The notes under the pieces: generated by a model
Told to the model about the DNA's origin: nothing
The model's input: only the letters and a program-made list of their open reading frames with translations
Databases searched by the model: none
Made by a program: the position numbers and the translations under genes
Shown here: positions 1-64,000 of the stretch, piece by piece
How the letters are laid out: every line of letters begins with the position of its first letter
Position numbering within the stretch: position 1 is the stretch's first letter
NCBI RefSeq assembly: GCF_000367945.1
Contig: NZ_KB849179.1
Span: 788,446 to 852,445 of the forward strand
DNA length: 64,000 bases
Direction of reading: 5' to 3'
Source of the DNA: Acinetobacter proteolyticus
GTDB lineage: Bacteria; Pseudomonadota; Gammaproteobacteria; Pseudomonadales; Moraxellaceae

Positions 1-78
1 TATGCCTTGACCTTAAATACCTTAGGCGCTCAAAATATTGGCACATTTCGACATTATGATCATAAGGCATACAGAACG

Positions 79-1266
79 ATGAATCCAAGCGATGATTTAG
101 AATACCAACTAGAAACACTGGCAATTCGCACAGGGCATGATCGTACCTCTGAAGGTGAGCATAGTGAGCCAATCTTTCTGACCTCATCATTTGTGTGCGA
201 CAGTGCGGCTGATGCTGCTGCAAAATTCTCAGGGCAAATCGCTGGTAATACCTATTCACGTTATACCAATCCAACGGTACAAGCTTTTGAAAAACGTTTA
301 GCCGTATTGGATGGTGCAGAACGTGCAGTTGCGACCAGTTCTGGTATGGCAGCGGTACATGCAATGTGCATGGCCTATTTAAAAGCGGGCGACCATGTCA
401 TTTGTTCTCGTGCGGTATTTGGTTCAATCATCGCTTTATTTGAAAAATATGTCGCGAAATTTGCTGTTGAAGTGACTTTTGTCGATTTAGATGATCTTGA
501 AGGCTGGAAACAGGCGATTCGTCCAAACACACGTATCTTATTTATTGAAACGCCGTCGAATCCATTGGCACAAGTGGGTGATATGCAAGCCATTGCTGAT
601 ATCGCCCATGCCAATGGTGCTTTGTTTGCAGTGGATAACTGTTTCTGTACACCAGTATTACAACAACCGATTAAGTTTGGTGCCGATTTAGTGCTTTATT
701 CAGCAACCAAGTATATTGATGGGCAAGGTCGTGCGCTTGGTGGTGCAGTTGTTGGAAAACATGACCTACTCGAAGAAGTAAATGGTGTGATTCGTACTTT
801 GGGTAACTCGATGAGTCCATTCAATGCATGGATTTTCTTGAAAGGCTTGGAAACACTGAGCATTCGTATGAAAGCGCATTGTGAAAGTGCACAAAAACTT
901 GCGGAATGGCTGCATCAACATGAAAAAGTTGAAAAGGTGTACTACGCAGGTTTGGTCGATCATCCTGGACATGAGTTGGCGAAAAAACAACAAAAAGGTT
1001 TTGGTGGTGTTGTCTCTTTTGTGGTGAAAGGCCAGCGTGAAGGTGCTTGGACTGTGATCGATAACACCCGTTTCTTGTCGATTACCAGTAATCTTGGGGA
1101 TGTTAAGTCAACAATTACGCATCCAGCAACCACCTCGCATGGTAGAATGTCGGCCGAAGCTAAACAAGCTGCAGGAATTGAAGAAGGTTTGATTCGTGTG
1201 TCTGTTGGTTTAGAAGACATTGATGATATTATTCGCGACATATCACGCGGTTTAGATTTAATTTAA
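79..1266 (+). CDS. metZ: O-succinylhomoserine sulfhydrylase (MetZ)
   Basis: A PLP enzyme of the Cys/Met metabolism family that converts an activated homoserine ester plus sulfide to homocysteine in methionine synthesis. About 395 residues, the usual length. The PLP-lysine motif SATKYIDGQG is present, as are the SSGMAAVHA phosphate-binding stretch and the C-terminal SVGLEDIDDII signature. The frame is open upstream to a TTG at position 7, but the ATG at 79 gives the MNPSDDLEYQ start and follows an AAGG at 64-67, so I chose it. ybaB follows 12 bp later, so the two may be cotranscribed. The upstream neighbour lies outside the window. Confidence 0.9.
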   Translation: MNPSDDLEYQLETLAIRTGHDRTSEGEHSEPIFLTSSFVCDSAADAAAKFSGQIAGNTYSRYTNPTVQAFEKRLAVLDGAERAVATSSGMAAVHAMCMAYLKAGDHVICSRAVFGSIIALFEKYVAKFAVEVTFVDLDDLEGWKQAIRPNTRILFIETPSNPLAQVGDMQAIADIAHANGALFAVDNCFCTPVLQQPIKFGADLVLYSATKYIDGQGRALGGAVVGKHDLLEEVNGVIRTLGNSMSPFNAWIFLKGLETLSIRMKAHCESAQKLAEWLHQHEKVEKVYYAGLVDHPGHELAKKQQKGFGGVVSFVVKGQREGAWTVIDNTRFLSITSNLGDVKSTITHPATTSHGRMSAEAKQAAGIEEGLIRVSVGLEDIDDIIRDISRGLDLI

Positions 1267-1278
1267 CGAGAGAAACTT

Positions 1279-1608
1279 ATGAACATTAATATGCTCATGC
1301 AGCAAGCTCAGCGCATGCAAAAAGATATGGAATCAAATCTTAAAAAAGCCAAAGAAGAGCTTGCAAAAACTGAAGTTCATGCGGAAGCTGGCGGTGGTTT
1401 AGTGAAAGTAACCATGACTTGCCGTAATGTGGTTAAGCGTATCGAAATTAGTCCTGATTTATTACAAGACGAAGCAGATATGATTGAAGATTTGATTGCT
1501 GCAGCGATGAATGATGCCGCACGTCAAGCAGAAGCCATTTCTGAAGAGAAGTTAAAAGGTGCGAACACCGGTATGGGCTTGCCACCGGGTTTATCTGGTT
1601 TATTTTAA
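1279..1608 (+). CDS. ybaB: YbaB/EbfC family nucleoid-associated protein
   Basis: A 109-residue DNA-binding protein of the YbaB/EbfC family, known as dimeric nucleoid-associated factors. It starts with a Met/Gln-rich helix ([13 protein letters not shown]) and ends with the family tail [12 protein letters not shown]. The core has the usual [18 protein letters not shown] strand region. The ATG is preceded by GAGAGAAA. In many proteobacteria this gene sits directly before recR, as here, although a palindromic repeat now separates the two genes. Confidence 0.93.
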
Positions 1609-1609
1609 A

Positions 1610-1676
1610 TCCCTCCCAGCCTCCCTTTTTTAAAGGGAGGAGTACCCCTCTTTATTAAAGAGGGGTTAGGGGAGAT
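1610..1676. repeat. Intergenic double-hairpin palindromic repeat
   Basis: Two back-to-back near-perfect palindromes fill the ybaB-recR gap. The first has arms CCTCCCTTT (1620-1628) and AAAGGGAGG (1632-1640). The second has arms CCCCTCTTTA (1645-1654) and TAAAGAGGGG (1656-1665). Flanking TCCCTCCC and GGGGAGA sequences add partial outer symmetry. It resembles a REP or small palindromic element of the kind scattered between Acinetobacter genes; that comparison is from memory. It may also attenuate or stabilise the ybaB-recR message. Confidence 0.75.
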
Positions 1677-1691
1677 TATGAGAGTTGATTT

Positions 1692-2288
1692 GTGTTTAGT
1701 GAACGATTTGAACAATTAGTTCAAGCATTACGTATATTGCCAAGTGTTGGTCCAAAATCAGCACAGCGTATGGCATTACATTTGTTAATGAAAAACCGTG
1801 AAGGTGCATTTGCGCTTTCTCATGCTTTACATGAAGCATCTAGCCATATTCATGAGTGTCATATTTGTCATTCATTAACAGAAAATGAAATCTGTGATAT
1901 TTGTGCCTCAGTGGAGCGAGATGAACAATTGTTATGCGTGGTTGAATCACCAGCCGATGTGATGGCGATTGAACAAAGTGGCAGTTTTCGTGGAAAATAT
2001 CATGTGCTTGGTGGACATCTATCACCATTGGATGGTATCGGGCCAGAAGAGATTGGTATTCCTTATCTGATTCAACGTCTGAGTGCAGGACAGATTCAAG
2101 AGGTGATTTTAGCCACGAATGCTACGGTGGAAGGCCAAGCGACTGCACATTATTTGGTTGAAGCAACCAAACATTTACCGATTCACATGACCCGAATTGC
2201 ACAAGGTGTACCACAAGGTGGTGAACTGGAATATGTTGATAGTCATACTTTAAGCCAAGCCGTACACAACCGTATGCGAATGAAATAA
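1692..2288 (+). CDS. recR: Recombination mediator protein RecR
   Basis: RecR helps load RecA at gaps together with RecF and RecO. The 198-residue protein has the normal domain order: an N-terminal helix-hairpin-helix (LRILPSVGPKSAQRMALHLL), a four-cysteine zinc finger (CHICHSLTENEICDIC), then a Toprim domain with VVESPADVMAIE and LGGHLSPLDGIGPE. It starts with GTG at 1692; no in-frame ATG lies near it, and MFSERFEQLV matches the family N terminus. It is last in the metZ-ybaB-recR group and its 3' end is built into the following terminator. Confidence 0.95.
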   Translation: MFSERFEQLVQALRILPSVGPKSAQRMALHLLMKNREGAFALSHALHEASSHIHECHICHSLTENEICDICASVERDEQLLCVVESPADVMAIEQSGSFRGKYHVLGGHLSPLDGIGPEEIGIPYLIQRLSAGQIQEVILATNATVEGQATAHYLVEATKHLPIHMTRIAQGVPQGGELEYVDSHTLSQAVHNRMRMK

Positions 2289-2310
2289 TAGGCTTCATTC
2301 GCATTTTTTT
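2274..2310 (+). terminator. Rho-independent terminator of recR
   Basis: Arms ATGCGAATGAA (2274-2284) and TTCATTCGCAT (2294-2304) pair perfectly around a 9-nt loop and are followed by a T run to 2310. The 5' arm lies within the last recR codons. Confidence 0.85.
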
Positions 2311-2574
2311 ATATTTATATTAAATTCATGCTGTTAATTTAAACAAATAATTAAATTTTACATTTTGTCTAACATTATCGTAGATCTATTTATTGTGATT
2401 TGTGGCACTATTGACGGGCGAAAAGGATTTTCGTTTTTTGATGAATGGAAGAGGAGTAATTTCATGTCTTGTATATGGAATACCAATTAATTTTTTTGTA
2501 TTTTTCAGTTGAGCAATGACTGGCATTGGGCAGTTTTATTGCGCATGGTTCTTTATTATTTTACTTGAGCACAC
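2311..2574. other. AT-rich gap before rnd
   Basis: There is no convincing gene. A tiny frame at 2464-2490 (eight codons, MSCIWNTN) follows a good GAGGAG at 2451-2456, but nothing else supports translation. The stretch probably holds the rnd promoter and 5' UTR. Confidence 0.4.
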
Positions 2575-3717
2575 ATGTTTCAGTTTATCCAACAGCAACA
2601 AGATTTAGCTGTTCTCCTCAAGCAGATGGAACAGTGTTCTGTCTACGCCCTTGATACCGAGTTTATTAAGGTCGATACCTTATATCCTAAACTTGGTGTT
2701 TGCCAAATCAATTTGAATGGTCAGATTCTGTTGCTTGATGGCGCAGCATTAGATCTCAGCAATTTTTGGCCGAAGATTTTCGCGGCTCAACAAAATATTT
2801 TTCATGCCTGTGGTGAAGATATTGATCTGATCTATCATTATGCAGATCAAAAACCATTAAATAATGTATTCGATACGCAAGTTGCGTTGGCATTTCTCGG
2901 ACATGGCCTTCAAGTCAGTTATCAAAATGCACTGAAGACCTGTTTAAATATTGAGATTGAAAAAGATCAGACTCGTTCAGACTGGCTTGCTCGGCCATTG
3001 AGCCAAGAGCAGATGTGCTATGCAGCAAATGATGTGATCTATTTAAGTAAACTTGCAGATGCACTGAAAACAGATCTGAAAGCAAAAGGGCTGTATCAAT
3101 ACGTATTGGAAGATTGTCAAAATCTCACCAAAGAAATTGCGATGGAAACACCATTAGCGGAATTGTATACCGATATCGGTAATTATCGACATTCGCGCCG
3201 TGAGCTGATGCAGTTGCAACAACTTAGCATTTGGCGAGAACAGATTACCAAGGCACTGAATCAGCCACGTAGCTTTATTCTTAGAAACTCTACTATGATT
3301 GATTTGGTGGAAAAGAATCCGCGCAATAATTTTCAGTTGGCGCGCATTAAAGATATTCGTCCGCATATTGTACGCGAACATGGCAAGACTATTTTGGATT
3401 TACTCAAGTTCTTACCGCCAGAGGAAGAATGGCCATTACGTATGGCGAAACCAATCAAGAGTAATTCCAAAGAAGTTGCACCTAAAATTGATGCGTTGAT
3501 TGAAAGTGTGGTTTTACAAACTGGTATTCCGAAAGAAGTGTTATTGCGTAAGAAATGGATGAATGCGATCTATGAACATGTGGTATTCCATTTAGATGAG
3601 CAGTCCTTACCGAGTTATTTAATGGGTTGGCGCTTTGACATTCTGACACAGCCCCTGATTAGTCTATTAAGGGAAGACATTGAGTATCTAGCCACACAAA
3701 TGAAAGTTGCACGATAA
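2575..3717 (+). CDS. rnd: Ribonuclease D
   Basis: A 3'-to-5' exoribonuclease that trims tRNA and other stable RNA 3' ends. It has 380 residues with the DEDD exonuclease core: Exo I ALDTEFIKVDT, Exo II around HACGEDIDLIYHY, and Exo III CYAANDVIYL with the catalytic Tyr/Asp. Two C-terminal HRDC-like helical domains follow (about residues 205-370). ATG start at 2575. A YcgL-family gene lies downstream, an arrangement I recall from many gammaproteobacteria. A terminator separates the two here. Confidence 0.93.
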   Translation: MFQFIQQQQDLAVLLKQMEQCSVYALDTEFIKVDTLYPKLGVCQINLNGQILLLDGAALDLSNFWPKIFAAQQNIFHACGEDIDLIYHYADQKPLNNVFDTQVALAFLGHGLQVSYQNALKTCLNIEIEKDQTRSDWLARPLSQEQMCYAANDVIYLSKLADALKTDLKAKGLYQYVLEDCQNLTKEIAMETPLAELYTDIGNYRHSRRELMQLQQLSIWREQITKALNQPRSFILRNSTMIDLVEKNPRNNFQLARIKDIRPHIVREHGKTILDLLKFLPPEEEWPLRMAKPIKSNSKEVAPKIDALIESVVLQTGIPKEVLLRKKWMNAIYEHVVFHLDEQSLPSYLMGWRFDILTQPLISLLREDIEYLATQMKVAR

Positions 3718-3726
3718 ATATAAAAG

Positions 3727-3752
3727 AGTGAATCAATGATTCGCTTTTTTTT
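3727..3752 (+). terminator. Terminator after rnd
   Basis: AGTGAATCA (3727-3735) pairs with TGATTCGCT (3737-3745), with one G-U pair, followed by eight T (3745-3752). The loop is tight, so the inner pairs probably stay open. Confidence 0.7.
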
Positions 3753-3894
3753 ATTTTGATGAGTTGTTTTACCTTTTCGTTTTGTGCTTATTGTTTGAAG
3801 ACCGCAAAACACGACTCCAGCGTTAACAATCGTTAATGTATCCATTTTTATTTTCATGTATGCTGTCTTTGATTGTTAATAGATGTGAGTCAAC

Positions 3895-4200
3895 ATGCAC
3901 TGCGATATTTATAGATCGAGCAAAAAAGATGAAATGTATATGTATATTGCTCGTCCAAATTATCCTGATGACAAGGAACAAGAAAACCCATTTGAAGGTG
4001 TTCCAGAAACCGTTTTACAAGCATTTGGCAAAGCCACTTTTGTCATGCATTTAGAACTTCATAATGAGCGTAAACTTGCACGTGCTAACGTTTTACATGT
4101 GTTAGATTCATTAAATACCAAAGGCTTTTTTATTCAGATGCCACCAGAAGGATTAATTAATCCGAATGCGGTAGAACCAGAGGGCTTACGTGGTGCTTGA
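3895..4200 (+). CDS. YcgL domain-containing protein
   Basis: A 101-residue protein matching the YcgL family, whose function is not established. Family landmarks visible are the N-terminal [18 protein letters not shown], the central [19 protein letters not shown] and the [10 protein letters not shown] tail. It sits downstream of rnd, the typical position. The GTG of the next gene lies inside its 3' end (11-bp overlap), which implies translational coupling with the small membrane protein. Confidence 0.88.
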
Positions 4201-4579
4201 GACTTTAACAGCGATATGGTCTAACATTCTTTCGGTTCTGGATCAATTCCCAGAAGAAAATGTTGCGATCATTGTTTATGTTACAGGGACGCTCATTGCA
4301 TTGTGGTGCTGGTATCGTTTGATGTCACGCTTACCCAATCCAATTGGTGGCATCCTCTGGATTGTCGCTTTTGCCGTTCTTGCAACGCCAACAATTTCAG
4401 AAGGTCCCAACTCAGCCTTAGCACCAGCCATTTTTGGTTTGCTTTTTGGTGTCCTCACCAAAGAACATGGCTTAGTCTGGTCTAACTTATCATTGATTTT
4501 ATTTGTCATTGGTACGGGGTTACTGATCGGCTTCTGCTGGTCAAAATACACTGCAAATAAAACTGCACGTTCAGTTTAG
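4190..4579 (+). CDS. Small three-helix inner-membrane protein, unknown function
   Basis: A 129-residue protein I do not recognise as a named family. Three hydrophobic segments are visible: about residues 26-42 ([17 protein letters not shown]), 53-66 ([14 protein letters not shown]) and 99-115 ([17 protein letters not shown]). Loops carry PNPIGG and [13 protein letters not shown] start inside the YcgL gene. Thirty-five bases separate it from the MoxR-type ATPase, so it may belong to the same transcript. An inner-membrane location is inferred from hydrophobicity only. Confidence 0.7.
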
Positions 4580-4614
4580 ATACAACGTTAAATATAGAAA
4601 AATAAGGTTTTAAA

Positions 4615-5466
4615 ATGTCTGCTGATACACAACACTTCACTGGTACAGATCAATATATTGCAACTGATAGCTTAAAGCTTGCAGTGAAAGCTGCCCGCGC
4701 TTTGCAGAAACCATTATTGGTGAAAGGTGAGCCTGGTACAGGTAAAACATTGCTTGCAGAGCAAGTGGCTGAAAGTTTGGGTTTAAAGCTGATTACTTGG
4801 CATATCAAGTCAACCACCAAAGCCCAGCAAGGTCTGTATGAATATGATGCTGTATCACGTTTGCGTGATAGCCAGTTAGGTGATGATCGTGTCTACGACA
4901 TTAAAAACTATATTAAACCCGGTAAATTGTGGGAAGCATTTACCAGCGAAGAGCGTTGTGTATTGTTGATTGATGAAATCGACAAGGCAGATATTGAATT
5001 CCCAAATGACTTATTGCATGAACTCGACAAAATGTCGTTCTATGTTTATGAGACAGGTGAGACCATTACCGCAACACAACGCCCAATCGTGATCATTACT
5101 TCGAATAATGAGAAGGAACTGCCAGATGCGTTCTTGCGTCGCTGTTTCTTCCATTATATCGAATTCCCAGATGATGCAACCATGCGTGACATCATTGCGG
5201 TCCATTTCCCGAATATTTCAAATACATTGGTGAGCGAAGCCTTACAGGTGTTCTTTAAATTACGTGAAGTTCCGAATTTAAAGAAACCACCTTCAACATC
5301 AGAACTCATTGACTGGTTAAGCCTGTTGATGGCAGATGATATGCCAGAAGAGGTGTTGCGTAATCACGATAAATCCAAAGCGATTCCACCATTGTATGGT
5401 GCTTTGATTAAGAATGAACAAGATGTGCAATTGCTTGAACGTTTAGCCTTTATGTCACGCCGCTAA
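4615..5466 (+). CDS. MoxR-type AAA+ ATPase
   Basis: A 283-residue AAA+ ATPase of the MoxR group, chaperone-like ATPases that usually act with a von Willebrand A partner to insert cofactors or remodel proteins. Walker A is GEPGTGKT (about residues 39-46), Walker B is CVLLIDEIDKAD, sensor 1 is VIITSNNEKELPDA, and the arginine-finger region is FLRRCFFHYIEFP. ATG start after AAGG. Its partner gene follows 12 bp later. The client is unknown; nothing nearby (no CO dehydrogenase or methanol dehydrogenase) identifies it. Confidence 0.9.
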   Translation: MSADTQHFTGTDQYIATDSLKLAVKAARALQKPLLVKGEPGTGKTLLAEQVAESLGLKLITWHIKSTTKAQQGLYEYDAVSRLRDSQLGDDRVYDIKNYIKPGKLWEAFTSEERCVLLIDEIDKADIEFPNDLLHELDKMSFYVYETGETITATQRPIVIITSNNEKELPDAFLRRCFFHYIEFPDDATMRDIIAVHFPNISNTLVSEALQVFFKLREVPNLKKPPSTSELIDWLSLLMADDMPEEVLRNHDKSKAIPPLYGALIKNEQDVQLLERLAFMSRR

Positions 5467-5478
5467 GAGTGTTTAAAA

Positions 5479-6666
5479 ATGTTTGTGCGACTGTTTTACA
5501 CCTTACGCAAATATGGCGTACCTGTAACAACACGTGAGCTCATTGATCTTAATCAGGCGGTAGCTTCAGGTCTTGTGTTTGCAGATCAGGAACAGTTCTA
5601 TCAGTTGGCTAAAACTGTTTTAGTCAAAGATGAGCGTTTTTTTGATAAATTTGATCGTGCCATGAAAGATTATTTTGATGGTATTGAAACTTTTGATTTA
5701 GATGAGCTGCTGAAACAAGTTCACAAGTTACCTAAAGACTGGTTTGATCTTGAACTACTCGAGAAGCATCTTACACCTGAGCAACGTGCAGAATTGCAAA
5801 AAGCAGGTTCTCTGGAAGAACTGATGAAAATGCTGGAAGAACGCTTACGTGAACAGCATAAAAAACATCAGGGTGGCAATCGTATGATTGGTACCGGGGG
5901 GACTTCACCTTTCGGTGCATTTGGTGATCATCCTGAAGGTGTTCGTATTGGTGGGCCAGGGCGTAAACGTTCGGCGGTCAAAGTCTGGGAACAACGTAAA
6001 TACCAAAATCTGGATGATGATCAGGTTTTGGGAACCCGTCAAATGCAAATTGCTTTACGTCGCTTGCGTAAATTTGCACGTCAAGGTGCGGCTGAAGAGC
6101 TCGATGTCGATGGCACCATTCGTGAGACAGCAAAACAAGGCATTTTGGATGTGCAACTGGTTCCAGAGCGTCGTAACCGCATTAAAGTGTTAATGCTGTT
6201 TGATGTTGGTGGTTCGATGGATGCCTATATCGCTGAGTGTGAAAAACTGTTCAGTGCGGCCAAATCTGAGTTTAAAACCCTCGAATATTTTTATTTCCAC
6301 AACTGCCTATATGACCATGTGTGGAAGGACAACCATCGCCGTAGTTCAACCCGTATGAATACATGGGATCTGTTCCATACTTATGGACGTGATTATCGGG
6401 TTATCGTGGTCGGTGATGCCAGTATGGCGCCGTATGAATTAAAATCTGCGGGTGGTTCAGTTGAATATATGAATGAAGAGTCGGGCGAAGTGTGGCTTAG
6501 ACGGTTACGTCAGCATTTTGACAAAACCGCTTGGTTGAACCCTGAAATGGAAGGTTACTGGCATTACACCCAGACCATTAACTGGATTAAAGAAATTTTT
6601 GAGAATCATATGTTTCCAATGACCTTGAAGGGGCTTGAGGACATGACACGCTATCTATCGCGTTAA
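5479..6666 (+). CDS. CoxE-like VWA domain protein, partner of the MoxR ATPase
   Basis: A 395-residue protein with a C-terminal von Willebrand factor A domain of the CoxE group (COG3552-like). The metal-site motif is DVGGSMD (about residues 247-253), a D-x-G-x-S form of the MIDAS. The middle has the glycine-rich stretch GTGGTSPFGAFGDHPEG and a basic linker. The N terminus (RLFYTLRKYGVPVTTRELIDL) is typical of the family. It is tightly linked to the MoxR gene, so the pair probably works as one ATPase/adaptor unit. The substrate cannot be told from the sequence. Confidence 0.87.
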   Translation: MFVRLFYTLRKYGVPVTTRELIDLNQAVASGLVFADQEQFYQLAKTVLVKDERFFDKFDRAMKDYFDGIETFDLDELLKQVHKLPKDWFDLELLEKHLTPEQRAELQKAGSLEELMKMLEERLREQHKKHQGGNRMIGTGGTSPFGAFGDHPEGVRIGGPGRKRSAVKVWEQRKYQNLDDDQVLGTRQMQIALRRLRKFARQGAAEELDVDGTIRETAKQGILDVQLVPERRNRIKVLMLFDVGGSMDAYIAECEKLFSAAKSEFKTLEYFYFHNCLYDHVWKDNHRRSSTRMNTWDLFHTYGRDYRVIVVGDASMAPYELKSAGGSVEYMNEESGEVWLRRLRQHFDKTAWLNPEMEGYWHYTQTINWIKEIFENHMFPMTLKGLEDMTRYLSR

Positions 6667-6702
6667 AACTTTATATAAGACTTTATAAGAACAGGAAAAG
6701 AC

Positions 6703-7908
6703 ATGGAACATCAAATTAATGGCGTTGCTTTGCCCAATGAAGCAGGTTTCTTTGGCAACTTTGGTGGTCAGTTTATTCCACCGCATTTAAAAGAAGCCAT
6801 GGATGAAATTAACACGGCGTATGAGGAGATTCGTCATACCGCTGAGTTTCAGGATGAGCTGAATGACTTATTCAAAAACTATGTTGGCCGTCCAAGTCCA
6901 TTGTTCCATGCCAAGCGTTTGTCTGATCAATTGGGCGGTGCACAGATTTATCTGAAACGTGAAGATCTAAACCATACGGGTGCGCATAAGATTAACCATT
7001 GTTTGGGTGAAGCGTTGCTTGCCAAATATATGGGCAAGAGCAAAGTTATCGCTGAAACAGGTGCAGGGCAACACGGCGTGGCTTTGGCAACGGCTTGTGC
7101 ATTGGTGGGTATTCCATGTGAAATTCATATGGGTCAAGTCGATATCGAAAAAGAACATCCGAATGTCGTGAAGATGAAAATCTTGGGTGCGAAGCTGGTT
7201 GCTGTGACCCAAGGGACAGCGACCTTAAAAGATGCGGTAGATAGTGCTTTTGAGGAATATTTAAAAGATCCTAAAAACTATATCTATGCCATTGGTTCGG
7301 TCGTTGGTCCACATCCATTCCCCAAAATGGTCCGTGATTTTCAATCGATTATTGGTAATGAAATCAAAACCCAGTCTAATGACCGTTTTGGTCAGAATCC
7401 AGATTATGTGGTTGCCTGTGTTGGTGGTGGTTCTAATGCGATTGGCGCATTCACTGCATTTTTAAATACGCCTGAAGTTCAATTAGTCGGTGTAGAACCT
7501 GCGGGCCATGGTCTGGATACTGACAAACACTCAGCCACTTTGACCTTGGGTAAGCCGGGGCAGATTCATGGTATGGCGTGCTATGTACTGGAAGATGACA
7601 ACGGCGAACCATTGCCAGTACATTCGATTGCATCAGGCTTGGATTATCCAGGTGTCGGGCCACAACATAGTTTCCTGAAAGAGCTTGGCCGTGTGCAATA
7701 CGAAACAGCGACGGATCAGGAATGTTTGGATGCCTTTATGACGCTTTCACGTGTTGAAGGTATTGTTCCAGCCTTGGAAAGTTCGCATGCGGTGGCTTGG
7801 GCTTTACGTGAAGCGCCTAAGTTGGATAAGCACATTAATATCGTGGTCAATCTTTCTGGACGTGGCGATAAAGACTCAGATTATGTGGCAGAAAAGCTAG
7901 GCTTATAA
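6703..7908 (+). CDS. trpB: Tryptophan synthase beta chain, stand-alone TrpB
   Basis: A PLP enzyme of fold type II joining indole and serine to tryptophan. The 401 residues carry the PLP-lysine region [10 protein letters not shown], the catalytic Glu in [11 protein letters not shown], the phosphate-binding GGGSNAIG and the [13 protein letters not shown] segment. Neither trpA nor trpF is beside it; it follows the moxR/coxE pair by 36 bp and ends at its own terminator. The N terminus ([17 protein letters not shown]) differs from the TrpB I recall for the trpFB locus of this genus, so this could be a second, trpA-independent copy. Confidence 0.85.
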
Positions 7909-7937
7909 GTTCTGACTGAATATCTCATTGTGAATAG

Positions 7938-7966
7938 ACTGCTTCTTGTAGAGAGGCGGTTTTTTT
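7938..7966 (+). terminator. Terminator after trpB
   Basis: ACTGCTTCT (7938-7946) pairs with AGAGGCGGT (7952-7960), including two G-U pairs, followed by a run of seven T. Confidence 0.75.
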
Positions 7967-8034
7967 ATTGTTAAATCAACCTTAATCCCGTTAGAATAAA
8001 GCGTTTTGCAATTAGCACTTTTGGAGACGCCTAA

Positions 8035-9045
8035 GTGGAGCGACCTACAATCAGCCCTGAACATTTACAAGAAGCGGCTGAAAACCTAGTAACCATTCGA
8101 GATTTTGTTCGTTTTGGGGTAACCGCACTACGTCAATATGACGCGCACTTAGGTCAAGGTACTCAAGATTATTTTGCAGAGAGTTCTGCATTGGTACTAC
8201 AAACGCTTTCGCTGGAATGGAAAGCGGATGCTGAAATTCTGGATGCCAAAATTTTACCAAGCGAAAAAGCAGAATTTCTCAGCTTGTTAGAACGTCGTAT
8301 CAATGATCGTATTCCAACGTCATATTTATTGAACTTGGCCTATTTCTTCAATAAGCCATTCTATGTAGATGAGCGTGTCTTGATTCCGCGTTCACCGATT
8401 GCTGAGTTGATTGAACAACGTTTTGCACCGTACTGCCTAGATGAAAATGGCCGTATGTTGGAAGCATTAAACAACTTGCCTGAAAATAACAATCCAAAAA
8501 CACCACAACGTATCTTGGATATGTGTACGGGTTCAGGTTGTATTGCGATTGCGTTAGCTTATGCTTTTCCAGATTCAGAAGTTGATGCGACTGATATTTC
8601 AAAAGAAGCATTGGAAGTGGCTTCAATTAACACTGAGCACCACGACAAACAGTATCAAGTGGCTTTACTTGAATCTGACTTGTTCTCAAAAATTCCTGCT
8701 GAAAACCAATATGACCTGATCGTCAGTAATCCACCGTATGTGGATGCAGAAGATATGGCGGATTTACCAGAAGAATTCTTACATGAGCCTGAGCTTGCAC
8801 TGGCTGCAGGTCAAGATGGCTTAGATTTAGTCCGTAAAATGTTAGCCCAAGCAGCTGATTATTTAACGGAAGATGGTCTGATTGTGATTGAAGTGGGGAA
8901 TTCTGAATGGGCAATGCGTCAGAACTTCAATACAGTTGACTTCCATTGGCTCACTTTCCAAAAAGGCGGTACTGGTATTTTTGCTTTAACTGCTGAACAA
9001 TGCCGCCGTTATAAAGAAGTCTTTCAGCAATCAGTTCAAAATTAA
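8035..9045 (+). CDS. prmB: Ribosomal protein L3 N5-glutamine methyltransferase (PrmB)
   Basis: A SAM-dependent methyltransferase that modifies a glutamine of ribosomal protein L3. It has 336 residues, with an N-terminal helical substrate-binding domain and a Rossmann domain showing motif I (ILDMCTGSGCIAIALA) and the Gln-methyltransferase signature NPPY within VSNPPYVDAEDM. HemK/PrmC paralogues share the NPPY motif, but the N-terminal LERRINDRIPTSYLLN and VDERVLIPRSPIAELI segments are PrmB-like. GTG start at 8035 after GGAG. aroC begins 11 bp downstream, an arrangement I recall from other gammaproteobacteria. Confidence 0.9.
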   Translation: MERPTISPEHLQEAAENLVTIRDFVRFGVTALRQYDAHLGQGTQDYFAESSALVLQTLSLEWKADAEILDAKILPSEKAEFLSLLERRINDRIPTSYLLNLAYFFNKPFYVDERVLIPRSPIAELIEQRFAPYCLDENGRMLEALNNLPENNNPKTPQRILDMCTGSGCIAIALAYAFPDSEVDATDISKEALEVASINTEHHDKQYQVALLESDLFSKIPAENQYDLIVSNPPYVDAEDMADLPEEFLHEPELALAAGQDGLDLVRKMLAQAADYLTEDGLIVIEVGNSEWAMRQNFNTVDFHWLTFQKGGTGIFALTAEQCRRYKEVFQQSVQN

Positions 9046-9056
9046 GGGGTTAAAGC

Positions 9057-10148
9057 ATGGCAGGGAATAGTATTGGGCAACTGTTTCGAGTGACAACCTG
9101 TGGTGAATCACATGGTGCTGGCTTGATGGCGATTGTCGATGGCGTGCCGCCTGGTCTTGAGCTTTGTGAAGCCGATCTGCAAAAAGACTTAGATCGCCGT
9201 AAACCGGGAACATCGAAGTTTGCAACGCAACGTAAAGAGCCAGATCAAGTAGAGATCATTTCGGGTGTTTTTGAAGGTAAAACCACAGGAACATCGATTG
9301 GTTTATTGATCCGTAACACGGATCAGAAATCAAAAGACTACGGCAATATTGCTCAAACTTTCCGTCCAGGCCATGCAGATTACACGTATACGCAAAAGTA
9401 CGGCTTCCGTGACTATCGTGGTGGTGGTCGTTCGAGCGCCCGCGAAACGGCGATGCGTGTCGCGGCAGGTGCAATTGCCAAGAAATATCTTGCTGAAAAA
9501 TTTGGTATTGATATTCGTGGACATGTTACACAAATTGGCAATGAGGTTGCAGAAAAGCTGGATTGGGCAGAAGTGCCGAATAATCCATTTTTCTGTGGTG
9601 ATGTGGATGCGGTACCTCGCTTTGAGCAACTTGTGACTGCATTACGCGAGCAAGGCACCAGTTGCGGTGCCAAGCTTGAAATCATTGCTGAAAAAGTACC
9701 TGTGGGTTGGGGCGAACCTGTATTTGATCGTTTAGATGCAGATATTGCCCATGCCATGATGAGCATCAATGCCGTTAAAGGTGTTGAAATTGGTGATGGT
9801 TTTGCGGTTGCTGGGCAGTTTGGTCATGAGACTCGTGATGAGTTGACGACAGATGGTTTCCTTGCCAATCATGCGGGTGGGATCTTAGGTGGGATTTCAA
9901 GTGGCCAAAACATTCGTGTGGCGATTGCATTAAAACCAACCGCAAGTATTACCACGCCGGGTAAAACCATTACCATAGAGCGGGAAAATACCGATGTATT
10001 GACCAAAGGTCGTCATGATCCGTGTGTCGGTGTACGCGCAACACCCATTGCTGAAGCGATGTTGGCGATTGTATTGATGGATCATTTCTTAAGACATCGT
10101 GCACAAAATGCAGATGTGATTCCGCCATTTAAACCAATCGAACCATAA
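9057..10148 (+). CDS. aroC: Chorismate synthase
   Basis: Last step of the shikimate pathway: converts EPSP to chorismate using reduced FMN. The 363 residues show the three family signatures: [14 protein letters not shown] near the N terminus, [23 protein letters not shown] at about residues 120-142 (named here by its key RSSARET core), and the C-terminal [17 protein letters not shown]. Strong AAGGGG ribosome site before the ATG. Probably cotranscribed with prmB. It ends at a hairpin shared with the converging diguanylate cyclase gene. Confidence 0.96.
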
Positions 10149-10158
10149 TAAAAATATT

Positions 10159-10192
10159 AAGCCGCACATATAATTTATTATATCTGCGGCTT
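10159..10192. terminator. Convergent terminator between aroC and the GGDEF gene
   Basis: AAGCCGCA (10159-10166) pairs with TGCGGCTT (10185-10192), extended by ATATAAT/TTATAT inside the loop. The T-rich tail is clearer on the minus strand (10149-10158), so it serves the GGDEF gene best. Confidence 0.75.
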
Positions 10193-10258
10193 GCATCACA
10201 TTTTAAAAAGAATTTAATTAAATATTAGTTTAATATTCATTTAATCATAATAAAGAAA

Positions 10259-11488
10259 TTATAAGGCTTCAGAAATCATATTATCTGATGTCGCAATATG
10301 ATATTGATTCCGGCCATTACTTTTCGCTATATATAATGCATGATCGGCTTGTGCAATAAATTCTGAAAGACTGTCACCGATATTCGGAACCATAGTTGCC
10401 ACTCCCACACTAATGGTCACATGTTTTGATACATTACTGCGTGGATGCAGAATTCCAATATTACGTACCAATTCCATCAGTCTTTGCACCTGTATAATCG
10501 CTTGATCACGATCGGTCATCGCAAAGAGTAATAGAAACTCCTCACCCCCATAGCGCGCTGCCAGATCACCACTACGTGAGGCAATAGAGCCCAGCATAAT
10601 CGCGATCCGTCGCAAACACTGATCCCCTTGGATATGCCCTAAGGTATCGTTGTAGAGCTTAAAGAAGTCGATATCAATCATCATGATGGTAATTGGCATT
10701 TCATGACGTGTCGCGCGTTTCCATTCGTTCTCAAGCACCTCATCCAGATAGCGTCGGTTAGCGAGACCTGTTAAAGCATCTTGTTGAGAGAGAATGGACA
10801 ACTGCTGCGCTTGGCGCATGAGTTCTAAACGGTTAAGTTCAATCATACAGTTCTGCAAATAGTTCTCACGATGTTGTCGATCGGTGGCATAAGCAAGTGC
10901 CATACCGAGGAAACTACTGAAGGTATAGGTCCGATTTAAGAAGGTCCAATCAATCGCACCGCTGAGCCAGGTACTGGCTGCAATACCAATCAAACCGCCG
11001 ACCCAGCCTGCAATAATCGCTGTATAGAAGCGCATTCCGACAAAGCCATAAATGATAACCACCGCATACATCATGGCAGCATGGAACAGGACATTATTCT
11101 GACCTTGTTCCAATACGTTAATGATGGTGAAGGAAATCGCCACGGCTCCTGTTGAGCCAATACAAACGTAGTGATCAAACCATTTGTTCATGATTGGCAG
11201 GAAAGAAAGTAACCATGCCAATGTAATGATGATACCCACCCAACCGTAGGTTGCCATCCAAGTAATACGTAGGTCTGTAGGCAAAACCTGATAGATACCG
11301 AAGCTTAGAAATAGATATAAACCTAAAATAATAGGGGCGCGATAGCGGAACTCATGCGCAGCCTCATTTCTATACTGATCTCGATAGATCACTTCTAATT
11401 CTTTAGGAAACCAAACTAAATTTAGCCCGCGAGAAATTAACAAGTCGATTTGTTCTTGTCCCAAAATATTGGAAGCTTTCAACTTCAT
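10259..11488 (-). CDS. Membrane-bound diguanylate cyclase (GGDEF)
   Basis: Makes cyclic-di-GMP from two GTP. About 409 residues from the ATG at 11488; an upstream TTG at 11509 and GTGs are in frame, but the ATG has GGTGAG at a good distance. The N-terminal half has several membrane segments (for example IILGLYLFLSFGIYQ, VGIIITLAWLLSFLPI, MMYAVVIIYGFVGM). The GGDEF domain begins at DALTGLANRRYLDE and has MIDIDFFKLYNDTLGH and an active-site GGEEF. RSGD five residues before GGEEF is an intact RxxD inhibitory site, so product feedback is expected. No EAL domain. The signal sensed is unknown. Confidence 0.9.
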   Translation of the reverse strand: MKLKASNILGQEQIDLLISRGLNLVWFPKELEVIYRDQYRNEAAHEFRYRAPIILGLYLFLSFGIYQVLPTDLRITWMATYGWVGIIITLAWLLSFLPIMNKWFDHYVCIGSTGAVAISFTIINVLEQGQNNVLFHAAMMYAVVIIYGFVGMRFYTAIIAGWVGGLIGIAASTWLSGAIDWTFLNRTYTFSSFLGMALAYATDRQHRENYLQNCMIELNRLELMRQAQQLSILSQQDALTGLANRRYLDEVLENEWKRATRHEMPITIMMIDIDFFKLYNDTLGHIQGDQCLRRIAIMLGSIASRSGDLAARYGGEEFLLLFAMTDRDQAIIQVQRLMELVRNIGILHPRSNVSKHVTISVGVATMVPNIGDSLSEFIAQADHALYIAKSNGRNQYHIATSDNMISEAL

Positions 11489-11690
11489 CTTATCTCTCAC
11501 CACTCCCAAAATGTTCTTATAAATGTCAAAATAGGGATTATTTTTTTACTACGTTACACTGATTTAAATAGAATGTGTATTAGATTATAAAAAAATATTA
11601 ATTTTTATATAAGGGTCATTGCCTAATATAATGATTCAAGTTTAAATTAGATTCAAGAAATAAAAACTGTTACAAACTAAATCACAAACG

Positions 11691-11719
11691 ATTGTATCTT
11701 TACGGTATTAGGATACAAT
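11691..11719 (+). promoter_or_regulatory. Promoter embedded in an inverted repeat
   Basis: ATTGTATC (11691-11698) and GATACAAT (11712-11719) form a perfect 8-bp inverted repeat with a 13-nt spacer. A -35-like TTGTAT (11692-11697) and a -10 TACAAT (11714-11719), 16 bp apart, lie inside its arms. A repressor bound here would cover the promoter of the next gene. Promoter elements were assigned by eye. Confidence 0.5.
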
Positions 11720-11783
11720 TTATAAAAAAGCAGCAATCATGGAACATGGTTGGATTAAGTCATACGAAATAGGATGCATCGCA

Positions 11784-12530
11784 ATGACTGCTATGAATCA
11801 ATATGGAACAAAATTAGAAATTACACCTCATTCGGGTTGGGCTCAACGATTCTGGGATGAATTATTACCCTCAAAAGAGCGGGTGAGTAAACATCCGCTA
11901 TTCTTAGATATGGCCAATGGTTCTTTAAGCCTTGAATGTTTTCGTTCGGCCTTATTGAACTTCTATCCTTTGGTTGCACATTTTCCTTCTTATATGGCGG
12001 GGTCTTTGGCCAAAGCAACGGCTTTTTCACTCGATGGTGTGACTGAAACCAGAGATTGGTTAATTCAAAACATCAAGGTTGAAGAACGGCATTTGAATTG
12101 GTATCAGGACTGGGCGGGGGGTTTTGGTCTAACCGTTGAGATGTTGAATAATGTGAAACCACCTGTGGCAATGAATGCGGTGAATCACTTTTTATGGGAC
12201 GTTAATTTTCGGGGAAGTTTAGCTGAAAGTATTGCAGCAACCAACCTTGCCATTGAATGGGCCACAGGTGACTGGACTATTCAGGTTTACAAAGGGATTC
12301 AAACCTATACGCAACATCCTGAAGTGAACATTAATAAGCGTTCTTTAGCGTGGTTAAGAGCACATGCACATTATGATGACCTCCATCCCTATGAAGCAAT
12401 GGAGCTGATCAAGCGACTGTGTGATAAAGACCCTGAGCAGCAAAGAAAAGCTTTTTTGGCTGCAAAAGAAGGTTTGGAATATTATGAACTTGCCTTGGAT
12501 GAGTGTTATAAGTTACAGCATAAAAATTGA
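11784..12530 (+). CDS. TenA/PqqC-like haem-oxygenase-fold protein, possible di-iron enzyme
   Basis: About 248 residues of the TenA/PqqC/haem-oxygenase-like fold. Possible metal ligands: Glu and His in VEERHLNWYQDW, Glu in NLAIEWATGDW, and an H-x3-D-x2-H set within RAHAHYDDLHPYEA. That last spacing matches what I recall for haem-oxygenase-like di-iron proteins such as chlamydial CADD, so an oxidase or oxygenase is more likely than thiaminase. The longer frame from 11739 is possible, but the ATG at 11784 has AGGA at the right distance. Single-gene unit behind a dyad-containing promoter. Substrate unknown. Confidence 0.7.
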   Translation: MTAMNQYGTKLEITPHSGWAQRFWDELLPSKERVSKHPLFLDMANGSLSLECFRSALLNFYPLVAHFPSYMAGSLAKATAFSLDGVTETRDWLIQNIKVEERHLNWYQDWAGGFGLTVEMLNNVKPPVAMNAVNHFLWDVNFRGSLAESIAATNLAIEWATGDWTIQVYKGIQTYTQHPEVNINKRSLAWLRAHAHYDDLHPYEAMELIKRLCDKDPEQQRKAFLAAKEGLEYYELALDECYKLQHKN

Positions 12531-12583
12531 ATGATTGAATATTTAGTTTGAACAAAAGTTGATTCATACTGAAAAAGAAAAAC

Positions 12584-12609
12584 TCCTCGGTTTTCACTGC
12601 AACCGAGGA
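12584..12609 (-). terminator. Terminator of the phospholipase C gene
   Basis: TCCTCGGTT (12584-12592) pairs with AACCGAGGA (12601-12609) around an 8-nt loop. On the minus strand it is followed by a T-rich tract (complement of 12570-12582). It may also stop the converging upstream gene. Confidence 0.8.
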
Positions 12610-12637
12610 ATTAAAACTTGCTATTGGGTGTTAAGCT

Positions 12638-14866
12638 CTAAACCATTGCAGGGTCACTGACCGAATCTTGCCCTGTTTCAACACGACCTGCAAAGCGACG
12701 ATAGAATTTGGATTCCTGTGTGCAGGTTACTGCGAAGTCATACCATTGTCCCGTATCATTCAAGTCCCAGTGTTGAGTAGAATTTTGTCCAGCTTTCACG
12801 GTGATTTTGAGTGGTGGGTCAGTACGATAAACCACGGGGCTAATCACCAATTCAATATCCTTTGTTCCTGTGTTTTTGAGATCGACATACACATTGCCGT
12901 TGGCAATATCATAACAAACACGAATCTCAGGATTGATTTGCAAATCTTGATTACGATTCAGATCACCCTTGAAATGTCGATGAAAGCCATTCGGCCCCAT
13001 CACCCAAAGATCGTATAAGCCTTGATTGTCTTTCTGCACATTCCAGACATCATCGAGTGTTTTTCCTGCCTCTACAATGTAGCGGCGTGGAATTCGATTT
13101 AAATTTAAGGAGTCATAGACATGAAAGACGGCACCTTGTGTCCCTGTATTTGAGAATAGCAGTTTGACTGTTCCATCATTTAGGCAGCGTGCACTGGTAT
13201 GGAGTTCATAAGGCAGCGCTTTGGAACGACGGATACCGCTGGCTTGAATTGGCAGTTGTAAATTGTTTGGAATAGGGACATGGGGTAACTTTTGCTGTGA
13301 GTTACGCAATTGATCTGCTTGCGCACGACTTTGTTTGCCGTTGAGTTCTGGTAGTACATCCTCATTCGGGTTTTTAAAGTTGAATGCTGAGGTCAAATCT
13401 CCACACACCGCACGGCGATAAGGACTGATATTGCTTTCTTTAACGCCGAAACGTTTTTCAAGGAACATCAATACCGATGTATGATCAAATACTTGAGAGT
13501 TAACAATCCCCCCACGACTCCAAGGCGAAATTACAAAAAGGGGAACACGAGGCCCGGGACCATAAACACCATTGTCTTTTTTAGGTTGGCTGGTACTGCC
13601 TAATGGTGCATCATGCACATAATATTCATGGCGCATATCTGCTTGGCTTAGCGTTGATTTACCTGCATAAGTATTATCCGCTTGCAAGGTCGGTGCTGAT
13701 GGCGATGGAACATGGTCAAAATAACCATCATTTTCATCAAAATTGATCAGGAATACGGTTTTGCTCCACACTTCAGGCACTGCTGTTAACGCATCTAATA
13801 TTTCTTGAATAAACCAAGAGCCCTGAACAGGGCTTGATGGGCCTGGATGTTCACAATAAATTGAAGGGGCATTGATCCAAGACACCTGAGGCAATTTGCC
13901 AGTTTTGATGTCATTTTTAAACGCATTTAAGAATTCTTCTGGGGAGTTACCTGGCAAGGTATTGGCGATGCCTTTATATAGTGGATTGTTGGCATTATCG
14001 GTTGTTGCATCATAGGCTTTGTAAGGCAGCTTTTGCGCGGCCTTGTAATAAGGACTATTGGGTGCGCCACCACTGGAAACCGGATAGCCCGACTCGATAT
14101 TGGCTTTTCTGAACGTACGGAATGCACCTAACATGTTATCACCCCATTCATCAGGCATATTTTGATAACAAATCCAGTTAATTCCAGCTTCTTCTAGACG
14201 TTCCGCATAGGTTTTCCATGTATAACCAACATCAACCGTTTTGGGATCTCCATCAATCCAGTCCCATTCATTATTCACAAATGCGGTACTGGTTGGGACT
14301 GCACCATTGGTTCCTGTTAAATGGAACGAACGATTGGCATCTGTCCCTGTATGCATGGAACAATGATAGGCATCACAAATTGTAAACGCATTAGCCAGGG
14401 CAAATTGGTAAGGAATTTCCTGTTCCTTAAAATAACCCATGGCATAATCTGTTTTATAGGTTGGCCAGTTGGACATACGGCCATTGTCCCATGCTTTTTG
14501 GCTATCCACCCAAGTATGGTTGGTACCGGGTGCACGTTGCGCGTTATTGCTTGAGCCATCTAAATGGAATGGGGTTAACAGTGCGCCATTACTGCGTTGT
14601 TGCTGCCAAACTGTGCGACCATTAGGTAAAGGAATGGTAAGGCGATCAGCAAAGCCCCGAACACCTTTTAAAGTTCCAAAATAATGGTCAAATGAGCGAT
14701 TTTCCTGCATAAGGATCACCACATGCTCAACATCTTGGATGGTTCCTGTTTTATTGTTGGCTGGAATTGCTAATGCTTTTTGAATACTTGCTGGAAAAGT
14801 TGTTAAAGCGGCAGCACCAAAACCTGTTTTAAGTGTGTTTGCTAAAAATTGACGACGATTAATCAC
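12638..14866 (-). CDS. plcN: Phosphocholine-specific phospholipase C, Tat-exported
   Basis: A secreted phospholipase C of the bacterial acid-phosphatase-like family that cleaves phosphatidylcholine. 742 residues. A twin-arginine signal is visible at the N terminus (MINRRQFLANTLKTGFGAAA), so it is exported folded. The catalytic N-terminal part includes HVVILMQENRSFDHYFGTL, CSMHTGTDANRS, NFDENDGYFDHVPSP and SPWSRGGIVNSQVFDHTS. Two C-terminal repeats of the DUF756 type follow (about residues 530-735). Sometimes linked to virulence or phosphate scavenging in Pseudomonas and Acinetobacter. A small lipoprotein gene precedes it. Which of the PlcN or PlcH types it is cannot be settled by eye. Confidence 0.88.
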   Translation of the reverse strand: MINRRQFLANTLKTGFGAAALTTFPASIQKALAIPANNKTGTIQDVEHVVILMQENRSFDHYFGTLKGVRGFADRLTIPLPNGRTVWQQQRSNGALLTPFHLDGSSNNAQRAPGTNHTWVDSQKAWDNGRMSNWPTYKTDYAMGYFKEQEIPYQFALANAFTICDAYHCSMHTGTDANRSFHLTGTNGAVPTSTAFVNNEWDWIDGDPKTVDVGYTWKTYAERLEEAGINWICYQNMPDEWGDNMLGAFRTFRKANIESGYPVSSGGAPNSPYYKAAQKLPYKAYDATTDNANNPLYKGIANTLPGNSPEEFLNAFKNDIKTGKLPQVSWINAPSIYCEHPGPSSPVQGSWFIQEILDALTAVPEVWSKTVFLINFDENDGYFDHVPSPSAPTLQADNTYAGKSTLSQADMRHEYYVHDAPLGSTSQPKKDNGVYGPGPRVPLFVISPWSRGGIVNSQVFDHTSVLMFLEKRFGVKESNISPYRRAVCGDLTSAFNFKNPNEDVLPELNGKQSRAQADQLRNSQQKLPHVPIPNNLQLPIQASGIRRSKALPYELHTSARCLNDGTVKLLFSNTGTQGAVFHVYDSLNLNRIPRRYIVEAGKTLDDVWNVQKDNQGLYDLWVMGPNGFHRHFKGDLNRNQDLQINPEIRVCYDIANGNVYVDLKNTGTKDIELVISPVVYRTDPPLKITVKAGQNSTQHWDLNDTGQWYDFAVTCTQESKFYRRFAGRVETGQDSVSDPAMV

Positions 14867-14893
14867 GCGATTTCCTCTTATTGTTCTTTATGT

Positions 14894-15049
14894 TTATGGT
14901 GCACAGCGCATGACTGGCTTTTTGGTATCATCAGGTTTCACTGCGACCTGATCGTCATTTGAATCATTACAGGCGGTGAGTGCTAATAAAATGGGAACCA
15001 CATAAAGACATGAGAGCCATCGTTTCATTTTTTTCAACATCTGCTTCAT
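14894..15049 (-). CDS. Tiny predicted lipoprotein upstream of phospholipase C
   Basis: About 51 residues from the ATG at 15049 (MKQMLKKMKRWLS); other in-frame starts exist upstream (GTG at 15082) and downstream. It has a basic N terminus, a hydrophobic core and the lipobox LTAC, leaving a mature peptide of only about 25 residues (CNDSNDDQVAVKPDD and so on) with a second Cys near the end. Twenty-seven bases before plc on the same strand, so probably cotranscribed. Function unknown; a membrane-anchored helper of the phospholipase is a guess from position. Confidence 0.6.
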   Translation of the reverse strand: MKQMLKKMKRWLSCLYVVPILLALTACNDSNDDQVAVKPDDTKKPVMRCAP

Positions 15050-15256
15050 CCATATTAAAGATGTCAACACACTAGACAGCACTTATGACAGCACCGTGTC
15101 ATCTTTATGACGATTCATTGACGTTTCATATGAATATGAATAGAAAATCCAAAATGGAAGCAGGAAGCAATGTACTGAGATTTGGAAGAGAAAGGACAGT
15201 CTAGTGGCTTTGACTGTCCAAAGAGAGTTGTGTTTTTTTCTTCTATTATTAAACGA

Positions 15257-15955
15257 TCAAAGTGGATTCATTCTATCGTCAAAATTTTCCAGCAATGGAA
15301 ATGCTAAGGGCTGTAGATCATTTATATTTTGCAAATATTGCTCAAAATCAACCACAATCTTCTGTCTTTCTTCCTGACTGATATAAGGCACATGATAGGC
15401 AATAAATGGAGGAAGGACGTCAAAACCAACATAGGCAAGCGTACCACGTTGCAATGGTGATAAATAATGCTCCAAAGGCCCATGTACAGAGCCTTCACCA
15501 AACATATGTTCACGGCCACCGAGTGTTAAACACAGCATGGCCTTTTTACCACGCATACCGCCATGATTATAAAAACGTTTACCGCCATAGAATAAGCCTG
15601 ATACGAATACACGATCAATCCAACCTTTCAAGATGGCTGGTACAGAAGTCCAATACAACGGGAAGCTAAAAATTACTAGATCGGCACGTTGAACTTTTTC
15701 GATTTCAGTTTGGATATCGGGTGCCAAGTGTTGCTGTTTAAAGGCATGACGTTGCTCAAGTGCATAATTAAAATAATCGGGTTGACTCAAACTCTCAAAA
15801 TCCTGCTTTGAGGCAACAGGATTAAAATTCATGGCATAGAGATCAGAAACCTCAACGCTATGACCTTGCTGTTCAAAAGTATGTTGTGCTGTATTTTTCA
15901 GTGCTGTAGTGAATGACAATGGTTCTGGGTGCGCATGTACAATCAAAATATGCAT
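15257..15955 (-). CDS. NAD(P)H dehydrogenase (quinone), flavodoxin-fold
   Basis: A 232-residue reductase of the NQO1/MdaB-KefF flavodoxin-like family, probably FMN- or FAD-dependent and cytosolic. Motifs: the N-terminal phosphate loop ILIVHAHPEPLSFTTALKN, the central FSFPLYWTSVPAILKGWIDRVF, and LTLGGREHMFGEGSVHGPLEHYL. It is divergent from the AraC regulator at 16085, with a shared 129-bp promoter gap, so that regulator probably controls it. Natural substrate unknown (quinone or nitro compound). Confidence 0.88.
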   Translation of the reverse strand: MHILIVHAHPEPLSFTTALKNTAQHTFEQQGHSVEVSDLYAMNFNPVASKQDFESLSQPDYFNYALEQRHAFKQQHLAPDIQTEIEKVQRADLVIFSFPLYWTSVPAILKGWIDRVFVSGLFYGGKRFYNHGGMRGKKAMLCLTLGGREHMFGEGSVHGPLEHYLSPLQRGTLAYVGFDVLPPFIAYHVPYISQEERQKIVVDFEQYLQNINDLQPLAFPLLENFDDRMNPL

Positions 15956-16084
15956 GATTTAATCCCTTATCGCGGTGAATTTTCAGATCGTTCTACTATG
16001 CTTAAATGAAGAAAGGTGTCATAGTTCATTAACCGCCAATATTTACCATTTCACGCCAATTTATTCTTCAATCATGGAGCGACA

Positions 16085-17110
16085 ATGAATCCAGAACTAC
16101 CCGGAAGTTACGTCAATCTTTTGGTTGATCTTATCCAAAAATGGGGGATTCCTTCAGAACAACTCTTGGCAGGCACCGGAATTTCCAAACAAACCTTAAC
16201 AGCGCCATTTTGGTATGTCGACTTTAATATTTTTAATCATTTATTAGAACGAGCGGCTTTGCTGACAAATGAAGCTGCAATTAGTTTATATCTTGCCGAA
16301 GAGATGAAAGTGTCTTGTTATGGGCATGTGGGGATTGCGGCAACGGCTTCTGAAACCTTGGGAGAGGCGATTGCAGTGCTGGAGCAATTTATTGGCTTAC
16401 ATTGTTCTGTGTTTAAACCTAAACTCAAAATTGATGGGGAGATGGCGTATTTAGACTTTGATCAGCCATCACCAAAGTTTAAGTTGAATCGACACGGCAT
16501 GATGTTTTTGATTTTAGGTTTTTCGCAAATTTTGGAAAACTTGGCCCAAGATAAACTTGGAATCTGTTTTCAGTTCCAACAAGACAAACCTGATTTTTAT
16601 AAAAACACTCAAAAATTTAATGAAAAGAATATGCGCTTTAATGGGGAGAAGGACTGCCTGATCTTTAACAAAGCGGCTTTATCACTTCCCTTAAAGAGTG
16701 CAGATGCGCTATTGGCACGTTTAAGCAAGCAACAATGTGAACAAGATGCTGCTAAGCTTGCGCTGAAAAGGGATCAAAAAGACCGTTTAGACTTGCAGGT
16801 CAAAGTGCTACTCTATGACGAACATCAGGGTTTCTTATCATTAAAACAGGTTGCGACGAAGCTCCATCTTTCCGAACGCACTTTACAGCGTCAATTAAAC
16901 AGCAAACAAACTTCTTTTCAAATTCTTGTCGCTGAAGTACGCCGCAAACAAGCCGAACATCTATTAAAACAACCCAAACTTTCGATTGAGCAGATTGCTG
17001 AACGTTTGGGCTATGCCGATATTTCTCATTTTTCACGGGCATTTAAGAAGTGGACCAATGTTACACCTAAGTTTTATCGTGAAGTCAGCATTGGTCATGC
17101 TTCGCTTTAA
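16085..17110 (+). CDS. AraC family regulator with arabinose-binding-type N domain
   Basis: A 341-residue regulator. The N-terminal domain (about residues 1-190) is of the OruR/Arabinose_bd type (GYVNLL-like start, SYGHVGIAATASETLGEA region). The C terminus has the two AraC helix-turn-helix motifs: SLKQVATKLHLSERTLQRQL and SIEQIAERLGYADISHFSRA, ending FKKWTNVTPKFYR. Divergent from the quinone reductase gene and convergent with the ynb-like operon (3-bp gap). Its effector is unknown. Confidence 0.9.
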   Translation: MNPELPGSYVNLLVDLIQKWGIPSEQLLAGTGISKQTLTAPFWYVDFNIFNHLLERAALLTNEAAISLYLAEEMKVSCYGHVGIAATASETLGEAIAVLEQFIGLHCSVFKPKLKIDGEMAYLDFDQPSPKFKLNRHGMMFLILGFSQILENLAQDKLGICFQFQQDKPDFYKNTQKFNEKNMRFNGEKDCLIFNKAALSLPLKSADALLARLSKQQCEQDAAKLALKRDQKDRLDLQVKVLLYDEHQGFLSLKQVATKLHLSERTLQRQLNSKQTSFQILVAEVRRKQAEHLLKQPKLSIEQIAERLGYADISHFSRAFKKWTNVTPKFYREVSIGHASL

Positions 17111-17113
17111 GGC

Positions 17114-18058
17114 TTAGCTCCACCAATAGCGTAGAATGTGGAAGAAGATTGGTGCAGAGAAACAAATAGAGTCGATGCGATCTAACATACCGCCATGACC
17201 TTGAATCAATTGTCCCCAATCTTTTACGCCACGGTCACGTTTGATCGCAGACATGACTAGTCCACCAAAGAAGCCAAAGATACAGACAATTAAACCAATC
17301 AACGCCGCTTGCCAGTAACTAAATGGGGTCAATGCCGACATCAACACACCCAGCGCTGTTGCCAAAATGATGCCACCTAGCAATCCTTCAACTGTTTTTG
17401 AAGGGGAAAGTGTAGGGGCTACTTTATGTTTTCCAAAGAGTTTGCCGCAGACATATTGCAGCACATCCGAGGCTTGAACCACCATAATCAGCCAAATCGC
17501 CAACCAAATTTTTTCCCCTTTAAATTGGGGTAAATCTAGGTTTAACAGGGCAGGGACATGAGAGATACAGAATACGCTGACCATTAAACCCCATTGGATT
17601 TTGGCGCTGCGTTCTAAAAAGTGTGTGGTATCTTCCAGCTTTAAACTGGCAATTGGAATCAGTAAGAATACATACAACGGAATGAAAATCGAAAATAGTC
17701 CGTACCAATTGGTATAGACCAAATAGTATTGATAGGGAATAACGAAGTAGAACGCGATCAGTAAAGGTAGATAATCGCCACGACGTGTTGGTAATAAACT
17801 AATAAATTCACGTAGTGCAAAAAAGGAAATAAGACCAAACAGGACAATAAAAGCAGTTTTGCCCAATAGAATGGCGGCTGCCAAGACAATCAGCATGATC
17901 CACCACGCATTGATACGCGCATTTAAATTATCAATCACTGGGGATGGAGTTATGCCTGCTTTCTGTTTGAGGATAAATCCAATACTTGAGGCAATAATCA
18001 AAATCACGGCAAAGATGCCAAACAATAAATAAGTTTGTTGTAAGTTGTCTAAACTCAT
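17114..18058 (-). CDS. CdsA-like CDP-diacylglycerol synthase, YnbB-like
   Basis: A 314-residue integral membrane protein that transfers CMP from CTP to phosphatidic acid. The full CdsA signature is present near the C terminus: SAIKRDRGVKDWGQ followed by GHGGMLDRIDS. SPSKTVEGLLGG is also typical. About eight hydrophobic segments. It is the last gene of the minus-strand lipid operon and overlaps the acyltransferase gene by 4 bp. A housekeeping cdsA normally lies next to uppS, so this should be the paralogue equivalent to E. coli YnbB. Its dedicated use for an unusual lipid is inferred from context. Confidence 0.88.
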   Translation of the reverse strand: MSLDNLQQTYLLFGIFAVILIIASSIGFILKQKAGITPSPVIDNLNARINAWWIMLIVLAAAILLGKTAFIVLFGLISFFALREFISLLPTRRGDYLPLLIAFYFVIPYQYYLVYTNWYGLFSIFIPLYVFLLIPIASLKLEDTTHFLERSAKIQWGLMVSVFCISHVPALLNLDLPQFKGEKIWLAIWLIMVVQASDVLQYVCGKLFGKHKVAPTLSPSKTVEGLLGGIILATALGVLMSALTPFSYWQAALIGLIVCIFGFFGGLVMSAIKRDRGVKDWGQLIQGHGGMLDRIDSICFSAPIFFHILRYWWS

Positions 18059-18705
18059 TGATTCTCGGCCTCTTTTAATTTTAATAATTGCTGCTGAGCA
18101 TGTTGTAAAAACTGTTGCTTATCTGAGAATTGATCGAGGACTAAAGGTTCGCCAAAAATGACCGTTGAAAGTAGTGGTAAAGGAATAAAGGCACCTTTAG
18201 GCATTACTCGTTTTAAATTAGAAATCCAGACAGGTACCACTTCAACGTGGGGGAACTGTTGGCTGAGGTGATACAGACCACTTTTAAATTCAAGGAGTTC
18301 AATATCATCATTTAAGTTACGTGTTCCTTCAGGGAAGAAAATAATGGAATAGCCTTCAGCTAAGACATCTTTAACTGGCTGTAAGGGATCTTGCTGATCA
18401 CTACGATTACGTTGAATGGTCACACCCGAAAAGGTATCTTGAATTAGAAAGCGTCGAAACCCATCTTTCAGCCAATAATCTGAAGCTGCGATTGGCCGAG
18501 TTTGTCGGCGAATATGAATGGGTAAGGAAGACCATAATAGAATGAAATCGATATGACTATTGTGGTTGGCATAGTAGATACGCTGTTTAAGTTCTGGCTC
18601 ACAACCAACCCATAAACTTCTTGCACCCGTTAATAAGCGAGCGCCTCGACGGGTAAAAAATGCGATAAAACGAGCAACGGATTGCGTGATTATATTTTTC
18701 TTCAT
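18055..18705 (-). CDS. PlsC-type lysophospholipid acyltransferase
   Basis: A 216-residue acyltransferase with the two catalytic blocks of the family: NHNSHIDFIL (H-x4-D) and FFPEGTRNLND. The usual action is acylating a lysophospholipid at the inner membrane. It lies inside the ynb-like operon with a 4-bp overlap to the CdsA-like gene and 7 bp after the small membrane protein gene. E. coli ynbABCD has no such gene, as far as I recall, so this is an added function: it could make the phosphatidic acid used by its neighbour or remodel the end product. Confidence 0.87.
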   Translation of the reverse strand: MKKNIITQSVARFIAFFTRRGARLLTGARSLWVGCEPELKQRIYYANHNSHIDFILLWSSLPIHIRRQTRPIAASDYWLKDGFRRFLIQDTFSGVTIQRNRSDQQDPLQPVKDVLAEGYSIIFFPEGTRNLNDDIELLEFKSGLYHLSQQFPHVEVVPVWISNLKRVMPKGAFIPLPLLSTVIFGEPLVLDQFSDKQQFLQHAQQQLLKLKEAENQ

Positions 18706-18712
18706 TCAACTT

Positions 18713-19135
18713 TCATCTATGCGCTAATTTATAAAACAGTATGATGAATACAGCATATTGTAGTAAGACGATGGTGATCTGTATTTTTAACAGTCTTAAG
18801 CAGCCTTTGAAGCGTATCGACCAATCACGACCCGTTTTACTGGATGGAATCAGTTTCAAGTTTAACAGCGATTGATCGAATTGTTGGGTAAGACTGTTTA
18901 TATCCTCTGGTTGATCAACCATATGCTGTAACAGGCCACGATCAAATTCAATTCGAATAAATAGATAATGGTGAATCGCCAATAGAGCAGTGACCAGTAA
19001 CAGTGGGATTAAGATTGGGATACTTGAAAATAAAAATAAGCTCACAATTGATAAAACAAAGGCTAAATATCCTGATTTTAAAAGAGTCTGACTTTGCTTT
19101 AGCAGTTGGCTCACTACAACAAAATTCATTTTCAT
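18713..19135 (-). CDS. Small membrane protein of the ynb-like lipid operon
   Basis: A 140-residue protein I cannot assign to a family. Hydrophobic segments lie at about residues 24-57 (two helices, AFVLSIVSLFLFSSIPILI and LLLVTALLAIHHYLFI) and 117-137 (IQITIVLLQYAVFIILFYK). A polar stretch between them includes DRGLLQHMVDQPEDINSL. It overlaps the phosphatase gene upstream by 4 bp and is followed 7 bp later by the acyltransferase, so it belongs to the operon. It could be a membrane scaffold or accessory subunit; nothing in the sequence names a reaction. Confidence 0.7.
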   Translation of the reverse strand: MKMNFVVVSQLLKQSQTLLKSGYLAFVLSIVSLFLFSSIPILIPLLLVTALLAIHHYLFIRIEFDRGLLQHMVDQPEDINSLTQQFDQSLLNLKLIPSSKTGRDWSIRFKGCLRLLKIQITIVLLQYAVFIILFYKLAHR

Positions 19136-20502
19136 GGCTGTATCTCCTGAGAGATCAACTGTTGGAAACGTTTAATTTCGGCAATATGTGTCTCGTTTAA
19201 AACAATCCAAGGACGAGATCGTTGGATTAAGGCAATCGCTTCTTCTGCGCTAGCCACATGGTTTTGCTGCAATAACCATGCGATCAATATACTACAGCTA
19301 CGTGAGTAACCGAGCGCACAGAAAATCAGTATTTTTTGTTGTTCACGACTATCTATAACAGGTTGAATAAAACCATCGAATGCTGCTGCGGCGACCAATA
19401 ATTGCTGGCTTTGGACAGGGATTAAATCGAGTGTACTAAATTTTTCATAGTGTTGTACCTGTTGATTTACCGCTAACTCAGCACAGCAATCAAATAAGGC
19501 ATTGTATTGTTTGCTATGTTCAGCAGATGGAATACGACCAAGATAAAGATCCACGCCGTTGAGTTGTAGAATCAGAGAATCTTGTGGATGACGATGGGTC
19601 CATAATCGACTATTCAGCCTTGCCACTAGAAAATAAGGGGCTAATAACAACCATGCAGCAACTGTCATTTGACCATTTAGTTGTTTTTGAAAAAAGTGTG
19701 GTCGAACTGTGAAATAAGCCAATGCAACTAGCAATAAGCTAATGGCTGGATATAGCATCCATAACCAAGCGCCTTTAAAGAAAAATGCAGGTACAAGACA
19801 CAAGAAGGCACCTATGAGATAAAAACACCCTAATTTAAAATGTTTGCCTGTAATTTGCTGTAAGCCATCTTTTTGATAAGGTACTTTCACTGTAAGTGGA
19901 AATAGCCATAAACATAGTCCACCTGCCAATAAACCTAATGGAATATCAATAAAATGATGCTGCCATGTAGTCAAGACAGAAAGTCCGATCAGGAACGACC
20001 AAACATGAACTAGCCAACGGTAATTGGCATTGATATGCCTGCGATAAAAATCCCACAGAATAACCAATAAAACGATGTGTAAGGATGGTGCTTGATTAAA
20101 GGGTTTATCAAAGCCCATGAGCACATCAAACCACAATCCAAAGAAACCATCTAATTCAGTACGTTCAAAACTAAACTTTAATGGATAAATTAAAAAGCAA
20201 CTGATCGAAATAAGTTGGGCGAAAAATAGCCTAAGTGAATGTTGTTTTAATTCAAATTTATTCCAACATAATAGCAAAGATAAACCATAGAAAAGATCAA
20301 TCGACCAATACGGCACAATGGTCCATGGCCAAAGCGGGATATGATTCTCCCATTCAAACACAATACTCGGCACATTGCTGAGGCTAGATGCATATTGGTT
20401 TGCAAAACCATAGGTTAAGAAGAAAAATGGGGCTAAAAAGACTAAGCAGAGTAGCCCCCATTTCCAAGTACCAGGCTGGCGATTTAAAATATTATTTTGC
20501 AT
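19132..20502 (-). CDS. PAP2 and dual-specificity phosphatase fusion, YnbD-like
   Basis: A 456-residue membrane protein fusing two phosphatase types. Residues 1-300 hold membrane helices with PAP2-like elements (DKPFNQAPSLHIVLL and HHFIDIPLGLLAGG). The C-terminal 150 residues are a tyrosine/dual-specificity phosphatase with the C-x5-R loop CALGYSRSCSILIAWLL (Cys and Arg present). The same architecture is what I recall for E. coli YnbD. Such a protein could dephosphorylate a phosphatidyl-alcohol phosphate, much as PAP2 and PTPMT1 enzymes do for PGP. Overlaps the next gene by 4 bp. Confidence 0.85.
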   Translation of the reverse strand: MQNNILNRQPGTWKWGLLCLVFLAPFFFLTYGFANQYASSLSNVPSIVFEWENHIPLWPWTIVPYWSIDLFYGLSLLLCWNKFELKQHSLRLFFAQLISISCFLIYPLKFSFERTELDGFFGLWFDVLMGFDKPFNQAPSLHIVLLVILWDFYRRHINANYRWLVHVWSFLIGLSVLTTWQHHFIDIPLGLLAGGLCLWLFPLTVKVPYQKDGLQQITGKHFKLGCFYLIGAFLCLVPAFFFKGAWLWMLYPAISLLLVALAYFTVRPHFFQKQLNGQMTVAAWLLLAPYFLVARLNSRLWTHRHPQDSLILQLNGVDLYLGRIPSAEHSKQYNALFDCCAELAVNQQVQHYEKFSTLDLIPVQSQQLLVAAAAFDGFIQPVIDSREQQKILIFCALGYSRSCSILIAWLLQQNHVASAEEAIALIQRSRPWIVLNETHIAEIKRFQQLISQEIQP

Positions 20503-20514
20503 AAAGGTCTTTAT

Positions 20515-22263
20515 TTAAATTTTTTGAGCAACTGAAACTGTAAAAATCCCAAATTCATCAATACATTGATCTACTTTTTTAAAGCCAGCTTGTTCAACCA
20601 GTGCATCCATTTCGGCTTGTGAGCGTAAACGCATGACCCAAGCATCACCTTGACGATGTGAGGTAAGTGCACGTGCAATAAACTCTTGTTGTGGGTGCCA
20701 AATTTGTCCCGTGTAAATCAGGAAGCCACCTTGTAGCATGGCTTGATGAATACCTGTGAGTGATTGTCTTAATAAGTCATTATCACTAAACAACTCATAA
20801 AGCCCAGAAACAATGACTAGATTTGGCTTGGGTTTAATTTTGGCCAATGACGCCGTGTCAAAGGCATCACCGAGTTCAAATTGAGCAATATTTTCCAGTT
20901 TTCGTTCTTGGATCAATGCCGAACCAGAATCAACATTTAATTCACTATAATCTCTTAGTAAGACGGATTTCGGCGGTGTTGGAAGCTGACTGACTGCATC
21001 TAAAATATAGCGGCCATGACCTGCAGCAATATCCAGAATTCGAATGTCTTTACGTTGCTTATTCAGAACCTGTGCATATTTCGCCAATAGCTGCTCAATA
21101 TGCTGTTTACGCACGCGGATGCCACGCCAACCAATCGCATTTAAATACTGTTGATCAATGATATTGCCAAGAATGTTTTTGCTTTCACCTTGATTTCGAT
21201 AGACAAAATCTAGCGTACTACCAGAATCATAACCGGTATCTTCACCAATTTTAAGGCCGTGGGAGAATTTACTGCCGAGTTTTAAATTACGTTTGGTTAA
21301 GTTCCAGAACAAATTCTTGATTGAAGAAGCGGGAAGTGGACTACTCAATTGCTCAGCCGTTGCACAGCTTGAACCAATTTTATCGGCATTGAGTACATCT
21401 GGTGCCTGATAATCTTCAGCAAAGCTTTGCAAGATAAAACGGCGGATTTTTTCGATTGCAATATGACGATCTTTTTCACCTAAAGTATCGTGATAAAAAC
21501 CATCTAAAACGTGAAATTCTTTACGTGGATGAGGAAGCTTTTCATAAAATTGTTGTTGTGGTTTACGGAACACCACAAAATCTGATCCAGAGCATAAAAC
21601 TTGTGTGGGAACAAAGATATTTTGTGCATCATTGACGATACGTTCAGATGCTGCATATAAGCCCAAAAGCATTCGTACAGAAATGGCTTTGGCAATTTGT
21701 GGATCTGTATCATAAGTTTTTGCGCGCCCGACATCATGTGTCAGCATATTGGCTTTTACATAACTGGTAATAAAGAAATTACCTTTGAGTTTGCTTAAAA
21801 CAGTTAAACCTGCTTTTGCAAATGGTACATACAGTTTGATATCAAATGCGGGTGAAGCTAAGCATAAAGCTCTGATTTTTGGTGCATAATCATGTACCCA
21901 TGTGGCTGCTAAAACTGCACCGACACTTTGACCAATGACGGCGATATTGGTTGATACAATGTTATACGTCGATTCAACATGTTGTACAAAAGATTGAATA
22001 TCTTTCACACATGCAGAGAAACTTGGTGCATCGCCACGTAAACCTGGTGAATCTCCATGTCCGCGTGCATCCCACGCAAAGAAATCAAATTCTGGTAGGT
22101 TAAGCTCATTGACCAAATGCGCCATACGTCCAGAGTGTTCATGACCACGATGGAATAAGATAATTGCTTTTTTTGTCTCTTTTTCTGCAGTTGCTGGCCA
22201 ATGTTGATAGGCTAATTGAGTCTCATCATGACTGGTAAATACATGTTTTTGTGAGCTTTGCAT
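20515..22263 (-). CDS. Alpha/beta hydrolase and SAM methyltransferase fusion, YnbC-like
   Basis: A 582-residue two-domain protein. The N-terminal alpha/beta hydrolase (about 1-280) has RGHEHSGR, the Asp-rich DARGHGDSPG and the nucleophile elbow GQSVGA, with GSDFVV and FYHDTLGE supplying the acid/base region. The C-terminal class I methyltransferase (about 330-580) has motif I ILDIAAGHGRYILD and NLVIVSGLYELF. The layout equals that recalled for E. coli YnbC. The fusion suggests that acyl or ester hydrolysis and methylation act on the same lipid. Cytosolic, with no signal peptide. Eleven bases downstream of the CDP-alcohol transferase gene. Confidence 0.86.
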   Translation of the reverse strand: MQSSQKHVFTSHDETQLAYQHWPATAEKETKKAIILFHRGHEHSGRMAHLVNELNLPEFDFFAWDARGHGDSPGLRGDAPSFSACVKDIQSFVQHVESTYNIVSTNIAVIGQSVGAVLAATWVHDYAPKIRALCLASPAFDIKLYVPFAKAGLTVLSKLKGNFFITSYVKANMLTHDVGRAKTYDTDPQIAKAISVRMLLGLYAASERIVNDAQNIFVPTQVLCSGSDFVVFRKPQQQFYEKLPHPRKEFHVLDGFYHDTLGEKDRHIAIEKIRRFILQSFAEDYQAPDVLNADKIGSSCATAEQLSSPLPASSIKNLFWNLTKRNLKLGSKFSHGLKIGEDTGYDSGSTLDFVYRNQGESKNILGNIIDQQYLNAIGWRGIRVRKQHIEQLLAKYAQVLNKQRKDIRILDIAAGHGRYILDAVSQLPTPPKSVLLRDYSELNVDSGSALIQERKLENIAQFELGDAFDTASLAKIKPKPNLVIVSGLYELFSDNDLLRQSLTGIHQAMLQGGFLIYTGQIWHPQQEFIARALTSHRQGDAWVMRLRSQAEMDALVEQAGFKKVDQCIDEFGIFTVSVAQKI

Positions 22264-22273
22264 TTGATTTTCC

Positions 22274-22909
22274 TTAAAGTTGAATACTATTTTTAATACG
22301 GTTATAAGTTGTCAAAACCAATAGTGCTGCAATAAAAATAAGCAGCCCGTTACAGATGTAAGTAATTGAATTTGTGTAGTTATTTTTAACTAAATACGGA
22401 CTAAAACTGACAAGCACAGCAATTAAACTAAACCAAAATGCACGGTCGCTTTTACCCATGGGACCATCATAACGACGTTCCTGACCAATTAAAGGTGCCA
22501 TAACTCCAGCATATTCACTCAGAACTGCCAGAAAAACAACCAAACCTAATAAATAGGAATTAATGAAGACTAAGCCTAAAAAACATAAATACAGCGCAGA
22601 ATCAGAGATGACATCACAAATTTCATTTAAATATGCGCCAAGTTTTGATTGTTGATTAAACTCACGCGCGAGCATGCCATCAATTGCATTAAAACCCATA
22701 CGAACCAACATCCATACAGGAAATAGTAAAAATAGAATCAAAGGTTGCTGGTAAAGATGCAGGCAGTAAAGTGCAACGGCTAATACAACAGAGATAAACA
22801 TGGCTAAGAGCGTAACTTGATTCGCCGTGATTTTTTTAGCGTAAAGCCATTGTACAAATGGGCGAAGTAAATTCTGAAATGCTGGTTTTAATTGATAAAT
22901 CGAAGGCAT
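22274..22909 (-). CDS. CDP-alcohol phosphatidyltransferase, YnbA-like
   Basis: First gene of the lipid operon, about 211 residues from the ATG at 22909 (MPSIYQLKPAFQNLL); a start six codons earlier at 22927 is also possible. It exchanges CMP of a CDP-lipid for an alcohol. The motif reads NAIDGMLAR, eight residues, then GAYLNEICD. Compared with the family consensus D-x2-D-G-x2-A-R-x8-G-x3-D-x3-D, the first and third Asp are Asn. YnbA of E. coli, as recalled, has the same Asn pattern. About five or six membrane helices. The alcohol substrate is unknown. Confidence 0.85.
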   Translation of the reverse strand: MPSIYQLKPAFQNLLRPFVQWLYAKKITANQVTLLAMFISVVLAVALYCLHLYQQPLILFLLFPVWMLVRMGFNAIDGMLAREFNQQSKLGAYLNEICDVISDSALYLCFLGLVFINSYLLGLVVFLAVLSEYAGVMAPLIGQERRYDGPMGKSDRAFWFSLIAVLVSFSPYLVKNNYTNSITYICNGLLIFIAALLVLTTYNRIKNSIQL

Positions 22910-23084
22910 TGTTATTGGTATAAACACATTTATATAGTGAAAGCATTGTGTTTAATATTTAGGTGCATGTCAACATACATCAAGATTCGAGGGAAAATAG
23001 TGATTATAAAAGTCTTTACAGATCATATTATTAATATTAACCTATTTCGCATAATGTATATTATGTTAAATAGGATATCTAGGA

Positions 23085-23265
23085 CTGTGGCCTACACAAT
23101 ACTGTTTGTTGCCACAGCTTAGTAACGAGATGATCTACGATTATACATCACGTTACTGACTTCGAGTTCCATTCCATAAATGGCAGAAGATTTTTACAGG
23201 TCTGTTGCCTAGAACCTCCCAAGAATATCTCCTGCTATTTCAGCACACATCAATAGGAAGAAAAG
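23085..23265 (+). ncRNA. Candidate structured RNA upstream of VF530, copy 1
   Basis: Three stems are visible. CTGTGGC (23085-23091) pairs with GCCACAG (23111-23117). AGTAACG (23121-23127) pairs with CGTTACT (23151-23157). A GGCAG...TTGCC stem lies at about 23182-23210. Copy 2 at 46804 keeps them, and the second stem shows a compensatory pair change (T-A to C-G) plus T-G to C-G and C-G to T-G changes. That is evidence for a conserved RNA or DNA fold. The 3' boundary is uncertain. A 10-codon frame (MAEDFYRSVA, 23180-23212) overlaps the third stem. Confidence 0.5.
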
Positions 23266-23365
23266 CTGTAATTTTATATGTTAATTACGTTTAAATTCCA
23301 ACCCTCTCATTTTTCAACTAGCTCAGGTTATAATGATGGTCTCCCAAAATATGGTTGATCTATTT

Positions 23366-23602
23366 ATGAACGCCTCCAATGACCCTCTACACGGTAAAAA
23401 ACTTGCTGATATTTTGGATGAATTATTGGATTACTATGGTGGCTTTGAAGGCTTAAGTCGTAAAATTGAAATTAGATGTTTTTGTATAGATCCAAGTGTT
23501 AAATCATCATTGCGATTCTTACGTACCACACCATGGGCACGTGAAAAAGTAGAAAGCTTATATTTGTATGTCTTACGCCAAAAAGCCAAACAGAAATCGT
23601 AG
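23366..23602 (+). CDS. VF530 family DNA-binding protein, copy 1
   Basis: A small protein of the VF530 family (structurally characterised, said to bind DNA). From the ATG at 23366 it has 78 residues: NDPLHGKKLADILDELL, GGFEGLSRKIEIRCF and SVKSSLRFLRTTPWAREKVE are family landmarks. The frame is open further upstream to 23333. Copy 2 has a one-base deletion that breaks that extension, so I prefer the inner ATG. A TATAAT at 23328-23333 overlaps the longer start and may be its -10 box, which also argues for the shorter protein. Confidence 0.85.
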   Translation: MNASNDPLHGKKLADILDELLDYYGGFEGLSRKIEIRCFCIDPSVKSSLRFLRTTPWAREKVESLYLYVLRQKAKQKS

Positions 23603-23803
23603 TTATCATTGATCATAGTACCCATGAGCTGTGTTATTTCTTATATTACCTATTTTATTAAAAAAGCATTTTTGATAATCATATGGAGTGGCTAAAATGG
23701 ATGCTAATATTTAAGTATTAAGTTATTGAATTTGTTATTTTAATTTTGGTTTGGTGGCGATTTTTCTCAGATGGTTTTCACCCAAAGTGTTTTTGCATTA
23801 AAG

Positions 23804-23833
23804 AAGCCCATGATTAAGTAACATGGGCTTTTT
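23804..23833. terminator. Bidirectional terminator between VF530 and tetR
   Basis: AAGCCCATG (23804-23812) pairs with CATGGGCTT (23822-23830), followed by T to 23833. On the minus strand a CTTCTTT tail is available to the converging TetR gene. The preceding gap (23603-23803) shows nothing codable. Confidence 0.85.
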
Positions 23834-23882
23834 ATATCTAAAATGTTATCTGATGATAGACTTTTGATTTTTAGCGCAATGG

Positions 23883-24497
23883 TTATAGCTCTAATAAAGG
23901 TGGTAATTCCCTTCTTGCAATCTCATAGGCTTCATCACGCTCTATGCCCATTGCATATAGCAATAGCTCAGCAATTTCAGTACCTGCATCTCTCCAAGTT
24001 TTATGTCCTTCTAATACGAGAAAAATAGATGTTAAAACTGAACCTGCAATCAAAGACATGATGGAAAGTAGTTGATCTTCTCGGAATGTATATCGTTTAC
24101 TGTCTAAACCGGCCATTACATCAGGCAATGGTGAATCACTACTTGACCATAAGGCCATTAGTGATTTTGAACTAAAAGCAAAGCGGCATATAAATCGTCC
24201 CCAATCTGACTCTTCGTGCGCTCTTCGAACATACATCCGTATCCCCGTGGCAAGACGAATAGCCGCATCAGATTCATCCCCTAGCGTTTTAATAACACGA
24301 GCATTCATTTCTTCCGCGAGTTGAGATGCAATATCTTCAAATAATGTATCTGGATCTAGCTGATTATTATAAATTGTACCTCGAGCCACACCAGATGCTG
24401 AGGCCAGTTCACTTATACTAATATTAGTAGACCCTTTTTCAGCAAATAGTTTTAATGCTGTTTTATGAATTCTTTGCTGTGATGAAGATAAACGCAC
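23883..24497 (-). CDS. TetR family repressor of the catabolic block
   Basis: A 204-residue TetR-type regulator. The N-terminal helix-turn-helix is SISELASASGVARGTIYNN after RIHKTALKLFAEKGSTNI. The C-terminal ligand domain is hydrophobic (SIMSLIAGSVLTSIFLVLEG). GTG start at 24497 with AAGG upstream. Two TTGAACA half-sites lie in its own promoter, and the full dyad TTGAACA-N4-TGTTCAA recurs at the promoters of the meta-cleavage operon, the FadL gene and the amidohydrolase, so it probably regulates itself and those units. The effector is probably a pathway compound. Confidence 0.88.
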   Translation of the reverse strand: MRLSSSQQRIHKTALKLFAEKGSTNISISELASASGVARGTIYNNQLDPDTLFEDIASQLAEEMNARVIKTLGDESDAAIRLATGIRMYVRRAHEESDWGRFICRFAFSSKSLMALWSSSDSPLPDVMAGLDSKRYTFREDQLLSIMSLIAGSVLTSIFLVLEGHKTWRDAGTEIAELLLYAMGIERDEAYEIARRELPPLLEL

Positions 24498-24509
24498 AAT
24501 TTAAACCTT

Positions 24510-24546
24510 TTGAACAAGATTGAAGTATTTGAACAATTTTGACCAT
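24510..24546. promoter_or_regulatory. TetR operator half-sites at its own promoter
   Basis: TTGAACA occurs at 24510-24516 and again at 24529-24535. Each is followed after four bases by a degenerate TGAAGTA or TGACCAT instead of TGTTCAA. They are weaker than the sites at 32764 and 34833, fitting partial autoregulation. Confidence 0.5.
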
Positions 24547-24562
24547 TATTATACAGATTATA

Positions 24563-25420
24563 CTATTCATCAAAGTTTTTTGTGAGTTTCTTCCGTAACC
24601 AACTCCAATTCTGTTTTTTATCAGTTGATCTATATTTTTTCAATTCTGAGATTTGATCTTTAATAGACTGTGCAACCTGCTCACGAATATTCCATATACC
24701 TTGTTCATCGTCCACAACATTCAAAGTAGATATTCGCTCTCCAAAACTAAAGTAAAAACGTTGAGGTTTTGGAATCGGTAAATATCCAACTCCAACAGGA
24801 ATTGGCGGCAAAATATCTCCACCTCTTAACTTATCATTTAGTTTAAATGCTTTAAGAACTTTCTGCGCAGTTGCATTCTGTTGAATATCATTAGCATCTA
24901 TCACAATATCAAAGCAGTCATCTGCTCCAACAGAAGCAAATGGAATAATATCGTAACCATGTTCTATAGCTAAACGAGCAAAACCAGTACGTTTTTTCCA
25001 GATAAGTTGATACTTTTCCCCTTTCCTACGCATAACTTCACGTGCACCACCAGGAAATACAATGATTGACTGCCCACTCTCCATCAGGGCATGACAGTTT
25101 TCTGGCGATCCTAAGACCATACCACCTTTTGTGAGTATATCTTTCCATATTGGAACATTAAAATGCATACGATCCCCTAAAGACCGTAAGTGAATACCAT
25201 GTTGCTCCCGTATGTATTCAACAAACAATGGCACATCTAAAAGGCCATACAAGGTATGATTTCCAACAAATAGCGCAGGTTTTGACATATTAAGTTGATC
25301 CGAGTTTAAAAAGACTGGATCAAAATACCAACGCTCTAAATCACGTCCCCATTTGCCATAGTTTTCTTCTGGGGGTACAAAGTTGTCCATTTTATTCTCC
25401 TCATCAAATTTAGAAGACAT
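24563..25420 (-). CDS. Lysophospholipid acyltransferase-like protein (MGAT-like subfamily)
   Basis: A 285-residue acyltransferase. NHTLYGLLDVP replaces the classic H-x4-D with a longer spacing, and VFPGGAREVMRRKGEKY matches the FPGGxRE block of the monoacylglycerol or diacylglycerol acyltransferase-like group. No signal peptide; possibly membrane-associated. Last structural gene of the meta-cleavage operon, 22 bp after the SDR gene and 65 bp before tetR. Its job in an aromatic pathway is unclear; it might acylate or store a released fatty acid, or alter the membrane against a toxic substrate. Confidence 0.8.
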   Translation of the reverse strand: MSSKFDEENKMDNFVPPEENYGKWGRDLERWYFDPVFLNSDQLNMSKPALFVGNHTLYGLLDVPLFVEYIREQHGIHLRSLGDRMHFNVPIWKDILTKGGMVLGSPENCHALMESGQSIIVFPGGAREVMRRKGEKYQLIWKKRTGFARLAIEHGYDIIPFASVGADDCFDIVIDANDIQQNATAQKVLKAFKLNDKLRGGDILPPIPVGVGYLPIPKPQRFYFSFGERISTLNVVDDEQGIWNIREQVAQSIKDQISELKKYRSTDKKQNWSWLRKKLTKNFDE

Positions 25421-25442
25421 CCCTGTATTCTTAAAACTTGGT

Positions 25443-26291
25443 TTATTGTTTTGCCCAATTTAGGCTTTTTTCCCACAGCTCACTGGCTAAATTAATATTC
25501 TGGGCAGCATGCGAAGAAACTTTGACCTTACAATCTTCGTAATAGAACCCCGTATCGCTAGCAAGCTGAGGTTGGGTAGCACAATAAAGTGTGGTTTTAG
25601 CACCTTCTTCAGGGCTAATCATAAAGCGACTAATGAGCTTAACTAAAGGTTGTGGCAAACCTCGCCAGACATTGGTCGAAACCACACCAGGATGTATTGC
25701 ATAGGCTGTGACACCTGTACCATATAAACGACGACCGAGTTCTTTCACAAAAAGAATATTTGCAAGTTTGGCTGTTGCATATTCTTTTAAACCACCAACA
25801 CTTTTGGTTGATTTCAATACAGCATTGAAATCAATACCTTGTGCATGTCGGTGTGCTTTACTTGCAACCACAATCACGCGTGCAGGTTTTGATTCAATCA
25901 ATTTTTCAGTGAGTAATTGGGTAAGGAGAAAATGTCCGACATGGCAAACACCAAATGTAAGTTCAAAGCCCGATTGTGTCATACCTTTTTGACCGGCCAA
26001 GCCAGCATTGGCAATGAGTAAATGCAATGGTAGATTTCGGGAAAGAAATTGTGCTGCACACTGACGTACAGAATCTAAATTGGCCAGATCCAGCTCAATA
26101 AATTCCGCTTTTGCTCGTCCAAAACTTAAGCTTTGGATTTCCTGAAGTACAGCTTGCGCTTTCTGCTGCGAGCGGCAGGCCAAAAATACATGATAACCTT
26201 GTAATGCCAACTCTCTTGCGGTAACTGCACCGATTCCTGAGTTTGCACCCGTTACTAAAGCCACTTTTCCATTTAATTTAAATTGAGCCAT
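25443..26291 (-). CDS. SDR oxidoreductase (retinol-dehydrogenase-like)
   Basis: A 282-residue short-chain dehydrogenase. Cofactor motif TGANSGIGAVTARELA, the Arg-rich LACRSQQKA (suggests NADP), NAG in IANAGLAG, and the catalytic YATAK. The C terminus is longer than in classical SDRs, similar to retinol dehydrogenase or WWOX-like members. Between the aldolase (4-bp gap) and the acyltransferase, so it is part of the catabolic operon. It may oxidise a side-chain alcohol of the substrate; that is inferred from position only. Confidence 0.85.
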   Translation of the reverse strand: MAQFKLNGKVALVTGANSGIGAVTARELALQGYHVFLACRSQQKAQAVLQEIQSLSFGRAKAEFIELDLANLDSVRQCAAQFLSRNLPLHLLIANAGLAGQKGMTQSGFELTFGVCHVGHFLLTQLLTEKLIESKPARVIVVASKAHRHAQGIDFNAVLKSTKSVGGLKEYATAKLANILFVKELGRRLYGTGVTAYAIHPGVVSTNVWRGLPQPLVKLISRFMISPEEGAKTTLYCATQPQLASDTGFYYEDCKVKVSSHAAQNINLASELWEKSLNWAKQ

Positions 26292-26295
26292 GCTG

Positions 26296-27324
26296 TTATC
26301 CTGCCTGTTGCTGTTTTTTTAGAAGGTCTAAAGCGACATCGACAATCATATCTTCCTGCCCACCCACCATACGACGACGACCCAGTTCCACTAAAATATC
26401 AACGGTATTTAAGCCATAACGTTTGGAGGCGATTTCGGCATGACGCAAAAAGCTGGAATAGACACCTGCATACCCTAATGCAAGTGTTTCACGATCTACA
26501 CGTACTGGGCGATCTTGCAATGGTCTCACTAACTCATCAGCAGCATTCATCAACGTAAATAAATCAGTACCATGATGCCAACCTAAACGTTCAGCAGCAG
26601 CAATAAAAACTTCTAGTGGTGCATTGCCAGCACCTGCCCCCATACCTGCAAGGCTGGCATCAATACGGTCACAGCCTTCTTCAACAGCAACAATAGAGTT
26701 CGCAACACCTAAACTTAAATTATGGTGCGCATGTATTCCTGTTTGTGTTTCAGGCTTTAGAACATCTTTCATCACTCTAAAGCGTGCACGAATATCATTC
26801 ATGGACATTGCACCACCCGAATCCACGACATAGATACATTGCGCACCGTAAGATTCCATTAGTTTACCCTGTTGGGCTAAGGCTTCAGGCGTGGTCATAT
26901 GGCTCATCATCAGGAAGCCCACGGTATCCATGCCCAATTCTCTCGCATATTCAATATGTTGTTTGGAAATATCTGCTTCTGTACAATGCGTAGCAACACG
27001 AACAACACGGGCACCCGCGTTATACGCAGCTTTAAGATCGTGGATGGTACCAATACCAGGCAGCAATAAAGTCGCAATTTGGGAATGTGTAAGTACATCA
27101 GCAGCTGCTTCAATCCATTCCAAATCAGTATGTGCGCCAAAGCCATAGTTAAAGCTTGAACCTTGCAATCCATCACCGTGCGCAATTTCGATACTGTCTA
27201 CTCTTGCTTCATCTAACGCTTTGGCAATTTCTTGCACATTTTGAATGGAGTACTGATGGCGGACTGCATGACTGCCATCACGTAAAGTCACATCGGAAAT
27301 ATATAATTTTTTGATCTTATCCAT
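26296..27324 (-). CDS. mhpE: 4-hydroxy-2-oxovalerate aldolase
   Basis: A 342-residue class II aldolase of the HMG-CoA lyase-like family that splits 4-hydroxy-2-oxovalerate to pyruvate and acetaldehyde. Motifs: [14 protein letters not shown] at the N terminus, VDSGGAMS, and the metal-binding [29 protein letters not shown] and the C-terminal GGQEDMI are typical. It forms a channelled complex with the acetaldehyde dehydrogenase in known systems; the two genes here are 3 bp apart. Also named DmpG, BphI or HsaF in other pathways. Confidence 0.94.
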
Positions 27325-27327
27325 CGC

Positions 27328-28305
27328 TTAGCCCTCATCCGATGCACGTTGTGATTGGAGTGATGCCGCCATTTTCTCGCCTGTTGCCAACGCTGCCGAA
27401 GTCATAATATCCAGATTGCCAGCATAGGCAGGTAAATAATGTGCTGCACCTTCAACTTCTAAAAACACACTGGTTTTTAGACCAGAAAATTTCCCTAATC
27501 CGGCAATATTGAGTGGGGCAGATTCAGGAATCACCTCAAACTGGACTTTTTGTTTTAAGCGATAGCCAGCAACATATTTTTGAACCTCAGCAACCATCTG
27601 CTCAATCGAGGCTTCAACCACAGCCTGATCTGCAGCTTCAGACAGCACATAAACCGTATCACGCATCAATAATGGCGGTTCGGCTGGATTGAGGACAATA
27701 ATCGCCTTGCCTTTTGTTGCACCACAGACTGTTTCCAATGCCTTTGATGTGGTTTCTGTAAATTCATCAATATTGGCGCGAGTTCCTGGACCTGCAGATT
27801 TACTGGAAATAGACGCCACAATTTCAGCATAATGTACTTTGGCAATTTTCGAGACTGCTGCAACCATTGGAATGGTTGCCTGCCCACCGCACGTCACCAT
27901 GTTTACATTGAGCTGGTCAATGTGTTGTTCCAGATTCACCACAGGAACGCAATAAGGGCCAATGGCTGCAGGGGTTAAATCCACCATACGGATATTCGGC
28001 TTATTTTGTCTTAATAAAGCATCATTTTTGATATGTGCCCCAGCAGAGGTTGCATCAAAAACAATATCGATCTGCTTAAATTCAGGTAGTTGAATAAGCC
28101 CTTGAACACCTTCAGACGTAGTTGCAACCCCCATTCTTTTGGCACGAGCCAAACCATCGGATTCTGGATCAATACCAACCATAGCAGTGATTTCAAGATG
28201 TTCACCATAACGTAACATCTTGATCATGAGATCACTGCCAATATTGCCACTACCAATAATTGCAGCCTTGATTTTATTTTTTGATTGATTATTCATGTTC
28301 TCCAC
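27328..28305 (-). CDS. mhpF: Acetaldehyde dehydrogenase (acylating)
   Basis: A 325-residue enzyme oxidising acetaldehyde to acetyl-CoA with NAD and CoA. Cofactor motif [15 protein letters not shown], catalytic Cys in [34 protein letters not shown], and [14 protein letters not shown] near the end. Family length. It lies between hydratase (abutting, no gap) and aldolase in the operon, the order usual for meta-cleavage lower pathways (compare DmpEFG and MhpDFE). Confidence 0.94.
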
Positions 28306-29091
28306 CTATACCAACTGGCAACTGACAGAACCTAAACGGCCAATATAGGCAGTCACGCTATCACCTGCTTTGACATTGACCATTGGTCCTAGCGCACCAG
28401 ATAAAATGACCTCACCCGCTTTTAAACCAATCCCTTTTTCACACATGGTACGGGCCAACCACCAAGCAGCTTTTAATGGATGACCTAAACACGCGGTTCC
28501 ATTACCTTTTGATGCCACAACTTTATTGTGTTCAAGTTCCATTTTTACTTTTGCTAGATTTAAGCTGCCTATTTCGATTGGCTGATTTCCTAAAACGAAC
28601 AAACCACAAGATGCGTTATCGGCTACCGTGTCTTCCAACGTGATTTTCCAGTTATGAATCGCGCTATCGACGATCTCTAAAGCGGGTAAGGCATAAGCCA
28701 ATGCAGATATGAACTCACCCCACGATGGTATTGGTCCAACGAGATCACGCCCAACAATAAAGGCGATCTCAGCTTCAATTTTAGGCTGCATAAGTTGGCT
28801 GACAGGCACAGTGTCTCCATCTAGGTATTCCATATCATCGAATAAAATCCCGAAATCAGGCTGATCCACACCAAGCTGTTGTTGCACTGCTATTGAAGTC
28901 AAACCTACTTTCTTGCCGATAATTCTTGCACCTTGGTTGACCTTATAATCAGTATTAATTTGTGCAACAGCATAGGCCTCATCTAAGCCAGAAATATGAT
29001 GTGATTTGGATATTTGCCCAACTGTTTGACCTGATTGTCTAGCATGGCGCAATGCCAAAGCCGCAGAATTTAAACGCTCTTGATCATTCAT
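28306..29091 (-). CDS. mhpD: 2-hydroxypenta-2,4-dienoate hydratase
   Basis: A 261-residue hydratase of the MhpD/DmpE family, which adds water to 2-hydroxypenta-2,4-dienoate giving 4-hydroxy-2-oxovalerate. Landmarks: GARIIGKKVGLTSIAVQQQLGVDQPDFG, written here by its GKKVGLTS core, QPKIEAEIAFIVGRDL, and the C-terminal GEVILSGALGPMVNVKAGDS region (ILSGALGP). It overlaps the hydroxylase gene by 4 bp. The related decarboxylase XylI has a similar fold, but the pathway context and motifs favour hydratase. Confidence 0.92.
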   Translation of the reverse strand: MNDQERLNSAALALRHARQSGQTVGQISKSHHISGLDEAYAVAQINTDYKVNQGARIIGKKVGLTSIAVQQQLGVDQPDFGILFDDMEYLDGDTVPVSQLMQPKIEAEIAFIVGRDLVGPIPSWGEFISALAYALPALEIVDSAIHNWKITLEDTVADNASCGLFVLGNQPIEIGSLNLAKVKMELEHNKVVASKGNGTACLGHPLKAAWWLARTMCEKGIGLKAGEVILSGALGPMVNVKAGDSVTAYIGRLGSVSCQLV

Positions 29092-30836
29092 ACATTCACC
29101 CCGCCAACTGTGTGAGAACCAGTTTTATCAGAAGTTAAATCCAATTGATGCTTTAACTGCTGTATGGTTGAATTAATTTCGACTTGATCAACAACTGCAA
29201 ATGTAAATTTATCAGGACGTAATATTGCAATGGATTGTGATGTCTTACATGCCTTTTTAAACCAACACACCATATCGCCATCAATATCTTCCACTTCAAG
29301 CACATCAGGATTTAAATCTCGATTGATATGACCTTGAGGTCGATCAGAATATGGATATAAAGTGATAAATTTACAGCCAATTTGTTCTAAGACTTGTTTA
29401 GATGTGCCTGATAAACCTAATGTTGGATCCACTGATAACCCAATCAAAGAATAGTTTTCACCCAATAGAGAATCTAAAAGCACAGGACGACCATCAAAAC
29501 CACGGACAATAGGCTGCGGAGATAAGCCACCTTCAGGGCTTAAACGATGTTTACGTGCTAAACCGAAATATTGTCCTTTGGTATAAATAGGTTTTGGCTT
29601 GAACCCACCTTCTTGTCCCCATTCTTTTAATTTTGGGGTAGAAAGTACGCCTTTAATTACACCATCTCGGATTTTCCCAATCACTGGATTGGTCATTGAA
29701 ACAAGGTCTTTTAATAAGACAGAACCCTGGATCATTGCTTTGGCATGATCATGACGCTCACTTTCATAGCTATCTAATAATTTGTCTCCAGCTTGACCAT
29801 TGAGTACCGCACTGAGTTTCCAACCTAAATTACCTGCATCACGGATACCTGAACTTGCTCCTTGTCCCATAAATTGTGGAGTCATGTGGGCAGCATCACC
29901 AGCCAGAAGCACACGCTTATCTCGCCACTGATTGGCAACCAAGGCATTAAAGGTATAGACCAGTTTACGTTTTACTTCAAAGTCATCAGGATTTACGAAT
30001 TTGGATAACAACATACGTACTGTTTCAGGTTGTTCCATATATTCTTTGGTTTGACCTTTTTTCAGCATAAACTCAAAGCGATGGAATCCATCTGGCTGTA
30101 CACAGCTCACCACAGGTAGATCTGGATCAACTACAAAATTAAAATACGGTAGATGACGTAAGCCCTTATTTCGATCTTTCTGTTTTAGATCCACAACCAG
30201 CCATGGCTCTGGGAAGTTTTTCCCTGACATTTCAATGCCAAGCTTGGCACGAACAGTACTACGCCCACCATCAGCTCCGACCAAATAACGTGCAATAACT
30301 TGTTGGACGTCATTATCCCCCTGCACTTCTGTTTTAACATCAGTCTCATCACTAAAACGATAGACTTGTGTTGCCTGATGAATCACAGTGACACTGTCTA
30401 CATCTTGACTAAAATTAATCAGCTCTCGTCCACGCAAAATTTGAACATTTGGATATTTGGCTAAAGCATTGGTTAAAGAGGTTTCCAAATACGGCTGATA
30501 ATAGAAATTCACCACCGACCAACCGAATGGACGTTTTAGCGGCTTGTAATGTGCAATCACGGTTCCATCTGGACGAATCAGTTGAACAGGGGTATCCACA
30601 AGCATATCTTTTTGCAGTTCCTCAGCCATATCAATTGACTGGAAAATCCGCATACATTCATCATCGGTATACACAGCACGAGCATTGCCATAAAACACAG
30701 GTTCACGTTCCAACACCAATACTTGGTGTCCACGCTTTCCTAAAATATGAGCCAACACCAATCCAGTTGGTCCTAGACCTGCAATAACTACATCTACATT
30801 TTGTGATGTCGTTTTTTTAATTTTCTGACCTGTCAT
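29088..30836 (-). CDS. FAD aromatic hydroxylase, MhpA/HbpA-like
   Basis: A 582-residue class A flavin monooxygenase that would ortho-hydroxylate a phenol to a catechol using NAD(P)H and oxygen. FAD motif VIAGLGPTGLVLAHILGKRG, DG motif LVGADGGRSTVRAKLG, and the GD motif LAGDAAHMTPQFMGQGASSG. A C-terminal thioredoxin-like domain (about 420-560) is typical of MhpA and HbpA. The substrate could be a 3-hydroxyphenyl acid, a 2-substituted phenol or similar; motifs alone do not decide. Third gene of the operon, 17 bp after the dioxygenase gene. Confidence 0.88.
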   Translation of the reverse strand: MTGQKIKKTTSQNVDVVIAGLGPTGLVLAHILGKRGHQVLVLEREPVFYGNARAVYTDDECMRIFQSIDMAEELQKDMLVDTPVQLIRPDGTVIAHYKPLKRPFGWSVVNFYYQPYLETSLTNALAKYPNVQILRGRELINFSQDVDSVTVIHQATQVYRFSDETDVKTEVQGDNDVQQVIARYLVGADGGRSTVRAKLGIEMSGKNFPEPWLVVDLKQKDRNKGLRHLPYFNFVVDPDLPVVSCVQPDGFHRFEFMLKKGQTKEYMEQPETVRMLLSKFVNPDDFEVKRKLVYTFNALVANQWRDKRVLLAGDAAHMTPQFMGQGASSGIRDAGNLGWKLSAVLNGQAGDKLLDSYESERHDHAKAMIQGSVLLKDLVSMTNPVIGKIRDGVIKGVLSTPKLKEWGQEGGFKPKPIYTKGQYFGLARKHRLSPEGGLSPQPIVRGFDGRPVLLDSLLGENYSLIGLSVDPTLGLSGTSKQVLEQIGCKFITLYPYSDRPQGHINRDLNPDVLEVEDIDGDMVCWFKKACKTSQSIAILRPDKFTFAVVDQVEINSTIQQLKHQLDLTSDKTGSHTVGGVNV

Positions 30837-30853
30837 GTTTAGAACCTCTAAAA

Positions 30854-31858
30854 CTAGATGGGTGAATATTCAGGATGAATCACAGTTGCGATTCCCTGTT
30901 TCAAATTATTTAAATTGGTTGAGAGCATATACAGCTTGCTTGGATTCTCGGGCTTGTGTCCCCAAGAACTGATTGCAAAATACTTGGTGGTTTGCCATGT
31001 GTTTTCATCGACCACCAATGGTGCCCAGCCCAACTCAATTTCGAAACCTGATGGGCTAATCACATAAAAAGACAACTCCTTGTCATTTGGATGCTGTCCA
31101 ATCTCATGCGCCATTTCATAGCCAAGTTGTTTACAACGCTGAAAGGCATTGGATAAATCATCTAAAGATGCGCCCTGTAAATTCATGTGTTGTACTTTGC
31201 TGCGAATCGGGTCAAGATTAACTCCCCTTGTGGTAGCAATCGCAACGGAATGGTGACGTTCATTTAGTCGCAAGAACGTGATATCCAGTGTTACGCCACT
31301 AATGACTTGCTCAATATAATCACTGACGCGTGCATCAAAAATTTCCTGCCAAAAACGCTGCATTTTTACTGGCTTGCGAGAAGTAATGGCCACATGCCCC
31401 ATGCCTGCATCACCAGTCACAAAGCTTGAAGTCAACATATTTAAGGGTTCGCCACTTAAGTTCGCTTCAACAAATAGCTCGATATTCTGTTTTTTAGGCC
31501 CCAAGATGCGCCAGAATTCCTTGACACCTCTTTGTTCAGCTTCAGCTAGACTACTTTTTTCAACAGTAATTTCACGGTCGGCTAAACGGGTCAAAATAAT
31601 GTCCAGTGTTTTTTGATCTGCAACCTGCCAACCCAGTGCAATGAAATCTTCTGCGCTACCTTTTTGTACCATCAAGCGTTTGGCATGATGATCCATACGA
31701 AAGCTAAGTTCATTTATTGACTGTTCTTCATCGTTAAAATGCAGGCCTAAACCCTGTTGCAGGAACTCTTTCCACTGTTTTAGTTTGTTTGATTCAATCA
31801 CTGCATAACCCATACGGACTGAACCAAAAATATTCTGGTCTAATGTGGTGCTATTCAT
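30854..31858 (-). CDS. VOC-type extradiol catechol dioxygenase
   Basis: A 334-residue two-domain extradiol dioxygenase of the type I (BphC/HsaC) family, which cleaves 3-substituted catechols next to the hydroxyls. Iron ligands are visible in the C-terminal domain: His in GMGHVAIT, His in VQHMNLQG, and Glu in GFEIELGW. NERHHSVAI provides the catalytic His, and YVISPSG the conserved Tyr. The MhpA pathway of E. coli uses an unrelated LigB-type enzyme (MhpB), so this operon pairs an MhpA-like hydroxylase with a biphenyl or steroid-type ring-opening enzyme. Confidence 0.9.
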   Translation of the reverse strand: MNSTTLDQNIFGSVRMGYAVIESNKLKQWKEFLQQGLGLHFNDEEQSINELSFRMDHHAKRLMVQKGSAEDFIALGWQVADQKTLDIILTRLADREITVEKSSLAEAEQRGVKEFWRILGPKKQNIELFVEANLSGEPLNMLTSSFVTGDAGMGHVAITSRKPVKMQRFWQEIFDARVSDYIEQVISGVTLDITFLRLNERHHSVAIATTRGVNLDPIRSKVQHMNLQGASLDDLSNAFQRCKQLGYEMAHEIGQHPNDKELSFYVISPSGFEIELGWAPLVVDENTWQTTKYFAISSWGHKPENPSKLYMLSTNLNNLKQGIATVIHPEYSPI

Positions 31859-31870
31859 ATGCTCACCTTT

Positions 31871-32731
31871 TCAAGCCATGGCTTGTCTAGCAAAGAAATC
31901 TAGACTGAGTTGATTAAATTCATCCGCTCTTTCCCATTGCACCCAATGTCCAGTATTAGCAAATAAATACACATCACAATTCGGCATGATTTTCTGCAAG
32001 GTCAATGCGCCACTTGGGCGGTTCACTAAATCATTCGCGCCCCAAACCACCAAGGTTGGAACCTTGCATTTTTTAAGTCGTGAATCACGGGTGAAGTCCA
32101 TGCGAATGGCCCCTTTCAATCCTGTAGGTCGTCTTAATGGCGGTGCTGCAACCACGTCTGGATCAATACTGGCTTGGAAGCGTTCACGGATGACACTTTC
32201 TGGAACCTGACTGCCATCAAAAACCAGATATTCACGGATAAAGGTTCTGAGCTTGTCCATACTCGGACCTTTACCACCGTAATAATTTAATAGGCAGTTC
32301 AGACCTTTAGTCGGTAGACCTTTGGTGGTATTAATTCCGCCCGGTCCCATAAGTATCAAGCTTGCTACTCGTTCTGGTTGCTCCAATGCCATGCGTAAAC
32401 CACATGCGCCACCAAGTGAATTGCCAATGATATGGACTTGCTTAATTTTTAATGCATCCAGCAATCCCAGCATGACCTCGGCTAGATCGCCAAATGGATC
32501 ATCACGATTTACACCTTTTGAAGATTGTCCATAACCCTGCATATCTGGGATGAGAACGCGATATTTAGTTGCTAATGCATCAATATTTTTAGCGTAGTTA
32601 GATAAGCCAGAAGCACCTGGACCACCGCCATGCAACATCAGGATCGGGAAACCTTCACCCTGTTCACTTAAGAAAATCTGTCTCTGACCAAATTTCACCA
32701 CTTGGGATGTCAATGTATGAGTGTTCGTCAT
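31871..32731 (-). CDS. Meta-cleavage product hydrolase (MhpC/BphD/HsaD-like)
   Basis: A 286-residue alpha/beta hydrolase that would split the C-C bond of the ring-opened dienoate into an acid and 2-hydroxypenta-2,4-dienoate. Oxyanion HGGGPGASG, nucleophile elbow GNSLGGACGLRMAL, acid Asp in VVWGANDLVNRP, and base His in NTGHWVQWE. First gene of the operon. Upstream (minus strand) lies GAGAAAG before the ATG and a promoter whose -35 overlaps the TTGAACA dyad. The acid part released defines the substrate and is unknown. Confidence 0.92.
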   Translation of the reverse strand: MTNTHTLTSQVVKFGQRQIFLSEQGEGFPILMLHGGGPGASGLSNYAKNIDALATKYRVLIPDMQGYGQSSKGVNRDDPFGDLAEVMLGLLDALKIKQVHIIGNSLGGACGLRMALEQPERVASLILMGPGGINTTKGLPTKGLNCLLNYYGGKGPSMDKLRTFIREYLVFDGSQVPESVIRERFQASIDPDVVAAPPLRRPTGLKGAIRMDFTRDSRLKKCKVPTLVVWGANDLVNRPSGALTLQKIMPNCDVYLFANTGHWVQWERADEFNQLSLDFFARQAMA

Positions 32732-32760
32732 TTTTTCTTTCTCAAATACTTTATATATTT

Positions 32761-32784
32761 AATTTGAACACAACTGTTCAAATT
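32761..32784. promoter_or_regulatory. TetR-type operator and promoter of the meta-cleavage operon
   Basis: AATTTGAACA (32761-32770) and TGTTCAAATT (32775-32784) form a perfect 10-bp inverted repeat with a 4-nt centre. On the minus strand its TTGAAC can act as a -35 box, with TATATA 18 bp further on. This is the best copy of a dyad also found at 32899 and 34833. Confidence 0.72.
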
Positions 32785-32898
32785 AATCAATGTTTGTTCA
32801 TTTAATTTAAATCTATATATTTCAGTCAGATATCATTTTTACAAAAAATTATTCGGTAAAAACCTTAAAAAATATAATTTTTACAGACTAATTGATTT

Positions 32899-32927
32899 TT
32901 GAACACTTTTGTTTAATATTGTATATT
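32899..32927 (+). promoter_or_regulatory. Promoter of the FadL gene with overlapping TetR-type operator
   Basis: TTGAACA-CTTT-TGTTTAA (32899-32916) is a one-mismatch copy of the dyad. Its first six bases are a -35 (TTGAAC), followed by exactly 17 bp and a -10 TATATT (32922-32927), giving a start site about 20 bp before the GTG. Confidence 0.65.
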
Positions 32928-32951
32928 CATGTAAATTTCAAGGATACTGTT

Positions 32952-34238
32952 GTGATCGGACCACTTAGATCAAAATTCATATTTCTTATTGCTTTAAGCC
33001 CTATTTCTTTAACTTACGCATCTGGTGTTTTTGTCGATACTCAGACTGCCGCTGGCGTTGGCTATGCTTTTGCCGGTTCATCAGCGCTTGCACAAAACGC
33101 AAGTGTGGTCGCCTATAACCCAGCTGCGATGATGGGTTTAAATTCAGGCCATTACTTATCAGGTTCAGCATCGTATGTTGATGCACAAACGAATTTCAAA
33201 GGGGAAAAAAACACATCAATTTCACCCATCGTTCCAACAGGGAGTGTAGAAGCCAGTATTGAAAGAAAATTTACCGTGCCAAGTGCTCAATATGTGTATC
33301 GAAGTGAGCAACCTTTTGCTGTGGGAATGAGTGTGTCTCCGTTATACGGAAACAAAGGAGAATGGAACGAGGATTTCGTTGGACGTTATAAAGGATTAAA
33401 AACCGAAGTCACTGGTGTTAATGTGAATACTTCATTGGCCTACGAGATAAATCCTAAGCTTATGATTGGATTGGGGCTAAATTATCTCGATTTTGATGCT
33501 ACCCTCACCAGAAAGGCTGCGCCACTGATCAATACCAATCCACCCGTTTATTTAGGTGATGCTCAAGGTGAATTAAAAGGTGATGGACATGGCTGGGCAG
33601 GAAATATAGGGTTCTTTTTAAGACCTACAGAAAATCTAGACATAGGTTTGACCTATCGTTCTGAAACAAGTTTAAAACTTGATGGTTCTCTGACCGTCAC
33701 AACACCAACAGCAAAATTGGTTAATCCAGCGACAGTCGAGATTAACATGCCACAAAGTGCGAGCTTGGCAGGTGCCTATCGTTTTACACCACAATGGACT
33801 GCACTTGCAGAACTCACTTGGTATGATTGGTCTGTTCTTCCTGCTTTTAGTGCAGTAAACCCTAACAATAATGCTGTCGTATACGAGGAACAACTCAACT
33901 TTAAAGATGGTTTAAGATCAAGTATTGGTGCTCTCTATCAAATTACACCGTCAACACAACTCCGATTCGGTATGGCCTATGATCAATCTGTGGTTGAGTC
34001 ATCCTCTGACCGAACGGTCCGATTTCCAGATACCGATCGAATTTGGGTTTCTGTGGGTGCAGGTTTTCAAGTCACACAGAACCTAGGTATAGATGTGGGC
34101 TATTCACATATTTTTGCCAATGAGGCAACAATTGAAAGTCCAACTGTTGTAGCAGGTAAACCAACGATGCAGACACTCACTGGTTCATTTGATACTGATG
34201 CAGATATTTTTTCACTTCAGTTAAATTATAAATTTTAA
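32952..34238 (+). CDS. OmpP1/FadL family outer-membrane transporter
   Basis: A 428-residue beta-barrel channel for hydrophobic molecules (fatty acids, aromatic hydrocarbons). From the GTG at 32952 there is a clear signal peptide (IGPLRSKFIFLIALSPISL, cleavage near TYASG), and AAGGA sits seven bases upstream, so I prefer this to the TTG at 32892. Family landmarks: NPAAMMGL and the plug region, GLGLNYLDFDATLTRK, IGLTYRSETSLKLDG and a C-terminal aromatic strand ending LNYKF. Divergent from the meta-cleavage operon and sharing its operator type, so it should import the pathway substrate. Confidence 0.9.
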   Translation: MIGPLRSKFIFLIALSPISLTYASGVFVDTQTAAGVGYAFAGSSALAQNASVVAYNPAAMMGLNSGHYLSGSASYVDAQTNFKGEKNTSISPIVPTGSVEASIERKFTVPSAQYVYRSEQPFAVGMSVSPLYGNKGEWNEDFVGRYKGLKTEVTGVNVNTSLAYEINPKLMIGLGLNYLDFDATLTRKAAPLINTNPPVYLGDAQGELKGDGHGWAGNIGFFLRPTENLDIGLTYRSETSLKLDGSLTVTTPTAKLVNPATVEINMPQSASLAGAYRFTPQWTALAELTWYDWSVLPAFSAVNPNNNAVVYEEQLNFKDGLRSSIGALYQITPSTQLRFGMAYDQSVVESSSDRTVRFPDTDRIWVSVGAGFQVTQNLGIDVGYSHIFANEATIESPTVVAGKPTMQTLTGSFDTDADIFSLQLNYKF

Positions 34239-34245
34239 TCACATA

Positions 34246-34282
34246 GCCCAAGCCGATATCATAAGATCATGTTGGCTTGGGC
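34246..34282. terminator. Convergent terminator between fadL-like and DUF2147 genes
   Basis: GCCCAAGCC (34246-34254) and GGCTTGGGC (34274-34282) pair perfectly around a 19-nt loop. No strong T run follows on either strand. Confidence 0.65.
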
Positions 34283-34291
34283 CATCAAACC

Positions 34292-34756
34292 TTAGTCCAC
34301 TTTCATCCAAACCTGACTTCGACCTAAGGCTGAAGTACCAATATATCCTCGTAAAATCATTCTTGTACCACTCGCATTGATTCTAATTTTACCTTTATAA
34401 ATATTACCGCTCATCGGATCAATGACATGCCCCTCATGGTACTCATCTGGTCTATTCAGATTTTTCTTGAAGCCATACAGAATCCTCATTCCTTTCAAAG
34501 GGGTATCTTTTAGGTCTCCTTTGCAGCGAAAACATTTATCGGTAAATGCTGTACTGTGACCAGGCAATGGATATATCTCCTCAATTCTTCCTTCGTATTG
34601 TCCTTCATTGCTTTTATAAATATTCACCTTTGCCCTTGCATAGCCACTTTTATCATCAATCGCCTTCCACATCCCTGTAATATCTTGAGCCCATGCATTT
34701 GCTATAAAAATATTAAATAGAAAAATCTGGATAAAAAAGATCCCTATTGATTTCAT
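34292..34756 (-). CDS. DUF2147 family exported protein, copy A
   Basis: A 154-residue secreted or periplasmic protein with a signal peptide (IGIFFIQIFLFNIFIANAWA, cleavage near AWAQD). The DUF2147 core shows DITGMWKAIDDKSG at the start of the mature part, a CxxC pair in KCFRCKGD, GMRILYGFKKN, DPMSGNIYKGKIRI and the C-terminal RGYIGTSALGRSQVW. Function of the family is not established; it has a lipocalin-like feel. A second member lies at 37015. Its promoter shares the 34757-34944 gap with the amidohydrolase gene, which carries a TTGAACA dyad. Confidence 0.85.
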   Translation of the reverse strand: MKSIGIFFIQIFLFNIFIANAWAQDITGMWKAIDDKSGYARAKVNIYKSNEGQYEGRIEEIYPLPGHSTAFTDKCFRCKGDLKDTPLKGMRILYGFKKNLNRPDEYHEGHVIDPMSGNIYKGKIRINASGTRMILRGYIGTSALGRSQVWMKVD

Positions 34757-34832
34757 AAGCGTTTTCCCCCGCTCGTTAAAATTATCTTTTCAAAAAACTG
34801 AATGTACTCGCAATTAAAACAATACAAAAATA

Positions 34833-34870
34833 TTAAACACTATTGTTCAATTTTAATCACTATTGATCTA
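34833..34870. promoter_or_regulatory. TetR-type operator between DUF2147 and amidohydrolase genes
   Basis: TTAAACA-CTAT-TGTTCAA (34833-34850) matches the dyad with one mismatch. A weaker tandem copy, TTAATCA-CTAT-TGATCTA, follows at 34853-34870. A plausible plus-strand promoter has TTGATC (34863-34868), 17 bp, then TATTTT (34886). Confidence 0.6.
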
Positions 34871-34944
34871 ATATAAGCATATTGATATTTTGTTGTCTAG
34901 AAATACTAGCAACTAAAAACGAACAGCTCTGCTGAGGATCAGAT

Positions 34945-36024
34945 ATGACAAATACAATATTTCAGCAAGGAAGAATTGATGTGCATCATCACATTGTTCC
35001 TCCGGTTTTTAGAGTGGCGATGCTGAATAAAGGTATCGACAAAGTCGCGGGTGCTCCCTTACCTGTCTGGACGCCATCACAATCAATTGACATTATGGAT
35101 CAGATCGGCACTGAGACGGCACTCGTCTCTTTATCCGCTCCCGGTGTCTATTTTGGTGATGTACAAGAAGCATGTCGCTTGGCTCGTCAATGTAATGAAT
35201 ATACGGCTGAAATGCGTCAAAACTTTCCAAACAGGTTTGGATTCTTTGCAGTTCTTCCAATGCCATTGACTCAAGAGGCTTGTGCAGAAGCAATATATGC
35301 ATTAGAAGTCCTGAAAGCGGATGGCATTGTCTTATTGGGAAGTACTAATGGTATTTTTCTTGGTGACAGCCGCTTTGAAGAACTCATGTTTGAACTCAAC
35401 AAACGTAAAGCCATTGTTTTTATTCATCCAAATTTGCATGAGACCAGTGAAAATCTAGGATTGACCACGCCTGGATTTATTCTTGAATTTTTACCTGATA
35501 CCACACGTGCAGCAGTTAATTTAATTACTTCTGGCGTGATGGAGCGCTATCCAGATATCCAGTTTATTCTCGCGCATGCAGGCGGTTTCCTACCTTATAT
35601 TGCATGGCGAGTCTCGTTAGGCAACCTAATGACTGAAATGAATAAAAATGCGCCTCAAGGGATCATGACCTACATCAAGCGTTTTTATTTTGATACTGCG
35701 TTATCACCATCTCCTTACGCTATGTCAGCATTAAAAGAACTCGTAGGGACTGAAAGAATTTTATTTGGTAGTGATTTTCCATTTGCACCTGCGCCAGTTT
35801 CACATATGCAAGTACAGACCCTTGGCGAATTAAGCATTTTTAATGAGTCAGATCATTATAAAATTCAAAGAGGAAATGCACTTAGTTTGTTCCCTCAATA
35901 CAAAAAAGCAAATGAAGAAGCCAGTCCTCGCCCAATTTACCAACATGAATCTTTGGGTAACAAATTTAAACGCTGGATGACCCAGCCGATTATTGCAATC
36001 GCAGAAAAAAAGCGTGCGAAATAG
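34945..36024 (+). CDS. ACMSD-like amidohydrolase/decarboxylase
   Basis: A 359-residue metal-dependent hydrolase-fold protein of the aminocarboxymuconate-semialdehyde decarboxylase group (amidohydrolase 2), whose members often decarboxylate aromatic or muconate acids. Metal motif RIDVHHHIVPP, a His in FIHPNLHET, ILAHAGGFLPY, and Asp in ILFGSDFPFAP. ATG with GAGGATCAG upstream. The C-terminal 40 residues (EEASPRPIYQHE onward) are longer than usual and basic. Its gene ends just before the FAH gene. Likely a side reaction of the same catabolic pathway; substrate unknown. Confidence 0.85.
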   Translation: MTNTIFQQGRIDVHHHIVPPVFRVAMLNKGIDKVAGAPLPVWTPSQSIDIMDQIGTETALVSLSAPGVYFGDVQEACRLARQCNEYTAEMRQNFPNRFGFFAVLPMPLTQEACAEAIYALEVLKADGIVLLGSTNGIFLGDSRFEELMFELNKRKAIVFIHPNLHETSENLGLTTPGFILEFLPDTTRAAVNLITSGVMERYPDIQFILAHAGGFLPYIAWRVSLGNLMTEMNKNAPQGIMTYIKRFYFDTALSPSPYAMSALKELVGTERILFGSDFPFAPAPVSHMQVQTLGELSIFNESDHYKIQRGNALSLFPQYKKANEEASPRPIYQHESLGNKFKRWMTQPIIAIAEKKRAK

Positions 36025-36043
36025 GATTGCTGAGACACTTGTT

Positions 36044-36997
36044 ATGGCTTTACATATAGTTCATTTTATTGATCCTCAACATAAAAAACGTTGGGGACTC
36101 ATGCAGGAGGATCAAATTACATCCTTTCTGTATGACTTTGAAAGCACCCATGAAATTATTCAATGTGGCATCCTAGAACTAGCAAAATTAGCGATGGAGA
36201 GTAAAGAAAAATACTTACTCGATGAGATAGAGCTACTAAGTCCAATCACCAATCCATCGCAAATATTATGTCAGGGTGCAAATTACCACCAGCATATGCT
36301 TGATTCGGGAATCAATCCTGATACCCAGTCATTTAATATGTTTTTTACCAAATCATTGGCATCACTTCATGGACCAACAGGCTGGATTGAAAAACCAAAT
36401 CACGTTAATTTACTAGACTATGAAATTGAATTAACACTAATCTTAGGTAAAAAAACGCAAGGCTGTGTCACCGTTACCACAGAAAATTTACATGAATATA
36501 TTGCAGGTATATGTATTGGCAATGATATTTCAGCGCGTGACATCCAGATTCCACAAATGCAATTTTATAAAGGAAAAAGCTATCGTACTTTCTGTCCGCT
36601 TGGTCCGGTGCTTTGTTTATTAAATAAGGCAGAAATGCATTATCTCAACAAGCTACAACTTAAATTGAAAGTAAATGGCGAAGTCCGTCAACAGGATTCG
36701 ACCGAGAATCTAGTCTTTAAACCCGCTGAGACTCTAACTGAATTCTCTCAGATTACTAATTTTGAAGTGGGTGATGTAGTGATGACAGGTACGCCATCTG
36801 GATGTGCGCTTGGATTACCATCGACAACCCTGATAAAAATGACAGGGCTTTTACCTGAGAAGCTCAAATGGCAATTGTTTAACAAAAGCCAGTCCCGACG
36901 CTCCCAATATCTGAAAATTGGTGATCAGATCGAATCTCATATTTTTAGTAGTGATGGCAAAATCAATTTAGGCTATCAAAAGCATACTGTTTGTTAA
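36044..36997 (+). CDS. Fumarylacetoacetate hydrolase family protein
   Basis: About 317 residues from the ATG at 36044 (MALHIVHFIDPQ). The frame is open back to 35993, but that would overlap the amidohydrolase gene. Signatures: LCQGANYHQHMLDSG, LDYEIELTLILGKKTQG with the metal Glu pair, CIGNDISARDIQ, and VVMTGTPSGCALG. The family includes C-C hydrolases, decarboxylases and hydratases of ring-cleavage products. The N-terminal extension before the catalytic domain is usual for this subgroup. Probably cotranscribed with the amidohydrolase and the DUF2147 copy B. Confidence 0.88.
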   Translation: MALHIVHFIDPQHKKRWGLMQEDQITSFLYDFESTHEIIQCGILELAKLAMESKEKYLLDEIELLSPITNPSQILCQGANYHQHMLDSGINPDTQSFNMFFTKSLASLHGPTGWIEKPNHVNLLDYEIELTLILGKKTQGCVTVTTENLHEYIAGICIGNDISARDIQIPQMQFYKGKSYRTFCPLGPVLCLLNKAEMHYLNKLQLKLKVNGEVRQQDSTENLVFKPAETLTEFSQITNFEVGDVVMTGTPSGCALGLPSTTLIKMTGLLPEKLKWQLFNKSQSRRSQYLKIGDQIESHIFSSDGKINLGYQKHTVC

Positions 36998-37014
36998 GTA
37001 GAGAATCCATTGTT

Positions 37015-37452
37015 ATGAAAAAATATTTATTTTTATGTTTACTAGCATCTTACTCCGTTCATTCATTTGCATCTGACCAGCTCAATGGTACGGTATGGAA
37101 AACGATTGATGATCAAACCAATCAACCAAGAGCTCTTGTAAGATTTAGTGAAGATAAAAATGGTGCCCTGTCAGCGACCATCGAAAAAATTCTAGTTCCT
37201 AGTGAGGCGAATAAATGTACCAAATGTGAAGGAGCCTACCAAAACAAATCATTAGTTGGTCTGACTATCGTCAAAAATTTAAAAAGTTCAGGTGGAAACA
37301 AATATACAAATGGATTAATCTTAGATCCTAAGACAGGTAAGAGCTATAGCTTTAATGCTGCCCTATCTCCTGATGGTAAGAAGCTCAGTGGTCGTGGTTA
37401 CATTGGTATTTCTGCACTTGGCAGAAGTCAGACTTGGTATAAAGTTAAATGA
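37015..37452 (+). CDS. DUF2147 family exported protein, copy B
   Basis: About 145 residues from the ATG at 37015. Signal peptide KKYLFLCLLASYSVHSFAS, then the DUF2147 core LNGTVWKTIDDQTNQPRA, a CxxC pair in NKCTKCEGA, LILDPKTGKSYSF and the C-terminal RGYIGISALGRSQTWYKV. It resembles copy A at 34292, particularly in the last 20 residues and the cysteine pair. Last gene of the amidohydrolase-FAH unit. Two such exported proteins framing one catabolic segment suggest a role at the envelope during growth on the substrate. Confidence 0.85.
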   Translation: MKKYLFLCLLASYSVHSFASDQLNGTVWKTIDDQTNQPRALVRFSEDKNGALSATIEKILVPSEANKCTKCEGAYQNKSLVGLTIVKNLKSSGGNKYTNGLILDPKTGKSYSFNAALSPDGKKLSGRGYIGISALGRSQTWYKVK

Positions 37453-37533
37453 TTTGAAAAAAATAGAATATTCTTATTTTTGGATTGAACAATAGGTTTA
37501 ATCCAAAAATAACTCATTCAAAGTAAGAGATAC

Positions 37534-37656
37534 TTAGTTTTTAAGATAATTTAATTCAAAGATTGAACCGACTTGCTGCAACCCTTTTTGAATATATTGA
37601 ACTTTATTCAAGTTATTAGCCTGTTCAGCTTTTGCTTGATCTTGTAATAAATGACT
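37534..37656 (-). pseudogene. Possible C-terminal remnant of a lost gene
   Basis: On the minus strand about 40 codons read KSHLLQDQAKAEQANN and continue to SIFELNYLKN before a TAA at 37534-37536, with an in-frame TAG just upstream and no start. The composition looks like a helical protein tail rather than random AT-rich sequence. It could be the end of a gene deleted when the block was assembled. The rest of 37453-37738 shows nothing else. Confidence 0.3.
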
Positions 37657-37738
37657 TTTCTAATTATTTATATATTAGGCATGTTATAGAGTTTTTATAA
37701 TTATATTTACTGCTCTATTCGTTGTCTAGATAGAAAAA

Positions 37739-38767
37739 TTAATCAAATCGTTGATATCTGATCTTTATCTCATCTCTTACTTGCTGTGGGGTTTTACCAG
37801 ACCATTCTTTGAAAGCTCTAGTAAATGGACTATGCTCTGCATAACCTAATAATAATGCTATTTCTACAATTTGTAATCTTTGATCACTCAGATAAGATTT
37901 TGCCAACTCGTATCGAACAAAATTTAATTCTTTTCTAAAAGTTGTTCCCGCCTCTTTTAAACGTCTTTGAAAAGTCCGACGTGAATAATTTAATATCTCT
38001 ATAAGTTGTTCTACGTCGGGTTCACCTTGAGGGATTAAGTACGCGATCTGCTTTCGAACTTGTTCAATAATTTCTTCATTATGTGGCAAACTTGCAAGTA
38101 AAGTGTCCGCATGCTTCTCAAGTATAGCAACTAAAGTCGCATCAGAGTTTTTAAGCGGTATAGTTAGCATTTCCCTATCAAAACGCATGAGAGGTATAGG
38201 CTGTTCAAATAAAACAGGACACCCAAAATAATCTTCATAAGGCTTGATGTCTGCGGGTTGCTTATGAATAAAATGAACAGCTTTTAATTTATCTTGGCCC
38301 TCTATTAGATTTCGACAAAACTGGATTATCACGGCCCAACCAGTTTCATCAGATAAGCTATTCACTTGGTAATCTTGAACTTCCCATGAAATTTCTACAT
38401 AGTCAGTATGCATCTGGACAGATGCGGGAACAACATCATATAAAAGGCGATGATAACGTTCAAAACGTTCTAAGACTGCTCCAAGATTATCACAAGCTAG
38501 AAAAACTGAACCTAAAATTCCAAGATGTTGTGCCGTAATCGTTTGACCAACATGTAAACCTATTAAAGGATCATTCAAATATTCCCTTGCAATAATAAGC
38601 AACTCTTCCCAATGATCAACATCTATCCCACCTAAGCCACTTGAATCGACTACAGGCCAAGGTTCGCCAAGAATTTTTTCTGGGTCATGCCCATGTGCCT
38701 CAAGATATTGAAACAATAATCGAACATATGTTTCAGGAATCTTTCTACTATGTAACGGTTTATTCAA
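37739..38767 (-). CDS. AraC family regulator (OruR-type)
   Basis: A 342-residue regulator with an Arabinose_bd-type N-terminal domain (about 1-200: VGQTITAQHLGILGSVFLAC region) and a C-terminal AraC DNA-binding domain: VEQLIEILNYSRRTFQRRL and IVEIALLLGYAEHSPFTRA, ending FKEWSGKTPQQVRDE. Divergent from the DUF2505 gene. Two near-identical direct repeats in the shared 243-bp gap (38794 and 38901) are good candidates for its binding sites. Confidence 0.9.
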   Translation of the reverse strand: MNKPLHSRKIPETYVRLLFQYLEAHGHDPEKILGEPWPVVDSSGLGGIDVDHWEELLIIAREYLNDPLIGLHVGQTITAQHLGILGSVFLACDNLGAVLERFERYHRLLYDVVPASVQMHTDYVEISWEVQDYQVNSLSDETGWAVIIQFCRNLIEGQDKLKAVHFIHKQPADIKPYEDYFGCPVLFEQPIPLMRFDREMLTIPLKNSDATLVAILEKHADTLLASLPHNEEIIEQVRKQIAYLIPQGEPDVEQLIEILNYSRRTFQRRLKEAGTTFRKELNFVRYELAKSYLSDQRLQIVEIALLLGYAEHSPFTRAFKEWSGKTPQQVRDEIKIRYQRFD

Positions 38768-38793
38768 TCCAATAATCTCGTTTCATTCTAATA

Positions 38794-38917
38794 TGGCACA
38801 AAGTATCAAATAGTTTTCTGAGAGGTGTCAAGTAAGTGTAAATCAATTATAAAACCGTAAAAATAATTGATTCCTAAATACTTTACTCATTTTTATATTT
38901 TGGCGCAAAGTATCAAT
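38794..38917. promoter_or_regulatory. Paired direct repeats, probable AraC binding sites
   Basis: TGGCACAAAGTATCAAA (38794-38810) and TGGCGCAAAGTATCAAT (38901-38917) agree at 15 of 17 positions, lie in the same orientation and are 107 bp apart (about ten helical turns). The first is next to the araC start and the second is upstream of the DUF2505 gene, a layout compatible with looping control. Confidence 0.5.
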
Positions 38918-39010
38918 TCTTTGGCATTTTCCATCAAGCCGTAAAACTTAATTCCATTGATGATGTTGTGTATGAACAGTACGTCTACCCAGCCTTAAAG
39001 GAGTTAGGAA

Positions 39011-39508
39011 ATGGCACATCGCTTTACGGTAAAACAGGAGTTAGTACCCTGTACATTGGCCGAGGCCCAAAAAATACTGTCAAATCAAAAGTTTCATCTA
39101 AGTGTCTGCTCAAAAGTACCATGTGAAAATTTAGAGATACTCAATAAAGAATTTACGGGTTCGAAATATTACCTTAAACGGTCCCAAAATCTAGATGTAA
39201 ATATCCCAGAAATAGCAAGAAAGTTCTTAAATGGAGCATTCAAACTTGTTCGTGAAGATCATTGGGATATTGAGCATTTAATTTGTAAATCCACTTTTCA
39301 AATGAATATGCCAAGTAGTTTTAATAACCAAGCACGTTACTCAATAGAAAATGGCAAGTTGACAATTATTGTTGACTGGGAAGTTAAAGTGAATGTCCCC
39401 CTCATCGGCAACATGCTTGCAAAACATGCTGAGTCTGAGATTCGACGTTTTAGTGATATTGAATTGAAAATTGTATGTGATGAAATTAAAAGCAACACAT
39501 ATATTTGA
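39011..39508 (+). CDS. DUF2505 family protein
   Basis: A 165-residue cytosolic protein resembling the DUF2505 family (START/SRPBCC-like fold, function unproven). It begins AHRFTVKQELVPCTLAEAQ and has the paired strand motif STFQMNMPSSFNNQARYSI and a C-terminal amphipathic helix (IGNMLAKHAESEIRRF). A good GGAGTTAGGAA ribosome site. It is followed 105 bp later by the first flavin oxidoreductase gene. The fold could bind a hydrophobic ligand; that is inferred. Confidence 0.72.
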   Translation: MAHRFTVKQELVPCTLAEAQKILSNQKFHLSVCSKVPCENLEILNKEFTGSKYYLKRSQNLDVNIPEIARKFLNGAFKLVREDHWDIEHLICKSTFQMNMPSSFNNQARYSIENGKLTIIVDWEVKVNVPLIGNMLAKHAESEIRRFSDIELKIVCDEIKSNTYI

Positions 39509-39613
39509 TTAATTTAAATATTTCTAATCTTCAGAAGTAATACCATTCGTTAATCTGTTGACACCGCTATTTTTAGGTAATTAGAACGATCATATTTTAA
39601 GGAAGTCGAACAA

Positions 39614-40882
39614 ATGTCTTCAAATTTTATATTAGAAAATCCAATTTATTTTGGGTCTTTGAAAGTTTCAGGACGCGTATTTAAAACAGCAACTCATGAG
39701 ACTCTAGCCACTGATGAAGGATTTATGACCGATGGAATATTAGATTTTTATCGACCTATGGCGGAGTCTAAATTACCTTTAATCATCACAGGAAATATTT
39801 TTGTTTCTTGGCAAGGAAAATCCGGAGGTAAACAGTTAGCTTTAGATCATGATGATAAAATTCCGGGGATGAAGAAACTAGCGGATATGTGCCACCAATA
39901 CGGAACAAAGCTAATCGCCCAGATCAATCACGGTGGCTCTCAAATGCGTTCATCTGCTGAAGGTATTACTGATTATCCCGTTACATCTACTGGCCGCTTA
40001 CATCCTACTCTACTGGGAATTTCTCGCTCATTAAAAATAGAAGAATTTCCTGATCTCATCAAGTCTTATGCAGATGCCGCAGAAAGAGCTCAAAAAGCAG
40101 GTTGCGATGGAGTACAAATTCAAATGGCTCATGGTTATTTGATTAGTCAGTTTCTGACGCCTGGCACTAATCGCAGGAAGGATAAGTATGGTGGAAATGC
40201 TGAAAAACGCATGAATCTGGCTTTAGAAATATATAGAGCGGTTCGGGAAAGAGTTGGTCCTCATTATCCAATTATTGCGAAGCTAAACGGATGCGATGAT
40301 CGTCCTGGTGGGGTTAAGCTTGAAGATCAAATCATATTGGCAAAGCAACTTGAAAATGAGGGTTTAAATGCAATTGAAATTACTCGAGGACATTTTTCCA
40401 CAATCCCAAGTACATTGTCTGGAAAATGGTCTGGTTTTATAAAAAGGCAAACTCAGGTCGGGATGGCTTCCACATTCCCATTTTGGCAACGTTTGTTTAT
40501 GCGTGTGATTGCAATATTTTTTGAACCATTTCTCAATCATAATTACCCTGCCCGTCAAGGCTTTAATGTGAGCTATGCTGAAGAGTTTAAAAAGGCACTT
40601 TCTATCCCTGTATTTAGTTGTGGTGGTTTTAATGACAAAGCTTCAATGGAAAATGCCGTTCGAGAAAAACGAATAGATGCAGTTTCTATAGGGCGTGGCT
40701 TGATCGCAAATCCTTATTTATTCCATCACCTTTACCATCCGATTCCACAAGCCCCTGTTTGTGATTATTGTAATTTATGTATTGGAAGTGCAGGTGGTGA
40801 GTTAGGTGTTGGATGTTTCAATCCTAACGTGCAACCAGATCGTGATCGCATGCTTAAAGCAAGAATATTCCATTCAAGTTAA
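39614..40882 (+). CDS. Old-Yellow-Enzyme-like NADH:flavin oxidoreductase with Fe-S motif, copy 1
   Basis: A 422-residue TIM-barrel FMN protein. Substrate/FMN motifs INHGGSQ (HGGxQ), AGCDGVQIQMAHGYLISQFL and RRKDKYGGNAEKRM. Near the C terminus there is C-x2-C-x2-C-x11-C (CDYCNLCIG to GVGC), the type of cluster-binding pattern found in 2,4-dienoyl-CoA reductase relatives, but the C-terminal FAD/NAD domain of those enzymes is missing. AAGGAAG before the ATG. Likely reduces a C=C bond; substrate unknown. A paralogue is at 41109. Confidence 0.86.
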   Translation: MSSNFILENPIYFGSLKVSGRVFKTATHETLATDEGFMTDGILDFYRPMAESKLPLIITGNIFVSWQGKSGGKQLALDHDDKIPGMKKLADMCHQYGTKLIAQINHGGSQMRSSAEGITDYPVTSTGRLHPTLLGISRSLKIEEFPDLIKSYADAAERAQKAGCDGVQIQMAHGYLISQFLTPGTNRRKDKYGGNAEKRMNLALEIYRAVRERVGPHYPIIAKLNGCDDRPGGVKLEDQIILAKQLENEGLNAIEITRGHFSTIPSTLSGKWSGFIKRQTQVGMASTFPFWQRLFMRVIAIFFEPFLNHNYPARQGFNVSYAEEFKKALSIPVFSCGGFNDKASMENAVREKRIDAVSIGRGLIANPYLFHHLYHPIPQAPVCDYCNLCIGSAGGELGVGCFNPNVQPDRDRMLKARIFHSS

Positions 40883-41108
40883 TATATTTCAACCATTCAG
40901 AAGGATACTCTAATCCTCACTCTAACTACTTTGTTCTGAGGATTAGATACTCCTTGTATGTAAATATATTTACTTCAAAGAATTAAAGATTTTCTAAAAG
41001 TTAACATTGAATCAAAGATAAATTTTTGCGCGTATAGATTGATAGAAATAGAAACCCTCAAATAACTTTTAGATTCAGTTAACTAAAAACAAATAGCGAT
41101 AATATTCT

Positions 41109-42407
41109 ATGACACAATTCAATGATAAGTCTCATGAGAAACAAATAGAACAGCTTCTATACCAACCTTTGAAGATTGGTAAAATGAATGTTTCTGGACG
41201 TGTTTTTAAATCTGCAACGAGTGAAACAAGAGCTACAACTGAAGGATTTGTTACAGATGCGTTAATCGATTTCTATCTCCCTATGGCAAAAGCAAAGACC
41301 CCTTTAATTTTTACTGGAAATCTTTGTATTTCTAAGCAAGGTCATTCAGCTGGTAAACAGGCAAGCATTGATGCAGATAATAAAATCGCAGGTTTAAAAA
41401 CTTGGGTAGACGCTATACACGCACATGGTCAAAAAACTAAATTGATTGCACAACTGAATCATGGTGGTCGTCAAGTTGTCAGACCAAATGATGCAGATAA
41501 TCCTGTGGTGTCTGCATCAAACGTAATGGAACAATCATTAGGTACAAAGCCTCGTGCCTTACAGCTAAATGAAATTCCAAAGATCATTGATGATTTTGTT
41601 CGAGCTGCGGTTAGGGCTAAAATGGCGGGCTTTGATGGTATTCAATTGCATTTTGCTCATGGTTATTTGATAAGCCAATTCTTAGCTCCCTATACCAACC
41701 GACGAAAAGATTTATATGGTGGCAATCTAGATAATAGAATGAGATTACCCTTACAGATTGTTAAAGCCATTCGTCAGTGTGTTGGAGATGATTTTCCGAT
41801 TTTGGCTAAAGTCAATGGTACAGATGCTCTCGCTTTTCGACGAGGCGCAACCACTGATGAGTTAGTGACTTTTGCAGTTGCTCTACAAAATGAGGGAGTT
41901 GATGCGATTGAGATCAGTCGAGCTCATTATGAGTCTGTCCCACCCATGTTGTCTGGTTCTTATCATGGGTTCTTAAAAACAAATATAGAGCATGGTTCGG
42001 GAATGGGTTTTTCATCTACTCGGAAGAAAATAGCCTTGTCCATGTCTCCCATGATTGAAAGCTTTCTCACTTGGTCAGCTCCAAAAGGTGAAGGTTATAA
42101 CATGCCCTATGTAAAACACTTTAAACGCGCACTGGATATACCTGTGATTGCAAGTGGTGGGTTTGTCTCAAGAGAGGTAATGGAAAATGCTTTAATTAAT
42201 GGACATAGTGATGCTATATCGTGTGCCCGTGCATTTATCGCAGATCCTTATCTTTACCATAACTTATATCATTCAGAGCTTGATTATCCAATTTGCCAGT
42301 ATTGCAATAAATGTATTGCTCGTTTAGGGGGAATGGCGGTGGATTGCTATGAACCAGAAATGTCAAATAAACGTCAGATAATGCTAGACACAGATATTCT
42401 TTTTTAA
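41109..42407 (+). CDS. Old-Yellow-Enzyme-like NADH:flavin oxidoreductase with Fe-S motif, copy 2
   Basis: A 432-residue paralogue of the 39614 gene, clearly similar along its length. HGGRQ is the canonical OYE form here, followed by FDGIQLHFAHGYLISQFLAP and RRKDLYGGNLDNRM. C-terminal cysteines C-x2-C-x2-C-x10-C (CQYCNKCIA to VDC). Also lacks the FAD/NAD domain, so it must take electrons from NAD(P)H directly or from a partner. A 226-bp gap separates it from copy 1, so it may have its own promoter. Confidence 0.86.
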   Translation: MTQFNDKSHEKQIEQLLYQPLKIGKMNVSGRVFKSATSETRATTEGFVTDALIDFYLPMAKAKTPLIFTGNLCISKQGHSAGKQASIDADNKIAGLKTWVDAIHAHGQKTKLIAQLNHGGRQVVRPNDADNPVVSASNVMEQSLGTKPRALQLNEIPKIIDDFVRAAVRAKMAGFDGIQLHFAHGYLISQFLAPYTNRRKDLYGGNLDNRMRLPLQIVKAIRQCVGDDFPILAKVNGTDALAFRRGATTDELVTFAVALQNEGVDAIEISRAHYESVPPMLSGSYHGFLKTNIEHGSGMGFSSTRKKIALSMSPMIESFLTWSAPKGEGYNMPYVKHFKRALDIPVIASGGFVSREVMENALINGHSDAISCARAFIADPYLYHNLYHSELDYPICQYCNKCIARLGGMAVDCYEPEMSNKRQIMLDTDILF

Positions 42408-42571
42408 TGTATGAATCTTTTAGTTCATGAACTTGGTTTTTAGTTTTTATAACTTTATACCTCTAAAATGCACTTTTATATTTGCTTCAGTTAAATAAGT
42501 TTTCCTCAAAGTCTCATTTCGTAAAGAAATAACAAGAACTCCCATAAGCTTAATGTGCCACAAACAATGAT

Positions 42572-43465
42572 TTAATTTATTCTTAATGTGTCAATAACAA
42601 GTTTCAAAGCTGGTGACTGCTGTCTACGATGAGGATAATACAAATGAAATCCTGGGTATGCTATTGCATACTCATCCAATACTTTTATTAATTGCCCTTG
42701 TAATAAATTGTCCTGAATGAGCTCTTCAGGAATGTAAGCAATGCCTTCTCCAGCTAATACTGCATCAGCAATAAGCTCAGAATCATTAAAGACCCATTGC
42801 CCAGAAACTTTAATTTTAGTTTCAATGCCTTCAACCAAGAATTCCCATTGATATAATCCACCTTGAGTAGACAATCGATAGCCAATACAGTTGTGTTGAA
42901 TCAAATCTTGAGGTTTTTCTGGGATGCCCTTTAGTACAAGGTATTCAGGCGATGCCACAACAACCATTCTGACATCTGAACTAATCCGAACAGCAATCAT
43001 TCCTTCCGCTACCCGACTACCAAAACGGACACCTGCATCAAAACGTTCCGCTACAATATCAACCATGCCATTATTTGCTGTTAGCTCAATATTGATATCT
43101 GGATAAAGCTGCGTTAATTGCTTTAATTTAGGTAATAGCACATAACGGATAGCATGATGACTTGCATTTATTCTTACATTTCCCGCTGGTGTATCTCTTA
43201 GTTTCGACAGTAATGATAATTCATTATCTATATGATCAAAACTCGCTCCAATCGTCTGTCTTAGCTTGTCACCAGCCTCTGTTGGAGAAACGCTACGTGT
43301 AGTCCGAGTGAGCAACAACATCCCTAAACGCTCTTCCAGTCCACGAATGGTATGGCTCAAAGCAGACTGGGAAACACCTAGCTTACCTGCTGCTTTAGTA
43401 AAACTACCTTCACGAGTCACCATCAGAAAGGCATATAGATCATTATAGTTCTCTTTTGTAATCAT
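42572..43465 (-). CDS. LysR family transcriptional regulator
   Basis: A 297-residue LysR-type regulator. N-terminal helix-turn-helix in SFTKAAGKLGVSQSALSHTI and RLGMLLLTRTTRSVSPTEAG. The effector-binding domain shows GNVRINASHHAIRYVLLPKL and RFDAGVRFGSRVAEGM, common in the PecT/DmlR-like group that often controls an adjacent oxidoreductase or exporter. Convergent with the OYE gene; the MFS gene lies 334 bp behind it on the same strand. The target is uncertain. Confidence 0.9.
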   Translation of the reverse strand: MITKENYNDLYAFLMVTREGSFTKAAGKLGVSQSALSHTIRGLEERLGMLLLTRTTRSVSPTEAGDKLRQTIGASFDHIDNELSLLSKLRDTPAGNVRINASHHAIRYVLLPKLKQLTQLYPDINIELTANNGMVDIVAERFDAGVRFGSRVAEGMIAVRISSDVRMVVVASPEYLVLKGIPEKPQDLIQHNCIGYRLSTQGGLYQWEFLVEGIETKIKVSGQWVFNDSELIADAVLAGEGIAYIPEELIQDNLLQGQLIKVLDEYAIAYPGFHLYYPHRRQQSPALKLVIDTLRIN

Positions 43466-43799
43466 CTAGATCCTCTATGGTTCAGTAATTTAAGCGTTAA
43501 TATTTAAATAATACCACTTAGAAACGTATGATTTATTAATCCTATTCATGACTCTATCCCCTTTTAGTTCCTTGCTCATACATTTTCGTATTTCTATAAT
43601 CTGTTATGCTTCGGACAAATAATTGAAGTTAAAAATAAAAAATCTATGATTCTTAAAAACTATAAGAGATTTGAACATGGCATATTCCCTCACCACGTTC
43701 ATTATTAAAAGAAATATATAAGCTCTAATCTAACATTCTGCTCGTGACAATGCTTATTTCTTTATTCATATTCGTTTATGAATATTCGACTCAATTGGA
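43466..43799. other. Gap between MFS and LysR genes
   Basis: AT-rich, presumably the LysR promoter and the 3' UTR of the MFS gene. Two very short frames are open (43645, 20 codons; 43677, 14 codons) with no further support. No terminator or operator could be named. Confidence 0.4.
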
Positions 43800-44981
43800 T
43801 TACTTTGTCGTCAAACGAGATATCAAAATAGAAGAAATAACCAAAATAAGTGCACTGGCTACAAAAGTTATCTGGTAACCACTATGGTCAAATAAAACTC
43901 CACCCAGTGTTGAACCTAAAGCAATTGCAAGTTGAATCACCGCCACCATTAACCCGCCACCTGCTTCTGCATCATTGGGTAAGGTACGTGCTAACCATCC
44001 CCACCATCCTACAGGTGCTGCTGTTGCTAAGAACCCCCATAAACAAAGTAATACTGCAACTACCATCGTCCAAGTTCCAAAAAATACGAGTGACAATGCG
44101 ATAACAGCCATCATAATAGGAATAACGATCAAAGTTGCATAAAAACGACGTTTCAAGAACGTATTAATTACGGCAGTACCAATAAATCCCATTACCCCAA
44201 TCCCCAGTAAAATAAGTGACAGGGTCGAAATATCAACCCGAGTTATGGTTTCTAAAAATGGTCGCACATAGGTATAAAGAGAAAACTGTCCCATAAAAAA
44301 TGAACTGATCGCTAACATACCCATCATAACGACTGGATTACGCAATAACCCCAAAATGGATGATTGCTTTTCTGTTTGACGCGAAGTAGCTGGCATTGAG
44401 GGCAAACTCAACCATTGCCAAATAAAAGCGATGATAGCTACAGGAACTAAGCATAAAAATGCACCTCGCCAACCGATGATTGAGCCGAGATAACTTCCTA
44501 AAGGAGCAGCAATCACCATTGCCAATGCATTACCGCTGTTAAAAATTGCTAATGCTTTAGGTACTTGTGAGCTCGGCACTAATCGCATTGCCATTGCGGC
44601 TGACATCGACCAAAAACCACCAATTACCAAACCAATCAACGCCCGACCTAGCATATAAACTATATAATTTTGGGCTAGTGCCACGATTGCACCTGAAATT
44701 GCCATAATAGCCGTTAAAACTAACAAAAGTGTTTTACGATTCATATCTCCTGCTAAGCGAGAAATCGTCAAACTTGTTATGACAGCAAAAGCACCTGAAA
44801 TTGCAATTCCTTGTCCAGCCAAACCCTCAGTAACATTCAGATCTGTTGCAATCGGTGTCAGTAAACTCACTGGCATAAACTCTGATGCAATCAAGGCAAA
44901 AACACATAAGGTCATTGCAAAAACCCCACTCCAGTAGGCAGGAGCTTCTACGAGGCTTTCTTTTTCTTCAGGGTTAAGCAT
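43800..44981 (-). CDS. MFS transporter, DHA1-type exporter
   Basis: A 393-residue major facilitator with about twelve membrane helices. Motifs: ASEFMPVSLLTPIATDL in helix 1, the loop RLAGDMNRKTLLL (motif A region), GRALIGLVIGGFWSMSAA, and the symmetric second half. It resembles sugar-efflux or arabinose-exporter-like (AraJ/YdhP) members, so small-molecule export across the inner membrane is likely; the substrate is unknown. Divergent from the exported alpha/beta hydrolase gene, with a repeated palindrome in the shared gap. Confidence 0.88.
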   Translation of the reverse strand: MLNPEEKESLVEAPAYWSGVFAMTLCVFALIASEFMPVSLLTPIATDLNVTEGLAGQGIAISGAFAVITSLTISRLAGDMNRKTLLLVLTAIMAISGAIVALAQNYIVYMLGRALIGLVIGGFWSMSAAMAMRLVPSSQVPKALAIFNSGNALAMVIAAPLGSYLGSIIGWRGAFLCLVPVAIIAFIWQWLSLPSMPATSRQTEKQSSILGLLRNPVVMMGMLAISSFFMGQFSLYTYVRPFLETITRVDISTLSLILLGIGVMGFIGTAVINTFLKRRFYATLIVIPIMMAVIALSLVFFGTWTMVVAVLLCLWGFLATAAPVGWWGWLARTLPNDAEAGGGLMVAVIQLAIALGSTLGGVLFDHSGYQITFVASALILVISSILISRLTTK

Positions 44982-45070
44982 TGACTATCTCTACTCGAAA
45001 TTGGAGTAGTAATTATAAAAATAAGGATCAACTGGAATAAGTAGCTTAAGCCGAATAGAGTTATGTATAT

Positions 45071-45294
45071 AATTCATGAATCATAAAAGTATAAACATCG
45101 TATTTTTCGCAGTTCTTAGCACTTACACTTTTAAAAAATCAAATAATTTTTATTTAAACACATTATTTTCAACCACTTAAAATTTATGCCCTCTAATTAA
45201 TGAATATTATTCATAAGTCTATGCTGTTTTTTTAGGCTAATACTTCTCTGAAAGAATAGATAAACTCATTTCAATCCCTAAATTCATGAATCAT
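45071..45294. promoter_or_regulatory. Repeated palindromic element between MFS and hydrolase genes
   Basis: The 14-mer AATTCATGAATCAT occurs exactly at 45071-45084 and 45281-45294 (210 bp apart, about twenty helical turns). Its core ATTCATGAAT is a perfect palindrome. The second copy is just before the hydrolase ribosome site. A shared repressor of the divergent genes may bind both. Confidence 0.45.
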
Positions 45295-45316
45295 CTTTTT
45301 ACAGGAAGCAGGAATC

Positions 45317-46381
45317 ATGCAATCACATATAAAGAAATTTCGTAATGCGACTCTAACAGCAACCCTTATTGCCATAATAGGCTTATTTTCTTCAACTTCA
45401 ACAATGGCGGCAGATATGCCAAAAGATGCAGATAACTTTTATCAAAGTAGTCAGGTCACGATTCAAAAAGTTACGTTCAAAAATCAATACAACATGAATG
45501 TTGTCGGTAATTTAGTGATTCCTAAAAATTTAAATAAGAATACTAAAGCTCCTGCAATTATTGTGGGACATCCAATGGGAGCGGTGAAAGAACAAAGCTC
45601 AATGCTTTATGCACAGAAATTGGCAGAGCAAGGCTTTATAACTTTAGCAATTGATTTACCTTTCTGGGGCGAAAGTGAGGGACAACCTCGCAACTTAGTT
45701 GCCCCCGAACTCTATACAGAAGCCTTTAATGCTGCGGTAGATTATTTAGGTAGTCAAACTTTTATTGATCGTAATCGTATTGGTGTATTAGGTATTTGTG
45801 GTAGCGGTAGCTTTGCGATCAGTGCAGCAAAACTTGATCCTCGTTTAAAAGCTATTGCTACTGTTGCCATGTATGATATGGGGGCTGTAACACGTAACGG
45901 TTTAAATCACTCGCAGACGCTTGAGCAGCGTAAAAAAATGCTAGAAACAGCAGCAGAACAACGTTATTCAGAGTTTCAAGGTAAAGGAAAACAATGGATA
46001 AACTATTTACCTAAAACAGTCGATGCCAATAGCGACCCTATTGTAAGTGAATTTCATAACTTTTATCGAACACCGCGCGGAGCAGCTATTCCTAAAGGTC
46101 AAACTTTGGAGCAAACTCAAAATAGAGCTTTAACAAGTGAAGTTAGATTTGTGAACTTCTATCCATTTAATGACATAGAAACCATCTCACCTCGTCCAAT
46201 GCTATTTATTACTGGCGATCAGGCACATTCCAAAGAGTTCAGTGAAGATGCCTATAAACGTGCTGGTGAACCTAAAGAGCTATATTACGTCAAGGGTGCC
46301 GGACACGTTGATCTTTATGACCGAGTTGATTTAATTCCTTTCGATAAACTAACTGATTTCTTTACTAAAAACTTAAAGTAA
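45317..46381 (+). CDS. Exported alpha/beta hydrolase with cysteine nucleophile
   Basis: A 354-residue hydrolase with a signal peptide (TLTATLIAIIGLFSSTST, cleavage near MAADM). The elbow reads GICGSG, putting Cys where most lipases have Ser, as in dienelactone hydrolase and YcjY-like enzymes. Other landmarks: VGHPMGAVKEQSS, DLPFWGESEGQPR, ITGDQAHS and the base His in GAGHVDLYD. AGGAAGCAGGA before the ATG. Divergent from the MFS gene. A periplasmic dienelactone or ester hydrolase is the best guess; no substrate can be named. Confidence 0.82.
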   Translation: MQSHIKKFRNATLTATLIAIIGLFSSTSTMAADMPKDADNFYQSSQVTIQKVTFKNQYNMNVVGNLVIPKNLNKNTKAPAIIVGHPMGAVKEQSSMLYAQKLAEQGFITLAIDLPFWGESEGQPRNLVAPELYTEAFNAAVDYLGSQTFIDRNRIGVLGICGSGSFAISAAKLDPRLKAIATVAMYDMGAVTRNGLNHSQTLEQRKKMLETAAEQRYSEFQGKGKQWINYLPKTVDANSDPIVSEFHNFYRTPRGAAIPKGQTLEQTQNRALTSEVRFVNFYPFNDIETISPRPMLFITGDQAHSKEFSEDAYKRAGEPKELYYVKGAGHVDLYDRVDLIPFDKLTDFFTKNLK

Positions 46382-46392
46382 TTTTATAATTT

Positions 46393-46430
46393 AGCCAAGT
46401 TGAGCAGACTAAAATCGACTTGGCTTTTTT
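46393..46430 (+). terminator. Terminator after the alpha/beta hydrolase
   Basis: AGCCAAGT (46393-46400) pairs with ACTTGGCT (46418-46425), followed by six T. Confidence 0.85.
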
Positions 46431-46802
46431 AATTGAAAGCCCATATTATTGCCCAACCATGATGAGAACGAAATATAAAGTAAGCCTTATTCTGATTGCA
46501 TTAGGCAGATTTTTACCATCTGTACTACTTTATATCTTCCCCAATTTGGACACTTTGAATAGCCACTGATTTTGTAGACACCTTTTAATTAGAGGTGGAC
46601 TGCAACCACTCTCCTAGACATATTTTGTCTATTCTTAAGACCTTTTTAGTAGGAAAATATGCATTCATAGCTAGGTTCATGAACCAAATATTTTATAAGT
46701 AATTATTTTAATACTCTAAGTAATTAATTTAATTACTTATTAAAAATAAATTTTATTGTGAATTAGATTCCAGGTGAACATAAGTAAATTGGAGTATGCA
46801 AG
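46431..46802. other. AT-rich gap with one orphan frame
   Basis: A 36-codon frame at 46459-46569 begins MMRTKYKVSLILIALG and looks like a membrane-protein start cut short by a stop, so it may be a gene relic. The rest, up to the second VF530 repeat, holds only short A/T palindromes around 46700-46750. Confidence 0.4.
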
Positions 46803-46803
46803 A

Positions 46804-47015
46804 CTGTGGCCTACACAACACTGTTTGTTGCCACAACTCAGCAATGCGAATCTTTATGATCATAATTCACGTTGCTGACTTTGGGTTCTCATTGCATAAC
46901 ATAAAAAGAAAGGTCTAGATTTTAAGACACCAAATTAAATGGCAGAAGATTTTTACAAGTCGGCTGCCTAGAATCACCTAGGTGAATGTCTCCTGCTATT
47001 TCAGCACACATCAAT
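46804..47015 (+). ncRNA. Candidate structured RNA upstream of VF530, copy 2
   Basis: The stems of copy 1 recur: TGTGGC/GCCACA (46805-46810 with 46830-46835), AGCAATG/CGTTGCT (46840-46846 with 46870-46876) and GGCAG/CTGCC near 46939-46970. The 10-codon frame is kept as MAEDFYKSAA. Boundaries are approximate. Confidence 0.5.
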
Positions 47016-47125
47016 AGGAAGATAAGCTGTAATTTTCTATGTTCATTACGCTTAAATGCTAACCCTCTCATTTTTCAAGGAGTTCAGGTTATAATGATGG
47101 TCTCCCCAAATATAGTTGATCTATT

Positions 47126-47362
47126 ATGAACGCCTCCAATGACCCTCTACACGGCAAAAAACTTGCTAATATTTTGGATGAGTTATTGGATTATTACGGT
47201 GGCTTTGAAGGCTTAAGTCGTAAAATTGAAATTAGGTGTTTTTGCATAGATCCAAGTGTAAAGTCATCATTGCGATTCTTACGCACCACACCATGGGCAC
47301 GTGAAAAAGTAGAAAGTTTATATTTGTATGTCTTACGCCAAAAAGCCAAACAGAAATCGTAG
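47126..47362 (+). CDS. VF530 family DNA-binding protein, copy 2
   Basis: A 78-residue protein differing from copy 1 by a single residue (LANILDELL instead of LADILDELL) despite many silent changes, so both copies look selected. A one-base deletion before the ATG (CTATTATG here, CTATTTATG in copy 1) removes the longer reading frame open in copy 1, supporting this start for both. The leader has AAGGAG at about 47078, well upstream. The role is unknown beyond the family's reported DNA binding. Confidence 0.85.
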   Translation: MNASNDPLHGKKLANILDELLDYYGGFEGLSRKIEIRCFCIDPSVKSSLRFLRTTPWAREKVESLYLYVLRQKAKQKS

Positions 47363-47389
47363 CGATCAAAACTCTGCATGGCTATGACT

Positions 47390-47737
47390 TCAATGTACTT
47401 TCATGTTTACTTCAGTTAAATAGGCTTTCTTCGAAGTTTTGTTCCATAAACAAAGCTCTTGTCCTGTTTTGTTTTTCATATGTGCTTGAGGATATTTTCC
47501 TTCAATTAGGAGTGCCGAATATCCAACACGATCATCAAACAGCATGACATTGCTCACTATCTTGGCATTTTTAAGTTGACTCGCTTTTATACAAGCCGCT
47601 TTTATTTCCTGATCGTGTTTGTTCCATGCCTGCTCAGAACTTGCGAAAGTTATGCTGCTCATCACGGATGAACTTGCCACAAAACCTAAAATAGCAAGAT
47701 ATTTTAATAATATACGATATCTTATTGCCATGATCAT
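47390..47737 (-). CDS. Small exported protein, unknown function
   Basis: A 115-residue protein I do not recognise. The N terminus is a signal peptide (YLAILGFVASSSVMSSITFA, cleavage after FAS). The mature part of about 80 residues has EQAWNKHDQEIKAACIKAS, VGYSALLIEGKY and a second Cys in QELCLWNK, so a disulfide is possible. ATG start, with an alternative Met two codons later. It converges on the VF530 copy 2 gene with a 27-bp gap. Confidence 0.68.
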   Translation of the reverse strand: MIMAIRYRILLKYLAILGFVASSSVMSSITFASSEQAWNKHDQEIKAACIKASQLKNAKIVSNVMLFDDRVGYSALLIEGKYPQAHMKNKTGQELCLWNKTSKKAYLTEVNMKVH

Positions 47738-48083
47738 TGTCCTGAAAATTCGGGTATCTAAATCTATACTGGAACAATCTCATGAGAGAATCTAGCAATT
47801 TACACATGTTGTAACAGCACATATTCAGGATTACACATAGTTCTCATCTGTGTGGCTTGAGCTTGTTTAAATGAAATGCAATCCTGTCGATTTAGCATAA
47901 AGAATAATACCTAAAAATCGTTCTATATCTTTTTAAACTTGATTTGATTGCGGATCAAGCCTGTAGATTTTCTACTGGCTTTAACGAAAATTTATCGTTT
48001 GCTCAGCACATGGTTGAACTTTAATATGATTTTAAAATGAGCTAACTCTTTCATATTCCGAATGACATTAAAAGGTAAAAATC
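47738..48083. other. Intergenic gap before the SDR gene
   Basis: No gene seen. It must hold the promoters of the divergent small exported protein and SDR genes. GTAGATTTTCTAC at about 47970 is a short hairpin. AAAAGG before the SDR ATG is its ribosome site. Confidence 0.4.
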
Positions 48084-48785
48084 ATGGCTGAGAAAGTCGC
48101 TATTGTTACAGCTGCAGGAAGTGGTATGGGCGCAGCTGTTGCAAAAAAACTAGCAGCAGATGGATACAAAGTTGCAATTTTATCTTCATCAGGCAAAGGT
48201 GAAATCCTTGCTAATCAACTGAATGGTTTAGGTGTTACTGGATCTAATCAATCAATAGATGATATTCAACGCCTTATTGATGAAACGCTTGCTCGTTGGG
48301 GACGTATAGATGTTTTAGTCAACAGTGCTGGACATGGCCCACGCAAAGGCATTTTAGAATTAACAGATCAAGATTGGCATGATGGTATAGATACTTATTT
48401 TCTCAATGCTGTACGCCCTATTCGTTTAGTAATTCCGATCATGCAACAACAAAAACACGGCGTGATTGTAAATATTTCCAGTGCATGGACATTTGAGCCT
48501 AGTTCACTATTTCCAACGTCTGCCGTTGCCCGTTCTGGATTAGCAGCTTTTACTAAGATTTGTGCAGATACATATGCGATTGATAACATTCGTATCAATA
48601 ATGTTTTACCAGGTTGGATTGATAGTCTACCAAAGACAGATGAACGTGCGAATAGTGTTCCAATGAAACGATATGGTTCAACCGAAGAGGTTGCGGCGAC
48701 AGTTGCTTTCCTTGCGTCGGATGGTGCGGCTTATATTACTGGACAAAATATCCGAGTAGATGGCGGCTTAACTCGCTCTGTATAA
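48084..48785 (+). CDS. SDR-fold protein with altered active site
   Basis: A 233-residue short-chain dehydrogenase-like protein. The cofactor region (VTAAGSGMGAAVAKKLA), NSAGHGP and the C-terminal GQNIRVDGGLTRS are intact. However, the segment that should read Y-x3-K after NISS reads S-A-V-A-R, so Tyr becomes Ser and Lys becomes Arg. It may therefore use another mechanism or act as a binding protein. Tail-to-tail with the LysR gene at 48868. Confidence 0.82.
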   Translation: MAEKVAIVTAAGSGMGAAVAKKLAADGYKVAILSSSGKGEILANQLNGLGVTGSNQSIDDIQRLIDETLARWGRIDVLVNSAGHGPRKGILELTDQDWHDGIDTYFLNAVRPIRLVIPIMQQQKHGVIVNISSAWTFEPSSLFPTSAVARSGLAAFTKICADTYAIDNIRINNVLPGWIDSLPKTDERANSVPMKRYGSTEEVAATVAFLASDGAAYITGQNIRVDGGLTRSV

Positions 48786-48802
48786 TGATTTTTAATAAAA
48801 AT

Positions 48803-48827
48803 TTGAAGGGATAAATTATCCCTTCAA
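48803..48827 (-). terminator. Terminator of the LysR gene at 48868
   Basis: TTGAAGGGA (48803-48811) and TCCCTTCAA (48819-48827) pair perfectly. The minus-strand tail is T-rich (complement of 48791-48802), so it mainly serves the LysR gene, though it lies just past the SDR stop too. Confidence 0.7.
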
Positions 48828-48867
48828 GATTATAACTAACTGAATTATCACAAATAAGTATCTATTT

Positions 48868-49746
48868 TTATTTTTGCTTCGTACCTAAATATTCGATGCA
48901 CCACTGCCAAGTTTTATCGGCTGTACTATTCGAATGTGAGGTTCTTTTTCTGACAAGATAATAACTTGGTTCCACAGTTTTTGTATCCAAAGTTACTTGT
49001 ACCAGTTTTCCTGATTGAATATCAGTATCTACAAAGGCTCGGCATGCTAAAGCAACGCCTTGCCCAGACAAGGCAGCATCTATTGCCAACGCGGTTTGAT
49101 TAAATACGGCTCCAGCTAATGTGGCGTTAGTATTCAGAAACTTTGGCCAATGATCATGGGCATCATGTAGCAGTGGCATACTGATCAACTGTTCAAGTTC
49201 TAGAGGAAGTGTTAAATCCTTAATAAAATCTGGACTTGCTACCGCGATAAGTTCCTGACGAAACAATAATTGGGCTTCTAGATTTTCTGGAAATGATTTT
49301 TGGGTGAGCCTAATTGCGATATCAACTTGATCACGGTCAAAGTCTGAAACCGATTCAGTCGCAAGTGTACATAGATCTATATCAGGTAGTACTGCATGTA
49401 AATCACCTAATCGAGGAATCAATATTTTGGTCGCAATCGTTGGTGTGACACTTATCGTTACGCGATCTGGCTGGTCTAATAGTGATTCTGTTGATTCAGC
49501 AAGAATATCAAAAGCACGAGTTATATCGACCAGATACTTTGCTCCTTCAGGTGTTAAACGTAGTCCCCGAGGAAGCCGTTGAAATAGCGTAACCTTTAGA
49601 TGATCTTCTAATGCTCGAACCTGCTGCGCAATCGCGCCCTGAGTTACTCCCAACTCATCAGCAGCAGCGCGAAAACTTAACTTTCGGCCCGCTGTTTCAA
49701 ATGCACGTAAAGCATTTAAAGATGGAAGTTTTCGACGAGATACCAT
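48868..49746 (-). CDS. LysR family regulator, GcvA-like
   Basis: A 292-residue LysR-type regulator from the ATG at 49746; a GTG two codons earlier is possible. The N terminus PSLNALRAFETAGRKLSF and the helix-turn-helix RAAADELGVTQGAIAQQVRA are typical of the GcvA-like group. Effector domain landmarks: ISVTPTIATKILIPRL and VDIAIRLTQKSFP. Divergent from the TetR gene, convergent with the SDR gene. Its target is probably one of these neighbours. Confidence 0.9.
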   Translation of the reverse strand: MVSRRKLPSLNALRAFETAGRKLSFRAAADELGVTQGAIAQQVRALEDHLKVTLFQRLPRGLRLTPEGAKYLVDITRAFDILAESTESLLDQPDRVTISVTPTIATKILIPRLGDLHAVLPDIDLCTLATESVSDFDRDQVDIAIRLTQKSFPENLEAQLLFRQELIAVASPDFIKDLTLPLELEQLISMPLLHDAHDHWPKFLNTNATLAGAVFNQTALAIDAALSGQGVALACRAFVDTDIQSGKLVQVTLDTKTVEPSYYLVRKRTSHSNSTADKTWQWCIEYLGTKQK

Positions 49747-49922
49747 AAACACATAAGCAAGTAGTTTTTCTACACTCTAATTTTTTTGTGAATTGTATAC
49801 AAGCCATTTAAGGGGCCAAATTTGCTATGTAGGCCTATTTAAGCGATGTTATCGCTTATGATCTTGGGAAGCCCTTCTCTTTCAAAAAATAGATCTTGCG
49901 CTTTATCTATTTCTATGTATGA

Positions 49923-49938
49923 TTGAGTAATCACTCAA
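49923..49938. promoter_or_regulatory. Operator at the tetR (49954) promoter
   Basis: TTGAGT (49923-49928) and ACTCAA (49933-49938) form an inverted repeat with a 4-nt centre, 15 bp before the tetR ATG. A related TGAGT...ACTCA dyad precedes the metallo-hydrolase gene at 50574. Confidence 0.55.
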
Positions 49939-49953
49939 CTAATATATTTGTAT

Positions 49954-50523
49954 ATGGCCCGCCCTCGTAGTGAAGATAAACGTAATGCAATTTTAAATGC
50001 TGCTATTGAAACATTAGCAGAACTTGGAGAGCGTGCGTCTACCTCAAAAATTGCCAAAGTCGCTGGTGTAGCAGAAGGTACTTTATTTACTTATTTCAGT
50101 AATAAAGAGGAACTACTCAACCAGTTATACCTTTCGCTAAAGGCTGAACTGCGTCAGGTCATCATGCTCAATTACCCGACCCACTCAGACCTGCAAACCC
50201 AAATGTTTTATATCTGGCAAAGCTATTTGGACTGGAGTTTAGAGGCACCACTGAAACGTAAAGTGATGGCACAGCTGTCGACTTCAGAACAAATTACAGA
50301 ACAGAGTAAACAAATTGGTATGCAAACTTTTTGTGATTTTACCAAGACCATTCAAGCGCATATTGATGATGGTAAATTAAGAGATTACCCACCCCTGTTT
50401 ATCGGTTCAATTTTAGGTGCACTTGCTGAAGTCACACTCAATTTTATTGCCCAAGATGCATCTCAAGCTGATCTTTATCGTAAGTCAGGTTTTGAAGCAT
50501 TTTGGCATGCAGTTTCAATGTAG
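49954..50523 (+). CDS. TetR family repressor
   Basis: A 189-residue TetR regulator. ATG at 49954 (MARPRSEDKRNAILNAA); the TTG at 49948 is in frame but less likely. The helix-turn-helix is STSKIAKVAGVAEGTLFTYF followed by SNKEELLNQLY. The C-terminal half is a typical ligand domain. TGAGT/ACTCA dyads lie both at its own promoter and before the downstream metallo-beta-lactamase-fold gene, pointing to control of both. Confidence 0.9.
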   Translation: MARPRSEDKRNAILNAAIETLAELGERASTSKIAKVAGVAEGTLFTYFSNKEELLNQLYLSLKAELRQVIMLNYPTHSDLQTQMFYIWQSYLDWSLEAPLKRKVMAQLSTSEQITEQSKQIGMQTFCDFTKTIQAHIDDGKLRDYPPLFIGSILGALAEVTLNFIAQDASQADLYRKSGFEAFWHAVSM

Positions 50524-50533
50524 ACAAAGACTA

Positions 50534-50562
50534 AAATAAGGATGTCCGGCATTCTTATTTTT
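50534..50562 (+). terminator. Terminator after tetR (49954)
   Basis: AAATAAGGATG (50534-50544) pairs with CATTCTTATTT (50550-50560), with one mismatch, around TCCGG and runs into a stretch of T. Confidence 0.75.
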
Positions 50563-50573
50563 TTAAACAAATT

Positions 50574-50595
50574 AATGAGTGATTAAATACTCATT
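50574..50595. promoter_or_regulatory. Operator before the metallo-hydrolase gene
   Basis: AATGAGT (50574-50580) and ACTCATT (50589-50595) are a perfect 7-bp inverted repeat. It shares TGAGT/ACTCA with the site at 49923, though with a wider centre (8 nt rather than 4). Confidence 0.5.
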
Positions 50596-50668
50596 TAAAA
50601 AGTCAAAATAAGCACTTATCCCCAGTTCTTATTTACACATATAGGTTGTTCCACTCAAGGAAAACAAA

Positions 50669-51691
50669 ATGACGATTTCAAACACAACAGACTTGCCTTC
50701 TCCCTTGATGTCATCACAGCAGCACAATGGGAAATTTAGCAATACACGGCCGAATCTGCACACACATTCTTTCGGAAAAACGCTCGGCTTAATGTGGAAA
50801 TTTTTATTTAACAAACCCAAAAATACGGTGCCAAACCGAGAAATTCCTGTGTTAAGTTTATCAAAACAACAACTCATGAGTGCCCCTGATCGTTCGCTAT
50901 TTCGTCTTGGGCATTCAACCATTTTATTAAAATTGCGTAATGAATTTTGGTTAACCGATCCTGTTTTTTCTGAACGCGCCTCGCCTTTTCAGTGGATTGG
51001 CCCAAAGCGTTTTCATCAACCACCAATTAGCATTGCTGACTTACCGCCGATTAAAGGCGTGATCTTGTCACATAACCACTACGACCACCTCGACTACCAT
51101 GCAGTACTCCAACTCAAAGATAAAGTTGAACACTTCTTAACACCGCTTGGTGTTGGTGACGCACTGATTAAATGGGGCGTGCCAGCAGAAAAGGTGCAGC
51201 AACTTGATTGGTGGGACACGACTCATGTAGATGGTCTTGAGCTGATTGCCACCCCTGCTCATCATTTTTCAGGTCGTGGTATGGGTGATAGCAATGCAAC
51301 ACTATGGGCATCGTGGGTGATGATTATTGATAATGATTTACGGGTGTTTTTTAGTGGTGATACGGGTTATTTCGATGGATTTAAAGAGATTGGACACCGT
51401 TATGGCCCCTTCGATCTTACCATGTTAGAAACTGGTGCCTATGATCCAGAATGGCCAGATGTTCACATGCAACCTGAGCAAACTTTACAAGCTCATCTGG
51501 ATTTAAAAGGACGTCATTTGTTGCCTGTCCATAATGGAACTTTTGACTTGGCCCTGCATGCTTGGGATGACCCATTCGAACGGATTGTGGCTTTGGCTCA
51601 GCAAAATAACTTAGCAATCAGTACTCCTCAAATGGGTGAAATATTGGACTTAAATCAGCCAAATGTCGAAAATTATTGGTGGCGTTCGTGA
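50669..51691 (+). CDS. Metallo-beta-lactamase-fold hydrolase (NAPE-PLD/RomA-like)
   Basis: A 340-residue MBL-fold protein of the UlaG/NAPE-PLD/RomA group. Metal motif SHNHYDHLDY (H-x-H-x-D-H), further ligands in TPAHHFSGR and FFSGDTGYFDG, and His in LLPVHNGTFDLA. It starts with RLGHSTILLKL, the family's first strand. The N-terminal 60 residues include a weakly hydrophobic stretch but no clear signal. AAGGA before the ATG. Adjacent to and probably repressed by the TetR upstream. Phospholipid- or lactone-type substrates are known for the family; none is proven here. Confidence 0.87.
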   Translation: MTISNTTDLPSPLMSSQQHNGKFSNTRPNLHTHSFGKTLGLMWKFLFNKPKNTVPNREIPVLSLSKQQLMSAPDRSLFRLGHSTILLKLRNEFWLTDPVFSERASPFQWIGPKRFHQPPISIADLPPIKGVILSHNHYDHLDYHAVLQLKDKVEHFLTPLGVGDALIKWGVPAEKVQQLDWWDTTHVDGLELIATPAHHFSGRGMGDSNATLWASWVMIIDNDLRVFFSGDTGYFDGFKEIGHRYGPFDLTMLETGAYDPEWPDVHMQPEQTLQAHLDLKGRHLLPVHNGTFDLALHAWDDPFERIVALAQQNNLAISTPQMGEILDLNQPNVENYWWRS

Positions 51692-51795
51692 TTTTTTTCG
51701 ATCCTTTTTAAATTATTTATCTCACACAACCTTAGGTTAAAGCTATTTAAATTCAGTGATATAACCCTATTCTTTTTATTTTATTATCTCTTGTT

Positions 51796-51863
51796 AAAAC
51801 TAGGACTAACTTTGTCTTAGTTTTATTGTTGACTTAAAACACAGACTACATTAGTCTGTGTTT
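51796..51863. promoter_or_regulatory. Two dyads at the Rrf2 gene promoter
   Basis: AAACACAGACTA (51837-51848) and TAGTCTGTGTTT (51852-51863) are a perfect 12-bp inverted repeat. AAAACTAGGAC (51796-51806) and GTCTTAGTTTT (51814-51824) form a second one with one mismatch. A -35 TTGACT (51829-51834) lies between them. Strong candidates for Rrf2 autoregulation. Confidence 0.65.
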
Positions 51864-51887
51864 GTAATTGATCAATTATGAAATGAA

Positions 51888-52436
51888 ATGGCTTATATCA
51901 CTAGTAGCGTCGAGTATGCGATTCACTGTCTTCTTTTTCTGGTAAATAATGAAGATAAACCATTGAGTAGTAAGGATTTGGCTGAATTGCAAGGCGTCTC
52001 TCCTAGCTTTATGGCCAAGATCTTTCCTAAACTTGAAAAGGCAAAACTTGTTTTGGCGCAAGAAGGCGTTCGTGGCGGGTATTTACTGGCCCGATCTGCT
52101 CACGAAATCAGTTTTCTCGATATTGTGAATGCAATTGAAGGTGAAAAACCGCTTTTTGAATGCCAAGAAGTTCGTGGAAAATGTGCGGTCTTTAATAATG
52201 CTCCACCCAATTGGGCAACAAATGGGGTCTGTGCCGTACATGCTGTTATGTTACAGGCCGAGAAAGCGATGCAAGATGCATTAGGCGCGCATACACTGGG
52301 TGATATTGCCGACCGTTTTAGCCGTTATGCACCTGATGTATTTTTTAGTGATGTGAATGGCTGGATCAATGAACGCATCGAAGGAAGAACAGCAAAAATG
52401 CGGAAAAGTAAAATAGCACGCGATATTCCCGACTAA
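51888..52436 (+). CDS. Rrf2 family transcriptional regulator
   Basis: A 182-residue Rrf2 protein. The winged helix is visible: SVEYAIHCLLFLVNNEDKPL, then SSKDLAELQGVSPSFMAKIF and EGVRGGYLLA. Three cysteines in the usual region (FECQEVRGKCAVFNN, then GVCAVH) could hold an Fe-S cluster, so redox, iron or NO sensing is possible. A C-terminal basic tail (GRTAKMRKSKIARDI) is unusual. Its own promoter has two large dyads. The NDH-2-like flavoprotein gene 160 bp downstream is the likely target. Confidence 0.9.
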   Translation: MAYITSSVEYAIHCLLFLVNNEDKPLSSKDLAELQGVSPSFMAKIFPKLEKAKLVLAQEGVRGGYLLARSAHEISFLDIVNAIEGEKPLFECQEVRGKCAVFNNAPPNWATNGVCAVHAVMLQAEKAMQDALGAHTLGDIADRFSRYAPDVFFSDVNGWINERIEGRTAKMRKSKIARDIPD

Positions 52437-52443
52437 AGCGTGA

Positions 52444-52460
52444 TAGGACTTAGTATCCTA
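52444..52460. promoter_or_regulatory. TAGGA/TCCTA dyad before the flavoprotein gene
   Basis: TAGGACTTAGTATCCTA (52444-52460) shares TAGGACT with the upstream Rrf2 dyad at 51801 and lies between the Rrf2 gene and the NAD(P)/FAD oxidoreductase gene. Weak on its own. Confidence 0.35.
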
Positions 52461-52596
52461 AAGTAATCACACTCCTAACCTTTTTACCCCCCCTTCTCAG
52501 ATTTTTCGAACAGTCAGAGAAAGGATTCGCTCATCCTGAATTTTATGATGAGTTGGAATTTGTATGTTCGAATGAATCGACCAAAAGGATCATTAA

Positions 52597-53802
52597 ATGA
52601 GTAAGCGTATTATTATTGCCGGTTCTGGCTTTGCAGGTCTATGGGCTGCACTTGCCGCACAACGAGCCATTCATTTGGCTGCGCAACAACAAAATATTGA
52701 AGTGCTGATGGTTTCCCCGAGTCCGAATGTTGATATTCGTCCTCGTCTTTATGAAGCTGTACTTGAAAATATGTACCCTGACATTTTAGAGATATTGAAT
52801 GTTGTTGACGTTAAATATGTAGCCGGCTGGGTAAATGAAGTGAATGCTGCGGCCCAAAATCTTGTGATGACAACAATCGACGGCGATCAACAAAGCTTAA
52901 GTTATGACCGTTTTATTTTGGCAACAGGAAGTACTGGCTATATGCCGCCTATCCCTGGTCTTAAAGAATATGGATTTAGTGTCAGCACATTGGAAGATGC
53001 TGAAAAGCTAGATCAGCATCTTAGAAGCCTAGCCAATAAGCCTGCCAGTGCGGCACGTAATACCGTAGTTGTTGCTGGTGGTGGACTTACAGGGCTTGAA
53101 ACAGTGACGGAAATGCCTGAACGCCTGCGTAGCATTTTAGCTGAAACTGATATTCGTGTGGTTTTGGTTGATTCATCAGCAGAAATCGGTGCAGCAATTG
53201 GTGACGAAGCAGCAGCTGTGATTCGTGAAGCACTCACTGAACTGGGTGTTGAAGCTATAGCGGGTTTACGCGTTACCGCACTTGATGCCGCTGGTGTCAC
53301 CCTTTCTAATGGTGAAAGAATCGAAACAGAAACCGTCATTTGGACAGCAGGCATGCGTGCCAATTCGCTTACTGCTCAAATTGCAGGTGAAAAAGATAAT
53401 TTAGGGCGTATTCTAGCTGATGCTTATTTGCATGCGCCTGATGCAAAACATATTTTTGTGACGGGTGATACGGTAAAAGTTGCAACCGATGATTTAGGAA
53501 ATTTCAACGTCATGTCTTGCCAACATGCCATGAGTCTAGGCCGTGTTGCAGGTTATAATGCAGCCGCAGAGTTAGTCAATTTACCATTACACCCGTATAG
53601 CCAGCCAAAGTATGTGACTTGTGTTGATTTAGGTCCATGGGGTGCACTTTATACGGAAGGCTGGGATCGACAAGTTAAATTTGTACGTGAAGAAGCGAAA
53701 AAAATTAAGCAAGAAATTAATACGGTATGGATATATCCACCCACCGCAGATCGCGAAGCCATTTTTGCCGTAGCAAACCCTGATTTTGTTATTGTTCCTT
53801 AA
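52597..53802 (+). CDS. NDH-2-like NAD(P)/FAD-dependent oxidoreductase
   Basis: A 401-residue flavoprotein of the pyridine nucleotide-disulfide oxidoreductase type, close to type II NADH dehydrogenases. FAD site IIIAGSGFAGLWAALAAQRA, the RPRLYEAVLE segment, NAD-binding VVVAGGGLTGLETVTEM, VIWTAGMRAN and the C-terminal IFVTGDTVKVATD. It ends without a clear membrane anchor. Probably oxidises NADH with quinone or another acceptor. Downstream of the Rrf2 gene, which suggests redox-controlled expression. Confidence 0.87.
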   Translation: MSKRIIIAGSGFAGLWAALAAQRAIHLAAQQQNIEVLMVSPSPNVDIRPRLYEAVLENMYPDILEILNVVDVKYVAGWVNEVNAAAQNLVMTTIDGDQQSLSYDRFILATGSTGYMPPIPGLKEYGFSVSTLEDAEKLDQHLRSLANKPASAARNTVVVAGGGLTGLETVTEMPERLRSILAETDIRVVLVDSSAEIGAAIGDEAAAVIREALTELGVEAIAGLRVTALDAAGVTLSNGERIETETVIWTAGMRANSLTAQIAGEKDNLGRILADAYLHAPDAKHIFVTGDTVKVATDDLGNFNVMSCQHAMSLGRVAGYNAAAELVNLPLHPYSQPKYVTCVDLGPWGALYTEGWDRQVKFVREEAKKIKQEINTVWIYPPTADREAIFAVANPDFVIVP

Positions 53803-53834
53803 CATAAGCTGTTTTTATTAACCATAGTTCTGTT

Positions 53835-53877
53835 TGAAAACCTCAGAAGTCGAAAGTGACTTTTGGGGTTTCATTTT
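53835..53877 (+). terminator. Terminator after the flavoprotein gene
   Basis: TGAAAACCTCAGAAGTC (53835-53851) and GACTTTTGGGGTTTCA (53858-53873) pair imperfectly around a short loop, followed by TTTT. Confidence 0.65.
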
Positions 53878-54059
53878 GAATCATGATAACTCATGGCATG
53901 GTCGTATATTCTATTACCACCTTTTCACTTGAGTCGTTGAAGTCAGTGCTTGCTGTGGAGATGTGCTGGCAAAGGTCAAATTGACAGAATAGATTGAAAT
54001 ACAATATTTTCTGTAGCCATAAGTGTATAATTCTCGATAGTTTATGATTTAGTTCTAAT

Positions 54060-54758
54060 ATGAAGAATATACCGTCTGATAACACTCAAATTAGCATGGT
54101 TTCGACCTTTTCTGAACTTGTGAATTCCAATTTTCAAGGTGTGATGAATGCCATTTGCTGGCATCGTGATTTGTTAGGTGATTTTCAAGAGATTGTGGCT
54201 AAACTTGAGTTAAAAGAAAACATTACAGAAATCTCTGTTGAAGATCTTTTGGCGTTACAACTTTCAGAACAAGGCAGTCAGGCAAGAGAGACCATCTTAA
54301 GTGATATACAGCGCTTAATTGATTTCGGTGCTTCCCCTTCACTTAATCTACTGAAATGCTACGAACGCGATGAAGAGCTCGATTTCATTTCTACCGATGT
54401 ATATTCATATCATGTGGATCGTTCCCCCATCGAAACAGATACTTTTCTATGTACTTATCACGGTCCAGCAAGTGATATCCTGCCTCATGAACAAGTCGAG
54501 CAAAAGATTCAAATTCCAGAAATCAGAGTAAAGCTCAAAGAATTACATAATGGCCCAGAAGCTGAATTTGAAACATTCTTAGAAGAGTATTTTTTTGATT
54601 TACACTACCAACCTAAACCAAATGCCAAACCAGTGAATTTAGGCACAGGTCATCTTTGGCGTTTAGCGGTAGATCATCCCACACAACAGGCCTTCCCTTG
54701 TGTTCATCGAGCGCCTGTTGAAAATGAGGGTGAATATAGACTGCTCTTGATTTGTTGA
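54060..54758 (+). CDS. DUF1826 family protein
   Basis: A 232-residue cytosolic protein resembling DUF1826 in CWHRDLLGDFQEI, YSYHVDRSPIETDTFLCTYHG and the tail HRAPVENEGEYRLLLIC. I recall this family near Zur-controlled zinc genes in other proteobacteria. The spaced Cys and His residues (CTYHG, HVD, CVHRA) could bind metal. ATG start without a strong ribosome site. Function unproven; the assignment is from motif memory. Confidence 0.65.
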   Translation: MKNIPSDNTQISMVSTFSELVNSNFQGVMNAICWHRDLLGDFQEIVAKLELKENITEISVEDLLALQLSEQGSQARETILSDIQRLIDFGASPSLNLLKCYERDEELDFISTDVYSYHVDRSPIETDTFLCTYHGPASDILPHEQVEQKIQIPEIRVKLKELHNGPEAEFETFLEEYFFDLHYQPKPNAKPVNLGTGHLWRLAVDHPTQQAFPCVHRAPVENEGEYRLLLIC

Positions 54759-54857
54759 ATATTTATTTGATTTTAAATTTCATCTGCTTATTAATTTATT
54801 TTATGGTTTTGCCAAATATTGATCTAGATTTTTATGGGCCAAATTAAGGAAAAGATC

Positions 54858-55283
54858 ATGGCTAAAGCAACTACCCCAGAACAAATCCCATATTTATTCC
54901 AAACTGCGTGGAATGAGCATGATATGGTGGCCTTCGCATCGTTATTTTGTGAGGATGCAAGCTTTGTAAATCGTTTTGGGCACTATGTAAAAGGTATAAA
55001 AGAAATTGTTGCCTTACATGTTCCTATTCATGAAACCATCTATCGCGATTCGACGCTTCAGAATGAAATCATTGAGCTGAGTTCAATCACAGAGGATGTG
55101 GTGATTATTCATTTTTGGAGCAGATTAACCGCTGGCACTGCCCATCCAGCGGGTCCACATCAAGTGGATACATTGATTCTAGCGGTCCTATGCAAACAGA
55201 ACGGATTTTGGTTGATTCGTGCCGTAGAAAACGTAACCCTCACCAATCCACGCACAGGCCAAACAATCTTAAGAGATGACTAA
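54858..55283 (+). CDS. SnoaL/SgcJ-like protein (NTF2 fold)
   Basis: A 141-residue protein from the ATG at 54858 (MAKATTPEQIPYLFQTAWN), preceded by TTAAGGAA; a start eight codons earlier is open but less likely. It belongs to the SgcJ/EcaC or SnoaL-like NTF2 fold group: AWNEHDMVAFASLFCEDASFVNRFG at the N-terminal helix and strand (core motif NEHDMVAF), and the C-terminal WLIRAVENVTLTNP. Many such proteins are small isomerases or hydrolases; others have no known activity. Confidence 0.78.
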   Translation: MAKATTPEQIPYLFQTAWNEHDMVAFASLFCEDASFVNRFGHYVKGIKEIVALHVPIHETIYRDSTLQNEIIELSSITEDVVIIHFWSRLTAGTAHPAGPHQVDTLILAVLCKQNGFWLIRAVENVTLTNPRTGQTILRDD

Positions 55284-55334
55284 AATTTAGAGACTACTGT
55301 TCCCATCATCAAATTGTTGGACTCTAAATCATCA

Positions 55335-57305
55335 TTATGGCAAGGGATGCTGTTTCACATGTAATTTTAAAATTCGTCTTAACTCTAGAATTGCTTCAGG
55401 TTTTTCCTGAATCGAATGCCCACCTTGAACGATTTTTTCGGATAATGCCCCCTCTAAATGCGAGCTGGTATATGGAACGATACCATCTGTCATTTTATTG
55501 GGGTCTTGGTTTTGCGTGATATTCCCCATGATTGAATGGTACGCTAAACCCTTTATTGGTTGAATATCCTGACTCATTTTCATAAATTTAGATTGATAAC
55601 TTAAATCACTTGGTCCATTTTCAATAATGCCTGATTCAAGACTATTTTTCATTTGCTGTAGGTCAATCTTCTTTTCTGTGACCGCAACCTCAGCTGCATT
55701 TAAAAACTTACTGGGTAAATGAATAACTTTACGTAATGCAAGCGTAAACCAACGATCTGCATAGGCAGTACCTTTGTGTGGCGTTGCAATAAAAATAATG
55801 CGGTTAATTTGATCAATTGGACGGAAGACAAAGCGCTTACTGACGGCGGGTGAAAAAATAAAATCATGTGCTTTATCATTATTGATGGCTTCTACTGCCT
55901 GCTGACGGATATCACCTTGCCCCATGATCAAGCGACTAATAATCCCGCCCATACTATGCCCAATCAGAACAGCGTCAGACATTGCAGCATCTTTAGGATC
56001 ATGCATTGCAAATGCCTGTTTTAACAAGGCATAAATCTGGGCACGACTTTCTAAAATCGGCATGTTGGTGGAGTAGAAAACCTGCCAAACCTGATAATGC
56101 TTACGCAGGTTCTCATCCCCTAAAATATCATTCGTCAGTGCAATCCATGCCTCTGGGCTACTGGCTAAGCCATGAATAAAGATAATGATTTTCTTATTCG
56201 GATTATAGGGTTCCAACATAAACAAATGTGGCATGCTGAGTTGTTCTTTACGATCAATCAAGGTTTTATATCCTGTTCCCCCCAAGTTGTTCTCAGCTAG
56301 CCAAAGACCATATGGAGCAGAATAATTTGCGGTTAATAGATAATTCTGCCCAGCAACTTTAACTTCGTCATAGCGAAAAGGATCAATCAGCTGAATTTCT
56401 AACGGTGCATCTTTAAGTAGCTGCTGAACTGAAGTTTTTCCGTTCGGTTGTGCCACAGCAGTAACAGATAAATATCTTGCGGTATGAATATAGGGATTTT
56501 CTTTACCTGCATAATAACTTTCTGGATCATAAATATAATTAGGATTCAATGGCTGCTTATTCTTTGCAACCAACACAAATTCTGAGCCAAAACCATCTCG
56601 ACGGTTAACACTATAAAATCCAGAAAAACGCATATTGTAGCTTGATTGCAGTAATTGAATATCTGTTGTTGCCAATTCAGGATAATCATCGAAATTGAAA
56701 GAATAACGATGCTGATTAATGAGTAATTGTTTTGGAAAATGAGTAAATTGATAGCGTAAATAAGCAGTCGTGATCAATCGTGAAAGTGCTACGTTATAAA
56801 AAAGTCGAACCTGCGTTTGCCTCTGATCAAAAATACGTTGTTGAGGTGTATATTGCGTTTCAAATAAATAGGCATAGCTAAAACGAATACTCTGATCAAG
56901 TAAAGTCAGTACTTGATCTAAACACTGATTTTGTTTTGTTGAATGCTGTATTTGTGACAGGGGAATATCACAATGTTTTTCATGACTGAGTTGCAATGCA
57001 CGTGTTAGATAAATCTCACTGGCTGCAGCATAACTTTGCTCACTATTATCGGTTAATTTCTGTTGTAGTGTTTGTACACATTGATCCGGCTGACTTATAC
57101 ATTGATCAATTTTAAGACCAGACAGTAATAAGGTATTCTGTGTAGCATCGCTTAATTGAGGTCTCGTTAAAATACTTTGAGTTTTATCGGTCAAGGATGC
57201 ACTCAAACTTCGTTGTTGAAGTTTGACGAGCTGACAGGCAGATAAGCTGTAAAAGAGACAAAGTAAAACAATGCCCTTTATTAGCGTTCTTCTATTGATT
57301 ATCAT
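55335..57305 (-). CDS. Lipoprotein alpha/beta hydrolase (lipase-like)
   Basis: About 656 residues from the ATG at 57305. A lipoprotein signal is visible: IKGIVLLCLFYSLSACQ with lipobox LSAC, so it is membrane-anchored. The first 350 residues have no recognised domain. The C-terminal half is an alpha/beta hydrolase with FIHGLASSPEAWIAL, the nucleophile elbow GHSMGGIISRLIM, FIATPHKGTAYAD, Asp in MTDGIVPYTSSH and His in GGHSIQ. It matches large esterase or lipase-like lipoproteins of Acinetobacter. Substrate unknown. Convergent with the SnoaL-like gene. Confidence 0.8.
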   Translation of the reverse strand: MIINRRTLIKGIVLLCLFYSLSACQLVKLQQRSLSASLTDKTQSILTRPQLSDATQNTLLLSGLKIDQCISQPDQCVQTLQQKLTDNSEQSYAAASEIYLTRALQLSHEKHCDIPLSQIQHSTKQNQCLDQVLTLLDQSIRFSYAYLFETQYTPQQRIFDQRQTQVRLFYNVALSRLITTAYLRYQFTHFPKQLLINQHRYSFNFDDYPELATTDIQLLQSSYNMRFSGFYSVNRRDGFGSEFVLVAKNKQPLNPNYIYDPESYYAGKENPYIHTARYLSVTAVAQPNGKTSVQQLLKDAPLEIQLIDPFRYDEVKVAGQNYLLTANYSAPYGLWLAENNLGGTGYKTLIDRKEQLSMPHLFMLEPYNPNKKIIIFIHGLASSPEAWIALTNDILGDENLRKHYQVWQVFYSTNMPILESRAQIYALLKQAFAMHDPKDAAMSDAVLIGHSMGGIISRLIMGQGDIRQQAVEAINNDKAHDFIFSPAVSKRFVFRPIDQINRIIFIATPHKGTAYADRWFTLALRKVIHLPSKFLNAAEVAVTEKKIDLQQMKNSLESGIIENGPSDLSYQSKFMKMSQDIQPIKGLAYHSIMGNITQNQDPNKMTDGIVPYTSSHLEGALSEKIVQGGHSIQEKPEAILELRRILKLHVKQHPLP

Positions 57306-57358
57306 GCGATACAACCTCATTCATCACGATTCAACAACAAAGCACTAACTCTGTCCGT

Positions 57359-58069
57359 TTATGTTTCAGGTTGAACAAAACGATGATGAGCTGCAAGATA
57401 AGCCAAATAAAGCACAGGAATGATAAAGAAAGCAACACTCCAAAAATCGAGGTAAACATAAAGAATCGCCCCCAAAAACGCACCCACAATAAAACCCATC
57501 ACAATGCTGAAACTTTGTAGTAACTTTTGTTTATTCTCAGAATTAGGCTGATGAATATAATTAGAAATATCAATCCCTAACTGAGTCGTATTTCCAGTCA
57601 TCATGGTACTCGGACTGATATGTTTAATCAGGGTTTTACTTGATGTGTTTCGAATTGCCAAGGCAATTAAGCCCAAACCACCCGTAACAGCAACAGTGAG
57701 ACAATTTGCATTCTGAAAAGGTTCAAAATAAAGACCTGACAGCATAAAACCCGTTAAAAAAATGGCTTCGCCCAGAAATAAATAACTGAGCGTCTTACTC
57801 TTTTGACGACTATGATCAATACAGAACTTGGTGACTGCAACCGTCACAATGAACAATGGTATTGCAGCCAGTTTAATCCAGATACCAGATCCACCACTTA
57901 CCCATGCAGCCCCAGCCAGTACCAAGTTTCCAGTCACATGGGCAGTGAAAAAACCGAACAGTGCAATAAAACCTATGGTATCAATTGCACCGCCAACGAC
58001 AGTGAGTAATACTGGATCTCGACAACTGTCCCATAAGCTCAAGGGCTGTTTTTTTATATTCTCATCCAT
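57359..58069 (-). CDS. DUF1275 (YoaK-like) membrane protein
   Basis: A 236-residue integral membrane protein of the DUF1275/YoaK family (function unknown). Landmarks: VVGGAIDTIGFIALFGFFTAHVTGNLV (core GFFTAHVTGN), the ALAIRNTSSKTLIK segment and STMMTGNTTQLGID. About six membrane helices. Last gene of a minus-strand group that starts at 60970, with 40 bp to the XapX gene. Confidence 0.86.
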   Translation of the reverse strand: MDENIKKQPLSLWDSCRDPVLLTVVGGAIDTIGFIALFGFFTAHVTGNLVLAGAAWVSGGSGIWIKLAAIPLFIVTVAVTKFCIDHSRQKSKTLSYLFLGEAIFLTGFMLSGLYFEPFQNANCLTVAVTGGLGLIALAIRNTSSKTLIKHISPSTMMTGNTTQLGIDISNYIHQPNSENKQKLLQSFSIVMGFIVGAFLGAILYVYLDFWSVAFFIIPVLYLAYLAAHHRFVQPET

Positions 58070-58109
58070 CTTCTAATTCCTAAAAAACAAGCCTATATTC
58101 GGCTAGATT

Positions 58110-58274
58110 TCAACTGATCAAATTTCTTAGCGCAGGAAGTAATTGTTCACCGATCACCATTCCTAACAGGCCACACAATGCCACTAACGGTGGTGCTGGT
58201 GATTTAACATTCAACAAGTAATATATGACACCGACCAAAAGCCCAGCAGCTAAAGAGATCAAATACATTTTCAT
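58110..58274 (-). CDS. XapX domain membrane peptide
   Basis: A 54-residue protein (ATG at 58274, TGA at 58110-58112). It is one XapX (DUF1427) unit: MKMYLISLAAGLLVGVIYYL, then NVKSPAPPLVALCGLLGM and VIGEQLLPALRN. Two short membrane helices with the conserved SPAPP between them. The function of the domain is not known; it is typically found next to transporters or hydrolases. Same strand and tight spacing to the amidohydrolase (56 bp) and DUF1275 genes (40 bp), so probably one operon. Confidence 0.82.
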   Translation of the reverse strand: MKMYLISLAAGLLVGVIYYLLNVKSPAPPLVALCGLLGMVIGEQLLPALRNLIS

Positions 58275-58330
58275 CGTGCTTTTCCCTAGATTTCACTTAA
58301 AATAAAGTGAAATCTATCTGCGGATCCAAG

Positions 58331-60205
58331 TTAAAAAGCAAAACAAGAGCAGCCCAATGCACCCCAAAAAGACTTTTTGTCTTTGTCATTAATGGGCACA
58401 TCCAGCATCCATGCATGGCTATGCCCATGCATACCACAGCTACTAGAACACGCACACGCTGCCGAGCTACTTTGTAACGGTGATAACGAAGATGCATTGC
58501 GATTTTCTGACCGTCGCCATTGCCCACCAAAACGTTTGACTGGTGACCAATCTGGTGATGCTAGTGGAATCGATGGATCTTGATCCTTAAACTCTGCACC
58601 TGCATAGACAATTTTTCCATTCATCACCGTCAGAACAGACTCAATCCACTGAATTTCATCATCTTCTACATTAAAGTAGTCATCTGAAAGCACTATCAGG
58701 TCGGCAAGCTCACCTGAACTTAATGCACCTTTATGCTGATGTTCTCCAGAGAACCATGCAGAGCCTTTGGTCCAAAGCTTTAACGCTGTTTTTCTGTCTA
58801 ATAGATTTTGTTCATCATAAAGTGGTAAACCACCCACTGTTTTGCCTGTACTTAACCAACTTAAGCATACCCATGGGTTATATGAAGCAACACGTGTCGC
58901 ATCCGTACCCGCCCCAACGGGTACGCCTAACTCCAGCATTCTTTTCACAGGCGGAGTCGATTTTACAGCGTCCAAACCATAACGCTGAACAAAAATCTCA
59001 CCTTGATAAGCCATACGATGTTGAATCGCAATACCCCCACCCAAAGCACCAATCCGCTCAATATTTCGATCTGAAACAGTTTCAGCATGGTCGATAATGA
59101 AACGCGTCGCAAAAGGCTGTCTACCGTTGACGCGTTCGAAGACATTCAATAAACGATTAATACTTTCATCATAGGTGGCGTGAATGCGGAATGGCCATTT
59201 CTTTTCAGCCAACAACTCAACAATGCTTTCTAGTTCAGCTTCCATCTTTTCTGGTAAATCTGGTCGTGGTTCATAGAAATTTTCAAAGTCTCCTGCTGAC
59301 CATGTCAGGTTTTCCCCTGCGCCGTTTACCTTCAGTAATTCATCGCCATCACCAGGGAATGTCATCTCCGTCCATTTTTTATAATCATCAAGTTCTTCTC
59401 CTGCTTTTTGCGCAAATAGGTTATAAGCAATCCGAACTGTCATTTGATCATTATTATGCAGAGACTGAATCACCTCATAATCATCAGGATAATTTTGACC
59501 ACCACCTCCCGCATCAATTGCGGAGGTAATACCTAAACGATTTAGTTCACGCATAAAATGACGTGTAGAATTGACCTGATCTTCAAGCGGCAGTTTTGGT
59601 GCCTTTCCTAAAGTAGAATAGAGAATCATTGCGGATGGTGTCGCGAGAAGCAGTCCAGTCGGCTCAGCTCTCTCATTTCTCTGAATCTTTCCACCTGGTG
59701 GGTCTGGCGTATCTTTATTAAAACCCAGTACCTCAAGTGCAGCACGATTCAGCATGGCGCTGGCATAAAGATGTAAGACAAATACGGGGGTATCTGGAGC
59801 GGCTCGATTCAGCTCATCCAGCGTTGGCATTCTTTTTTCCACAAACTGAAATTCAGTCCAACCGCCCACGACTCTAACCCATTGTGGTGCTGGCGTATTC
59901 TCTGCCTGCTCTTTTAACAACCTCAATGCATCTGAGAGCGAAGGAACACCTTCCCAACGTAACTCCATATTATAGTTCAAACCACCTCTAATAATATGTA
60001 AGTGGCTATCATTTAAACCTGGAATGACTCGACGGCCATTTAAATCAATCACTTTGGTGGTACTGCTTGATAAGCGCATGATGTCATCATCACTGCCCGT
60101 TTTTACAACTTTTCCATCAGCAATTGCAATCGCTTGCGCCTCTGAACTCTGTTCATCAAGGGTGGTTATTTTGGCATTTCTTAAAATCAATTGAACGTCT
60201 GACAT
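58331..60205 (-). CDS. YtcJ-like amidohydrolase with Cys/His-rich tail
   Basis: A 624-residue metal-dependent amidohydrolase of the YtcJ/COG1574 group. Metal-binding region GLNDSHLHIIRGG, FRIHATYDES, IDHAETVS and VGAGTDATRVASYNPW. The last 60 residues are unusual: CACSSSCGMHGHSHAWM and a final GALGCSCFAF give many Cys and His, perhaps a metal or maturation site. No signal peptide. It follows the YcaC-like gene (78-bp gap) and precedes XapX and DUF1275. Substrate not deducible. Confidence 0.85.
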   Translation of the reverse strand: MSDVQLILRNAKITTLDEQSSEAQAIAIADGKVVKTGSDDDIMRLSSSTTKVIDLNGRRVIPGLNDSHLHIIRGGLNYNMELRWEGVPSLSDALRLLKEQAENTPAPQWVRVVGGWTEFQFVEKRMPTLDELNRAAPDTPVFVLHLYASAMLNRAALEVLGFNKDTPDPPGGKIQRNERAEPTGLLLATPSAMILYSTLGKAPKLPLEDQVNSTRHFMRELNRLGITSAIDAGGGGQNYPDDYEVIQSLHNNDQMTVRIAYNLFAQKAGEELDDYKKWTEMTFPGDGDELLKVNGAGENLTWSAGDFENFYEPRPDLPEKMEAELESIVELLAEKKWPFRIHATYDESINRLLNVFERVNGRQPFATRFIIDHAETVSDRNIERIGALGGGIAIQHRMAYQGEIFVQRYGLDAVKSTPPVKRMLELGVPVGAGTDATRVASYNPWVCLSWLSTGKTVGGLPLYDEQNLLDRKTALKLWTKGSAWFSGEHQHKGALSSGELADLIVLSDDYFNVEDDEIQWIESVLTVMNGKIVYAGAEFKDQDPSIPLASPDWSPVKRFGGQWRRSENRNASSLSPLQSSSAACACSSSCGMHGHSHAWMLDVPINDKDKKSFWGALGCSCFAF

Positions 60206-60283
60206 CAGTCATTCCCTCCGAGTCTAGCCTTATTATTTTCAGTTTTAGCTAGTGGAGGCATATCATGACTCCACCATTTTTAG

Positions 60284-60970
60284 TTATTTCGCTGCAATCG
60301 GCACCAATACTTCGTGTGCTGAAGTGCTACGTTCTGCTGTCTTATGTACCATGGTATATGCATAGTCGACACCCATCCCATAGGCACCTGAATGTTCCCG
60401 AACAATATTCATCACTGCATTATAAGTATCACGTTTTGCCCAATCACGTTGCCATTCAAGTAAAACCTGTTGCCATGTCACTGGAATGACACCCGCTTGG
60501 ATCATTCGTTGCATTGCATAGTCATGTGCTTCTTTGCTGGTACCTCCCGAAGCATCTGCAACCATGTAAATTTCATAACCGCCTTCTAGCATCGCACTTA
60601 AAGCAAATGAGTTATTACATACCTCTGTCCATAAGCCTGAAACAATTACTTTTTTTCGTTTATTATTTGCTAAGGCATCACGTACTTTCTGATCATCCCA
60701 AGAGTTCATTGAAGTACGTTCTAATAATGGTGCTTGAGGAAATACATCTAATAGTTCTGGATAGGTATGACCTGAAAAGCTTTCTGTTTCAACGGTTGTA
60801 ATGATGCTTGGAATATTGAAAACTTTGGCAGCTTTTGCTAAACCTACTGTATTGTTTTTAAGTACTTGACGATCAATCGACTGTACGCCGAATGCCATTT
60901 GCGGCTGATGGTCGATAAAAATAATTTGGCTATTTTGCGCAGTTAATAATTCTAAGTTTGAATTGCTCAT
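60284..60970 (-). CDS. Isochorismatase-family hydrolase, YcaC-like
   Basis: A 228-residue cysteine hydrolase. The catalytic Asp is in IFIDHQPQMAFGV and the nucleophile Cys in SGLWTEVCNNSFALSA. ERTSMNSWDD holds the region where a Lys is normally seen, and DASGGTSKEAHDYAMQRM fits the YcaC-like group. First gene of the amidohydrolase-XapX-DUF1275 group. YcaC relatives have no settled physiological substrate. Confidence 0.87.
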   Translation of the reverse strand: MSNSNLELLTAQNSQIIFIDHQPQMAFGVQSIDRQVLKNNTVGLAKAAKVFNIPSIITTVETESFSGHTYPELLDVFPQAPLLERTSMNSWDDQKVRDALANNKRKKVIVSGLWTEVCNNSFALSAMLEGGYEIYMVADASGGTSKEAHDYAMQRMIQAGVIPVTWQQVLLEWQRDWAKRDTYNAVMNIVREHSGAYGMGVDYAYTMVHKTAERSTSAHEVLVPIAAK

Positions 60971-61240
60971 ATTGAATTTCCTTGTTTATCGATATTTTCT
61001 GAACACAGGATTAATATTGCAAATATAGAAAAAGAACACAGCAGCATTATTAAGACGAATTGTTCTATTTATAAAACAAATATATTGAATTTACGTGATA
61101 TTTCATACTTATTAAAATACTGATAAAGATTATTTCTGTATGACATTAAAGAACAAGACCAGCTCATAGCTTAACTGGTCTTTTCAAAATATTCGATTTA
61201 TCTTTTATAGATAAAGAGAATGCTTATATTTTCAAGTGAG
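60971..61240. terminator. Gap with terminator hairpin for the TonB receptor gene
   Basis: AAGACCAG (61155-61162) and CTGGTCTT (61175-61182) form a hairpin. The minus-strand tail (complement of 61143-61154) is moderately T-rich. Upstream, the YcaC-like promoter must lie at about 60971-61100; no clear boxes could be named. Confidence 0.6.
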
Positions 61241-63406
61241 TTAGAAACTTACAGTCCATGACAACTGTGCTGTACGCGGCGCACCAAGGAATAAGTAATC
61301 ATCCCCGAAGAAACTGCCTACATCTCGCCAATATTTTTTATTAAATAGGTTATCTACATTTAATCTCACGGTATTGTCATAACCATAAGCACGGAAATTA
61401 TAAACTGTACCTACGTTAAATACCGTATAGCCCGACACTTTTACCGTACCAGTTTTCTCTGCATATTTACTGCTGCTGTACTGCATACCCGCCAGTAAAC
61501 GCAGTCCTTCCACTTGTGGGAGTTGATAAGACAGATAACTCGCAAAACGGACAGCAGGAATGTTTTGAGTTTGATGGCCTTGATATTCGGCTGACTGAGT
61601 ATCCTTCAAGCGTGAACGTGTCAATGCTAAAGTCGAGGTGATATCTAGGTTTTTAGCTACACGACCTTGCGCACCGAGTTCTAAGCCAAGATTGTGTTGT
61701 TCGCCATCAGCAACAAAATTACTGGCTGTATCTGTATATTGGTTGTCTTGTTTTAAATTAAACAATGCGGCTGTTAGCAATAAATCTTGCCACTGCTGCT
61801 TAATACCGATTTCATACTGAGTTGAATGTTTTGGTGCTAATGTTTCAAATTTATTTTCGGCATACCACGGTGCTTGTCCACCATCACTCAGACCTTTTGC
61901 ATAGGAAGCATAGACATTGGTGCCTTGCCAAGGCTGATACATCAACGCAAATTGAGGTAAAAAGCGATTAAAGTTGGTATCTCTGATTTTCTTGTTTTCT
62001 GCATCATAAGCATCTTCATTTAGATGCAGCAGCTTTCCACCCGCCAGAATCGACCATTGCTGATTAAAATCAATCTGATCAAGCAGATTAAGTGCCGTTT
62101 GTTGACTGCTAAATGACTTGTAATGCTTACCCAAGGTTGCATTTGAAGGTTGATAAGTTATGTTATCTGTATAGATATTTCCAGTACCGACTAATTCATT
62201 GATTGGATCATGCTGCGTATGGCGTTTATAACTATTAGATAATTCTAAATTTAGTGTATGTTGCCAAGTGCCAGTGTTAAATTTTCCACTTAAACCTGTT
62301 TTAAATTGATTGGTGAGATAACTGTCATCTGGGCTACGGAAATCATAAATATCGTAATTTCCATTTTGGTCAAAAGTATTACCTAAGCCTGTCGTTTGAC
62401 ATATTTCGCTATAACAACCCCATGCAAAAGCAGAGTAATCATCGACCACCACTCGACTTTGTGAAGCACTTAGATTCGTAGCCCAGTTATTATTGATTTG
62501 GTACGTATATTTTAAGCCAGTATTTAAACTTTGATTCGTGACGGGTTTGCCCCAGCTCTGATAACCCAATAAGCGATCCCAATCCACATCTGTAGGTACT
62601 TTTTTACCATCAAGTAATTGGTAACCGGGTACGGAACGTTGGCGTTGACGTTGTGATTCAAGATCAAATTCGAGTTTTGAACGATCTGAGATTTTCCAGT
62701 CCAAAGCGACTGAACCAAACCAACGCTGTCCATTGGCATGTTCGACATACGGATGGATTTCTTCTTTGGCGAGATTGACTCGATAGCCAAATTGCTGATC
62801 TTCACCTAATAAACCACCAACATCCGCTGCTACACGATTGCCCCCATGACTATCTGTTTCCAGTGTAATAGAACGAATATCTTTAGGGCGTTTGGTCACA
62901 TAATTCACTACACCGCCCGGCGTTGACATGCCACTTTGTAGCGCGCTAATGCCTTTTAAAATTTCAACCTGCGCTTTATTTTCAAGTGCAATATTCTGCT
63001 CACCTCTGACCAAGTGACCATTCAGTAAGTAACTTGATCCTAAATTCAAGGCAAAACCACGCATCATAAAGTTTGGATAATAACCAATTGGTGCATAACC
63101 CTCACCGACAGCGGCATCATTTTTCACCACGTCGGTTAGGGTCTTGGCATGTTGATCCGCAATCTGCGCGGCTGTCACCGTATGAATAGAAGCAGGAATT
63201 TCAGCAAGATTTTTCTGGGTAAAACCCGATAAATTTACGTTAGGCTGAGCGTAAACAGGCTCAGAAATTTCAGCTTTTACCATAATTGGGGCTAATCGCG
63301 GTGTTTCCGTGTCAGCATGGACTGATACGGTGTTTAATCCGATACATGAAAATGAACCAACCGCCAATAATGCTTTTTGTAAACGAGAAAATGGATACGT
63401 TTTCAC
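61241..63406 (-). CDS. TonB-dependent siderophore-type receptor
   Basis: A 721-residue outer-membrane receptor. GTG start, signal peptide ALLAVGSFSCIGLNTVSVHA, TonB-box-like APIMVKAE, plug domain with PASIHTVTAAQIADQHAKTL and GGVVNYVTKRP, then the 22-strand barrel ending RTAQLSWTVSF. The FhuE/FpvA-like architecture lacks an N-terminal signalling domain. The CobW/COG0523 gene ends 126 bp upstream of it on the same strand, so either an iron chelate or a zinc-linked ligand is possible. No Fur or Zur box could be recognised by eye. Confidence 0.88.
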   Translation of the reverse strand: MKTYPFSRLQKALLAVGSFSCIGLNTVSVHADTETPRLAPIMVKAEISEPVYAQPNVNLSGFTQKNLAEIPASIHTVTAAQIADQHAKTLTDVVKNDAAVGEGYAPIGYYPNFMMRGFALNLGSSYLLNGHLVRGEQNIALENKAQVEILKGISALQSGMSTPGGVVNYVTKRPKDIRSITLETDSHGGNRVAADVGGLLGEDQQFGYRVNLAKEEIHPYVEHANGQRWFGSVALDWKISDRSKLEFDLESQRQRQRSVPGYQLLDGKKVPTDVDWDRLLGYQSWGKPVTNQSLNTGLKYTYQINNNWATNLSASQSRVVVDDYSAFAWGCYSEICQTTGLGNTFDQNGNYDIYDFRSPDDSYLTNQFKTGLSGKFNTGTWQHTLNLELSNSYKRHTQHDPINELVGTGNIYTDNITYQPSNATLGKHYKSFSSQQTALNLLDQIDFNQQWSILAGGKLLHLNEDAYDAENKKIRDTNFNRFLPQFALMYQPWQGTNVYASYAKGLSDGGQAPWYAENKFETLAPKHSTQYEIGIKQQWQDLLLTAALFNLKQDNQYTDTASNFVADGEQHNLGLELGAQGRVAKNLDITSTLALTRSRLKDTQSAEYQGHQTQNIPAVRFASYLSYQLPQVEGLRLLAGMQYSSSKYAEKTGTVKVSGYTVFNVGTVYNFRAYGYDNTVRLNVDNLFNKKYWRDVGSFFGDDYLFLGAPRTAQLSWTVSF

Positions 63407-63532
63407 AATCGTTGCCTAACCCCAAAAGATAATAATAAAGCTTACACTTTGCGGGCATGAGTATTCACAATTTTCTCAGATAGAACAAGCATGTTAAGCA
63501 CCAGAACTAATATTTTTTCAGCTTATTGCGCT

Positions 63533-64000
63533 TTAGCTGGCTACGACCTGATGCCATTCTTCAAAAGGATTTTCAAATTTCTGCCATTGCGCTGCACCTA
63601 AGGCCATTTCCTCATCATTTAATAAGCAGGCATCAAACTGTTCAGTCAGTCCCGCCTGATCCATTTCCATCCCAATCAGCACCAGTTCTTGTCGTGCATC
63701 ACCAGTTGCGTCATCCCAATTCTTTGCGATGACATCGCGGCTTGGTTGATCTTCAGGCCAGTGTTCATCTGGTACAGCTGCCCACCAATACCCTGCTACA
63801 CCATGTCTGGCCATTGCACCAGCTTGAGACCAAGAACCAGCAAATTCAGGATGAGATGCCAACCAGAAAAAGCCTTTTGAGCGAATAACACCCGGCCATT
63901 CAGAATGAATAAAATCAAAAAAACGTTGTGGATGAAAAGGTCGTCTAGCCCGATAGACAAAACTACCAATCCCATATTCTTCAGTTTCAGGCGTATGTTC
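63533..64000 (-). CDS. CobW/COG0523-family GTPase, C-terminal part (cut by window edge)
   Basis: The frame is open from the stop at 63533 to the window end, giving 155 residues of the C-terminal domain. The start and GTPase domain lie beyond 64000. Landmarks: IGSFVYRARRPFHPQRF, the RSKGFFWLASHPEF core of the CobW C-terminal domain, and WDDATGDARQELVLIGMEMD. The family includes zinc chaperones such as ZigA. The Asp/Glu-rich end (NDEEMALGAAQWQ) fits. Probably the first gene of a unit with the TonB receptor. Confidence 0.85.
   Translation of the reverse strand, partial: EHTPETEEYGIGSFVYRARRPFHPQRFFDFIHSEWPGVIRSKGFFWLASHPEFAGSWSQAGAMARHGVAGYWWAAVPDEHWPEDQPSRDVIAKNWDDATGDARQELVLIGMEMDQAGLTEQFDACLLNDEEMALGAAQWQKFENPFEEWHQVVAS

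Follow-up and report, generated by a model that had tools for sequence, protein, structure and literature searches.

The window analysed here is a 64,000-nucleotide stretch of the genome of Acinetobacter proteolyticus (NCBI RefSeq assembly GCF_000367945.1, contig NZ_KB849179.1, positions 788,446 to 852,445). On its minus strand, from position 22909 down to 17114, it carries six open genes in the order CPT-HMT-PDSP-SMP-PLSC-CDS, which are tightly packed: going downstream, the first two junctions leave gaps of 10 and 12 bases, PDSP and SMP overlap by 4 bases, SMP and PLSC are 7 bases apart, and PLSC and CDS again overlap by 4. The genes and the site upstream of them are as follows, with their Pfam scores.

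22945..22973, minus strand: promoter-like site, TTGACA (22973-22968), 17 bases, CACAAT (22950-22945)
22274..22909, minus strand: CPT, CDP-alcohol phosphatidyltransferase-like membrane protein, relative of YnbA; CDP-OH_P_transf, 39 bits
20515..22263, minus strand: HMT, fusion of a monoglyceride-lipase-like hydrolase and a SAM methyltransferase, relative of YnbC; Hydrolase_4, 227 bits, and Methyltransf_20, 486 bits
19132..20502, minus strand: PDSP, fusion of a PAP2-like membrane domain and a dual-specificity phosphatase, relative of YnbD; DSPc, 53 bits
18713..19135, minus strand: SMP, 140-residue membrane protein, downstream partner of PDSP; no Pfam family
18055..18705, minus strand: PLSC, PlsC-like acyltransferase; Acyltransferase, 67 bits
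17114..18058, minus strand: CDS, CdsA-like CDP-diacylglycerol synthase, relative of YnbB; CTP_transf_1, 245 bits

An earlier note on this stretch had described six tightly spaced minus-strand genes and assigned each a protein type. The layout stands, all six genes being open and closely spaced, and the Pfam domains agree with the assignments, except that SMP has no Pfam or NCBIfam match and PAP2_3 scores 19.8 bits on PDSP, under its cut-off of 27. CPT starts at an ATG; an in-frame GTG at 22927 would add six residues, and its relatives align from about the ATG. The hexamers and spacing of the TTGACA-N17-CACAAT site are identical in the window and in all nine aligned sister-species loci (9/9), and the sequence farther upstream has mostly diverged among these species; from this we infer a promoter upstream of CPT. 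A convergent AraC-family gene (at 16085) lies 3 bases beyond the downstream end of the operon. It was rejected as a regulator, since it adjoins the cassette in 9 of the 31 loci tested (8 kb flanks) and these nine are the closest relatives, so that it is not a general partner of the cassette. Phosphate regulation was likewise rejected, as neither the window operon nor ynbA has a Pho-box-like site (consensus with at most four mismatches) in its upstream region.

The ynbA, ynbB, ynbC and ynbD genes of E. coli K-12 correspond to CPT, CDS, HMT and PDSP, as had been proposed, with identities of 45, 40 (over 275 positions), 51 and 36%, respectively. Relatives of all four stand side by side in the window, which makes the operon ynb-type; it does not keep the strict four-gene A-B-C-D order, having six genes instead. 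The E. coli operon differs in its order (CPT-CDS-HMT-PDSP) and in lacking PLSC and SMP. Of the 5426 complete E. coli genomes searched, 4242 carry at least 80% of K-12 ynbABCD. We found no agreed product for it in the open-licence literature, part of which was available to us, and this is no proof of absence. In the available parts of the sources, YnbB can make CDP-diacylglycerol in vitro (PMC7018664) but does not take the place of CdsA, and losing it has almost no effect (PMC6362211); strains without C55-PP phosphatases are not rescued by YnbD (PMC7413402). Three further mentions play no part in our interpretation: a c-di-GMP screen tables ynbA as an insertion hit unconfirmed by Sanger sequencing (PMC13031359), ynbA alone was lowered when plutonium exposure had lasted 15 days (PMC10134817), and a list of persistence mutations includes ynbC (PMC13313352). 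Phosphatidylcholine was rejected as a product, given that an old cholinephosphotransferase annotation of YnbA was dropped from EcoCyc because E. coli lacks this lipid (PMC3781023, available part).

The earlier note had staked its reading on the six genes being conserved together in other genomes, and they are: all six occur in 32 of the 66 loci fetched by CPT and in 22 of the 26 fetched by the HMT family. The first survey, in which gene content was assigned by profile and some loci were cut at a flank or contig end (e.g. L035, L056, L070), found the complete set in 27 Acinetobacter, two Diaphorobacter, two Wohlfahrtiimonas and one Elusimicrobium MAG; the Acinetobacter baylyi locus (L013) has all six genes, and among complete loci PDSP is in two pieces in L005 and HMT in two open frames in L029. 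The remaining loci hold CPT, PLSC and CDS only (12/66), CPT, HMT, PDSP and CDS (10/66; Massilia, Duganella and kin), CPT, HMT, PLSC and CDS (5/66; Campylobacteraceae MAGs), CPT, HMT, PDSP and SMP (3/66), CPT and CDS (2/66) or CPT alone (2/66); at L036 and L037, PLSC and CDS lie nearby on the opposite strand. The second survey searched whole genomes (149 Acinetobacter and 398 Pseudomonadota) with PF12147 and found HMT in 39 and 27 of them, respectively. At the 26 Pseudomonadota loci fetched from it (15-19.5 kb, the window left out), the four not complete hold CPT, HMT, PDSP and SMP (2), CPT, HMT, PLSC and CDS (1) or CPT and HMT (1), PLSC and CDS at L144 and L146 having been searched for at the locus only. 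Six-gene relatives mostly keep the order seen in the window. This co-conservation is far beyond chance, and the chance figures overstate its significance because genomes of the same genus are not independent.

Presence across genomes is also nested. The 39 Acinetobacter genomes (of 149) with CPT above 260 bits are exactly those with HMT, three further genomes matching only at 77-82 bits. Within the 398 Pseudomonadota, CPT (above 160 bits) occurs in 37 genomes including all 27 with HMT, with two more at about 78 bits, and full-length PDSP (above 470 bits) in 26, every one among the 27 with HMT (G444 being the exception). The series 26 within 27 within 37 indicates that PDSP in its full-length form requires HMT, that HMT in turn requires CPT, and that the CPT-CDS-PLSC trio can stand alone. 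Indeed, of the ten CPT genomes without HMT, eight have the intact trio, one has broken CPT and CDS pieces and one has CPT alone. Thus the core, PLSC, CDS and CPT, is also found without HMT, PDSP and SMP. One half of PDSP matched its profile in a further 18 genomes, 13 with the C-terminal half (14 places) and five with the PAP2 half, and HMT is absent from all 18 (398 Pseudomonadota). The closest scanned relatives of the C-terminal half (2 of the 14 places) bear a diacylglycerol-kinase domain. The five genomes with the PAP2 half alone and no HMT (G498, G252, G228, G230, G370) sit uneasily with the model set out below. PDSP and SMP form a pair in G352 that is 43 kb away from the remaining cassette genes, so these two are retained even where they do not share an operon with the rest. 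Other arrangements include a Pseudanabaena trio (CPT-CDS-PLSC) followed by a Methyltransf_20 protein without the hydrolase, a Fusobacterium record with HMT and then CPT and CDS, and a Citrobacter IncF plasmid with CPT-CDS-PLSC-HMT-PDSP and a 136-residue ORF that is not among the SMP profile matches.

These surveys overturn one part of the earlier description, which called the operon expanded and PLSC and SMP extra. Among loci with HMT and PDSP, the arrangement met most often is the full set of six, and E. coli has the smaller set. Moreover, an enterobacterial genome (G518, locus L188) carries CPT (71% identical to YnbA), CDS and PLSC near azoR (89%) and hrpA (96%), the same genes that stand beside the E. 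coli operon; a search of this genome gave neither HMT nor PDSP. The four-gene E. coli version is therefore the unusual one, and PLSC and SMP are not additions.

CPT scores 39 bits on the CDP-alcohol phosphotransferase domain (Pfam cut-off 22) and is 95% identical to its closest named relative, from Acinetobacter colistiniresistens; the genome has three further CDP-alcohol genes. Enzymes of this family have the common motif D1xxD2G1xxAR...G2xxxD3xxxD4, and in the phosphatidylinositol phosphate (PIP) synthase of M. tuberculosis, as the accessible parts of the reports describe, four Asp residues hold two metal ions, R155 and R195 bind inositol phosphate, and replacing D4 by Asn nearly abolishes activity while leaving substrate binding intact (PMC6506517, PMC4634129). 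CPT lacks the four-Asp set: D1 is N80 and D3 is N101 (numbered from the GTG start), with D2 and D4 kept. Both Asn residues are common to YnbA (row L071) and are found in all 95 proteins above 200 bits. In a wider set of 110 rows, where the window's own protein appears both as such and as L004 and a low threshold has let in two ordinary paralogues, D1 is Asn in 106, Asp in two, Ala in one and a gap in one, and D3 is Asn in 107, Asp in two and a gap in one. The ordinary paralogues (L001 and the second L040 protein) have Asp at both positions, as do the solved relatives aligned with CPT; among the other CDP-alcohol proteins of the window's genome, two have Asp at all four places and the third has Asp at D1 and D3, by eye. 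The two-Asn form extends from Pseudomonadota to Elusimicrobia, Planctomycetota and one cyanobacterium, a spread that makes the pair look selected, not decayed. A second, distant two-Asn clade comprises seven proteins at 75-88 bits against the CPT profile, which adjoin PLSC and CDS in L154 and L195, CDS in L196 and neither in L150-L153. YnjF, another CDP-alcohol protein of E. coli, was rejected as a member of the CPT clade (24 bits, motif pattern unmatched). An altered two-metal site is probably at work in CPT; with two of the four catalytic Asp residues as Asn, its reaction may be altered or lost.

The acceptor of CPT can be approached through its closest solved sequence relatives, which are PIP synthases; the match spans the whole profile (6h53, 47 bits) and D2, G1, A, G2 and D4 are kept, although the Arg of the AR motif is absent from ten Massilia and Duganella-type rows. 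R155 and R195 align, by eye, with R162 and R210 of CPT, which are kept in 108 and 106 of the 110 rows. The acceptor would therefore most likely be phosphorylated. The nearest NCBIfam models are also of inositol type, at scores far under their equivalog cut-offs (PIPSynth, 51/170 bits; archaetidylinositol-P synthase, 73/180 bits). These likenesses would suit phosphatidylinositol phosphate synthesis, in which CPT would take inositol phosphate and the DSP domain of PDSP would yield phosphatidylinositol. However, PIP synthase K135 aligns with non-basic residues in CPT, the control genomes matching PF07994 (the inositol-phosphate synthase family) do not include E. coli, and this family is absent from the window's own genome, which speaks to synthesis as the source of inositol phosphate. 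We regard this explanation as the least probable of those considered; the lack of a synthase in the genome makes a phosphorylated alcohol other than inositol phosphate the likely acceptor, judging by gene content.

The same two Arg residues could also serve a diphosphate-linked glycolipid. CDS and CPT would then together link a sugar phosphate to CDP-diacylglycerol, giving a product of the kind of GlcNAc-PP-diacylglycerol, the MPIase precursor, and a phosphate nucleophile, needing less base catalysis, could explain the Asn residues of CPT. Overproduced YnbB does raise MPIase, but MPIase is about unchanged when ynbB is lost (PMC6362211, available part), and D4, the proposed base, is kept in CPT. 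In addition, ynbB is reported to be unnecessary for phosphoglyceride-linked ECA (ECA-PG) in the part of that source at hand (PMC8609368), and ECA-PG was rejected as the product on this ground. The glycolipid is a decidedly improbable outcome.

PDSP combines two domains of different standing. Its C-terminal half has the fold and CxxxxxR loop of a dual-specificity phosphatase, and in the fold search it was tied with PTPMT1, a PGP phosphatase. It differs from dual-specificity phosphatases, PTPMT1 included, in being fused to a PAP2-like membrane domain and in having no basic residue after the Cys, where PTPMT1 has one. The PAP2 half resembles lipid phosphatases such as PLPP1 in a weak sequence similarity near the third motif (9l0o, E 0.0011) and in PSLH and the His-Asp pair of C3, each kept in 71 of 72 sequences. 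Unlike them, it lacks the C3 motif SRxxxxxHxxxD, with V, T or I replacing the Arg in 71 of 71. The whole protein was folded, and hits to the DSP domain take up its fold lists, from which the PAP2 half is absent, so they have no bearing on the PAP2 fold. Without the C3 Arg, the PAP2 half may have lost or changed its reaction. SMP has hydrophobic regions at residues 18-48 and 115-133.

The likeness to PTPMT1, together with the acceptor-phosphate arginines of CPT, raises the prospect of a second phosphatidylglycerol route, with CPT making PGP from glycerol-3-phosphate and PDSP dephosphorylating it. Against it, CPT scores 23 bits on the NCBIfam pgsA model (cut-off 109), and expression of YnbD did not rescue PGP-phosphatase-deficient E. 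coli, whereas PgpA, PgpB and PgpC did (PMC7413402, Table 2, in the available part). We consider such a route very unlikely; the ordinary phosphatidylglycerol route and inositol are both disfavoured.

The other enzymes are closer to their families. PLSC has the Acyltransferase domain, NHxxxxD and PEG of a PlsC protein, and among relatives above 200 bits NHxSxxD is present in 75 of 79 and PEG in 69 of 79, the pattern being unmatched in the other 10; TIGR00530 gives 44.6 bits, under its cut-off of 103. CDS is a CDP-diacylglycerol synthase by its CTP_transf_1 domain and the signature SxxKRxxxxKD...GHGGxxDRxD, which is visible in the window's protein; with one position of the consensus relaxed, 72 of the 86 relatives scoring above 250 bits have it. 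The genome has one further CTP_transf_1 gene. The first half of HMT shows the monoglyceride lipase fold in the fold search and the Ser-Asp-His triad, and it differs from monoglyceride lipases such as Rv0183 and human MGLL in its fusion to a Methyltransf_20 domain. All 25 aligned HMT proteins share the triad and the SAM-site residues without variation, and a SAM-motif pattern was unmatched in 14 of 78. Lipase rows fill the HMT fold lists, and psoF (E 0.0018) was the single match below E 0.1 in a sequence search with the methyltransferase half; neither search gives a hint of a substrate for that half.

The lipase fold would also fit a cassette that made no new lipid and instead salvaged or repaired membrane lipid after phospholipase damage. 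PLSC would re-acylate the lyso-lipid, the lipase half would clear monoacylglycerol, PDSP would handle phosphorylated debris, and CDS and CPT would return the carbon to the pool. In keeping with this, the core adjoins a protein of ~1100-1170 residues with an acyltransferase region in L046, L047, L048, L057 and L059, and in the one scanned (L048) acyltransferase and acyl-activating domains are joined to a transporter domain, a combination like that of lyso-phospholipid re-uptake. Nevertheless, salvage leaves the methyltransferase unexplained, as well as the cassette-specific transferase and CDP-diacylglycerol synthase, given the second CdsA-type gene in the genome, and we think it unlikely.

On balance, and with modest confidence, we prefer the reading that this conserved six-gene cassette builds its own phospholipid and then tailors it. 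PLSC would convert a lyso-lipid to phosphatidic acid and CDS would convert this to CDP-diacylglycerol, whose CMP would be exchanged by CPT for an alcohol, most likely a phosphate-bearing one. HMT would methylate the lipid and either remove an acyl chain or clear a monoacylglycerol by-product, and the DSP domain of PDSP, assisted by SMP, would take off the extra phosphate. The pathway would thus be layered, with the core (PLSC, CDS, CPT) followed by HMT and then by PDSP with SMP. In favour of this model are the nested presence, the retention of PDSP and SMP in G352, the intact trios without HMT, the Pseudanabaena arrangement, the invariant HMT residues, the CDP-diacylglycerol made by YnbB in vitro and the diacylglycerol-kinase domain in relatives of the C-terminal half of PDSP. 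The reactions, much as the earlier note had proposed them, are plausible, but they cannot be read from family names, because CPT and the PAP2 half are changed at catalytic residues. Besides these changes and the genomes with the PAP2 half alone, the failure of YnbB to replace CdsA and the slight effect of its loss count against the model. HMT is also missing from many core loci, and PDSP from the Campylobacteraceae loci and many core loci; a dedicated phosphatase is evidently not always needed, which weakens the step with a phosphorylated acceptor. A broader formulation, which we find possible but doubtful, treats the YnbA clade and the distant clade beside YnbB-type CdsA and PlsC as a separate clade with a two-Asn metal site, making an undescribed membrane lipid, possibly with a phosphate and not a hydroxyl as acceptor, that HMT and PDSP would methylate and edit, E. 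coli having a reduced version.

The survey shows which cassette genes depend on which others. The ynbABCD genes are present in most complete E. coli genomes, yet the literature found, as far as its accessible parts go, offers no agreed product, and the survey suggests that E. coli, lacking two of the six genes, may not be well suited to the search for one. A. baylyi, a laboratory species, has all six, so the question of the product can be tested there. If that product is a new lipid, it would be one spread over several phyla.

The cassette is flanked in the window by the following features:

12638-14866, phosphocholine-specific phospholipase C (TIGR03396, 941 bits versus a cut-off of 580)
23883-26291, minus strand, a run of several genes upstream of the cassette

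The phospholipase C gene lies a few kilobases downstream of the cassette. We take the products of the upstream run to be a TetR-like protein, a DGAT/PlsC-type acyltransferase and a short-chain dehydrogenase-like protein. This run is also found close to the cassette in loci L008 and L010.

Among relatives of the cassette, the PAP2-like/dual-specificity phosphatase fusion (PDSP) is made up of two open frames on an A. colistiniresistens contig (L005:10427-11797), and the hydrolase-methyltransferase fusion (HMT) is likewise spread over two in L027; in one six-gene locus, a 717-residue ORF sits between HMT and PDSP (L141:10208-12361). The ynb match of E. coli ET12567 (NZ_CP045457.1:1780550-1786468) contains an IS4-like transposase together with two fragments that bear the annotation of the CDP-alcohol protein.

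In L211:4569-6230 and L212:5772-7412, a diacylglycerol-kinase domain is fused to a dual-specificity phosphatase domain that is a relative of PDSP's C-terminal half. The core trio, comprising the CDP-alcohol phosphatidyltransferase-like protein (CPT), the CdsA-like enzyme and the PlsC-like acyltransferase, is adjoined in L046, L047, L048, L057 and L059 by a protein of about 1100-1170 residues with an acyltransferase region; that of L048 combines transporter, acyltransferase and AMP-binding domains. A second CDP-alcohol clade, distant from CPT, carries the same two Asn at the D1 and D3 positions of the catalytic motif (L150-L154, L195 and L196); its members are adjoined by both the PlsC-like and CdsA-like genes in L154 and L195, and by the CdsA-like gene in L196.
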